Origin: a virus
DNA: 34,888 nt
Direction: 5' to 3' (one strand)
IMG/VR virus record: IMGVR_UViG_3300032242_000584
Location: 1 to 34,888 of that record
A program made the translations under genes and the position numbers. The notes beneath the pieces were generated by a model, which had not been told where the DNA came from, made no database searches, and saw only the letters and a program-made list of their open reading frames with translations. Positions 1-34,888 of this stretch are shown piece by piece (positions within the stretch are counted from its first letter, which is position 1; every line of letters starts with the position of its first letter).

Positions 1-159
1 TCGGTAGGGCCACTAGGTTCTATTGTTCCTACCATTACAAGTACATTGCCTGTTACCTCAGCATCTGGTGGAACTGTAGGTAATTTTGCAATTAGTGGAA
101 GTTATTTATATATAAACAATGGCGCACAATGGTATCGTGTAGCAGTATCTACTTTTTAA
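1..159 (+). CDS. C-terminal end of a fibre-like phage protein (5' truncated by window)
   Basis: Frame 1 is open from the first base to a TAA at 157-159 and gives 52 residues. They are rich in Ser, Thr and Gly and end in NNGAQWYRVAVSTF. Such endings are common in phage fibre or tail-associated proteins whose last strands present a value like 'image/number is shown'; that comparison is from memory. The next gene follows after 9 bases with an AAGGA ribosome site that overlaps this stop region. Function is inferred only from composition and from the neighbouring fibre genes. The start lies outside the window. Confidence 0.6.
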   Translation, partial: SVGPLGSIVPTITSTLPVTSASGGTVGNFAISGSYLYINNGAQWYRVAVSTF

Positions 160-168
160 GGATTTAAT

Positions 169-492
169 ATGGCAAACACATATACATGGGTAATTAATTC
201 TTTAGAATGTTATCCAAATTTAAACGGTAAACAAAACGTAATTTTTAGCGTTTATTATTACGTTGTTGCTACTGACGGTACAAATACGGTTTCTTGTAAT
301 GGTAACCAACCTTTAATATACGTAGAAGGAAGCCCATTTACAGATTATTCATCTTTGACAAAAGAACAAGTTATTACTTGGCTACAAGAAGCTGTAGGCG
401 AAAACCAAATAACAGCAATTCAAGATGCTTTAGATGTTCAATTAAATGGTTTAGCCAATCCAATAACTATTAAACCTAGTTTACCTTGGTAG
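169..492 (+). CDS. Small conserved phage protein in the tail-fibre module, function unknown
   Basis: This is a 107-residue soluble protein starting at ATG 169, preceded by AAGGA at a good distance. It opens TYTWVINSLECYP and has a beta-rich first half with a Tyr/Val stretch (VYYYVVATDG). A helical second half follows (SLTKEQVITWLQEAVGE). The pattern recalls a widespread family of about 100-residue phage proteins that begin with 'YTW.I..L.C.P' and lie beside tail fibre genes; their role is not known to me. There is no signal peptide or membrane segment. Location between fibre genes suggests a virion or tail-assembly role, but this is inference. Confidence 0.7.
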   Translation: MANTYTWVINSLECYPNLNGKQNVIFSVYYYVVATDGTNTVSCNGNQPLIYVEGSPFTDYSSLTKEQVITWLQEAVGENQITAIQDALDVQLNGLANPITIKPSLPW

Positions 493-496
493 AAAA

Positions 497-556
497 ATGA
501 TTAAATTTAGTAATGTCATTATTTGCGTATTAAAAACTATTGGAGCAGTTAGCTAA
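497..556 (+). CDS. Possible 19-residue leader peptide before the tail fibre
   Basis: ATG 497 opens a 19-codon frame, MIKFSNVIICVLKTIGAVS, whose TAA overlaps the fibre ATG as TAATG at 554-558. This is the same stop/start coupling used by many sure genes in this window. The peptide is hydrophobic with two lysines. The ribosome site is poor, and the frame is short enough to occur by chance. A GGAG at 542-545 could serve the fibre gene directly. It is recorded because it fills the only gap between 492 and 556. Confidence 0.25.
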   Translation: MIKFSNVIICVLKTIGAVS

Positions 557-2781
557 TGGCTCAAACCAACTTTACGCCTATTCTGCTGTACGCAAGTAGT
601 ACGCCTACAGCCGTACCTAGCGCAGGTAATTTAACGAATAGCGCTACAGGATCAGAAATTGCTATTAACGTGGCAGATAAAAATCTGTTTTTTAAAGACA
701 GCACCAATGCTGTAAATACCGTACCTATTCGTCAATCAAGCACTAGTTCAAATGGTTGGTTATCTGCAACCGATTGGAATACGTTTAATGGCAAAGCCCC
801 AGCTACTAGCGGTACATCAATTTTGTACGGTAATGGTTCAGGTGGGTTTAGCAACGTAACTATTGGAACAGGTATTACTTTTGCAGGCGGTACGTTATCA
901 GCTACGGGTTCAGGCGGTACAGTTACAAGCGTAACAGGCACAAGCCCCGTTGTATCTAGCGGTGGCACAACCCCTGCGATTAGTATGCCTGCGGCCACAA
1001 CAAGCGTAAACGGCTACCTTACAAGTACAGATTGGAATACGTTTAACAGTAAACAACCTGCGGGTACATACGTTACTAGCGTAGGTGCTACATCGCCAGT
1101 TACTTCGTCAGGGGGTACAACTCCTACAATTGCAATGCCCGCCGCTACAACAAGCGTAAGTGGTTACTTGACATCTACCGATTGGAATACGTTTAATAAC
1201 AAAGGTAGCGGAACAGTTACATCTGTAAGCGGTACAACAGGTCGCATTACATCTACAAGCGGTGCAACCCCTGTAATTGACCTTGCTTCAGGTGTGGCAA
1301 CGGCTGGCACAACTGGTTCTAGCACTTTGATTCCTGTAGTTACAATCGACACCTATGGGCGTGTAACTAGTATTACCACAGCTTCAAACCCACAAGGAAC
1401 CGTAACTTCAGTAACTGGTACGGCTCCTGTCGTATCTAGCGGTGGTGCAACTCCAGCAATTAGTATGGCTGCTGCTAATACAACTACAAATGGTTATTTA
1501 ACTAGCACCGATTGGAACACTTTTAATGGTAAAGGTTCAGGTACGGTTACAAGCGTTGCTGCTTTAACTTTAGGCACAACTGGTACTGATCTTAGCTCTA
1601 CTGTAGCTACAGGGACTACAACTCCTGTTATTACTCTTAATGTGCCTACAGCTTCAGCTACTAATCGCGGCGCTTTAAGCGCAGCCGATTGGACTACTTT
1701 TAACAATAAAGGTAATGGAACGGTAACTTCAGTAACTGGTACTGCTCCTGTCGTATCTAGCGGCGGTGCTACTCCAGCAATTAGCATGACTGCCGCCACT
1801 ACTAGCGTAAATGGTTATCTTACAAGCACAGACTGGACTACTTTTAATGGTAAACAAGCGGCTTTAGTAAGTGGTACAAACATTAAAACAGTAGGTGGTG
1901 TAAGTTTATTAGGTTCAGGTGATGTAGGAACTATTGGCGTTGCTTATGGTGGCACAGGGCTAACAAGTCTTACTGCTAAATATATTCCTTTTGGAAATGG
2001 TACAAGTGCTTTTGGGTCAAGTTCAAACTTTGTTTGGGATAACACAAATGGTCGATTGGGTATTGGTTTTAGCTCTCCTACTGCTCAAATTGAAATAGCT
2101 GGTTATCCAAATGCAACATTTAAAATAAGCGACGGCGGTTCAGGTTCTTATACATTTAGTCGACAAGCAGGTGATGGGTATTTTCATAGCGTAGATGATT
2201 CAGGTTCTTATGGATTTATTTGGGCTAGCGGCGCTAATGAAATAATGCGTACATTTGCATCTCGTGGTGTTTCTATTGGTAACACTACAGACCCAGGTAC
2301 AGGTAATTTGTCTATTACTTCTAATGGAAATTCATTATTTACAATGAGTAGCTCTGCCGGTGCTTACTCAAGTATTTTTACTATGAATTCAAGTTCTGGT
2401 GGCGGTAGTCAAATAAAAGCCCCTTATTCATTAATATGTATAACTGGCGGTTCAGGCGGCGTATATTTAGCTTCAGGCGGCGTTGCATGGCTAGCATATT
2501 CTGATGAAACTTTAAAAACAGATTTAGCGCCTATTGAAAATGCCTTAGATAAAATATCTCGTATTCGTTCTGTAACTGGTAGGTATAAAACAGACCCTGA
2601 AGGAACAAGCCGCGCGTTTTTTATTGCTCAAGATTTAGAAAAAGAGTTTCCACAAGTTGTTAGTAAAAACTCTATTGATGGAACTTTAATGGCTTCTTAC
2701 ACAGAAACAGCGCCTCTTTTGCTTGCGGCTATAAATGAACTACAAACAAAATTTGATGCGTATGTTGCATCTCACCCATAG
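556..2781 (+). CDS. Repeat-rich tail fibre with C-terminal S74 intramolecular chaperone
   Basis: The 741-residue protein has three parts. Residues 1-120 are an N-terminal region that would attach to the tail. Residues 121-435 hold repeats built from GTVTSVTGT, SSGGTTPAISM and NGYLTSTDWNTFN blocks; the DW(N/T)TFN block occurs six times from residue 74 to about 430. The C-terminal domain begins at YSDETLKTDLAPI, with Ser649 and Lys654 in the positions of the S74 peptidase Ser-Lys pair. That family helps fibre trimers fold and then cuts itself off, so the mature fibre should end near residue 648. The last part (FFIAQDLEKEFPQVV, YTETAPLLLAAINEL) fits the helical S74 end. Antisense open frames under the repeats are shadows of them. 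Confidence 0.88.
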   Translation: MAQTNFTPILLYASSTPTAVPSAGNLTNSATGSEIAINVADKNLFFKDSTNAVNTVPIRQSSTSSNGWLSATDWNTFNGKAPATSGTSILYGNGSGGFSNVTIGTGITFAGGTLSATGSGGTVTSVTGTSPVVSSGGTTPAISMPAATTSVNGYLTSTDWNTFNSKQPAGTYVTSVGATSPVTSSGGTTPTIAMPAATTSVSGYLTSTDWNTFNNKGSGTVTSVSGTTGRITSTSGATPVIDLASGVATAGTTGSSTLIPVVTIDTYGRVTSITTASNPQGTVTSVTGTAPVVSSGGATPAISMAAANTTTNGYLTSTDWNTFNGKGSGTVTSVAALTLGTTGTDLSSTVATGTTTPVITLNVPTASATNRGALSAADWTTFNNKGNGTVTSVTGTAPVVSSGGATPAISMTAATTSVNGYLTSTDWTTFNGKQAALVSGTNIKTVGGVSLLGSGDVGTIGVAYGGTGLTSLTAKYIPFGNGTSAFGSSSNFVWDNTNGRLGIGFSSPTAQIEIAGYPNATFKISDGGSGSYTFSRQAGDGYFHSVDDSGSYGFIWASGANEIMRTFASRGVSIGNTTDPGTGNLSITSNGNSLFTMSSSAGAYSSIFTMNSSSGGGSQIKAPYSLICITGGSGGVYLASGGVAWLAYSDETLKTDLAPIENALDKISRIRSVTGRYKTDPEGTSRAFFIAQDLEKEFPQVVSKNSIDGTLMASYTETAPLLLAAINELQTKFDAYVASHP
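916..1857 (+). repeat. In-frame repeat array inside the tail fibre gene
   Basis: Six imperfect units of roughly 105-180 bases encode GTVTSVTGT / VVSSGG(T/A)TPAISM / TTSVNGYLTSTDWNTFN blocks. Units starting near 916, 1396 and 1717 are closest in protein sequence, and all units differ at many synonymous positions. They were therefore selected for protein sequence rather than freshly duplicated. Repeats of this sort can change in number by recombination and so change fibre length. Confidence 0.85.
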
Positions 2782-2789
2782 GATTAACC

Positions 2790-4199
2790 ATGACTACTCT
2801 TATTCCAAAATTTGATTTAAAAAATGGTGGCTCTACACCTACTGGCGCCGTCAATAGAACTATTTATCAAAAATTAAGCGACACCGTATCTGTTAAAGAT
2901 TTTGGGGCTATTGGTGATGGTTCTGCTGATGACACCGCAGCTATAAATGCTGCTTTAGCCGCAAATAACGCTGTTTATTTTCCTGCGGGGACATATTTAG
3001 TATCAGGAAATATCAATATTAAAGACAAAGCACTTTACGGTGTTCCAACTAATACAACTACGTCTAATAAAGTTTCAGTAATTAAATTGTCAGGCGCTAA
3101 TACCAACGCGTCTTTGTTTGTGAACGGCGGTAGTATTAGCACTGCTTGGGGCGCAGGCGGCGGTTGTTTGTTAAGAGATTTAACTTTACAAGGTAACTGG
3201 GATGGTTCTACTGCTAACAGCGAAACCAATATTTCTAACATCGGCGCATTGTTTAAATGGTGGTCAGGCGTATACGTAAAAATTCAAAACTGTTATTTTG
3301 TTAATTCTTTTGGTTTTGGTATTTTTTCATACCAATTAGGTTATTCGAGCGTTAATACTTCTTTTGTAAGCACTAATGCTAAAAACGGCATACATTTAGA
3401 AGCACCAAATGGCAGTAACGCTATTACAAGTACAACGATTAATGATTGTTCTATTAATTCATGCCGTGGCACGGCGCCTACAGGTGGTAATGGCATATAC
3501 CTTAAAAATGGGTTTTATTGTGATGTAAACGGTTGCGTTATTGAAGATGTACTTGTCGGCGTTTATATTGACGGCGATGATAATAGAAGTCCTACTATCT
3601 TTGAAACGCACCTTGAAACTACTACAAACGGGGGCGTTCGTTACGTAGGTAGCGGCGACGATTTAATGTTGTTTCAAAATATTTTTGCTACTAGTCCTTA
3701 TTTTGTTCAAACTAACCCTGAATTTCAAACATATAAAGCAATTGGTAACTATAACTTAGCCGACCAATATACTTTACCAGTTATAAAAGCGTTACCTCAG
3801 CAAGTTAATTTAGATACAAGCGCGCCTTCAAAAACTATTAACCAAATTACTTTGACACCTGGCACTTGGATAGTAAACGCATCTTGGATTGGTACTAACG
3901 CATCAGGTTCAGGAACTTACTCAACAAGACAAGCATTTGCTTTAAATACCGCCGCTTCGTTACCTAGCTACCCTGTTACACCCTCTAATTACGGCTCGGC
4001 TATGGTTCGCGGCGATGTTTCTTCTACCGCTAATACTGCTGATGGTTTTATGAACGGCACGTTAACACTTCCGATTACCGTAACTACAGATACCATCATA
4101 TATTTATATGGCGGCGCAGCGGCCATTACTAGCAGTTTAGTTGTTTCTTGTACTGGTTTTATAACTGCTACTAAAGTTAATGGATCGTACGTAAGCTAA
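2790..4199 (+). CDS. Tailspike-like protein with pectate-lyase (right-handed beta-helix) fold
   Basis: The protein has 469 residues. Residues 1-32 form a short N-terminal adaptor. From about 33 the signature VSVKDFGAIGDGSADDTAAI appears, followed by VYFPAGTYLVSG. This is the typical entry to the pectate_lyase_3 / glycosyl hydrolase 28-like beta-helix found in phage tailspikes. Middle residues are rich in Gly, Asn, Ile and Val with NxC and Gly-turn repeats, as expected of a beta-helix. The last 130 residues (from NQITLTPGTWIVNASW) look like a beta-sandwich trimer cap. It probably binds or cleaves host surface polysaccharide; catalytic residues cannot be assigned by eye. Its TAA overlaps the next ATG. 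Confidence 0.85.
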   Translation: MTTLIPKFDLKNGGSTPTGAVNRTIYQKLSDTVSVKDFGAIGDGSADDTAAINAALAANNAVYFPAGTYLVSGNINIKDKALYGVPTNTTTSNKVSVIKLSGANTNASLFVNGGSISTAWGAGGGCLLRDLTLQGNWDGSTANSETNISNIGALFKWWSGVYVKIQNCYFVNSFGFGIFSYQLGYSSVNTSFVSTNAKNGIHLEAPNGSNAITSTTINDCSINSCRGTAPTGGNGIYLKNGFYCDVNGCVIEDVLVGVYIDGDDNRSPTIFETHLETTTNGGVRYVGSGDDLMLFQNIFATSPYFVQTNPEFQTYKAIGNYNLADQYTLPVIKALPQQVNLDTSAPSKTINQITLTPGTWIVNASWIGTNASGSGTYSTRQAFALNTAASLPSYPVTPSNYGSAMVRGDVSSTANTADGFMNGTLTLPITVTTDTIIYLYGGAAAITSSLVVSCTGFITATKVNGSYVS

Positions 4200-5029
4200 T
4201 GACCCAACTGCTCGATACCGAACAAAAAGTGCAAGCGCTTGAAGCCGCGTTTTTAGAACAGCCTCAAGTCGATTGCCCTGTTGTTCATCGGTTCGGCCCA
4301 AGCATTTACATTCGTGAGGTGTCTATCCCCGCTGGCACCTTGTCTATTGGGCATCGCCAGACAACAACGCACCTTAATGTCATGTTGGCAGGGCGCGTTA
4401 TTATGATTAATGAAGATGGATCCAAGACTGAAATAGCCGCACCGCAGACGTTTGTTGCAGGCCCAGGGCGTAAGATTGGTTACATTCTTGAAGATATGGT
4501 TTGGCAAAACATCTACGCCACAGGCGAAACAAACGTAGAAAAGCTAGAAGCAATGTTTTTAGATAAAAGCCAAACTTGGCAAGAACATCAAAAAAATCAA
4601 CAACTATTGTTGTCTTTTGACCATTCTGAAGATATTGCTGACTATTACGCTGCAATTGCTGAATATGGATTTGACCAAGAAACGGTGCAACAACAAGTTC
4701 AAAACTTAGATGATCAATGCAATTTTCCTTTAGGAGATTACAAAGTTATGGTTGCACCGTCAAAAATAGACGGTAAAGGGCTATTTGCTACTGGAAACTT
4801 TAAAATAAACGAAATAATTGCACCTGCACGCATTAATGGATTGCGTACGCCAGCAGGAAGATTTACTAATCATTCAAAAAATCCCAACGCAAAGATGATT
4901 TTGTTGGATAATGGTGATATAAATTTAGTATCCAATATGATTATCGATGGTTGTAAAGGCGGTAATTTAGGTAATGAGATTACAATTGATTATCGTCAGG
5001 CATTAAGCCTAACCATAAGGAGAAATTAA
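4199..5029 (+). CDS. Cupin-SET fusion protein, putative protein-lysine methyltransferase
   Basis: The 276-residue protein has two recognisable halves. Residues 30-110 resemble a small cupin barrel (SIPAGTLSIGHRQTTTHLNVMLAGRV, then APQTFVAGPG), with His52 and His58 as possible metal or ligand positions. Residues 178-266 carry SET-domain marks: GKGLFA at 192-197, GRFTNHSKNPNA at 220-231 (equivalent to the SAM-binding/pseudoknot RFINHSxxPN) and GNEITIDY at 258-265 with the conserved Tyr265. Residues 111-175 between them are helical and Gln-rich. SET enzymes methylate lysines using S-adenosylmethionine. The gene lacks its own Shine-Dalgarno and is coupled to the tailspike by TAATG, so the two are made together. 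The substrate is unknown; a virion protein or a host protein is possible. Confidence 0.75.
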   Translation: MTQLLDTEQKVQALEAAFLEQPQVDCPVVHRFGPSIYIREVSIPAGTLSIGHRQTTTHLNVMLAGRVIMINEDGSKTEIAAPQTFVAGPGRKIGYILEDMVWQNIYATGETNVEKLEAMFLDKSQTWQEHQKNQQLLLSFDHSEDIADYYAAIAEYGFDQETVQQQVQNLDDQCNFPLGDYKVMVAPSKIDGKGLFATGNFKINEIIAPARINGLRTPAGRFTNHSKNPNAKMILLDNGDINLVSNMIIDGCKGGNLGNEITIDYRQALSLTIRRN

Positions 5030-5030
5030 T

Positions 5031-5786
5031 ATGTCTGGAGTCGCTACGGCAATTGTTGGAAGTGCAGTAATTGGTAGTATAGCGTCTAGTAAAGCGGCAA
5101 GCACACAAGCGCAAGCGTCACGTGACGCTACTCAAGCGCAACAAGACGCATTAAATCGGCAAATTGGATTAAACCAACCGTTTTATGATGTTGGTGTTAC
5201 GGCTGCAAATAAATTAGCCGCACAAGCCGCCTACACGCCTGAAAAATTTAACTATCAAGCAGACCCAGGCTATGCGTTTAGGTTTAATGAAGGCATGAAA
5301 GGTTTAAACGCTACGGCAGCTGCTAGGGGTGGATTAATCTCAGGCAACGCATTACGTGGCGCTACTGAGTTTGGACAAGCGGCAGGCTCACAAGAATATC
5401 AAAATGCATACAATCGCTATTTAGCAAACAATGCACAGAACTTGCAAGCGTACAATACGAATACAGCTAATACACAATATCTTGCTAACTTAGGTCAATC
5501 ATCTGCTAATAATCAAGCCAATGCAATTGGTAACTTTGGTAACGCTGCGGCAGGTAATATTATCGGTGCAGGCAACGCAAACGCTGCAGGCATGGTGGGT
5601 GGGGCTAATGCCATATCAAGTGGTGTTGGCACAGGATTAAATTATTACCAAAATCAAAATATGTTAAATGCTTTTAATGGCAGATCTCAATATAATAATT
5701 TAGCAGGTCAATATGGCGCAAGTAACGTATATATGCCTAGTGGTTATGGTGCGCAAGTGCCTACTGGCGGAACTGGTTTTGATTAA
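5031..5786 (+). CDS. Putative internal virion / DNA ejection protein (P22 gp7-like position)
   Basis: This 251-residue protein starts at ATG 5031 behind AAGGAGAAATTAAT. It opens with a small hydrophobic Ala/Gly stretch (VATAIVGSAVIGSIAS), followed by a Gln/Ala-rich helix. Then comes a conserved-looking block, YQADPGYAFRFNEGMKGLNA and AARGGLISGNALRG, familiar from podovirus proteins annotated as DNA-transfer or ejection proteins. The last 110 residues are low-complexity Asn/Ala/Gly/Gln. It is the first of three consecutive genes between tailspike and lysis cassette. P22-like phages keep three ejection proteins (gp7, gp20, gp16), so the assignment rests on pattern plus gene order. Confidence 0.65.
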   Translation: MSGVATAIVGSAVIGSIASSKAASTQAQASRDATQAQQDALNRQIGLNQPFYDVGVTAANKLAAQAAYTPEKFNYQADPGYAFRFNEGMKGLNATAAARGGLISGNALRGATEFGQAAGSQEYQNAYNRYLANNAQNLQAYNTNTANTQYLANLGQSSANNQANAIGNFGNAAAGNIIGAGNANAAGMVGGANAISSGVGTGLNYYQNQNMLNAFNGRSQYNNLAGQYGASNVYMPSGYGAQVPTGGTGFD

Positions 5787-5795
5787 GGAATAATT

Positions 5796-7145
5796 ATGGC
5801 AACTATTGATCCAAACATTGCATTAGGTGTCAAGCCTATACAAATTGAAAACCCAATGAATCAGTATGCGATGTTGTCGCAACTTCAAGGCAATCAACAA
5901 ACGCAACAACTTAATGCGTTAAAAATGCGTCAAGCGCAACAAGAATTTGACACAAGCAATGCATTAGCCAATGCTTATAAAGAGGCAATTACACCTGAAG
6001 GCAATGTAAATTACAATGCGTTAATACCCCAATTAGCGTCAAGTGGCGCAGGGTCGGCTATTCCTGGTGTGTTAAAAACTAAAAAAGAAACTGAACAAGC
6101 CGCAGCATTACTTGAAAAAACGCAAATTGAAGCAAAACAAAAAAAATTAGAAGTTCAAAGAGAACAATTTGCTAACTTGTCTTTTAATCCTTCAGATGAA
6201 AATGTCAAAGCACATCTTCAAGATAGTGTTTTAAAAGGTGAATTACCGCAACAACAAGCAGATCAATTATGGGCAAAAGTATCTAGTTTAAATCCCGCGC
6301 AACGTAGCCAATATTTTACCGAAATGGGTATGAAAGCGCATGAGTTAGGTACATATAAAGAAACTGCCCGTCATAACCTTAAAACAGAAAATATTTCAGC
6401 AGGGCATTTAGGCGTAGCGCAAGCTAATTTAGCTATAAATCAAGAAAAAGCAAAACGTGAGCAAACAATGGGTACTATCCCTGCTGGCTATCGTTTAGCA
6501 GCGGATGGTAAAACTTTAGAAGCAATTCCTGGCGGCCCAACAACAGTTGCGTTACCGCCAAAAGAATTGCAAAAACGTGAAGCCGCTTTCCCACAAGCTA
6601 CATCGGCGGTTAAAGCAATTGAAACTAAATCTGATAGTTTTATTAAAGATCTTGAAAAATTACGTGATCACAAAGGTTTGGATGAAATTACAGGTTTAAT
6701 ATCAGGACGTATCCCCGCCCTTTCTGATAAAGGTCGCGCAGCGCAAGCGTTATACGATAAAATTGTTGCTAAAGGTGGTTTTCAAGCATTACAAGATTTA
6801 CGTGAAGCCTCTAAAACTGGCGGCGCTTTGGGTAACGTATCCAATCAAGAAGGTAAACAACTTATTGCATCTTACGCTGCTATTGATCGTAGACAAAATG
6901 CTAAAGATGTTAAAGAAGCAATTAACCAAGCAATTGAAGATACTAAAACTAGTAAACTTCGTATTCGTGAAGCGTATGATCAAACATACGATTATAAAAA
7001 TAGCATTGGTACACCTCAACAATCCGTATCGACGCCACCGCCACCCACCGCGGCTATCGATATGCTTAAAAAAGACCCAAGTTTAGCGACACAGTTTGAC
7101 GCTAAATATGGCGCAGGCGCAGCGGCTAGAGCATTGGGGCAATAA
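5796..7145 (+). CDS. Putative internal virion / ejection protein, coiled-coil rich
   Basis: The 449-residue protein starts at ATG 5796 after GGAATAATT. After a short N-terminus (PNIALGVKPIQIENP), residues 20-60 and 90-125 are long Gln/Lys/Glu helices (QLNALKMRQAQQEF). The middle contains MGTIPAGYRLAADGKTLEAIPGG, a short motif seen in several podovirus internal proteins. The C-terminal half is helical (LEKLRDHKGLDEITGLISG). There is no enzyme motif. It sits second in the three-gene ejection module and its stop abuts the next ATG directly. The likely role is release into the host envelope during DNA entry, inferred from context. Confidence 0.6.
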   Translation: MATIDPNIALGVKPIQIENPMNQYAMLSQLQGNQQTQQLNALKMRQAQQEFDTSNALANAYKEAITPEGNVNYNALIPQLASSGAGSAIPGVLKTKKETEQAAALLEKTQIEAKQKKLEVQREQFANLSFNPSDENVKAHLQDSVLKGELPQQQADQLWAKVSSLNPAQRSQYFTEMGMKAHELGTYKETARHNLKTENISAGHLGVAQANLAINQEKAKREQTMGTIPAGYRLAADGKTLEAIPGGPTTVALPPKELQKREAAFPQATSAVKAIETKSDSFIKDLEKLRDHKGLDEITGLISGRIPALSDKGRAAQALYDKIVAKGGFQALQDLREASKTGGALGNVSNQEGKQLIASYAAIDRRQNAKDVKEAINQAIEDTKTSKLRIREAYDQTYDYKNSIGTPQQSVSTPPPPTAAIDMLKKDPSLATQFDAKYGAGAAARALGQ

Positions 7146-9182
7146 ATGGCGACTAACTTTTTTGACCAATTTGATGTTGCTCCTGTTACAACAGCTAATC
7201 CTTTTGACAAATTTAGCGCGCCTGAAACACGTCAAAATGTAGTCGCAGAAACATTACCTGAATGGGCTAAAAAAAATCCAAAATTGTATAAGGCAGCGCA
7301 AATTGCTCGTGAATACGGTGGCCCTGTAGTTGAAATGGGAAGCGCATTAGGTGGTGGCGTTATTGGTTCTGCGTTAGGCCCTGCGGGTACAGTTGGTGGA
7401 TCAGCGTTAGGGTATGGTATTGGTAAAGAAGCTACCCATCTTGCTGATTTATATTTAGGTAACGTGCAAGGCGAAACACCAAGTCAAACAGCTTTACGTG
7501 GCGCAAGCAACATTGTTGAAGGCGGTTTATTAGAAACTGGTGGTCAAGTTGTTGCGCCATTTATAGCTAAAGGTGCTAAAGCATTATCAAAAGGTGCTGG
7601 TGCAGTTGTTGATGCCGTAACAGGGCAATTAGTTCCTGTCAAAGCAGGTAATTTAGCCCGCGAAGCAATCGGCGCTGATTTACCACAAATTAAAAATGCG
7701 TTAGCTAATGCTAAATCAGGTGAAACAGCAGCGCAAGCAACCTCTGAAATTAACTCACCTATATGGCAATCGCTTAACGCGTTTGCCCAAAAGCAAGACC
7801 CACGCTATTACACAGGTGTTCTTAATGCACAAAATGCTGATCGTTTAAATAGATTAGCAGCGCTTGCGGGTGGTGGTGATCAAACCGCCGCAAGAATATT
7901 GCGTGAAGAATCTAAAAATGCGTTGAATCAAGCGTTAATACCACAACTATCTATTGAATTAAATGCCGCTAACACAGCAGGTAAAATGCTACCTAAACTT
8001 GAAGGCGACGCAGCGCGTTTTGGTAACGCAGCAACAAGTAAAGTAGAAGACGTACGTCGGTTTGTTGCGGCAGGTGAACGTGCGTCAGATAAAGCCAATG
8101 CAACTTTTACGGTGCCTGGTCAACCACGCGTGCCAGCACGTTACACTTATATGGGTGAGTTGGCAACTAAAGCTGATGAAGTTGCAAGTCAAGCCGCTAA
8201 TGCATCATTACCGTTTGGTGAGGCCGCTAGGTTTGCACAAGCAGGCGCAGATAGTTTAGCCGCGCATGGTCTAAAACCATTAAAATCAGACGCTGTAATT
8301 GCTAGTTTAGCCAAAGTATCTAGAAATCCTGAATTTGCAGGTAATCGTGAATTATCAACGGCTATTAATCGTGTCGGTAAAGACATTTCTGAATGGACAA
8401 ATGCTGGCGGTGTAATTGATGCGTGGGCTTTAGATAGTATTCGTAAAAATTCTGTCAATAGTGCTATTCGTGAATTGTATCCTAATGCAGAAGCGTCCGT
8501 TCAAAAAGAACTTGCGGCTAAAGTATTAGGCAAAATTAAACCCGTTATTGTCGACGCCGTAGAAAAGGCAGGCGGTACAGGTTACGGTCAATATTTGACT
8601 GACTACACAAAAGGTATGCAAGCGATTAATCAAAAAAAATTAAGTGGCGACGCATTAAAACTGTACGAATCTGCACCAAACGAATTTATTAAATTAGTTG
8701 AAGGTAATAAACCTAAAGATGTTGAAAAAATCTTTGGTGCTGGAAGTTACGACATTGTTAAAGAAATGAGTGACGACGCATTAAAAACTTTAAAAGGTGT
8801 TGCTGGTGAAGTTAAACGTGACGTTAAAATTGCTGAACAAGCTAAAGCAGGGCGTCAAGCATTAGGGCTTGAAAGCGAAAGTTTAAGTGAAAAGATACCA
8901 GGTTTCGTAGGCTATAAAACTGCAATTGCTAAAAAAGTTGTACAAGCACTTGAAGGTAAAATTGACGATAAGACTTTAAATTATATAACTGAAGGTTTAA
9001 AAACAGGCCGCAGCGCACAACAATTATTAGCGCAAGTCCCTGCATCAGAAAAAATTAAAGTTTTAAACGCGTTTGCAACAATGAACCCACGCGGCGCGCC
9101 CGAAGCTGCAGGTAAAGCTATTATGTATTATCAAAATAGTTTAGCCCCTGAACAACAAAACCAAAACGCTTTAGCGAGGTGA
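7146..9182 (+). CDS. Putative large ejection / internal virion protein with Gly-rich hydrophobic segment
   Basis: The 678-residue protein begins immediately after the previous stop. The N-terminus contains FDQFD and FDKF repeats. Residues 58-100 contain a Gly/Ala-rich hydrophobic stretch (GSALGGGVIGSALGPAGTVG) like the membrane-active segments of P22 gp16-type ejection proteins. The rest is a long alpha-helical Ala/Lys/Glu-rich body without enzyme motifs. Size, position and composition make it the largest member of the ejection set, which would cross or line the inner membrane during genome entry. Open frames in other phases inside it have no ribosome site. It ends in a TGA two bases before the next ATG. 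Confidence 0.62.
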   Translation: MATNFFDQFDVAPVTTANPFDKFSAPETRQNVVAETLPEWAKKNPKLYKAAQIAREYGGPVVEMGSALGGGVIGSALGPAGTVGGSALGYGIGKEATHLADLYLGNVQGETPSQTALRGASNIVEGGLLETGGQVVAPFIAKGAKALSKGAGAVVDAVTGQLVPVKAGNLAREAIGADLPQIKNALANAKSGETAAQATSEINSPIWQSLNAFAQKQDPRYYTGVLNAQNADRLNRLAALAGGGDQTAARILREESKNALNQALIPQLSIELNAANTAGKMLPKLEGDAARFGNAATSKVEDVRRFVAAGERASDKANATFTVPGQPRVPARYTYMGELATKADEVASQAANASLPFGEAARFAQAGADSLAAHGLKPLKSDAVIASLAKVSRNPEFAGNRELSTAINRVGKDISEWTNAGGVIDAWALDSIRKNSVNSAIRELYPNAEASVQKELAAKVLGKIKPVIVDAVEKAGGTGYGQYLTDYTKGMQAINQKKLSGDALKLYESAPNEFIKLVEGNKPKDVEKIFGAGSYDIVKEMSDDALKTLKGVAGEVKRDVKIAEQAKAGRQALGLESESLSEKIPGFVGYKTAIAKKVVQALEGKIDDKTLNYITEGLKTGRSAQQLLAQVPASEKIKVLNAFATMNPRGAPEAAGKAIMYYQNSLAPEQQNQNALAR

Positions 9183-9183
9183 T

Positions 9184-9396
9184 ATGGATATGGATGTAAT
9201 AGTCGCTGAGAACGATAAGCGTTTGTCAGTACACGAAGCGGTGTGCGAACAACGCTATACCGCCATCTTAGAATCATTTGATAACGGATCAAAGCGGATG
9301 CAACGCATTGAGTATCTTTTGTATGCCGTCATTGCATCGGTCTTTTTTGGTAAAGATATGATTCTTAATATTGTGCAACATTTGGTATCCAAATGA
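9184..9396 (+). CDS. Small one-helix membrane protein at start of lysis cassette (XhlA-like?)
   Basis: The 70-residue protein starts at ATG 9184 behind a strong GAGGTGAT (9176-9183). Residues 1-42 are charged and helical (RLSVHEAVCEQRY, SKRMQRIE). Residues 44-66 form one membrane segment (LLYAVIASVFFGKDMILNIV). The layout of a charged helix followed by one C-terminal membrane helix recalls haemolysin XhlA-type holin partners, but sequence likeness is weak. It opens the cassette leading to holin and endolysin, so a role in lysis or in membrane attachment of the ejection apparatus is reasonable. Confidence 0.6.
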   Translation: MDMDVIVAENDKRLSVHEAVCEQRYTAILESFDNGSKRMQRIEYLLYAVIASVFFGKDMILNIVQHLVSK

Positions 9397-9397
9397 A

Positions 9398-9844
9398 ATG
9401 TCGAATCCAATTGCTGAAGGCACAAAGTCATTAAGCGAAGGCCTTAATCAAGCGCGTGAGGCGGGCAAAAGTCTTACCAAAAGCATTGAAGATATACAGC
9501 ATGATGGAATAGAGGTAGCAAAACAAGAATTAGACGCGCTTAAACGCAAACGATTAATTGAAGAAGCAAGAGAAAATTCATTAATTTATAAAGCAATTGA
9601 CGAATACGAGTCACAAAAAGCCGTTATTATTGCTGAAAATAAAGCTGAAAAAGAGTTTAAACAACGGTACGGTGAAAAGGAATGGAACAAGGTTCTTGAA
9701 TTAAAAGAAACTGTTGAGAAAGAATATAACGAAAACAAAAAGTATTATGGGCATAAGTTAGATGATGTCAAGCGCGTGCAGTTTTATTGTTGGGTTGTAG
9801 CGGCTTTTATCACCTATCTTTTGTGGAAATTTGACCTTGTATGA
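9398..9844 (+). CDS. Coiled-coil protein with C-terminal membrane anchor
   Basis: I start this at ATG 9398 (MSNPIAEGTKSL), one base after the previous TGA, rather than at an in-frame TTG 27 bases upstream inside the neighbour. The 148-residue product is a long charged helix (residues 10-120; e.g. QELDALKRKRLIEEAREN). A single membrane segment lies near residues 127-145 (VQFYCWVVAAFITYLLW). A tail-anchored coiled coil could act as a spanin-like or holin-accessory factor, but the orientation (C-terminal anchor) differs from an Rz-type inner spanin. No closer family is recognised. Its TGA overlaps the next ATG as ATGA. Confidence 0.65.
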   Translation: MSNPIAEGTKSLSEGLNQAREAGKSLTKSIEDIQHDGIEVAKQELDALKRKRLIEEARENSLIYKAIDEYESQKAVIIAENKAEKEFKQRYGEKEWNKVLELKETVEKEYNENKKYYGHKLDDVKRVQFYCWVVAAFITYLLWKFDLV

Positions 9845-10005
9845 CATGGTTAACATTGTGTTTTATTCTGTATCTTATAGAATTAGGGATATGGGCTTAT
9901 GTTATTTATTTACATTATGAAGCTAAAATAAACCAAGAAAAAGTGAAGTTTCCTGCAAAAACCAAAGTTATTGTGCGAACCAAGAAGGATATAGTGCGTG
10001 GATGA
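9841..10005 (+). CDS. 54-residue membrane protein in lysis cassette
   Basis: ATG 9841 overlaps the preceding TGA (ATGA), and a 54-codon frame runs to TGA 10003-10005. Residues 2-24 are a membrane helix (TWLTLCFILYLIELGIWAYV). The remainder is a short basic tail (KFPAKTKVIVRTKKD). The small size, coupling and placement between a tail-anchored coiled coil and the holin suggest a lysis-control or membrane role. It is too short to be a normal spanin. No homologous family is recognised. Confidence 0.6.
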   Translation: MTWLTLCFILYLIELGIWAYVIYLHYEAKINQEKVKFPAKTKVIVRTKKDIVRG

Positions 10006-10075
10006 TGATTTATTCAAATGGTGGACAATGTTTGCACTTCTTTGTATGATGGCAATTATATTGTTAAAGGAGTAG
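9998..10075 (+). CDS. 25-residue hydrophobic peptide, GTG start
   Basis: The GTG at 9998-10000 opens a 25-codon frame, MDDDLFKWWTMFALLCMMAI plus ILLKE, overlapping the end of the previous gene by 8 bases. It ends with TAG at 10073-10075. The frame has three N-terminal acidic residues, one membrane helix and a charged end. Its last codons (AAAGGAG) form the ribosome site of the holin gene, so translating it would couple to the holin. The length is marginal, but the clean topology in a frame packed between sure genes argues for reality. Confidence 0.45.
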   Translation: MDDDLFKWWTMFALLCMMAIILLKE

Positions 10076-10077
10076 TG

Positions 10078-10485
10078 ATGGCACTAGACCCCATATCCGC
10101 AGCGTTAGATTTAGGGAACACCCTAATTACTCGCATCTTTCCTGATCCTGCACAAGCAGACGCAGCAAAACTTAAATTATTAGAACTCCAAAAAAATGGC
10201 GAATTAGCCGCCATGACTGCTCAGACCGACATCAACAAAGAAGAAGCTAAAAGTTCGTCTTTGTTTGTGTCAGGATGGCGCCCAGCAATCGGTTGGGTAT
10301 GTGCGTTAGCGCTTGCGTATCAATATCTTTTAAGACCATTAGGCGGCACTTTTGCGGCCTTAATAGGCGTAACCATACCGCCGTTGCCTGGGCTTGACGA
10401 TAACTTATGGCAATTGATGATGGGTATGCTTGGCATGGGTGGTTTAAGAACATTTGAAAAGGTACAAGGAGTAGCAAACAAATGA
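10078..10485 (+). CDS. Holin of the 3-TM (gene-transfer-agent holin) type
   Basis: I choose ATG 10078, directly behind AAAGGAG at 10066-10072; a longer frame from 10018 overlaps the upstream genes and has no ribosome site. The 135-residue product starts LDPISAALDLGNTLITRIFP, followed by a charged helix (DAAKLKLLELQKNGEL). Three membrane segments lie near residues 70-86, 90-103 and 110-124, with SGWRPAIGWVCALALAY as the hallmark of the 3TM holin family. Holins accumulate in the inner membrane and open holes so that the endolysin reaches the wall. Next to the endolysin gene, this is the best holin candidate. The stop overlaps the next start (ATGA). Confidence 0.82.
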   Translation: MALDPISAALDLGNTLITRIFPDPAQADAAKLKLLELQKNGELAAMTAQTDINKEEAKSSSLFVSGWRPAIGWVCALALAYQYLLRPLGGTFAALIGVTIPPLPGLDDNLWQLMMGMLGMGGLRTFEKVQGVANK

Positions 10486-10694
10486 GTACAAAAGAACACG
10501 TAATGTTAATTGCTGCTTGGTCATTAGTGGCTGTTGTAATCAGTATGCTACTCATGTTTGCGTACGCCGTTATTGATCCTAACTTTGATACTGACAAAGT
10601 ATTTCAGATTATTGGGCCTGCGTTTCAAACGGTAATTGGTGGATTCATAGGACTAATAACAGGAATTAAAATAGGGAGCGATGATGATAAGTAA
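10482..10694 (+). CDS. Small two-helix membrane protein, holin-like or antiholin-like
   Basis: The 70-residue protein starts at ATG 10482, overlapping the holin stop, with AAGGAG upstream inside the holin gene. Two membrane segments are plain: about residues 8-30 (LIAAWSLVAVVISMLLMFAY) and 42-62 (IIGPAFQTVIGGFIGLITGI), and the C-terminus is acidic (DDDK). Two-helix proteins directly between holin and endolysin are often second holins or antiholins. Which of these it is cannot be told from sequence. It overlaps the endolysin start by 14 bases. Confidence 0.65.
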   Translation: MSTKEHVMLIAAWSLVAVVISMLLMFAYAVIDPNFDTDKVFQIIGPAFQTVIGGFIGLITGIKIGSDDDK

Positions 10695-11217
10695 TTGGGA
10701 TAAAGCATTTGAACACGTCATTAAATCAGAAGGTGGATTTACCTCTGATCCAAAAGATAAGGGTAATCACTTACCTGATGGCAGAGCTGGTTGCACCATG
10801 CTTGGATGTACACAAACCAATTGGGAAGCGTATGTTGGTCATCAAGTGACGTGGGATGACATGAAAGCACTTAAACCTGATGATGTTAAACCCCTATACA
10901 AGCGTGATTATTGGGATGCGGTGAAGGGCGACGTTCTCCCAGGCGGCGTAGATTATGCAGCGTTTGACTTCGCAATCAATGCAGGCCCTGCAGCGTCAAG
11001 AAAAATGATTCAACGTGCATTAGGGGTAAACCCTGATGGCGCTATTGGGCCAGCAACTATGGCGGCAATCAATGCTATGGATGGCAAAACTTTTTTAGAT
11101 AAGTTCAGCCAAGCCAAACGTGACTTTTATATTGGTTTGCATAATCCAACGTATGAAAAAGGATGGTTAAGTCGCGTAGAAGACGTTAAAAAAATTGCAA
11201 CTACAATGCTAGGGTAA
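10681..11217 (+). CDS. Endolysin, glycoside hydrolase family 108 muramidase with C-terminal peptidoglycan-binding region
   Basis: The 178-residue enzyme starts at ATG 10681 (or 10684) behind ATAGGGAGCG. The N-terminal WDKAFEHVIKSEGGFTSDPKDKG holds the family 108 catalytic glutamate (Glu17) in the E-G-G motif. Residues 88-110 (VDYAAFDFAINAGPAASRK) and 113-128 (ALGVNPDGAIGPATMA) match the substrate-binding and PG_binding_3 parts. The family cleaves the MurNAc-GlcNAc glycan backbone. There is no signal peptide, so export depends on the holin. It is the last gene of the forward late block; its stop is only 4 bases from the stop of an opposing gene. Confidence 0.9.
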   Translation: MMISNWDKAFEHVIKSEGGFTSDPKDKGNHLPDGRAGCTMLGCTQTNWEAYVGHQVTWDDMKALKPDDVKPLYKRDYWDAVKGDVLPGGVDYAAFDFAINAGPAASRKMIQRALGVNPDGAIGPATMAAINAMDGKTFLDKFSQAKRDFYIGLHNPTYEKGWLSRVEDVKKIATTMLG

Positions 11218-11221
11218 TTCC

Positions 11222-11398
11222 TTATTTTGGCACCCATATACGTTTACGGCATTGTTCAATAACTTTTTGGGGAATATCAGGATGCCAATTACCCATTAGC
11301 ATACGGCAATCGTAAACAACTTCTTTACGCGCTAGTTCGGTAAAAAATATAATCCACCCACAAATAAATGTGGTAATAAGCACGGCAAATATTTTCAT
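11222..11398 (-). CDS. 58-residue protein with N-terminal membrane or signal helix
   Basis: Reading the minus strand from ATG 11398, behind CCAAGTGAGGT, gives MKIFAVLITTFICGWIIFF followed by a charged part. That part has two cysteines spaced as in YDCRMLMGN and IEQCRKRIW. The N-terminus can be a signal anchor. Small phage proteins ending in 'CR.....P..I...V...CRK' are known to me only as hypothetical. The two cysteines could form a disulfide if the domain is periplasmic. Its start overlaps the upstream stop (ATGA), so it is the last cistron of the minus operon. Confidence 0.65.
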   Translation of the reverse strand: MKIFAVLITTFICGWIIFFTELARKEVVYDCRMLMGNWHPDIPQKVIEQCRKRIWVPK

Positions 11399-11535
11399 TT
11401 TTTTACCTCACTTGGAGCGCGCCAACCAATTGATTTAAAGCGTGCAAGTACATTTGTGCTACACGCAGGGACATATTTCCAATCTTTTAACTGCCAATAG
11501 GATTTTTGAGGTATGACTGGTTTTTTTGCTTTCAT
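11395..11535 (-). CDS. 46-residue basic hypothetical protein
   Basis: The minus-strand frame from ATG 11535 has GGAGTCAACC just upstream and is coupled by ATGA to both neighbours. The product, MKAKKPVIPQKSYWQLKDWK plus 26 more residues, is basic and Trp/Lys-rich (KSIGWRAPSEVKK). It is soluble, without membrane segment or known motif. It is counted as real because of its ribosome site and the continuous chain of overlaps. Confidence 0.6.
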   Translation of the reverse strand: MKAKKPVIPQKSYWQLKDWKYVPACSTNVLARFKSIGWRAPSEVKK

Positions 11536-11699
11536 GGTTGACTCCTTGTGTTAACTTCACGATAGGCTTGAATAGCGGCTTTTAAGTCTTGTTTTAAACA
11601 TTCTATCTCGTATACGTCGTCAACAATCCGTTCATACGTTTCGTTGGCAAATTTAACTAAGTTGGCGTGTGACCAACAGGCAAAATCAGGGTGCGTCAT
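11532..11699 (-). CDS. 55-residue hypothetical protein, helical
   Basis: The minus-strand frame from ATG 11699 begins MTHPDFACWSHANLVKFANE and continues with an amphipathic helix (VDDVYEIECLKQDLKAAIQAYREVN). Similar short 'HP.FACW...L......L..AYRE' proteins occur in replication regions of other podoviruses, to my recollection. It is coupled to both neighbours by ATGA overlaps. It has no catalytic motif; a small coiled-coil adaptor is the most that can be said. Confidence 0.6.
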   Translation of the reverse strand: MTHPDFACWSHANLVKFANETYERIVDDVYEIECLKQDLKAAIQAYREVNTRSQP

Positions 11700-11890
11700 G
11701 GTGCAATCGCTTCCTTCATAATTTCAATGCGTTCACGACTAACGCGCAAGGTGTTGTACCTCATGTGTAATCTCTCAAGAATTGATGCTCGACGCGCGCC
11801 TTGACGCTCATCTTCAAGCATCGCCAATACTTCGTCCTCAGTCATTTGATTCAGTACGGCTTGCAGCTTGCGCCAACTTAACGGTTTCAC
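11696..11890 (-). CDS. 64-residue helical hypothetical protein, GTG start
   Basis: The minus-strand frame starts at GTG 11890, with GAAAGGATAGAAC placing AGGA at a normal distance. The sequence KPLSWRKLQAVLNQMTEDEV then RLHMRYNTLRVSRERIEIM is a charged helical protein with a strikingly Arg-rich second half. It could bind nucleic acid, but no helix-turn-helix is evident. It overlaps the upstream gene by 53 bases in another frame and the downstream one by four. Confidence 0.6.
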   Translation of the reverse strand: MKPLSWRKLQAVLNQMTEDEVLAMLEDERQGARRASILERLHMRYNTLRVSRERIEIMKEAIAP

Positions 11891-12032
11891 GTTCTATCCT
11901 TTCATGTAAAGTTACTATTTCGTTTGTAATCTTTTTAAGCGCGCGCATAGCGGTGTTGTATTCCCGCGCTCGTATCGTTTCTTCAGCTTGCGCTGCTTTT
12001 AACTTCGCTTTGTAATTCGCTAGTCGTTTCAT
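11838..12032 (-). CDS. 64-residue Lys/Arg-rich coiled-coil protein overlapping both neighbours
   Basis: The minus-strand frame from ATG 12032 has AAAGGAACGTAAGA upstream, a good ribosome site. The product, MKRLANYKAKLKAAQAEETI continuing as REYNTAMRALKKITNEIVTL, is a single long helix with heptad-like spacing. It overlaps the upstream gene by 50 bases and the downstream one by 53 bases, each in a different reading frame. About half its length is therefore shared coding sequence. Function is unknown. Confidence 0.55.
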   Translation of the reverse strand: MKRLANYKAKLKAAQAEETIRAREYNTAMRALKKITNEIVTLHERIERETVKLAQAASRTESND

Positions 12033-12144
12033 TCTTACGTTCCTTTAACAATTCAATTTCATTATTTAATCGATTAATTTCCAACATCAAAATGCCAATG
12101 GTTCTTTCAGCATCTTCTAATAAGTTAATTACTTTTTCTTTCAT
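11983..12144 (-). CDS. 53-residue leucine-zipper-like protein
   Basis: The minus-strand frame from ATG 12144 is preceded by GGAGGAATTGAA and overlaps the helicase stop as ATGA. The product starts MKEKVINLLEDAERTIGILM and continues LEINRLNNEIELLKERKNE. Leu/Ile spacing every three to four residues from 8 to 35 makes a short coiled coil. It may oligomerise or dock onto the helicase encoded immediately upstream. No family is known to me. Confidence 0.65.
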   Translation of the reverse strand: MKEKVINLLEDAERTIGILMLEINRLNNEIELLKERKNETTSELQSEVKSSAS

Positions 12145-13481
12145 TTCAATTCCTCCATGGCTATATCGGACAAAGCCCGTTTATCTTTTAAGGCGCCTAA
12201 AATACGTTCTTCAATTGTTTTGTTAGTCAGCAACAGATAAACCCACACGTCATGCTTTTGACCTGATCTATGTAGCCTACCAATCGTTTGCTCGTACAAC
12301 TCAAGACTCCACGGCAACGATACAAACACCATCTTGCACCCGCCATGCTGAAGGTTTAACCCATGCCCTGCTGACTTAGGGTGAATCAATAGCAGTTCAA
12401 TCTTGCCCTCGTTCCAACGCTCAATAGCCTTTGTGTCATTGATGGTTTGGGCGTGTGGGTACCGACGTTTGAGTTCTGCCAACTCCTCGATGTAGTTGTA
12501 CACAATGATGGTGTTAGCGTGTTGGTTTTCCTCAATCAACTCATCCAACAAATCAAACTTATGCGTGCTAAACCATATCGGCACTTGGCTAACATTCATA
12601 CGCCCTGGTGTATCGGACGCCGTTGTTTCAGTATGATATATAAATCCTGATGACATCTGTTGCAACTTCTGCGTTACGACTGCTGCGCTAAGTGCCGTAA
12701 TCTGTTCTTTCTCAAACTGCACAACAAAATCTTTTTTCATTTTTTCGTAATGGCTACGGTCAGCCATGTTGCACCGCATCTCAACCACATGGCATGGCGG
12801 TAATTTATCAGCGTATTCGCCAGCTTCTAATACAAACGTCGCAGGTTTAATCACTTCCATAACCTGTGGCAAAGAACCGATACGGGGCGCCCACTCACCA
12901 AAATCTTTATTCATTAGCACAAAATACTTTTGCATAAACGCTCCTTTAGACCGCCCTAACAACTGTTGATCAATAATCTTACATTGCCCAAAAACATCCT
13001 CTAAACCGTTGCTTGTAAACGATCCTGTTAAACCCCAACGTATCTTGATGGGGTCAATGACTTTGTTTAATGCTTTAAAACGTGTGCCAGACGGGTTCTT
13101 TAGCCTGGTCAGCTCATCAAACACAATGCCATCAAAGTCCATCACGTCAGGCAATGATTGCAAGTTATCGTAGTTAGTAACAACCACTTGCGCGTTCGAT
13201 TCAAACGCTTCACGACGTTGCTTTGGTGTACCAACGGCGACGGCTAACTTCATATCAGGCGCCCACTTCGGTTGCTCAACAGGCCACACATCCGTACATA
13301 CGCGTTTAGGTGCTACGACCAACCAACGATTGACAACGCCGTTGTATAGGGCGTCATCCATTGCAGTCAACGTAATAGCCGTCTTACCCGCACCAACTGG
13401 CGCAAGAATCATCGCTTTGTCATTCTCGTACAAGAAGTCAGCTGCTTTTTCTTGATAATCTCTGAGTTTCAAGCCACTCAT
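12141..13481 (-). CDS. SNF2-like superfamily 2 helicase / DNA translocase
   Basis: The 446-residue protein carries an N-terminal Q-like region (LRDYQEKAADFLY) and Walker A APVGAGKT at 27-34. Motif II is FDEL at 121-124, and motif III is LTGS at 151-154. Motif V is HPKSAGHGLNLQ at 367-378, and motif VI is QTIGRLHRSGQ at 398-408. The motif spacing and the 'GRxHRxGQ' form match compact SNF2 helicases common in phages. It would hydrolyse ATP to move on double-stranded DNA during replication or recombination. It overlaps the upstream VRR-NUC gene by 44 bases, which suggests the two work together at branched DNA. Known phage homologues have about 450 residues, so it is full length. Confidence 0.9.
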   Translation of the reverse strand: MSGLKLRDYQEKAADFLYENDKAMILAPVGAGKTAITLTAMDDALYNGVVNRWLVVAPKRVCTDVWPVEQPKWAPDMKLAVAVGTPKQRREAFESNAQVVVTNYDNLQSLPDVMDFDGIVFDELTRLKNPSGTRFKALNKVIDPIKIRWGLTGSFTSNGLEDVFGQCKIIDQQLLGRSKGAFMQKYFVLMNKDFGEWAPRIGSLPQVMEVIKPATFVLEAGEYADKLPPCHVVEMRCNMADRSHYEKMKKDFVVQFEKEQITALSAAVVTQKLQQMSSGFIYHTETTASDTPGRMNVSQVPIWFSTHKFDLLDELIEENQHANTIIVYNYIEELAELKRRYPHAQTINDTKAIERWNEGKIELLLIHPKSAGHGLNLQHGGCKMVFVSLPWSLELYEQTIGRLHRSGQKHDVWVYLLLTNKTIEERILGALKDKRALSDIAMEELK

Positions 13482-13731
13482 CTATTTGTTCCTTTTCCCA
13501 TAAGCATACATACTTCTGACGCAAAGATTTCATCTCGTTTGCAAACAATTTCTGCAGTTCTGACAACCTACCATTCGGTGCTTTCAACTCTACAAACCAT
13601 GTGCTTCCGTCAGGCAAACACGCAATCTGATCGCTAACACCACGTTGATTGATAGACCTAAACTTATAGGTCTTTCCACCTAATGACAGCACCGCCCATT
13701 TAAAGTAAAATTCAATTTCTTTTTCATTCAT
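13438..13731 (-). CDS. VRR-NUC domain nuclease
   Basis: This 97-residue minus-strand protein is the minimal VRR-NUC form of the PD-(D/E)XK nucleases. The region IEFYFKWAVLSLGGKTYKF is the N-terminal helix. It is followed by GVSDQIACLPDGST, with Asp34 in the PD position, and FVELKAPNGRLSELQ, with Glu48 and Lys50 as the ExK pair and Gln60 behind. The family cuts branched structures such as Holliday junctions or flaps. It leads the minus operon and overlaps the helicase, a pairing common in phage replication blocks. Its ribosome site is weak. Confidence 0.88.
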   Translation of the reverse strand: MNEKEIEFYFKWAVLSLGGKTYKFRSINQRGVSDQIACLPDGSTWFVELKAPNGRLSELQKLFANEMKSLRQKYVCLWEKEQIDEWLETQRLSRKSS

Positions 13732-13741
13732 GTAAAAAAGT

Positions 13742-13771
13742 TTAACACATCTTTTTAATTTGTGATATAGT
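13742..13771 (+). promoter_or_regulatory. Sigma70-type promoter for the forward replication operon
   Basis: TTAACA (13742-13747) and TATAGT (13766-13771) each match the consensus at five of six bases and are separated by 18 bases, with a TG just before the -10. They lie 37 bases upstream of ATG 13808, in the 76-base divergent gap. AAAGGA at 13794-13799 is the ribosome site. The opposite promoter for the minus operon must overlap this gap, but no equally good match was found there. Confidence 0.6.
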
Positions 13772-13807
13772 AGAATCTCAAATCAACTAAAGTAAAGGAA
13801 TCTAAAG

Positions 13808-14935
13808 ATGGCAAATCATTCAAAAGTAGTCGGCGGTTCAACTGCCAAACGGGTTATCGGATGCCCAGGCTCTGTAGCATTATGCGCTACGATGCCACCA
13901 AAACCGAGTAGCAAGTATGCAGATGAAGGTACGTTACTTCACGACGCTATTGCACAAGTCCTAGATAAAGACGTTAAACCTGAGTCATTACTTGGTATGG
14001 CATATCAAGATCAGGTACTGACACAAGAATTGATTGATAACAAATTACACGTTGCATTAGATTTACTTGGTCAAGTTGACCCTAATTTAGAAATGGAGTA
14101 CGCAATTGAAACTGAAGTCGGATTTGGTGATTTTTTACCTGATGTGTTTGGCTCATGTGATTTACTTGGGCGCATTGGCAATCGTGCTATTGTCTTGGAT
14201 TGGAAGTTCGGCGATGGCGTAACAGTCGGCGTTGAAGAAAACGAACAGTTATTATTTTATGCAGCCGCAGCCATGCGTACGCCGTCGGTGTCATGGGTGT
14301 TTGATGGCGCAACTGAAATCGAATGTGTCATCATTCAACCGCCGATGATTAGACGTTGGGTCACAACCGTTGAGCGTGTAAAGCAGTTTGAACTGACGCT
14401 CTTGCAAGCCGTCAAAGCATCACAAAAGAAAGACGCGCCAATTCAATTAGGCGAACATTGCCGTTGGTGTGTTGCAAAACCGATTTGTCCTAAAATGACA
14501 GGTGCAGTAGATAGAACAGTTAACTTACAAATTAAATCGCTTGATGCTGACAATATAGGTTTTTATTTGGCGAACTGTGACTTGTTAGAACAATGGATTA
14601 CAGATTTACGTGCCTTAGCGCATCAAATGTTAGAAGCCGATGTGGTTGTGCCTGGTTGGAAGTTGGTCAACAAGCGTGCTACACGTCAATGGGCTAATGA
14701 AGACGTTGCTGATGATGTATTATCTAAAGTCATTCCGCAAGATGAATTGTATGTGGCTAAAATGATTTCACCTGCGCAAGCAGAAAAGGTACTCAAGAAG
14801 TTAGGTCAGCAATTACCTGACGACTTAGTAGTAGCAGTAAGTAGTGGCAGTACGTTGGCACGGGAAGATGATCCTCGTCCAGCGGTTGTACAAATCGGGA
14901 AGCAACTCACCGCAGCCCTTTCTAAAATTCAATAA
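13808..14935 (+). CDS. Cas4/AddB-like PD-(D/E)XK nuclease (DUF2800 family)
   Basis: The 375-residue protein has the motifs of a RecB-type nuclease with an iron-sulfur cluster. His45 lies in GTLLHDAI, Asp118 in GSCDLL, and Asp131-x-Lys133 in VLDWKFG, followed by ENEQLLFYAAA. Cysteines at 19, 218, 221 and 227 (GCPGS; HCRWCVAKPIC) reproduce the C...CxxCx5C pattern of Cas4 and AddB. The family is known in phages as DUF2800. It would degrade DNA ends exonucleolytically to provide single strands for recombination or replication. It is the first gene after the divergent promoter and is followed by a putative DNA-binding partner, as expected of an exonuclease/annealing pair. The C-terminal 100 residues lack a clear motif. 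Confidence 0.88.
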   Translation: MANHSKVVGGSTAKRVIGCPGSVALCATMPPKPSSKYADEGTLLHDAIAQVLDKDVKPESLLGMAYQDQVLTQELIDNKLHVALDLLGQVDPNLEMEYAIETEVGFGDFLPDVFGSCDLLGRIGNRAIVLDWKFGDGVTVGVEENEQLLFYAAAAMRTPSVSWVFDGATEIECVIIQPPMIRRWVTTVERVKQFELTLLQAVKASQKKDAPIQLGEHCRWCVAKPICPKMTGAVDRTVNLQIKSLDADNIGFYLANCDLLEQWITDLRALAHQMLEADVVVPGWKLVNKRATRQWANEDVADDVLSKVIPQDELYVAKMISPAQAEKVLKKLGQQLPDDLVVAVSSGSTLAREDDPRPAVVQIGKQLTAALSKIQ

Positions 14936-14951
14936 AGAAAGCACTAAACAA

Positions 14952-15608
14952 ATGTCAAATTTAACTACATTTTCAGCAGCAAATTTACCTTCAGTAACCG
15001 CATTATCTACAGCGTTACGCGCTTTAGAAACTGATGTTGGTAACGCAGGAGTTGTCATTATCAAGATGGACAAAACAGGTCATTGGGTATTCGGTGCAGA
15101 TCAGACCGAAGTCGAAGATGACTCTACTTGGGCAGTCAATCCTTTCTCATTCGTACATGGTTATATTGCATGGGGCGACGGTGAAGTGCTTGGCGAGAAG
15201 ATGGTATCAGTATCTCAGCCATTACCTGAGTTGGAGCCTGCGCCACCTAACGCTAAAAAAGGTTGGGAAACGCAAGTCGGTATGTCAATGAAGTGCATCT
15301 CTGGTGAAGACAAGGGGATGGAAGTACGCTATACAACAACGTCAGTTGGTGGCAAGCGTTCTGTTCAAGCCTTAGCCGTTGCCATTGCAACACAAGTGGA
15401 CGCTGATCAGTCCAAGCCTGTACCGATTGTAATGCTTGGTAAAGAGCATTACAGTCACAAATCTTATGGTCGCATCTACACACCTATTTTTGATATTCAA
15501 TCATGGGTCAGTATGGATGTTGAAACTAAGGAAGAAGCACCCCAAGAAGAAGCTGCGCCTGCAATTGAAGCGCCAGCACCTGCAACTCGTCGTCGTCGTG
15601 GAGCATAA
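14952..15608 (+). CDS. Putative single-stranded-DNA-binding-type protein partner of the nuclease
   Basis: I start at ATG 14952 (MSNLTTFSAANLPSV), since a longer frame upstream lies within the nuclease gene. The 218-residue product has a conserved-looking core (VVIIKMDKTGHWVFGADQTE, NPFSFVHGYIAWGDGEVLGE). The tail is Glu/Ala/Pro-rich and ends in RRRRGA. The gene occupies the place next to DUF2800 nuclease and polymerase genes where phages often encode an SSB or annealing protein (such as DUF2815). I recall similar proteins only as hypothetical. The flexible acidic-then-basic tail would fit a protein that recruits partners, but the SSB role is inference from context and not from a visible OB-fold motif. 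Confidence 0.6.
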   Translation: MSNLTTFSAANLPSVTALSTALRALETDVGNAGVVIIKMDKTGHWVFGADQTEVEDDSTWAVNPFSFVHGYIAWGDGEVLGEKMVSVSQPLPELEPAPPNAKKGWETQVGMSMKCISGEDKGMEVRYTTTSVGGKRSVQALAVAIATQVDADQSKPVPIVMLGKEHYSHKSYGRIYTPIFDIQSWVSMDVETKEEAPQEEAAPAIEAPAPATRRRRGA

Positions 15609-15609
15609 C

Positions 15610-15768
15610 ATGATTAAATTAGAACTTAGTATTGAAGAAGTAAACGGCATTTTGATGGCACTTGGTAAAGCCCCTTACGAGATGGCTCAACCGATTGTTG
15701 ACAAAATTAAACAGCAGGCAGTACCGCAAGTGCAAGCAAATCCTGCACCTGTAGAACCTGTAGCCTAG
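15610..15768 (+). CDS. 52-residue conserved small protein in replication operon
   Basis: ATG 15610 lies one base after the preceding stop and gives MIKLELSIEEVNGILMALGK, then APYEMAQPIVDKIKQQAVPQ and a Pro/Ala-rich end. The pattern 'L.....EVN.I...LG..PY.....L..KI..Q' is that of a small helical protein found in many podovirus replication regions, by recollection and without known function. It may bind the polymerase or SSB-type protein. It has no membrane or metal motif. A longer upstream frame in the same phase overlaps the previous gene and is not used. Confidence 0.7.
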   Translation: MIKLELSIEEVNGILMALGKAPYEMAQPIVDKIKQQAVPQVQANPAPVEPVA

Positions 15769-15774
15769 TAAAGA

Positions 15775-15876
15775 ATAGGGGTGGTTAGGCAGACATTCAA
15801 GGATGTTACAAGCGTGTGTTTTTTCTGCCTTCCAACACGCGAGTATCAGTAACTAAATTGACACCCCACCTATCTT
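15775..15876 (+). promoter_or_regulatory. Structured leader before DNA polymerase, possible pseudoknot
   Basis: The 108-base gap before the polymerase ATG has two perfect stems that interlock. AGGCAGA (15787-15793) pairs with TCTGCCT (15824-15830), and GCGTGT (15812-15817) pairs with ACACGC (15835-15840), giving H-type pseudoknot topology. A small ACAT/ATGT hairpin lies inside the first loop. ATAGG (15775-15779) can also pair with CCTAT (15869-15873), closing the region just before the start codon. No Shine-Dalgarno is visible in front of ATG 15877 (ACCTATCTT). The leader may therefore control translation. The folding is by eye only. Confidence 0.4.
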
Positions 15877-17847
15877 ATGACAACACTTTGGATTGACTTT
15901 GAGACACGTAGCCGTTGCGACTTATTTAGTCGTGGCGTCTACAATTATGCTAGGGATGCCAGCACTTCGGTACTGTGTCTTTCCTATGCGTTCGATGATG
16001 AGGAAGTGCAGTCATGGATTCCTCACCAACCTTTTCCACAACGCATGATTGACTTTATTAAACAAGGCGGTCAAATTAGGGCGCATAACGCTGCCTTTGA
16101 GCGTCTAATCATGTGGTACGTTTTATGTCCTGACCAAGGCATACCTGAACCGAAGTTAGAACAGTTTTACTGCACCGCAACACAAGCGCGTGCCAACTGT
16201 GCGCCAGGCTCACTTGAAGATGTCGGTAGGTTCTCAGGCGCTAATATGCGTAAAGATCACCGTGGCAACCAACTCATTCGTTTGCTATCGATTCCTAAGT
16301 CAGACGGTACGTTCAACGACGACCCAACGCTCATGGCAGAGATGGTCGCTTACTGCGAACAAGACGTGCGTGCTATGCGTGCGATTAGTCAAGCAATGCG
16401 TCAGCTATCAGATGATGAGCTGATGGATTATCATATCAATGAGCAAATTAATGACCGTGGCGTATTGTTAGATAAGCCATTGGCTGAGTCAGCAATTAAG
16501 TATGCGAGTGTTGAGCTGGAAGAAATTGAAAAGATTGTTGCCGAAGTAACAGAAGGCGAGATTACAAGTGTGCGTAGCCCACGGATGCGTGAGTGGGTAT
16601 TAGCGCGTGTTGGTGATGAAGCAAAAAAATTAATGGAAAATTACAAAGATGGAGAGAAGAAATATTCAATCGACAAGTCAGTTCGAGCTAACCTTCTTAT
16701 TCTTGCTGAAGAAAACCCCGACCAAGTACCGCCGCAAGTTGCTGATGTTATCCAATGTGCGGACGACTTATGGGCGTCTAGTGTTGCGAAATTCAACCGA
16801 TTAAAGGAATTAGCCGATGAAGAAGATTACCGAGTTCGTGGAGCATTTGTGTTTGCAGGAGGATCAGCGACAGGGCGTGCTAGCAGTTACGGCGCCCAAG
16901 TACACAACTTTACCCGCAAGTCCGCTAAGGATCCTGATGCCGTTAGACAAGCTATGGTTAGAGGCCACGCAATTGTCCCTGCCTTTGGAAAGCGTATCAC
17001 CGACGTACTTAAGTCAATGCTCAGACCTGCCCTTATACCCGATAGGAGAAAATCATTAGTCGTCGCCGACTGGTCAGCAGTTGAGGCTAGGGTAAACCCT
17101 TGGCTATCGAATTGTCCAGCAGGTGTCAAGAAGTTAGACCTGTTCCGTACAGGCGAGGACGTTTACAAGGTCAATGCAAGTGCGACATTTCACGTGCCAG
17201 TAGCTCAAATAACGAGCGAGCAACGTCAAATCGGTAAGGTGCAAGAGTTAGCGTGTGGCTTCGCAGGTGGTGTGGGCGCGTTTGCTGCGATGGGTCGCGC
17301 GTATGGTATTTTACTGCCTGAAGCCGAAGCCAAGCGCATGGTGAATGGTTGGCGTGTGGCTAATGCGTGGGCGGTACCGTATTGGCAAGACCTTGAAAAC
17401 GCGTACACTCGTGCTATGCGAAACCAAGGGCATGAGTTTAGCGCAGGGCGTGTAACTTATTTGTTTGATGGTCAGCATCTTTGGTATGCGCTACCCAGCG
17501 GTCGTGTGTTATGCTATCCATTCGCACGATTAGAACAAGATGGAGTCAGTTATGCCAAAGCATCATGGAAACCCGCCGCCGACGCAACCGAATGGCCAAG
17601 AGCAAGACTTTGGCGTGGCCTTGCCTGTGAAAACATCACGCAAGCTGTCGCCAATGATTTACTTCGACATTCTTTGCGTGGATTGGATGATGTTGTTCTT
17701 CATGTCCATGATGAAATTGTGGTCGAAACATCAGAACCCAAAATCGTAGTAGAAAAAATGAAGCAAGTGATGTGTACGCCACCTGCATGGGGAGAGGGTT
17801 TACCCCTAGACATTGAGGCAAGCATTATGACACGTTACGGTAAGTAA
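15877..17847 (+). CDS. Family A DNA polymerase (Pol I type) with 3'-5' exonuclease
   Basis: The 656-residue enzyme opens with WIDFETRS (Asp7, Glu9), followed by HNAAFERLIMW (from residue 70) and YCEQDVRAM (Asp163). These are the three motifs of the DnaQ-like proofreading exonuclease. Polymerase motif A is VVADWSAVEARV with Asp398, motif B is RQIGKVQELACGFAGGVGAF, and motif C is HVHDE at 609-613. All catalytic residues are present and the size is normal for podovirus polymerases. It replicates the phage genome, together with the primase-helicase downstream. The start is fixed by the exonuclease motif beginning at residue 5, yet no Shine-Dalgarno precedes it. A hairpin follows its stop. Confidence 0.95.
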   Translation: MTTLWIDFETRSRCDLFSRGVYNYARDASTSVLCLSYAFDDEEVQSWIPHQPFPQRMIDFIKQGGQIRAHNAAFERLIMWYVLCPDQGIPEPKLEQFYCTATQARANCAPGSLEDVGRFSGANMRKDHRGNQLIRLLSIPKSDGTFNDDPTLMAEMVAYCEQDVRAMRAISQAMRQLSDDELMDYHINEQINDRGVLLDKPLAESAIKYASVELEEIEKIVAEVTEGEITSVRSPRMREWVLARVGDEAKKLMENYKDGEKKYSIDKSVRANLLILAEENPDQVPPQVADVIQCADDLWASSVAKFNRLKELADEEDYRVRGAFVFAGGSATGRASSYGAQVHNFTRKSAKDPDAVRQAMVRGHAIVPAFGKRITDVLKSMLRPALIPDRRKSLVVADWSAVEARVNPWLSNCPAGVKKLDLFRTGEDVYKVNASATFHVPVAQITSEQRQIGKVQELACGFAGGVGAFAAMGRAYGILLPEAEAKRMVNGWRVANAWAVPYWQDLENAYTRAMRNQGHEFSAGRVTYLFDGQHLWYALPSGRVLCYPFARLEQDGVSYAKASWKPAADATEWPRARLWRGLACENITQAVANDLLRHSLRGLDDVVLHVHDEIVVETSEPKIVVEKMKQVMCTPPAWGEGLPLDIEASIMTRYGK

Positions 17848-17874
17848 AAAAAATCCCCTAGATGGGCTAGGGGA
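17846..17874 (-). terminator. Hairpin with T-tract facing the minus direction
   Basis: TCCCCTAG (17854-17861) and CTAGGGGA (17867-17874) form a perfect 8-bp stem with a 5-base loop. Eight A residues lie at 17846-17853. Read on the minus strand, this is a stem followed by eight T, a textbook intrinsic terminator. Read on the plus strand, the stem is followed by CAATTC, so forward transcription into the primase gene should continue. It would stop antisense transcription arriving from the minus operon at 20-22 kb before it enters the polymerase gene. Confidence 0.6.
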
Positions 17875-17904
17875 CAATTCATCTCACGGAAGGAAAAACA
17901 ATAA

Positions 17905-20214
17905 ATGCAAAATCTATTAGAGTATATAACAAAACTAGCGCCAGAGGGCGAAACAGCGTTGGTTGTGCGTCAAAAGCCACAAATCAAAGACGGTCAAATG
18001 CAGTTCCACGCAGACGGCGCCATCAAATGTACATGGCCTGCCTATTTACCTAGTCAGAAAATGCGTGCAGGTGAAGCGTGGTACATCAATACTGCATCAT
18101 TTATCATTGATCGGTTTGAGGATGGGCGCATATCCGCAAGTGCTGCTAACTGCGAATACGTCCTCTTTATGATGCTTGACGACATCGGCACCAAGTCCAA
18201 GACCCCACCACTCGCGCCGACGTGGATACTCGAGACAAGCCCTAATAATTTTCAGTACGGTTACGCGTTCTCTGAGCAACCAACCAAAGGCGAGTTTACC
18301 GCAGCCGTGAAGGCGATTGCACAGGCAGGTTACACCGATGCAGGGGCGACCAATGCTGTGCGTAATGTGCGTTTGCCTGGTTCCGTGAATCTGAAGCCTG
18401 GACGTGATAACTTTGAAGCGCGTTTGGTTGAGTTTTACCCTGAGCGTGAATACACTTTAACCGAAATATGCGAAGCCTTAGACGTAACTCCTGCGCCTGC
18501 CGATACGAACCATTACGCACCCATTCGTTTGGTAGACAATGGCGGCGATGATGTGCTAGCATGGCTAAACAATCAAGGCCTCATTTTGTCCAAAATTAAT
18601 GGCGAGGGATGGTTGTCCGTTACTTGCCCAAACAATGCCGAGCATACGGACGGCAACCCTGAAGGGCGTTACAAGCCTCTTGACCGTTCGTATTGTTGCT
18701 TACATTCGCATTGCGTGGACTTTGATTCCAAGTCGTTTTTAGCGTGGGTTGCCGCTAATGGTGGCCCTACTGTCAATCACGGTTTGCGTGATGACTTGAT
18801 AGCCGAAGCCATGAACATTGCTCTATCCAAGATTAGCCCATCCGAGATGTTCACCGATAGCGCGGAGGCCATCATCGCTGAGGTCGAGCGTAAAGAGCTT
18901 GGACGTGTCGAGAAGGCGCAATGGTACGAGCGTTTTGCGTACGTGCAGGATGACGAATCCTACTTCGATATGCAAGACCGTCGTGAGATATCAAGGCAGA
19001 CGTTTAACGCGTTGTTTCGTCACATCGATTGCAAATCCATTCACTCTAACACGCGCATTTTACCGTCGGTATGCTTTGACGAGAACCGTCAGGCGATGGG
19101 CGCTAAAGCGCTCGTAGGTATCACCTATGCTGCGGGTGAGTCCGTAATCGTGTCCCGTGACGGTGATTTGTACGGCAACCGTTGGCGTGACGCGCGTCCT
19201 GATGTGTCGTCCGTGGTCGCTGATGACAGGTCAATTTCAGCGTGGTTAGATCATTGCCGTGAGTTGGTGCCTGATGCCAACGAGTTAGACCATTTACTCA
19301 ACATCATGGCTTTTAAGGTGCAACACCCTAAACTCAAGATTAATCATGCTGTATTGCATGGCGGTGATGAGGGTAGCGGTAAGGATACGATGTGGGCGCC
19401 GTTCATTTGGGCGGTGTGTGGTAGTCATCTCAAGAATCGTGGCATCATGGACAATAATTCGATTAACTCACAATGGGGTTATCAATTAGAATCCGAAATA
19501 CTTTTAATCAACGAATTAAAAGAGCCTGACGCTAGCGCTCGTAGGCAGTTAGCGAACCAACTTAAGCCGATCATCGCCGCACCGCCTGAAATGTTACCAA
19601 TCAATCGTAAGGGTTTGCACCCATACCAAATGGCTAACCGTGTGTTCGTTTTAGCGTTTAGTAACGACCCCGTGCCGATTAGTTTAGCGTCACAGGATCG
19701 TCGGTGGTTCTGCGTGTGGAGTTCTGCACCTCGTATGAGTCCCGCACGGGCGCAGGCGCTTTGGGCGTGGTATCGCAAGGGGGGTTTTGAATCGATTTCA
19801 GCGTGGCTACACGCCCGTGATGTGAGTCAGTTCAACCCGTCAGCGTCGCCAATGATGACCGAATTTAAAGCGAACCTCGTAGAACATGGAATGAGTATGG
19901 CGGAATCATATCTCGTTGAGATGTTGCGTAATCGTGTCGGTGAGTTCACTAAGGGCGTGATAGGGTCGCCATTCCATGCGCTTTGTGACCGTTTAGCGGG
20001 GACTGCGCCTAGTGGCGTCAAAGTGCCACAATCGGCGCTCTTACACGCTCTCAAGGAAGCGGGCTGGGTTGACTGCGGGCGTATTAAGTCAAGGGAATAT
20101 GACACTAAAAAACATATCTTCGCATCGCCTGAACTTGCTAGCGTGTTAAGTAAGTCCGAGTTACGGCGAGCGCTCGAGGATACGCCAACACCTCAAATAG
20201 TAAAGACAAGGTAA
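17905..20214 (+). CDS. Primase-helicase with N-terminal AEP-type primase, zinc site and superfamily 3-like helicase
   Basis: The 769-residue protein starts at ATG 17905 behind GGAAGGAAAAACAATAA. Its N-terminal third resembles RepB/PrimPol-type primases: LFMMLDDIG with Asp92-Asp93, ILETSPNNFQYGYAF, and RNVRLPGSVNLKPG. A cysteine/histidine cluster follows (Cys241, His247, Cys264-265, His267/269, Cys270), suitable for one zinc ion that touches DNA. The C-terminal half is a D5/NrS-1-like helicase, with Walker A GDEGSGKD around Lys493, then LLINELKEPDA as Walker B-like, and VFVLAFSNDPVPI. It would unwind and prime the replication fork for the polymerase encoded upstream. It is the last gene of the operon, followed by a bidirectional terminator. 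Confidence 0.88.
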   Translation: MQNLLEYITKLAPEGETALVVRQKPQIKDGQMQFHADGAIKCTWPAYLPSQKMRAGEAWYINTASFIIDRFEDGRISASAANCEYVLFMMLDDIGTKSKTPPLAPTWILETSPNNFQYGYAFSEQPTKGEFTAAVKAIAQAGYTDAGATNAVRNVRLPGSVNLKPGRDNFEARLVEFYPEREYTLTEICEALDVTPAPADTNHYAPIRLVDNGGDDVLAWLNNQGLILSKINGEGWLSVTCPNNAEHTDGNPEGRYKPLDRSYCCLHSHCVDFDSKSFLAWVAANGGPTVNHGLRDDLIAEAMNIALSKISPSEMFTDSAEAIIAEVERKELGRVEKAQWYERFAYVQDDESYFDMQDRREISRQTFNALFRHIDCKSIHSNTRILPSVCFDENRQAMGAKALVGITYAAGESVIVSRDGDLYGNRWRDARPDVSSVVADDRSISAWLDHCRELVPDANELDHLLNIMAFKVQHPKLKINHAVLHGGDEGSGKDTMWAPFIWAVCGSHLKNRGIMDNNSINSQWGYQLESEILLINELKEPDASARRQLANQLKPIIAAPPEMLPINRKGLHPYQMANRVFVLAFSNDPVPISLASQDRRWFCVWSSAPRMSPARAQALWAWYRKGGFESISAWLHARDVSQFNPSASPMMTEFKANLVEHGMSMAESYLVEMLRNRVGEFTKGVIGSPFHALCDRLAGTAPSGVKVPQSALLHALKEAGWVDCGRIKSREYDTKKHIFASPELASVLSKSELRRALEDTPTPQIVKTR

Positions 20215-20218
20215 AAAT

Positions 20219-20242
20219 AAAGCCCCGATGAAGGGGCTTTTT
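20219..20242. terminator. Bidirectional intrinsic terminator between converging operons
   Basis: AAAGCCCC (20219-20226) and GGGGCTTT (20233-20240) form an 8-bp stem with loop GATGAA. The forward side continues to TTTTT, and the reverse side to a mixed T/A run ending in five T. It lies five bases after the primase stop and before the last minus-strand gene, where both transcripts should end. Confidence 0.85.
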
Positions 20243-20259
20243 AATTAGTGGTTGAGAGT

Positions 20260-20322
20260 TTATAGGTCAAATACTGCAATCAATACACATACGATAATAA
20301 AAACTACTAAGGCGTGAATCAT
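20260..20322 (-). CDS. 20-residue membrane micropeptide
   Basis: The minus-strand ATG 20322 is preceded by GGAAAGGTAACAAC. The frame encodes MIHALVVFIIVCVLIAVFDL, a pure single membrane helix, and stops at TAA 20262-20260. Its start overlaps the upstream stop (ATGA). It is the last cistron before the terminator. A good ribosome site, coupling and a complete helix argue that it is translated. No function can be assigned; small membrane peptides from phage early regions often modulate host membrane enzymes or exclude other phages. Confidence 0.5.
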   Translation of the reverse strand: MIHALVVFIIVCVLIAVFDL

Positions 20323-20429
20323 GTTGTTACCTTTCCGTTATATCGTTTAGCGAATAATTGCGCTGTTTGTTTACTGTTAAAGCGTATAGAGTATTCTTCG
20401 CCTTGTATTTTGTAATGGACTATATACAT
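20319..20429 (-). CDS. 36-residue hypothetical protein
   Basis: The minus-strand ATG 20429 has an excellent ribosome site, AAGGAGAACGT. It encodes MYIVHYKIQGEEYSIRFNSK, then QTAQLFAKRYNGKVTT. The pattern suggests two beta strands and one helix, possibly a very small modulatory protein. It overlaps the upstream gene stop by 10 bases and the downstream start by four. No known family is recognised. Confidence 0.6.
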   Translation of the reverse strand: MYIVHYKIQGEEYSIRFNSKQTAQLFAKRYNGKVTT

Positions 20430-20956
20430 ACGTTCTCCTTAGCGTATATCTCGATAAATTCATCGCCGTTATAAACACTAAAGCCCGCGTTAACAATCGC
20501 TTCGCAAACAATTTCAAAGCCCAATGAAAGCCCGTCTTTCGAAAAGTTCGGGCGTGGTAGTTTAATGTTGAGCGTTTGTTCCCATGCTTTTAATATTTCA
20601 TTTGCTCGCGTCGCATATTGTTCTTGCGTGCCGTCTTCCTTTTCATCGCAGAACCATTGGTCAAAATGTGTATATTCGATAGGCTCAAGGTCATCGGGTT
20701 GTATTTCGTAAAGCGTGCCTTTGTTTTCGATGTCATATTCATGCCCTAAAGTGTCATAAATTTCGTCGATTAATTCTTCTAATTCATAGTTATCGTATCC
20801 TTGAAAACCTGTTCTAAGTAAATAAGCAATGAATGAATCATTGTTATCGATAGTATCTAAAGAATTTATTTGTTGTTGAATAAGTTCATTAGTCCATTCA
20901 TACCTAGTTTTTTCAACGCGATTAGTCCCAAAGTCTACTCTAATTAAATTTTCCAT
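20420..20956 (-). CDS. 178-residue strongly acidic protein, function unknown
   Basis: I start at ATG 20956 (MENLIRVDFGTNRVEKTRYE), two bases after the upstream stop, with GAAAGGGCG as ribosome site; in-frame starts further up lie in the neighbour. By count it holds 38 Asp/Glu against 13 Lys/Arg, a net charge near -25. Acidic runs include YELEELIDEIYDTLGHEYDI and CDEKEDGTQEQ. There is no membrane segment and no catalytic motif. Acidic early phage proteins sometimes mimic DNA and block host nucleases or restriction enzymes. That is only one possibility here, because the ArdA or Ocr pattern is not recognisable. The C-terminal part (FEIVCEAIVNAGFSVYNGDE) looks like a small folded domain. Confidence 0.65.
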   Translation of the reverse strand: MENLIRVDFGTNRVEKTRYEWTNELIQQQINSLDTIDNNDSFIAYLLRTGFQGYDNYELEELIDEIYDTLGHEYDIENKGTLYEIQPDDLEPIEYTHFDQWFCDEKEDGTQEQYATRANEILKAWEQTLNIKLPRPNFSKDGLSLGFEIVCEAIVNAGFSVYNGDEFIEIYAKENVCI

Positions 20957-20957
20957 T

Positions 20958-21122
20958 TTATTGCGCCCTTTCATCGTTTTTAATGCTATTGTGAATATCA
21001 TCTAATAACGCGTAAATTAAGCGCATTTTTTGCGCATTGTCTAAGTTTTGAATACTGATTAGCGCTTGGTTATATTCACAATACGCTAACCCGTGTTTCG
21101 CTACTTCTTGAAATAAAGACAT
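20958..21122 (-). CDS. 54-residue hypothetical protein, helical
   Basis: The minus-strand ATG 21122, with AGAAAGGGTTTAACT upstream, begins MSLFQEVAKHGLAYCEYNQA and continues as helices (ISIQNLDNAQKMRLIYALLD). The stop is one base ahead of the next start. It is soluble, with no known motif, and probably folds as a short helical hairpin. Its existence is supported by the ribosome site and spacing. Confidence 0.62.
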   Translation of the reverse strand: MSLFQEVAKHGLAYCEYNQALISIQNLDNAQKMRLIYALLDDIHNSIKNDERAQ

Positions 21123-21124
21123 AG

Positions 21125-21298
21125 TTAAACCCTTTCTATTTTTAATTTAAACAACGCAACACCTACATTTTTCGCTAAATATATCGTTTGGTTATCGTTG
21201 TCATACCATGATTCGGGGAATTCATCCACAAAGTTAAAATCTACAAAATTGGTGTTTTCCATTAATACGTCATATAAGTTATCCATTACATTAAGCAT
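21125..21298 (-). CDS. 57-residue acidic hypothetical protein
   Basis: I use ATG 21298 (MLNVMDNLYDVLMENTNFVD), because AGGGGGTTTTTAAT lies just before it and the previous gene ends one base upstream. In-frame ATGs farther up fall inside that gene. The N-terminal half is acidic and aromatic (FNFVDEFPESWYDNDN), and the C-terminus is basic (FKLKIERV). No family is recognised. Confidence 0.6.
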   Translation of the reverse strand: MLNVMDNLYDVLMENTNFVDFNFVDEFPESWYDNDNQTIYLAKNVGVALFKLKIERV

Positions 21299-21299
21299 A

Positions 21300-21404
21300 T
21301 TAAAAACCCCCTGTTTTATAGACATAGACAAGCGCTAACAATGCGCCAGTTAAGGCGGATACTAGACCGCCGATGATGTAATCCCATTTATTAGGCTGTT
21401 TCAT
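21300..21404 (-). CDS. 34-residue single-helix membrane protein
   Basis: The minus-strand ATG 21404, behind GATGAGGTTACACA, encodes MKQPNKWDYIIGGLVSALTG, then ALLALVYVYKTGGF. A charged N-terminus precedes one Gly/Ala-rich membrane helix of about 21 residues (9-29). It is coupled by ATGA to the upstream gene. It resembles small phage inner-membrane peptides of unknown role. Confidence 0.6.
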   Translation of the reverse strand: MKQPNKWDYIIGGLVSALTGALLALVYVYKTGGF

Positions 21405-21739
21405 TGTGTAACCTCATCGTGGTTAGTTTTCCAATTTGTCATATATTCGTCGGCATACCATTCAGCAACGAACCAAACAACCGCATTTTTAAATTGAGTA
21501 GCACTATCAAGATTTTTAATAATGTAATCGGGCATTTCACCCGTCATATCCTTGTATTCTGCTAATACGTCGTGCAATTCGTGCGCAAACGCGTCATATA
21601 TATCGTTTGTCTCACTATAATAAATAAGCCCGCTCACACCATTTTGACAACCTGAATAATTGATATTTTCCCAGTCAGGATGTTCATAAGTATCTAACAT
21701 CCATTCTTTAAAACTATTAAATTTTGAATAATCGTTCAT
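21401..21739 (-). CDS. 112-residue small phage protein, DUF7222-like
   Basis: The minus-strand protein starts MNDYSKFNSFKEWMLDTYEH. It includes NYSGCQNGVSGLIYYSETND, followed by a helical region and ATQFKNAVVWFVAEWYADEY. The combination 'HGC..GV.G.IYY.ET' and 'QFKN...W.A.E' is that of a family I know as DUF7222, widespread in phages without known function. It is acidic overall. The ribosome site is weak (CGAAAG). It belongs to the same operon as the clamp-like gene upstream but is separated from it by a hairpin at 21774-21795. Confidence 0.68.
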   Translation of the reverse strand: MNDYSKFNSFKEWMLDTYEHPDWENINYSGCQNGVSGLIYYSETNDIYDAFAHELHDVLAEYKDMTGEMPDYIIKNLDSATQFKNAVVWFVAEWYADEYMTNWKTNHDEVTQ

Positions 21740-21773
21740 TTTGTTTACTTTCGTTTAGATTAGTTTATTAAAT

Positions 21774-21795
21774 GCAAGGGATAACGCGCCCTTGC
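21774..21795 (-). terminator. Hairpin between clamp-like and DUF7222-like genes, weak terminator or attenuator
   Basis: GCAAGGG (21774-21780) and CCCTTGC (21789-21795) form a perfect 7-bp stem with an 8-base loop in the only sizeable gap of this operon. On the minus strand it is followed by ATTTAATAAAC, which is T-poor for a full terminator. It may act as partial terminator, RNA-processing or stability element that separates expression of the clamp from the small genes downstream. Confidence 0.4.
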
Positions 21796-21811
21796 TCGCG
21801 ATTCACTAAAA

Positions 21812-22420
21812 TTACATTAATGCGCTTGTAAAATCAACGCTCACTTTCCCGCCTACTTGTGAGGTTATATCCGCGCGCATGGGCATAACCACGCCCACGA
21901 AGTTATCAACGCCCGCTAAATGCACAAGCGCGCTAGAATTACCATTTTGATATAAATTGAGAGTAGCGGTTTTACTCCCGCCTAGTAAGTGTTGAACTTT
22001 TAAAAATTGAGTTAAATACTCATAATTGAAGTTTGCTACTGTTCCATCGGTTGTGAATTGACATACGCGACGATAATCGGGAAAAGTTCCCTCAACTTGC
22101 GCGAATATGGTTTGTATGCCCATGCCTGTTATTTTCCAATAGCCCGCTTTTTCTTCTTTGGTGAATATCAATAACGGGTCAATTTTGCCCGCCTTTGGTA
22201 GATTTTCAATAACATCGCGCGGGATAATAAGAGACCCCGCGCCTTGATTGTCTTCGCTATGATGATTAAGAATACCTAATTTATGCCCGTCGGTTACAAC
22301 TAGGCGCGTTGTCGTCGCATTGTATTCGACAAAAATACCGCATAAATAGTATCGGATATCACTTTTAGGCGCGAGGATTAAAAGGGCTTTTAGTTGAGAT
22401 TGTTTAATAGAGAATTGCAT
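21812..22420 (-). CDS. Two-domain sliding-clamp-like protein (beta-clamp homologue lacking one domain)
   Basis: The 202-residue minus-strand protein matches bacterial beta-clamp landmarks in order: KSDIRYYLCGIFVEY (19-33), LVVTDGHKLGI (40-50), LIIPRDVIENL (64-74), EGTFPDYRRV (110-119) and VVMPMR (177-182). In E. coli beta these lie in domains 2 and 3. Domain 1 appears to be missing, and the length is about 200 against 366. A two-domain clamp would need three copies to close a six-domain ring, as T4 gp45 and PCNA do. It would tether a polymerase to DNA. Family A polymerases of T7-like phages do not normally use such clamps, so the partner is uncertain. A host-clamp mimic is an alternative. The ribosome site is AAAAGGA before ATG 22420. 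Confidence 0.8.
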   Translation of the reverse strand: MQFSIKQSQLKALLILAPKSDIRYYLCGIFVEYNATTTRLVVTDGHKLGILNHHSEDNQGAGSLIIPRDVIENLPKAGKIDPLLIFTKEEKAGYWKITGMGIQTIFAQVEGTFPDYRRVCQFTTDGTVANFNYEYLTQFLKVQHLLGGSKTATLNLYQNGNSSALVHLAGVDNFVGVVMPMRADITSQVGGKVSVDFTSALM

Positions 22421-22440
22421 TTTAATGTTTTCCTTTTCGT

Positions 22441-22632
22441 TTAGAATTGTTTAATGTTGTTATCAATACGGTATTTACAATCTTTTTTCATCTTGCTTAC
22501 AACATAAGATAATGGATAATCATAAAATACCTCTCCAAATCTATCATTATCACTACTAGCAACGGCACGAATAGAACCGTTATGTTGTCTCTCTAGCATG
22601 ATGTAATAATCTTTATAGTTAAAGTTTTTCAT
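22441..22632 (-). CDS. 63-residue first gene of the minus operon next to the origin-like region
   Basis: The minus-strand ATG 22632, behind AAAAAGGAAACTAAAA, encodes MKNFNYKDYYIMLERQHNGS, then IRAVASSDNDRFGEVFYDYP and a basic end. It looks like a small alpha/beta protein with many Tyr, Asp and Lys. It has no helix-turn-helix or enzyme motif. As the promoter-proximal gene it should be expressed first after infection. Confidence 0.65.
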   Translation of the reverse strand: MKNFNYKDYYIMLERQHNGSIRAVASSDNDRFGEVFYDYPLSYVVSKMKKDCKYRIDNNIKQF

Positions 22633-22705
22633 TTTTAGTTTCCTTTTTCGTTTAATTTAGTGAATTAGTTACTACCCCTCTATTTCAACATAGGTAAATT
22701 TATAT

Positions 22706-22724
22706 TGCAACAAGTTTTGTTGCA
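22706..22724. repeat. Perfect 8-3-8 inverted repeat, possible operator
   Basis: TGCAACAA (22706-22713), spacer GTT, TTGTTGCA (22717-22724). It lies 74 bases upstream of the first minus-strand gene, where the promoter of that operon would be expected. The symmetry suits a dimeric repressor or activator. As RNA it would be a weak hairpin with a 3-base loop and no T-tract, so a DNA-binding site is favoured. Confidence 0.5.
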
Positions 22725-22757
22725 TTTATGCAAAATAATTGTTTGTGGATATTTTGT

Positions 22758-22787
22758 GTTGTCCAAGTGGATAACAACATGGACAAC
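22758..22787. repeat. Inverted pair of the TTGTCCA iteron around a DnaA-like box
   Basis: GTTGTCCA (22758-22765) and TGGACAAC (22780-22787) are perfect inverse copies with 14 bases between. Within the spacer, AGTGGATAA (22766-22774) is the complement of TTATCCACT, one base from the DnaA consensus TTATCCACA. This is the only reverse-oriented iteron copy in the region. Confidence 0.55.
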
Positions 22788-22829
22788 GCGAAAAAGCATT
22801 GAACGCTTACGGGGCTTCGAGATGGATAT

Positions 22830-22838
22830 TGTGGATAA
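22830..22838 (-). promoter_or_regulatory. Perfect DnaA-box match next to AT-rich DNA
   Basis: TGTGGATAA on the plus strand reads TTATCCACA on the minus strand, identical to the strong DnaA box consensus. Near matches are TGTGGATAT (22744-22752), AGTGGATAA (22766-22774) and TTGTCCACA (23029-23037). About 40 bases of A/T-rich sequence (22839-22880) follow directly, a possible unwinding element. Chance occurrence of one 9-mer in 600 bases is low, and the clustering strengthens the call. Confidence 0.55.
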
Positions 22839-22909
22839 TTATTATTACCTTATTCTATAAAAATGAAAATGGTATATATAGACTTGGCATAGGGGTAACT
22901 GAAATTGAC

Positions 22910-22957
22910 TTGTCCACTTGTCCATCTTGTCCACGTTTGCCCATGCTTTTTGTCCCC
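22910..22957 (+). repeat. First iteron cluster, TTGTCCA direct repeats
   Basis: TTGTCCA begins at 22910, 22918 and 22927, in perfect copies 8 and 9 bases apart. Degraded copies follow: TTGCCCA at 22937 and TTGTCCC at 22950. Copies with near-helical spacing on one face of DNA are typical initiator-binding iterons. Confidence 0.65.
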
Positions 22958-23078
22958 GCTTTTTTCCTTGCGCAAGGCGCTCGCGTGCCACATGGATAAT
23001 GTGAGCAATTAAAAAACAAATGCCCATGTTGTCCACAATGTAACGGCTAACAACTAATTGCTATCAACTTAAAACCCC

Positions 23079-23104
23079 TTGTCCACTTTGTCCATCTTGT
23101 CCAT
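23079..23104 (+). repeat. Second iteron cluster, three perfect 9-base repeats
   Basis: TTGTCCA begins at 23079, 23088 and 23097, exactly every 9 bases, with C or T as the eighth base. A single copy, TTGTCCACA, stands at 23029-23037 between the two clusters. The order C-T in the eighth base (CAC then CAT) also begins the first cluster. Confidence 0.65.
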
Positions 23105-23141
23105 GCGGTCAGACGCCCGCCAGCAAAAAATAAAAATCTTC

Positions 23142-23159
23142 GGGCAGGGGGGGGTAGGG
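23142..23159 (+). other. G-quadruplex motif with an 8-G tract
   Basis: GGG (23142-23144), eight G (23147-23154) and GGG (23157-23159) are separated by CA and TA. The stretch reads G3-N2-G3-N2-G3-N2-G3 within 18 bases, a compact intramolecular quadruplex pattern. In such an A/T-leaning genome it stands out. It lies between the second iteron cluster and the terminase small-subunit gene. The homopolymer length may be uncertain for sequencing reasons. Confidence 0.5.
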
Positions 23160-23227
23160 CAAAACGGACAGGGCCTTGCTGTAGCGGAGCGTTTGCAAAA
23201 ACTTTTTATTTTTTTGAAAATATTTGC

Positions 23228-23233
23228 TACACT
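23228..23233 (+). promoter_or_regulatory. Possible extended -10 element directly before the terminase small-subunit gene
   Basis: TGCTACACT (23225-23233 region) fits an extended -10 (TGnTATAAT) at moderate quality; the matching -35 is poor. If used, transcription would start about 23240, exactly at an in-frame ATG, giving a leaderless message. No Shine-Dalgarno is present before either ATG (23234 or 23240), which is consistent with this. Confidence 0.3.
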
Positions 23234-23707
23234 ATGCAAATGTTCGATAATTTTCAATCCTTTCCTTACGAGGTACGCAAGCTCGAAGCAACAGAGGCGA
23301 GGTTAGAGAGGATATACAATGCATCAAAGCTAGGACTAAAAGGTGACTCGCTTGCGCTTGCAGCTGGAATGTTACCCACCGAATACCGACAACTCACGCA
23401 ACTTGATCCAATTGCTGAAATGGCAGAACTCAAAGGCAAAGCGGATGGTGAAGCTGAAATGGCAAACGTGTTGCGTGACGCAGCACTTGCTGGCGACGCT
23501 AAGTCCGCGCTAGAAGTTCTTAAGCATCAGCACGGCTGGGTCGCTAAACAGCAACTGTCCATTGATGTCGAACAACGCATCTCCATCACGCAAGCACTTG
23601 AACAAGCACAATCGCGCGTCATCGAAGGCGTGTTCAAACAAGTAGAAAACGCAACAGACGCAACAAAAATGTTCCACGTGGAACCTCAACTCAAACAAAC
23701 GGCTTAA
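23234..23707 (+). CDS. Terminase small subunit-like DNA-binding protein
   Basis: The 157-residue protein starts at ATG 23234 or 23240 (MFDNFQSFPYEV), without a Shine-Dalgarno. Residues 22-60 hold a helix-turn-helix-like segment (LERIYNASKLGLKGDSLALA, then AAGMLPTEYRQL). Next come DPIAEMAELKGKADGEAEMA and the helix ALAGDAKSALEVLKHQHGW, a layout familiar from small terminase or DNA-packaging proteins of podoviruses. The C-terminal coiled coil (SITQALEQAQSRVIEGVF) would oligomerise. It should recognise the packaging site on phage DNA and load the large subunit encoded by the next gene, whose ATG directly follows its stop. The origin-like region upstream could contain its binding site. Confidence 0.75.
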   Translation: MQMFDNFQSFPYEVRKLEATEARLERIYNASKLGLKGDSLALAAGMLPTEYRQLTQLDPIAEMAELKGKADGEAEMANVLRDAALAGDAKSALEVLKHQHGWVAKQQLSIDVEQRISITQALEQAQSRVIEGVFKQVENATDATKMFHVEPQLKQTA

Positions 23708-25234
23708 ATGCAAACAACCATCTATTCCGCAAATGACGAACAAGAGTTAATGTCACGGTTGTGGAGTCCAGCAGTTAAAGACAACCCATTGGCGTTTGTA
23801 ATGTTTTGCTATCCTTGGGGGCAAAAAGGTACGCCCTTAGAAAACTTTAGTGGCCCACGCAAATGGCAACGTGAGATTTTGTTGGATATTGCCGAGCATA
23901 TTAAACAAAACCAAGGCAAAGTTGACTTTGATGTCATGCGCGAAGCGGTGGCGTCTGGTCGTGGTATTGGCAAGTCGGCGCTGGTCAGTTGGCTTGAGCA
24001 TTGGATGTTGTCCACACGAATTGGTGCAACAATCATCGTGTCGGCTAACTCCGAAAGCCAGCTCAGATCAGTCACATGGGCGGAGATTACCAAGTGGTTA
24101 TCCATGTCCATCAATAGTCATTGGTTTGAGGTTAGTGCAACACGCGTCATGCCTGCCAAGTGGCTAACGGAATTGGTCGAACGCGACCTTAAGAAAGGTA
24201 CGCGGTATTGGGGAGTTGAAGGGCGACTGTGGTCAGCGGAGAATCCTGACGCATACGCGGGGGTTCACAACTACGACGGTGTGATGGTCATCTTTGACGA
24301 AGCGTCGGGTATTGATGACTCGATATGGTCGGTGACATCAGGCTTTTTCACAGAAAACACGCCGCATAGGTTTTGGTTGGCGTTTAGCAATCCGCGTCGT
24401 AACTCAGGTTACTTCTATGAGGCGTTTCATTCCAAACGTGAGTTTTGGAAAAATCGCAACATCGATGCTAGGCAAGTCGAAGGCACCGATAAGAATGTGT
24501 ACGAGCAGATTATTGATGAATATGGATCTGATTCGGTACAAGCGCACGTTGAAGTGTACGGTATGTTCCCCAACGCGTCGGATGATCAGTTCATTAGCGT
24601 GAACATTGTCGAAGAAGCCATGCGACGGGAGAAGTACAAAGACAACACAGCGCCCATCATTATTGGAGTTGACCCTGCACGATTTGGCTCGGACTCGACA
24701 GTCATTGCCGTACGGCAAGGGCGCGATGTGATTGCCATCAAACGGCACAAAGGTGATGACACGATGGAAACCGTTGGGCGCGTGATTGAAGCAATAGAAG
24801 AGTATCAGCCAGCGCTGGTCAACATTGACGAAGGCGGTTTGGGCGCTGGCGTGGTGGATCGGCTCAAAGAGCAACGGTACAAGATCAAGGGCGTTAACTT
24901 TGGCAATAAGGCGAAGAACGGCATGATGTACGGCAACAAGCGGGCGGAGATGTGGGGCGACATGAGAGAGTGGCTTAAGTCAGCGGCCATACCGAATGAT
25001 AGATATTTAAAAAGTGACTTGATCTCGCCCATGATGAAGCCTGATAGTAAGGGTAGTATTTTCTTGGAATCGAAGAAAGATATGCGGGCAAGAGGGCTTG
25101 CTTCACCTGACGCTGCAGACGCGATTGCATTAACTTTTGCATTTCCTGTTGCACATCGGGAATATACAGGTATAATTCGAAAGAATACGTACCAAAATCA
25201 AGGCGCAGTTTTTAACTCTTGGATGGGATCATAA
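23708..25234 (+). CDS. Terminase large subunit (packaging ATPase and nuclease)
   Basis: The 508-residue protein contains the adenine-binding region RKWQREIL (51-58), Walker A SGRGIGKS (83-90) and Walker B VMVIFDE (192-198). A coupling motif follows, LAFSNPRR (224-231). The nuclease domain has Asp322 in GVDPARFGSD, Asp374 in VNIDEGGLGAG, and Asp468/Asp471 in SPDAADAIAL, the acidic triad of RNase H-fold terminases. All motors and nuclease residues are present. It pumps DNA into the prohead through the portal encoded at 26191 and cuts the concatemer. It starts immediately after the small-subunit stop, and its own stop overlaps the next start by one base. Confidence 0.95.
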   Translation: MQTTIYSANDEQELMSRLWSPAVKDNPLAFVMFCYPWGQKGTPLENFSGPRKWQREILLDIAEHIKQNQGKVDFDVMREAVASGRGIGKSALVSWLEHWMLSTRIGATIIVSANSESQLRSVTWAEITKWLSMSINSHWFEVSATRVMPAKWLTELVERDLKKGTRYWGVEGRLWSAENPDAYAGVHNYDGVMVIFDEASGIDDSIWSVTSGFFTENTPHRFWLAFSNPRRNSGYFYEAFHSKREFWKNRNIDARQVEGTDKNVYEQIIDEYGSDSVQAHVEVYGMFPNASDDQFISVNIVEEAMRREKYKDNTAPIIIGVDPARFGSDSTVIAVRQGRDVIAIKRHKGDDTMETVGRVIEAIEEYQPALVNIDEGGLGAGVVDRLKEQRYKIKGVNFGNKAKNGMMYGNKRAEMWGDMREWLKSAAIPNDRYLKSDLISPMMKPDSKGSIFLESKKDMRARGLASPDAADAIALTFAFPVAHREYTGIIRKNTYQNQGAVFNSWMGS

Positions 25235-25509
25235 TGGCGACTAAGCACGACAAACCAATACCACATAAAACAACGGGTAAAGGTAAAACTTACAATCCTA
25301 CTGAAAAAGGCGCAGGCATGACTGCCAAAGGACGCGCCGAGTACAACGCAAAGAATGGTAGCAACTTAAAAGCGCCAGCACCAAACCCAAAAACAAAAGC
25401 AGACGCTGGTAGAAAAGCATCTTTTTGTGCTAGGATGACTGGAGTTGTTAAACACGCTAAAGGCGACGCACCACGCGCCAAAGCATCACTCAAGAATTGG
25501 AACTGCTAA
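25234..25509 (+). CDS. 91-residue basic protein, DUF6321-like
   Basis: I start at ATG 25234, overlapping the terminase stop as TAATG, rather than at an in-frame TTG upstream. The protein is Lys/Gly/Thr-rich (KPIPHKTTGKGKTYNPTEKG). It contains GAGMTAKGRAEYNAKNGSNL and the cysteine motif RKASFCARMTGVVKHAKGDA, ending ASLKNWNC. I recall the 'RKSFCARM.G......A.......L.KW.C' pattern as DUF6321, a phage family near terminase genes. It may bind DNA or help packaging; this is inferred from its charge and position. Confidence 0.7.
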   Translation: MATKHDKPIPHKTTGKGKTYNPTEKGAGMTAKGRAEYNAKNGSNLKAPAPNPKTKADAGRKASFCARMTGVVKHAKGDAPRAKASLKNWNC

Positions 25510-25673
25510 TGGCTACTAAACCTGGACTTTATGCCAACATTCACGCTAAACAGGCTAGGATAGCCGCAGGCTCAGGTGAGCGTATGAGAAAGCCTGGCGC
25601 TAAAGGCGCCCCAACCGCTAAAGATTTTAAAGATTCAGCTAAAACTGCTAAACCTGCTAAGAAAGGTAAATGA
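25509..25673 (+). CDS. 54-residue Lys/Ala-rich protein
   Basis: ATG 25509 overlaps the previous stop (TAATG). The product begins MATKPGLYANIHAKQARIAA, with GSGERMRKPGAKGAPTAKDF after it, and ends in a lysine-rich tail. The 'PGLYANIHAK...IAAGSGE.MRKPG' form recurs in many phages next to terminase or portal genes, from memory, with no established role. It is highly basic and likely disordered. Confidence 0.7.
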   Translation: MATKPGLYANIHAKQARIAAGSGERMRKPGAKGAPTAKDFKDSAKTAKPAKKGK

Positions 25674-25674
25674 T

Positions 25675-25812
25675 ATGATGAAAGCTAAAATGTTTGAGAA
25701 AGCTAAAAAAGACGTCGAGAAAAAAGGCGTTAAAGAAGGCAGTAAAAAAGATATGGCTGGCGATAAGAAACAAATGAAAGCCATGAAGCCAATGACAATG
25801 AAAAAGAAATAA
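25675..25812 (+). CDS. 45-residue extremely Lys/Met-rich protein
   Basis: The frame from ATG 25675 starts two bases after the preceding stop. Of 45 residues, 17 are Lys and 8 are Met (e.g. AKKDVEKKGVKEGSKKDMAG, KPMTMKKK). Such composition suits a disordered DNA- or RNA-neutralising peptide. The ribosome site is the AAAGGTAAATGAT at the end of the upstream gene. It is unlikely to be a folded enzyme. Function is unknown. Confidence 0.6.
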   Translation: MMKAKMFEKAKKDVEKKGVKEGSKKDMAGDKKQMKAMKPMTMKKK

Positions 25813-25814
25813 TC

Positions 25815-25985
25815 ATGCCTCTCAAAAAATCAACTTCTAAAGAAGCTTTTAAGTCAAACATCCGCGCTGAAGTGGCTGCGGGACGTCCTGTCAAACAAGC
25901 TGTGGCAATCGCATATAGCGAGAAACGTCAAGCAGCTAAAGGTAAATCTAGCGCACCGCGCAAAATAAGTGGGAGAGGTAGATGA
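25815..25985 (+). CDS. 56-residue basic protein, DUF6496-like
   Basis: ATG 25815 starts two bases after the preceding TAA. The sequence MPLKKSTSKEAFKSNIRAEV then AAGRPVKQAVAIAYSEKRQA matches the pattern 'MPLKKG.S...I..NI......GRP.KQAVAIA' found in many phage and bacterial small proteins (DUF6496, by recollection). The tail (KGKSSAPRKISGRGR) is basic and flexible. It is coupled by ATGA to the next gene. Confidence 0.7.
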   Translation: MPLKKSTSKEAFKSNIRAEVAAGRPVKQAVAIAYSEKRQAAKGKSSAPRKISGRGR

Positions 25986-26191
25986 GCAAGATAACAACTA
26001 AGTCACGCAACGCATTGGCTAAATCTGAATTTGGTATGCCAAGCTCACGCAAATATCCGATGCCTGATAGAGCGCACGCCGCTAATGCTAAAGCAAGAGC
26101 AACACAAGAAGTAAAAGCGGGTAAGTTAAGCCCATCAAGCAAATCAAAAATTGATGCTAAAGCAAACAAAATTTTAGCAAAGAAAAAATAA
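25982..26191 (+). CDS. 69-residue basic protein with SEFGMPSSRKYPMPD motif
   Basis: ATG 25982 overlaps the upstream stop. The product has NALAKSEFGMPSSRKYPMPD, then RAHAANAKARATQEVKAGKL and a Lys-rich end. The 'L..S.FA.P..R.YP..D..HA.NA.AR' pattern is common in phage and contig proteins, sometimes fused to larger head or protease proteins; its role is not established. It is the last of five consecutive tiny basic genes and overlaps the portal start (TAATG). Confidence 0.7.
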   Translation: MSKITTKSRNALAKSEFGMPSSRKYPMPDRAHAANAKARATQEVKAGKLSPSSKSKIDAKANKILAKKK

Positions 26192-28431
26192 TGGCATACG
26201 ACCAATCATCGATGAATATTGTCGGAAAAGTTGCCGACGTAGGAAGTAATCCGACAACGCAAGAAGATCCGAAGGATACTCTATCGGCGATGCGGTCACG
26301 CTTTACGATGGCGATGTCAGCGTATAGCGAATCAAGAGAAGATGAACTTGATGATTTAAGATTTATGGCTGGTTCACCTGACAACCAATGGCAATGGCCT
26401 GCGGATGTGTTAGCAACTAGGGGTTCAGTCCAAGGACAAACCATCAACGCAAGACCTTGTTTGACTATTAACAAACTACCGCAACACGTCCACCAAGTTA
26501 CCAACGAACAACGTCAAAATCGACCCTCTGGGAAAGTTATTCCTGCGGACGATAAAGGCGATGTTGAAGTGGCTGAAATATTTGACGGTATGGTACGCCA
26601 TATTGAGTACATATCAGACGCCGACGTAGCATACGATACTGCGTGCGAAAACCAAGTTACCTACGGTGAAGGTTATATTCGCATATTAACTGAATACTGT
26701 AACGATAATTCGTTTGACCAAGACTTGAGAATTGGTCGTATTCGCAATGCATTTAGCGTATACATGGATCCAATGATTCAAGATCCATGCGGATCTGATG
26801 CTGAGTATTGTTTTATTACTGAAGATTTAACCAAAGAAGAATACGAAAGACAGTTTCCTGACGCTGCACCGCTTAGTTCAATGATTGCGCAAGGTGTGGG
26901 CGACTCATCACTTAGCCAATGGATAAATGAAAACACTATCCGTATTGCTGAGTATTTTTATTACAAGCATATACCGACAAAACTTAATCTTTACCCAGGC
27001 AACATGAGTCATTTTAATAACTCGCCTGAAGATAGACAGATGAAAATGATGGGTTTGAAACCAATCAAGAGTCGAATGGTTGATATTAAAAAAGTCATGT
27101 GGATGAAAACCAATGGCTTTGAAGTATTGGAAGAAAGAGAATGGGCAGGTAAATGGATCCCTGTCGTTCGTGTAGTGGGTAACGAATTTGAAGTAGACGG
27201 TCGTATTTATGTGTCAGGTTTGGTTAGAAATGCCAAAGACGCACAACGTATGTACAACTATTGGGTATCACAAGAAGCAGAAATGCTTGCTTTGGCGCCC
27301 AAAGCACCGTTTATTGGATACGGCGGTCAGTTTGAAGGTTATGAACAACAATGGAAAACGGCTAATACAACGAATTGGCCGTATTTAGAAGTTAATCCTG
27401 ACGTAACCGACGGTATGGGTGGATCATTACCACTACCGCAACGCGCCCAACCGCCGATGGCTTCAAGTGGTTTATTGCAAGCTAAGGCAGGCGCAAGTGA
27501 TGATATCAAGTCCACAACTGGACAGTATGACTCGAGCTTAGGTGCCACAAGCAACGAACGCTCGGGGAAAGCTATTCTTGCACGCGAAAAACAAGGGGAT
27601 ACAGGTACGTATCACTATGTTGATAATTTATCCCGCGCGATTCGCCATATTACCCGTCAATTAGTCGATATGATTCCTAAAATTTACGATACTGAGCGAA
27701 TTGCTCGTATTGTAGGTATTGATGGTGAAGTTGATATGGTTAAAATCAATCCAACACAGCCTGAAGCCGTCAAAAAGATTGTTGACGAACAAGGACTTGT
27801 GATAGAAAAAGTGTATAACCCAAGTGTCGGTACTTACGACGTTTGCGTAACAACTGGCCCAAGTTATATGACCAAACGTCAAGAATCTTTAGATGCAATG
27901 AGCCAATTATTGCAAGGAAACCCACAACTTTGGTCAGTTGCAGGCGATTTATTCATCAAAAATATGGACTGGCCTGGCGCCCAAGAGATGTCACAGCGGT
28001 TTGCTAAAACAATTGATCCAAAATTGTTGTCTAATGACGATAAATCACCTGAATTACAGGCCGCCGAGCAACAAATTCAGGCGATGAGTCAAGAAATGGA
28101 ACAAATGCACACGATGTTGCAAAATGTTAGCAAATCAATGGAAATGCAAGACATTGAACGCAAGGATTTTGAGGCACAAATTAAGATGTTTGACGCTGAA
28201 ACCAAGCGAATTAGTGCAATTCAAGCATCCATGTCGCCTGATCAGATACATGACATTGTAATGGGAACAATTCATGCGGCAATTGATACAGGCGATCTTA
28301 TTTCTAGTTCGCAACAAGATATGCGCATGAATATGCAAGAAGATGAGCAACCACCGCAGATGCCTATGCAACAACCACCGATGCAAGGCCAAGAACAAAT
28401 GCCAATGGCACCACCTGAAGGGATGCAATAA
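26191..28431 (+). CDS. Portal protein, P22 gp1-like
   Basis: The 746-residue protein is close to the P22 portal length (725). The N-terminal region holds RSRFTMAMSAYSESREDELD, FMAGSPDNQWQW and RPCLTINKLPQHVHQVTNEQ. It continues with YTYGEGY-like VTYGEGYIRILTEY, and DPMIQDPCGSDAEYCFITED, all typical of P22-type portals. The middle has QYDSSLGATSNERSGKAILA. The C-terminal 110 residues form a Gln/Met-rich helix and tail (PQMPMQQPPMQGQEQ), corresponding to the barrel and its flexible end. As a ring of twelve it forms the DNA entry channel and binds terminase, scaffold and the gp4-like protein. Its stop overlaps the next start. Confidence 0.93.
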   Translation: MAYDQSSMNIVGKVADVGSNPTTQEDPKDTLSAMRSRFTMAMSAYSESREDELDDLRFMAGSPDNQWQWPADVLATRGSVQGQTINARPCLTINKLPQHVHQVTNEQRQNRPSGKVIPADDKGDVEVAEIFDGMVRHIEYISDADVAYDTACENQVTYGEGYIRILTEYCNDNSFDQDLRIGRIRNAFSVYMDPMIQDPCGSDAEYCFITEDLTKEEYERQFPDAAPLSSMIAQGVGDSSLSQWINENTIRIAEYFYYKHIPTKLNLYPGNMSHFNNSPEDRQMKMMGLKPIKSRMVDIKKVMWMKTNGFEVLEEREWAGKWIPVVRVVGNEFEVDGRIYVSGLVRNAKDAQRMYNYWVSQEAEMLALAPKAPFIGYGGQFEGYEQQWKTANTTNWPYLEVNPDVTDGMGGSLPLPQRAQPPMASSGLLQAKAGASDDIKSTTGQYDSSLGATSNERSGKAILAREKQGDTGTYHYVDNLSRAIRHITRQLVDMIPKIYDTERIARIVGIDGEVDMVKINPTQPEAVKKIVDEQGLVIEKVYNPSVGTYDVCVTTGPSYMTKRQESLDAMSQLLQGNPQLWSVAGDLFIKNMDWPGAQEMSQRFAKTIDPKLLSNDDKSPELQAAEQQIQAMSQEMEQMHTMLQNVSKSMEMQDIERKDFEAQIKMFDAETKRISAIQASMSPDQIHDIVMGTIHAAIDTGDLISSSQQDMRMNMQEDEQPPQMPMQQPPMQGQEQMPMAPPEGMQ

Positions 28432-28793
28432 TGAAAGCCGCTGATTTTGTAGGAATTTTATTTCTAGCTCGTGATGTAACTCATTCGGTGCATTTAAATA
28501 CCCGCAGCTACGCCAAACATAAGGCTTTGCAAAAATTTTACGAAAGTATTATTGATGCGGCAGACGATTTTGCCGAGGCGTATCAGGGACGGCACAATTT
28601 GATTGGCCCAATTAGCTTAATGTCTGCTAAAAAGACAACAAATGTAATAGAATTTCTTGAATCACAACTTGCAGAAATTGAAGGCGCAAGATACGATGTT
28701 TGTGACAAAGCGGATACTTCAATGCAACAATTAATTGATAATATTATTCAACTTTATCTATCTACTTTATATAAATTACGTTTCTTGGCATAA
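28431..28793 (+). CDS. DUF5856-like helical protein, possibly mini-ferritin-like
   Basis: The 120-residue all-helical protein begins MKAADFVGILFLARDVTHSV. It continues HLNTRSYAKHKALQKFYESI, IDAADDFAEAYQGRHNLIGP, and ends in a helical LYLSTLYKLRFLA. I recognise this as the family I know as DUF5856. The sequence 'H..T.SYA.HKAL..FYE...D..D.FAE..QG' has the spacing of ferritin/Dps-like helices with candidate metal-binding His and Asp. The metal role is not proven. It lies between portal and head genes and overlaps both by one base, so it may be in the particle or serve during assembly. Confidence 0.7.
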   Translation: MKAADFVGILFLARDVTHSVHLNTRSYAKHKALQKFYESIIDAADDFAEAYQGRHNLIGPISLMSAKKTTNVIEFLESQLAEIEGARYDVCDKADTSMQQLIDNIIQLYLSTLYKLRFLA

Positions 28794-29032
28794 TGGCAAT
28801 AACTGTTAATCATTCAACTCCCGCTGATGGCTCTTTTAGTGCCTCGGGAGCTAGTGCTTGGAACGCTAATCATAGTTTAGTTGGTATGGGAACAATGGCA
28901 GAACAAGATGCAAATAATGTAGCAATTACAGGTGGTTCGATTGATGGTGTACCTATTGGAGCTGTTGTTGCAAGCACTGGAGCCTTTACCACTCTTGTAG
29001 CTGTATCAGGTGTTGGTGGGGGCGCGTTTTAA
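28793..29032 (+). CDS. 79-residue small fibre-like or head-associated protein
   Basis: ATG 28793 overlaps the previous stop. The product, SFSASGASAWNANHSLVGMG then QDANNVAITGGSIDGVPIGA and ASTGAFTTLVAVSG, resembles the linker and repeat pieces that precede fibre domains in phage tail proteins ('NNVAITGGSI.G..IG'). It is short and ends after GVGGGAF, so it may be a fragment-like adaptor or a small virion protein. It has no membrane segment. Confidence 0.65.
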   Translation: MAITVNHSTPADGSFSASGASAWNANHSLVGMGTMAEQDANNVAITGGSIDGVPIGAVVASTGAFTTLVAVSGVGGGAF

Positions 29033-29148
29033 TGGGGCCATTTTTTAATGGAAGTTTCTTTACAGGTGGTTTTTTTGAAGGTATTATTATAGCCACTGAG
29101 CAATTATTGATTAAACTCCGTACATTCACGGAAAAAGGAAGATTCTAA
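29032..29148 (+). CDS. 38-residue Phe/Gly-rich hypothetical protein
   Basis: ATG 29032 overlaps the previous stop and its TAA overlaps the next ATG, both TAATG. The sequence is MGPFFNGSFFTGGFFEGIII, then ATEQLLIKLRTFTEKGRF, with a striking Phe-Phe/Gly repeat (FFNGSFFTGGFFEG). It could be a small structural glue or membrane-active peptide. Double coupling makes a real gene likely, but nothing is known of its function. Confidence 0.6.
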   Translation: MGPFFNGSFFTGGFFEGIIIATEQLLIKLRTFTEKGRF

Positions 29149-29453
29149 TGTCTATCAATTTAAAAGCAATTACCGTTTGTATCGGTTATCAACAAATTAC
29201 CGATTTAAGCACAGCCGTAGGTTTAACTGTACCTGCGATTGATAAATCAGGACTTAAACAAATGCCTACCATTGCAATAATTACACCTTTAACTGGCAAC
29301 GTGCGTTGGCGTGATGATGGTACTTCACCTACGGCTTCTGTTGGCATGCCTTTGGCTGCTGGCGTAACTTTACAATACGACGGTAATTTAAACGGCATTA
29401 AATTTATTAATAACGGCGGTACTGCCGAACTTAACATTAGCTATTACGCTTAA
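29148..29453 (+). CDS. 101-residue beta-rich virion-type protein
   Basis: The frame from ATG 29148 encodes a beta-strand-rich protein. Its second half contains GNVRWRDDGTSPTASVGMPL, AAGVTLQYDGNLNGIKFINN and ends LNISYYA. The 'VRWRDDG.APTA..G.PL..G' pattern is frequent in small phage proteins located in head or connector modules, without firm function. It may be a decoration or head-completion accessory. It has no signal or membrane segment. Confidence 0.65.
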   Translation: MSINLKAITVCIGYQQITDLSTAVGLTVPAIDKSGLKQMPTIAIITPLTGNVRWRDDGTSPTASVGMPLAAGVTLQYDGNLNGIKFINNGGTAELNISYYA

Positions 29454-29462
29454 AGGTAATAT

Positions 29463-29960
29463 ATGAACATTTCTAGTGACACTGGCGGCATTGATTCTAG
29501 TGCATTTCTTGACTACATTGCCAAACAATTTCCTTCCGATTTAACCCAAATGGTCACTTTACGTGACGAATTGGAAAAACGTCAAGGTGCAATGATTGCG
29601 GTTAATGCAGCTAATAATAAAGTTATTGAAGCTGATGCTTATGCCGAAAGCACCAAAGCTCAAGCTGACGCCCTCTTAAACGACGCAAAAATTAACAATG
29701 CCGCTTCTAAAGATACAAAAACAGCATTAGACGCCCGTGAAAAAGATTTAATTGAAGCTGAAAAACAATCTTCTATTGATAATGCGGCTACTGCTAAAGC
29801 TTTAGCAACTAAAGAAGCGGAATTAATTGCACGTGAAAATGGATTATCTCAAGCACAAGCATCATTAGCTGAAGGACAAGCTAAATTAGTTTCAGATCAA
29901 AATGCGCTTGAAACAAGAATTAAAGCTTTACAAGATAAAGTAGCTTCGATTAGTATTTAA
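29463..29960 (+). CDS. 165-residue coiled-coil protein before scaffold
   Basis: The protein begins MNISSDTGGIDSSAFLDYIA. From about residue 45 it is one long Ala/Lys/Glu/Asp helix (AYAESTKAQADALLNDAKIN; ALDAREKDLIEAEKQSSIDN; ALATKEAELIARENGLSQAQ) with heptad periodicity. The ribosome site is AAAGGTAATAT. The place directly before the scaffold gene suggests an assembly helper or minor scaffold, inferred from composition. It contains no enzyme motif. Confidence 0.6.
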   Translation: MNISSDTGGIDSSAFLDYIAKQFPSDLTQMVTLRDELEKRQGAMIAVNAANNKVIEADAYAESTKAQADALLNDAKINNAASKDTKTALDAREKDLIEAEKQSSIDNAATAKALATKEAELIARENGLSQAQASLAEGQAKLVSDQNALETRIKALQDKVASISI

Positions 29961-30009
29961 GTAATAAAACTGTACTGGTGCAGATTACCAGGGATTCTTA
30001 GGAGTCATA

Positions 30010-30795
30010 GTGTCTGAAGAACAAGAAGTAGTCTTAGCGGACTCAACTGCCGCGCCAGAACAGGAAACAACAGCAGTTCCTGATCTTGAAGTAGTAACGC
30101 TGGAAGAAAAACCAGTTGAAGCAGCTAAAACCTTTTCACAAGAGGAATTAGACGCAGCGATTGGAAAACGACTTGCAAGAGAACAACGTAAGTGGGAAAG
30201 AGAACAGAACGCCAAGCGTGCAGAAATGCAAACTCGGGCGATTCCAGCCGAAATTCCGTCAGTCGATTCGTTTAACTCGCCAGAAGAATATGCTGAAGTA
30301 TTAGCAGAACGTAAGGCAGAAGAACTAATAGCTAGACGTGAACAAGCTAGAGCGCAGTCTGATCTTTTAGAGTCTTACCACGACAGGGAAGAAGAAGCGC
30401 GGACTAAGTATGATGATTTTGAACAAATCGCATACAACCCCAAGCTACCAATTACTGACGTGATGGCTCAAACGATTCAATCTTCAGATATTGGCCCCGA
30501 TATGGCTTATTACCTAGGGACTAATCCGAAAGAGGCTGAACGTATATCTCGCTTATCACCTTTCATGCAAGCCAAAGAAATAGGGAAGATTGAAGCTAAA
30601 TTAAGCGACAACCCTCCTGTAAAAAAGACTTCAAGCGCTCCTGCGCCGATTGCACCTGTCACTGCTAGAGGTTCTAGCGCGTCAGCATACGATACAACTG
30701 ATCCTCGTTCGATTAAGAACATGAGTACGTCAGAATGGATTGAGGCTGAACGAACCCGACAGATCAAGAAGCTAGAAGCATTGAGAAACCGCTAA
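30010..30795 (+). CDS. Scaffold protein, GTG start
   Basis: Translation starts at GTG 30010, behind a strong TTAGGAGTCATA. The 261-residue product has a Glu/Val/Thr-rich acidic N-terminus. Next comes TFSQEELDAAIGKRLAREQR and a basic helix, then a helical middle (FNSPEEYAEVLAERKAEELI). The C-terminus is short and basic (MSTSEWIEAERTRQIKKLEA, LRNR). The all-helical charged layout with a basic C-terminal hook is that of P22 gp8-like scaffolds (303 residues). It sits immediately before the coat gene. It would direct procapsid assembly and leave before packaging. A GTG start may lower its level relative to coat protein. Confidence 0.8.
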   Translation: MSEEQEVVLADSTAAPEQETTAVPDLEVVTLEEKPVEAAKTFSQEELDAAIGKRLAREQRKWEREQNAKRAEMQTRAIPAEIPSVDSFNSPEEYAEVLAERKAEELIARREQARAQSDLLESYHDREEEARTKYDDFEQIAYNPKLPITDVMAQTIQSSDIGPDMAYYLGTNPKEAERISRLSPFMQAKEIGKIEAKLSDNPPVKKTSSAPAPIAPVTARGSSASAYDTTDPRSIKNMSTSEWIEAERTRQIKKLEALRNR

Positions 30796-30821
30796 CTATT
30801 TTTTAATAAAAGGACTTAACT

Positions 30822-32030
30822 ATGTCAAACTCGATCTTAACGATTGATATGATTACAAGAAAAGCTCTTGAGATTCTCGAGAACAACCTTGTACTCACAC
30901 GTAACGTAAACCGCCAATACGACGATAGCTTCGCCGTTGAAGGTGCCAAAATTGGTTCAACACTCCGTATTCGTCTACCAGACCGTGCTTTGGTAACCGA
31001 CGGCGCCGCCTTGCAAGTTCAAGACGACAACGAACAGTACACAACATTGACTGTTGCTAGTCAAAAGCACATTGGTGTTAACTTCACTTCTGCTGAATTA
31101 ACAATGCAGTTAGATGATTTTGCAGAACGTGTATTGAAGCCACGTATTAGCCAATTAGCATCTTCTATTGATGCTGACGTAGCTAATTCGTACAAAGCTA
31201 TGTATCAGTCTGTTGGTACACCAGGTACAACCCCTGCTACTTCTTTAGTTTTGTTGCAAGCTCAACAAAAATTAAACGAATCCGCCGCTGTTATGTCCCC
31301 ACGCTACGCTACTGTTAACCCAGCAGCTAACGCAGGTTTGGTTGAAGGTATGAAAGGTCTGTTTAATCCTACAGACACAATCAGCCGTCAATTTAAAAAT
31401 GGCATGATGGGTATGGGTGTATTAGGTTTTGAAGAAATTAACATGAGCCAATCTATTGTTCAGCATACAACTGGCGTGACTCCAACTGCGCCAATCGTAG
31501 CTACTACAGTAACTGCTCAAGGTTCTACTTCATTAGCAATCAGCTTTACAAGTGGTTCACCAACATTTAACGTCGGCGATGTATTTACTATTGCTTCTGT
31601 TTATGCTGTTAACCCACAAACCCGTCAATCAACTGGTTCATTGCAACAGTTTGTTGTTACAGCGCCTGTAACTGTTTCTTCTGGCACAACTGCCACATTA
31701 ACAGTATCTCCAGCAATGTATACATCAACTAATGCTTTGGCGACTATTGATTCTTTCCCTGCTTCTAGTGCTGCCTTAACCTTCTTAGGTGGATCTAACA
31801 CTCAGTACGCACAAAACTTAATCTATCATAAAGATGCGATTACTTTTGCAACTGCTGACTTGTTGTTACCACAAGGTGTAGATATGGCTTCACGTCAAGT
31901 TCATAACGGTATTTCAATGCGTGTTGTACGTCAGTACGACATCAACAATGACCGTTTACCTTGCCGTATTGACGTTCTATATGGCTACAGCACGATTCGT
32001 CCAGCAATGGGCGTACGTATGTGGGGTTAA
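30822..32030 (+). CDS. Major capsid (coat) protein, P22 gp5-like
   Basis: The 402-residue protein starts at ATG 30822 after AAAGGACTTAACT. Characteristic blocks are MITRKALEILENNLVLTRNV, NRQYDDSFAVEGAKIGSTLR, IRLPDRALVTDGAALQVQDD and FTSAELTMQLDDFAERVLKP, which match the P22-type coat family (HK97 fold with an inserted domain). A Ser/Thr/Val-rich region at 205-290 is the likely inserted I-domain. The end (RVVRQYDINNDRLPCRIDVL) is also typical. It is slightly shorter than P22 coat (430). A strong intrinsic terminator follows its stop, as is usual after the most heavily expressed gene. Confidence 0.93.
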   Translation: MSNSILTIDMITRKALEILENNLVLTRNVNRQYDDSFAVEGAKIGSTLRIRLPDRALVTDGAALQVQDDNEQYTTLTVASQKHIGVNFTSAELTMQLDDFAERVLKPRISQLASSIDADVANSYKAMYQSVGTPGTTPATSLVLLQAQQKLNESAAVMSPRYATVNPAANAGLVEGMKGLFNPTDTISRQFKNGMMGMGVLGFEEINMSQSIVQHTTGVTPTAPIVATTVTAQGSTSLAISFTSGSPTFNVGDVFTIASVYAVNPQTRQSTGSLQQFVVTAPVTVSSGTTATLTVSPAMYTSTNALATIDSFPASSAALTFLGGSNTQYAQNLIYHKDAITFATADLLLPQGVDMASRQVHNGISMRVVRQYDINNDRLPCRIDVLYGYSTIRPAMGVRMWG

Positions 32031-32038
32031 ACCTAATT

Positions 32039-32063
32039 GCTCTTGCGAAAGCAGGAGCTTTTT
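32039..32063 (+). terminator. Intrinsic terminator after the coat gene
   Basis: GCTCTTGC (32039-32046), tetraloop GAAA, GCAGGAGC (32051-32058) form an 8-bp stem with one G-T pair, followed by TTTTT (32059-32063). It would reduce expression of the genes behind the coat gene. Confidence 0.85.
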
Positions 32064-32091
32064 AAATCAATTTTTTTAAGGAATAAATATC

Positions 32092-32487
32092 ATGGCACTT
32101 CCAAATGGAGCAGGTGGTTATCAACTAGGTGATGGTAACTTATCCGAAGTAGTATTAGGAACTCAATCAGCACCCGTAGCTAAAACAGCCGCAGCAACTT
32201 TAACTGCAGCCGAATTAGCAACAGGGATTATTACTTATACTGGCGCAGCCGTAGCTTTAACAGTACCTACAGGTGCTGATTTAGATGCAGCGTTTACTAG
32301 CATGAAAGTAAATAGCTGTTTTGACTTTTTTATCATCAATACTGGCGCAACTAACGCTGCAACTGTAACTGCTAACACAGGTTGTACTTTGGTCGGTGTT
32401 GCAGCAGTCGCTGCGGTCACGGCAGCTAATTGGCGTGTTCGTAAAACGGCTGACGCAACTTATGTTTTCTATCGTATAGCTGGCTAA
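32092..32487 (+). CDS. 131-residue Ala/Thr-rich protein, head-decoration candidate
   Basis: The protein starts at ATG 32092 after TTAAGGAATAAATATC and reads ALPNGAGGYQLGDGNLSEVV. An Ala/Thr/Val-rich beta domain follows (TAAELATGIITYTGAAVALT; FDFFIINTGATNAATVTANT; RVRKTADATYVFYRIAG). The fold suggested is a small beta sandwich. Placement right after the coat gene and between two terminators fits a capsid-decorating protein, but this is inferred from position. There is no enzyme motif. Confidence 0.65.
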   Translation: MALPNGAGGYQLGDGNLSEVVLGTQSAPVAKTAAATLTAAELATGIITYTGAAVALTVPTGADLDAAFTSMKVNSCFDFFIINTGATNAATVTANTGCTLVGVAAVAAVTAANWRVRKTADATYVFYRIAG

Positions 32488-32495
32488 TATTAATG

Positions 32496-32516
32496 CCCCG
32501 CTTCGGCGGGGTTTTT
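32496..32516 (+). terminator. Intrinsic terminator after the decoration-like gene
   Basis: CCCCGC (32496-32501), UUCG-type loop TTCG, GCGGGG (32506-32511) and then TTTTT (32512-32516): a very stable textbook intrinsic terminator. Confidence 0.92.
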
Positions 32517-32531
32517 ATAGGGGAATAAATT

Positions 32532-32972
32532 ATGGGTAATACCAAATCAATTGGCGTAGCTTTTGAAGATCAAGATTTAAAAAGTTCAAGTAATATCTAC
32601 GCTTTGGCTGGTACAGGTCAAATTGGTTACAATACTGGATCAAGTAGTACAGCACCGTCAACCGTTACACAAGCTACAAGTAAATCAACAGGCGTAACAA
32701 TTAACGCATCTGTTGGTCAAATTGTAACTAATAACGCTGCATTAGCGGCTGGGGCTGAAGTAGCTTTTATTGTTACTAATAGTGTTATAAGTGCGTATGA
32801 TGTACCAGTTATTGCATTAGCAAGCGGCGCAACTACAGCGGGAACATATTTACTTTCTGTTGCCGCTGTTGGTGCAGGAACATTTACTATCGTAATTTCA
32901 AATGCAAGTACAGGTAGTTTAAGTGAAGCATTAACTATAAATTTTGCAACTATACACGTTGCACAAGTTTAA
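32532..32972 (+). CDS. 146-residue beta-rich protein, second head-decoration candidate
   Basis: The protein starts at ATG 32532 after TAGGGGAATAAATT. It contains VTQATSKSTGVTINASVGQI, NNAALAAGAEVAFIVTNSVI and GAGTFTIVISNASTGSLSEA, LTINFATI. This is a beta-sandwich pattern ('Q.TSKSTGVT.N...G.I...N.AL.AG....F.L.N') found in small phage structural proteins. It probably coats the capsid or a fibre. It lies between two stem-loops, so its transcript can be regulated on its own. Confidence 0.68.
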   Translation: MGNTKSIGVAFEDQDLKSSSNIYALAGTGQIGYNTGSSSTAPSTVTQATSKSTGVTINASVGQIVTNNAALAAGAEVAFIVTNSVISAYDVPVIALASGATTAGTYLLSVAAVGAGTFTIVISNASTGSLSEALTINFATIHVAQV

Positions 32973-32986
32973 TTTATAGCTGAAAT

Positions 32987-33008
32987 ATAGGGGGCTTCGG
33001 CTCCCTAT
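32987..33008 (+). terminator. Strong stem-loop without a T-tract after the 146-residue gene
   Basis: ATAGGGGGC (32987-32995), loop TTCG, GCTCCCTAT (33000-33008): nine pairs with one G-T wobble. It is followed by CTTAACGG, so it lacks the T-run of an efficient terminator. It is probably a 3'-end protecting hairpin or a weak terminator that lets transcription continue to the tail genes. Confidence 0.5.
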
Positions 33009-33022
33009 CTTAACGGAAAAAT

Positions 33023-33208
33023 ATGACAATTATTTATTTAAAACATCCTGAACATGGTACTAAAATTGCCATGATGGAAATGGAAGCCGAATTTGATGAA
33101 CAAAACGGCTGGGTGCGTTATACTGATGACACGCCATCCGAAGAAGAATTGGTTGCGGCTCCAATCAATACGTTGGAAGTAAAAAGACGTCGTAAAACTA
33201 TCGAATAA
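33023..33208 (+). CDS. 61-residue small head-module protein
   Basis: ATG 33023 opens MTIIYLKHPEHGTKIAMMEM, then EAEFDEQNGWVRYTDDTPSE and a basic end (EVKRRRKTIE). 'I.YLKHPEHG.K.A..E.EA..D...GW' is a pattern I know from short proteins between coat and tail genes of podoviruses, without established function. It is soluble, with an acidic middle and basic tail. Confidence 0.72.
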   Translation: MTIIYLKHPEHGTKIAMMEMEAEFDEQNGWVRYTDDTPSEEELVAAPINTLEVKRRRKTIE

Positions 33209-33218
33209 AGGGTGAGCT

Positions 33219-33935
33219 ATGGCAACTTATACCGCCAATGATCAAATAAATGGTGCGTTACGCTTAATTGGTATGCTTGCCGAAGGTGAAACACCTTCCG
33301 CCGCCACATCACAAGACGCTTTACTTGCATTGAATCAAATGATTGATTCTTGGTCGACTGAGCGTTTGTCTGTATTTTCTACACAAGATCAAGTTTTTTT
33401 ATGGCCACCTGGCGCTATACATAGGACATTAGGGCCGTCAGGTAATTTTGTTGGTAACAGACCAATTTTATTAGATGATTCAACATACTTTAAAGATCCG
33501 TCAAACGGTATTTCTTTTGGTATTAAAATTATTAATCAACAACAATACGATGGTATTGCAGTCAAAACGGTAACTTCTACTTACCCACAAGTGATGTGGA
33601 TTAATATGGATTACCCTAATATTGATATGTACGTATACCCTGTTCCAACTAAAGTGTTGGAATGGCATTTTATTTCGGTAACAGAATTAGATCAGCCTGC
33701 TAGTTTATCAACTGTTATTGCGTTCCCACCAGGCTATTTAAGAGCTTTTAGATATAACCTTGCGTGTGAGATAGCAGCTGAATTTGGTGTTGAAGCACCA
33801 CCGTCTGTTGCTCGCATTGCAATGGCTTCTAAACGTACGCTAAAACGTATTAATAATCCTGACGACATTATGTCGTTGCCGTATAGCATTGTGGCTACAC
33901 GTCAACGCTTTAACATTTTTGCTGGTAATTACTAA
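33219..33935 (+). CDS. Tail accessory / packaged-DNA stabilising protein, P22 gp4-like
   Basis: The 238-residue protein starts at ATG 33219 behind AAAGGGTGAGCT. It has ANDQINGALRLIGMLAEGET, then ALLALNQMIDSWSTERLSVF, and a C-terminal FPPGYLRAFRYNLACEIAAE, all recurring in gp4-like tail accessory factors of podoviruses (some about 166 residues, others longer). It binds below the portal after packaging and plugs the channel, on which the gp10-like protein then assembles. P22 gp4 also has muramidase activity, but no catalytic glutamate can be assigned here by eye. Its stop overlaps the next start. Confidence 0.88.
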   Translation: MATYTANDQINGALRLIGMLAEGETPSAATSQDALLALNQMIDSWSTERLSVFSTQDQVFLWPPGAIHRTLGPSGNFVGNRPILLDDSTYFKDPSNGISFGIKIINQQQYDGIAVKTVTSTYPQVMWINMDYPNIDMYVYPVPTKVLEWHFISVTELDQPASLSTVIAFPPGYLRAFRYNLACEIAAEFGVEAPPSVARIAMASKRTLKRINNPDDIMSLPYSIVATRQRFNIFAGNY

Positions 33936-34888
33936 TGCAAACGCCAATTTTAGGCCAAGCTTACGTTGCTCGTAGCGTTAATGCTGCGGACAATAGGATG
34001 GTTAATCTTTTTCCTGAAGCTATACCTGAGGGCGGTCAAACAAATGGTTTTCTCAACCGAGCGCCTGGACTTCGATTACTAAAAACACTTGGTACAGGCC
34101 CTATTCGTGGATTGTGGACTCATCAAAGTAATGCAGCTGAAGCTTATGTAGTGTCAGGTAATGAAGTTTATAAAATAGATACTTCATACAATGCTACGTT
34201 ACTTGGCGCAATTACAGGCACAGGGCCAGTATCCATTGCTGATAGTGGTACCCAAATTTTCTTTGCTTGCAATCCTGATGCTTTTGTTTACACTAGCGCA
34301 ACAAATGTATTTGCTAAAATTACAGATCCTAACTTTGCAGGCGCCCAAACTGTTTGTTATATTGACGGTTATTTTGCTTTTAACCAACCTAATACACAAA
34401 TTATTTGGACAACCAATATTTTTGATGCAATGGTTATTGACCCGTTGGCTTTTGCTGCTGCGGAAAGTTCACCAGATTTAGTTCAAGCTGTAGCGTCTAA
34501 CAATCGTGAAGTATGGGTATTTGGTGCTGGTACAACTGAAGTATGGTACGACGCTGCAACTGTACCATTTCCATTAGCCCCTATTCAAGGCGCATATAAC
34601 GAAATTGGTTGCATAGCACCATTTTCTATTGCTAAGTTAGATAACAGTTTATTTTGGCTTGGGGCTGATCCTAGGGGATATGGCATCATTTATCGCAACC
34701 AAGGGTACACAGGCAAACGTATCTCAACGCACGCTGTAGAGTACGCTATACAACATTATGGCGATATATCAGATGCAGTAGCATATACATACCAAGAAGA
34801 AGGCCATGCGTTTTACGTTTTAAACTTCCCTTCGGCTAATGCAACTTGGGTTTTTGACGTAGCTACAAACGCTTGGCATGAACGTGCA
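33935..34888 (+). CDS. Packaged-DNA stabilising protein, P22 gp10-like (3' truncated by window)
   Basis: ATG 33935 overlaps the gp4-like stop as TAATG, and the frame is open to the window end, giving 318 residues. Visible parts include MQTPILGQAYVARSVNAADN, RMVNLFPEAIPEGG, APGLRLLKTLGTGPIRGLW, EVWVFGAGTTEVWYDAA and SIAKLDNSLFWLGADPRGYG. These belong to the gp10-like tail hub family (472 residues in P22, so roughly 150 are missing). The protein forms the tail hub to which tailspikes attach. Confidence 0.9.
   Translation, partial: MQTPILGQAYVARSVNAADNRMVNLFPEAIPEGGQTNGFLNRAPGLRLLKTLGTGPIRGLWTHQSNAAEAYVVSGNEVYKIDTSYNATLLGAITGTGPVSIADSGTQIFFACNPDAFVYTSATNVFAKITDPNFAGAQTVCYIDGYFAFNQPNTQIIWTTNIFDAMVIDPLAFAAAESSPDLVQAVASNNREVWVFGAGTTEVWYDAATVPFPLAPIQGAYNEIGCIAPFSIAKLDNSLFWLGADPRGYGIIYRNQGYTGKRISTHAVEYAIQHYGDISDAVAYTYQEEGHAFYVLNFPSANATWVFDVATNAWHERA

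Follow-up and report, generated by a model that had tools for sequence, protein, structure and literature searches.

The short repeats in a gene-free gap of this viral genome raise the question of which protein reads them, and whether the gap is the place where the phage starts its replication. The window (i.e. the whole stretch of 34,888 nucleotides that was analysed, IMG/VR record IMGVR_UViG_3300032242_000584) is the genome of a P22-like podovirus according to its portal and coat protein, and its replication genes comprise a family A polymerase, a DUF2800 exonuclease, a SNF2-type helicase and a primase-helicase of 769 aa. MAG binning of genome contigs gave four matches, in bins labelled actinobacterium, proteobacterium, Armatimonadetes and unnamed bacterium; these labels conflict, and therefore binning yields no host. 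It has long been asked how an initiator and its origin can shift their specificity jointly, because altering only one of them should be lethal, and the phage family of the window offers a natural experiment with at least 7 iteron types, tens of switches and three residues in a compact domain.

The gap, a putative replication origin at positions 22633–23233, is bordered exactly by an ORF on the minus strand (22441–22632) and an ORF on the plus strand (23234–23707), in agreement with the initial annotation, which had described a gene-free region between divergent operons. All nine TTGTCCA copies reported there were located in the 601 bp, eight on the plus strand (22759, 22910, 22918, 22927, 23029, 23079, 23088 and 23097) and one on the minus strand (22780), compared with 0.11 copies on average, and never more than 3, in 3000 dinucleotide shuffles of the gap. 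The whole window contained 18 copies against 4.6 expected, a number attained in none of 100 shuffles. The two clusters at 8–10-base spacing were likewise recovered as two TTGTCCA triplets on the plus strand, array 1 (22910–22933, spacing 8 and 9 bp) and array 2 (23079–23103, spacing 9 and 9 bp). According to the repeat positions, the left arm also holds a single TTGTCCA iteron (22759–22765, plus strand) and, together with the gap alignment, an inverted iteron, TTGTCCATG (22778–22786, minus strand), while a single full-consensus iteron, TTGTCCACA, lies at 23029–23037 (plus strand). The AT-rich patch noted before was found at 22835–22884; it is a candidate unwinding element, with sites mostly on the minus strand to its left and mostly on the plus strand to its right. 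The cumulative GC skew, proposed earlier as a check, does dip between about 20 and 22.5 kb, but it is uninformative about an origin because the dip coincides with the reverse-strand operon and gene orientation dominates the skew.

We scanned viral contigs with the primase-helicase and with TerL (80 loci each), and two further scans with divergent primase-helicases enlarged the set to 271 loci, of which 175 were non-redundant. TTGTCCA arrays in the relatives were positioned upstream of terS, where the copy number was bimodal: at least 3 copies in 93 of 168 loci and none in 68 of 168. The loci without TTGTCCA often had TGACAAT repeats instead, e.g. L100 and L179, whose terS is 99% identical to that of the window. 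In the gap alignment, arrays were substituted position by position between conserved flanks, and other iterons occupied the aligned position of array 1 in type-B relatives (defined below by their wing residues). The expectation that relatives carry the same repeat at the same junction thus held for the junction, where repeats are kept, but not for their sequence, which switches between lineages; the types included TTGTCCACA, TTGTCCATA, TGACYCACA, TTGCYTACA, TGACCCAAA and TGACAATTT, among others. On a tree of aa 1–590 of the primase-helicase, with the C-terminus left out, the iteron head changed at least 38 times and the tail 15 times. We also observed that a stretch before terS (23145–23220, GGGGGGTAGGGC ... 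CAGGGCCTTGCTGTAGCGGAGCGTTTGCAAAAACTTTTTATTTTTTT) is kept across iteron types while the iterons differ. A gene-blind scan for three tandem TTGTCCA copies returned 95 contigs, 37 of which carried the phage family of the window, compared with 3 of 120 contigs in a reversed-pattern scan, a rough control in which many matches resemble 9-base tandem repeats within genes.

The gene of the primase-helicase (17905–20214, plus strand) lies about 2.5 kb from the repeats, and its domains, all on the plus strand, include a RepB_primase domain (aa 83–178, 18151–18438; Pfam, E 6e-8), which we take to belong to the archaeo-eukaryotic primase class, and a DUF5906 helicase core (aa 484–600, 19354–19704; Pfam). 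A TOPRIM (DnaG-like) primase domain was absent from the protein by Pfam, RepB_primase being found instead. The helicase region is related to that of NrS-1 polymerase and matched the NrS-1 helicase chains 6k9c and 6k9e (6k9c, E 6e-9, profile positions 460–661). The C-terminal part (aa 655–769, 19867–20211), modelled by AlphaFold2 with a mean pLDDT of 84, is predicted to form a winged-helix domain with the topology helix-strand-helix-helix-strand-wing-strand, and is the putative iteron-binding part of this candidate initiator. Its presumed recognition helix (aa 709–719) is nearly invariant. The predicted wing loop (aa 728–735, KSREYDTK; 20086–20109) is flanked by strands at aa 722–727 and 736–740, and it contains the three residues K728, R730 and D733 that are discussed below. 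Solved structures gave weak matches to the model (Z up to 6.5) that were generic winged helices only, with RFX5 among them, and a PDB sequence search with the C-terminal profile gave chance-level matches only. Among viral models, other phage primase/helicase proteins had the same domain with high probability and weak E-values, the nearest being annotated as 'NrS-1 polymerase-like helicase domain'. A full-length structure model was poor (pLDDT 51) and was set aside.

The initial annotation had seen no obvious iteron-binding initiator in the window. The primase-helicase, however, covaries with the repeats through its C-terminal wing. In 56 non-redundant primase-helicases, the type A wing combined K728, R730 and D733 in all 39 sequences and the type B wing A728, A or H730 and K, T or P733 in all 17, so that residues 728, 730 and 733 split the two types without exception, even in pairs that are 96% identical. 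Nearest-neighbour prediction of the iteron type reached 1.0 only at aa 698–767 and was about 0.6 at aa 1–590 (chance 0.58); PolA, TerL and portal were near chance, and the clamp beside the gap was intermediate.

We derived a class consensus from the enriched octamers of the 175 loci grouped by residues 728, 730 and 733. The iteron was TTGT-CC-ACA in the KRD and KRE class, TTGT-CC-ATA in the KSD class, TGAC-CC/TC-ACA in the KRT and KRP class, TTGC-CT/TT-ACA in the ARS and ARG class, TGAC-CC-AAA in the AGQ and AGP class and TGACAATTT in the AAK, AAT and AHP class, while the MRP and MRT class had both TGAC-TA-ACA and TGACTACA. Residue 730 went with the last three bases (R730 with ACA in 137/139, S730 with ATA in 5/5 and G730 with AAA in 12/12), and residue 733 with the first four, i.e. 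D or E with TTGT, T, P, Q or K mainly with TGAC, and S or G mainly with TTGC. D733 was accompanied by a TTGT head in 73 of 83 loci, another head being scored in the other 10. Residue 728 was related to the base preceding the last three, K occurring with C and A mainly with T, yet the AGQ class departs from this code, as it has A728 and C precedes the tail. A secondary count, of G before ACA with K728, is probably spurious and stems from TTGTGGACAA, which is TTGTCCACAA in reverse complement.

These associations were also seen in phylogeny-controlled pairs: for TTGT with D/E733 about 19 of 23 pairs were concordant and none opposite (p about 4e-6), and for ACA with R730 11 of 12 were concordant and none opposite (p about 0.001), whereas the comparison of TTGC with S/G733 was underpowered (p 0.125). 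The class patterns were drawn up post hoc from the data; nonetheless, the same residues were recovered by an unsupervised column scan that used 6-mer gap similarity alone, with no named motifs and with the effect of overall identity removed. Columns 733, 728 and 730 ranked first, second and third of 539 variable columns (r 0.64, 0.51 and 0.34; median 0). The best columns of the control proteins, with 101–174 loci each, reached 0.13 in polA, 0.11 in terS and 0.13 in terL, and the clamp and portal, with small samples of 18 and 32 loci, peaked noisily at about 0.35. Nearest-neighbour prediction had given a very high value for the end of terS; the column scan did not confirm it, and we attributed it to gappy columns with few informative rows. 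On this comparative evidence, the phage primase-helicase very probably reads the repeats.

Two neighbours of the gap had to be weighed as readers against the primase-helicase. The terminase small subunit is encoded directly downstream, a position that would suit a pac site, and the initial annotation had named it as a protein to be assayed for binding. TerS, however, did not covary with the iteron type once relatedness was accounted for (r 0.11 for its best column among 174 loci, against 0.63 for the primase-helicase), and it can be 99% identical in phages with different iterons, such as L100 and L179, which makes a pac site read by TerS extremely improbable. We hold it just as improbable that another linked protein reads the repeats, e.g. 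the clamp-like protein at 21812–22420, which adjoins the gap and predicts the type at 0.75–0.81 by nearest neighbour (chance 0.5). With near full-length copies in 18 of the 175 non-redundant loci only, that protein cannot serve all of them, its best column (r 0.35) comes from a small sample, its linkage is explained by closeness to the gap, and the counts already suggest loci that keep their iteron type while the clamp is absent or exchanged. The same minus-strand gene was labelled sliding-clamp-like by Pfam (DNA_pol3_beta_2) and RusA-like resolvase by PHROGs; one of the two labels is probably wrong.

Host DnaA, proposed earlier as a partner of a phage-specific initiator, was a further candidate. 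The perfect DnaA box, TTATCCACA, was confirmed at 22830–22838 on the minus strand, as were three one-mismatch boxes at 22744, 22766 and 23029, and TTGTCCACA itself is close to a DnaA box; host DnaA might bind TTATCCACA and its relatives, with or without a phage initiator. All four boxes exist, but iterons and 'DnaA boxes' had been counted partly twice, because the box at 23029 (TTGTCCACA) is one of the nine TTGTCCA copies. DnaA-like boxes occurred 49 times in the 79 loci of the KRD class, which carry TTGTCCA iterons, and in none of the 96 loci of other classes; TTATCCACA likewise had 0 copies in the 96 non-KRD loci, where we looked for DnaA boxes conserved independently of the phage iterons. 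In the gap alignment, relatives of other iteron types carried their own iteron at the aligned positions, including that of the perfect box. The head-to-tail spacing of 8–9 bp leaves scant room for separate 9-bp DnaA boxes, which also counts against a DnaA-dependent origin. Since they are confined to TTGTCCA lineages and replaced elsewhere by the type's own iteron, the 'DnaA boxes' are most likely degenerate, weak iterons, and this applies to TTATCCACA as well as to ATATCCACA (22744–22752, minus strand) and TTATCCACT (22766–22774, minus strand), two of the one-mismatch boxes. The use of host DnaA was thus not borne out, as the boxes vanish with the TTGTCCA iterons upon a type switch, and we regard both a DnaA-dependent origin and DnaA as a co-initiator as very unlikely. 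The family illustrates how degenerate iterons can pass for DnaA boxes.

Covariation identifies the reader of the repeats and says nothing on where replication starts. The arrays could instead be an operator, at which the C-terminus of the primase-helicase, or a related factor, controls the two divergent operons while replication starts elsewhere; this would give identical covariation, and it would fit a gap that separates divergent operons and has 4 promoter-like matches against 2.0 expected. Nevertheless, we consider an operator unlikely: the protein that reads the sites is no repressor but a primase-helicase with an SF3-like motor, oppositely oriented sites, about 12 in number, lie on both sides of the AT-rich patch, and the window has no further array of this kind. 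An origin that also serves autoregulation would fit the main reading too. The orientation of the sites was most informative in the KRD/KRE class, with 48 plus and 171 minus sites to the left of the AT-rich patch and 232 plus and 65 minus sites to the right. The same flip from minus to plus was found in the AAK/AAT/AHP, AGQ/AGP and ARS/ARG classes and, with few sites, in KSD, and it was without significance in the KRT/KRP and MRx classes; the Fisher tests behind these statements treat sites as independent, although sites within one locus are not. This flip would suit two initiator helicase rings loaded back to back. With repeats kept at the junction, a phage protein that covaries with them and opposite site orientations around the AT-rich patch, the earlier proposal of an origin read by a phage-specific initiator is supported, and we estimate a probability of about 0.86 that the gap is the replication origin of the phage.

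At such an origin, TTGTCCA(CA) would be the iteron of the phage's own primase-helicase, several monomers of which would bind the tandem and inverted iterons, with the DnaA-like boxes acting as weak ones. The bound monomers would form a pair of oppositely oriented helicase rings across the AT-rich patch and melt it, and the fused primase domain would then prime synthesis for the phage PolA. We somewhat favour a model in which the wing loop is an exchangeable reading head whose three residues act in a near-modular fashion (the first four bases set by 733, the last by 728 and 730), specificity resides in the wing and not in the recognition helix, which hardly varies, and initiator and origin have been co-switched dozens of times. 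If true, a wing that carries specificity in place of the recognition helix would be unusual among winged-helix proteins. Some winged helices, e.g. RFX1, read the major groove by the wing. Neither the repeat family nor the residue code was reported in the open-access literature that we searched.

The codons of the wing give an indication of how the switches came about. The Ser729 codon was AGY in each of the 15 AAK/AAT loci and TCN in every other class, control serines being mixed, and the AAK/AAT class required six changes on the N-terminal tree. This codon family is found in type B alone, yet type B is dispersed across the N-terminal tree, which suggests that recombination carried the type-B wing from one lineage to another. 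The C-terminal stretch had raised synonymous divergence in some close pairs. The simplest reading of these sequences is that the wing recombined together with the origin.

Among known systems, P4 alpha is by analogy the closest in mode of action. It unites primase, helicase and an origin-repeat-binding winged helix in one polypeptide and uses short iterons (PMC4234260, citing Yeo et al. 2002; Ziegelin and Lanka 1995). The window protein resembles P4 alpha in the one-polypeptide arrangement, the fused SF3/D5-like helicase and the short iterons, its own binding being predicted. The primase of P4 alpha is of the bacterial TOPRIM type, whereas the window protein combines RepB_primase with the DUF5906 helicase by Pfam. 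The P4 origin-binding domain gave no match by sequence search or among the listed fold matches of the C-terminal domain. The P4 iterons also differ in sequence from those of the window.

In helicase sequence, the closest system is NrS-1 polymerase, a phage PrimPol-helicase with a hexameric ring helicase of SF3-like type and a primase of archaeo-eukaryotic type (PMC7102993, PMC8718748). The helicase regions are related, and the archaeo-eukaryotic-type primase is common to both proteins. The motif recognised by NrS-1, TTTGGTTA, has two copies only in the NrS-1 genome, and the N-terminal primase and helix-bundle part is credited with reading it (PMC7102993, PMC8718748); the window family, unlike NrS-1, has many iterons per genome that covary with the C-terminal wing, and TTTGGTTA was not among the repeats enriched in the gaps of the relatives. 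In mobile-element primases of the PrimPol families, a C-terminal winged helix has been proposed from models to recognise the origin via its recognition helix and wing (PMC5862659). That proposal is a model prediction, while in the window family comparative evidence links three wing residues to the repeat sequence and so supports the idea of origin recognition by the C-terminal winged helices of PrimPol-helicases in phages and plasmids.

A comparable covariation of initiator DNA-binding domain and origin is known from RepA of the PLE satellites of Vibrio cholerae, where the two are swapped as a module, replication needs cognate pairs and an origin-directed nuclease is one selective force behind the swap (PMC8263062). 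PLE RepA differs in belonging to the RepA_N family, in its iterons of about 30 bp and in having two modules, whereas the window family has many; neither the primase-helicase nor those of its neighbours that were scanned had a RepA_N-type domain. In the window family, co-switching perhaps guards against cross-talk, be it with satellites, co-infecting phages or nucleases directed at the origin. The C-terminal domain also binds iterons in the initiator helicases SaPI Rep and SCCmec Cch2 (PMC7581432), which differ in their separate primase, their other iterons and their location on staphylococcal islands.

Similar arrays were seen outside the family. The C-terminal domain was found in none of the 58 other contigs with TTGTCCA triplets, and many of these triplets may be coding repeats. 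In a lambdoid group that includes L034, L064 and L067, the array need not be spanned by any long ORF; L034, L038, L057, L063, L064 and L067 carry TTGTCCACC arrays of 7–10 copies without the winged-helix domain of the primase-helicase, L034 having lambdoid structural genes and L064 a TOPRIM/AAA_25 protein (3411–5429) beside the array. TTGTCCA-like arrays therefore also occur with unrelated replication proteins, and in the L034/L064 group another initiator possibly reads a similar repeat.

Among more distant phages, arrays of 7–11 bp repeats had no clear counterpart in Vibrio phage 1.185.O, MZH0603, a Thiohalocapsa phage and MW202496, except for GTTGTCGG, an 8-bp tandem repeat found at both ends (1–20 and 43328–43345) of the Thiohalocapsa phage record (L545), which has a distant primase-helicase. 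In the Vibrio phage 1.185.O record (L544), CRISPR spacers are annotated inside a coding gene (28101–28318); the annotated feature may be no CRISPR array but a repeat within the coding sequence. The wing residues of MW202483 (L535), a relative at 55% identity, are very different (F728, P730 and S733 by alignment), and CTACCAACA-like repeats and many TGTTTACATAAACA palindromes were seen near its terS (4091–5000). Finally, DSL-LC05 (L536) has a related terminase but a different primase and a different repeat, with TGACCCACTGGGTCA-like repeats at the same junction (13250–14200) and a gene annotated as 'repressor protein C' nearby.
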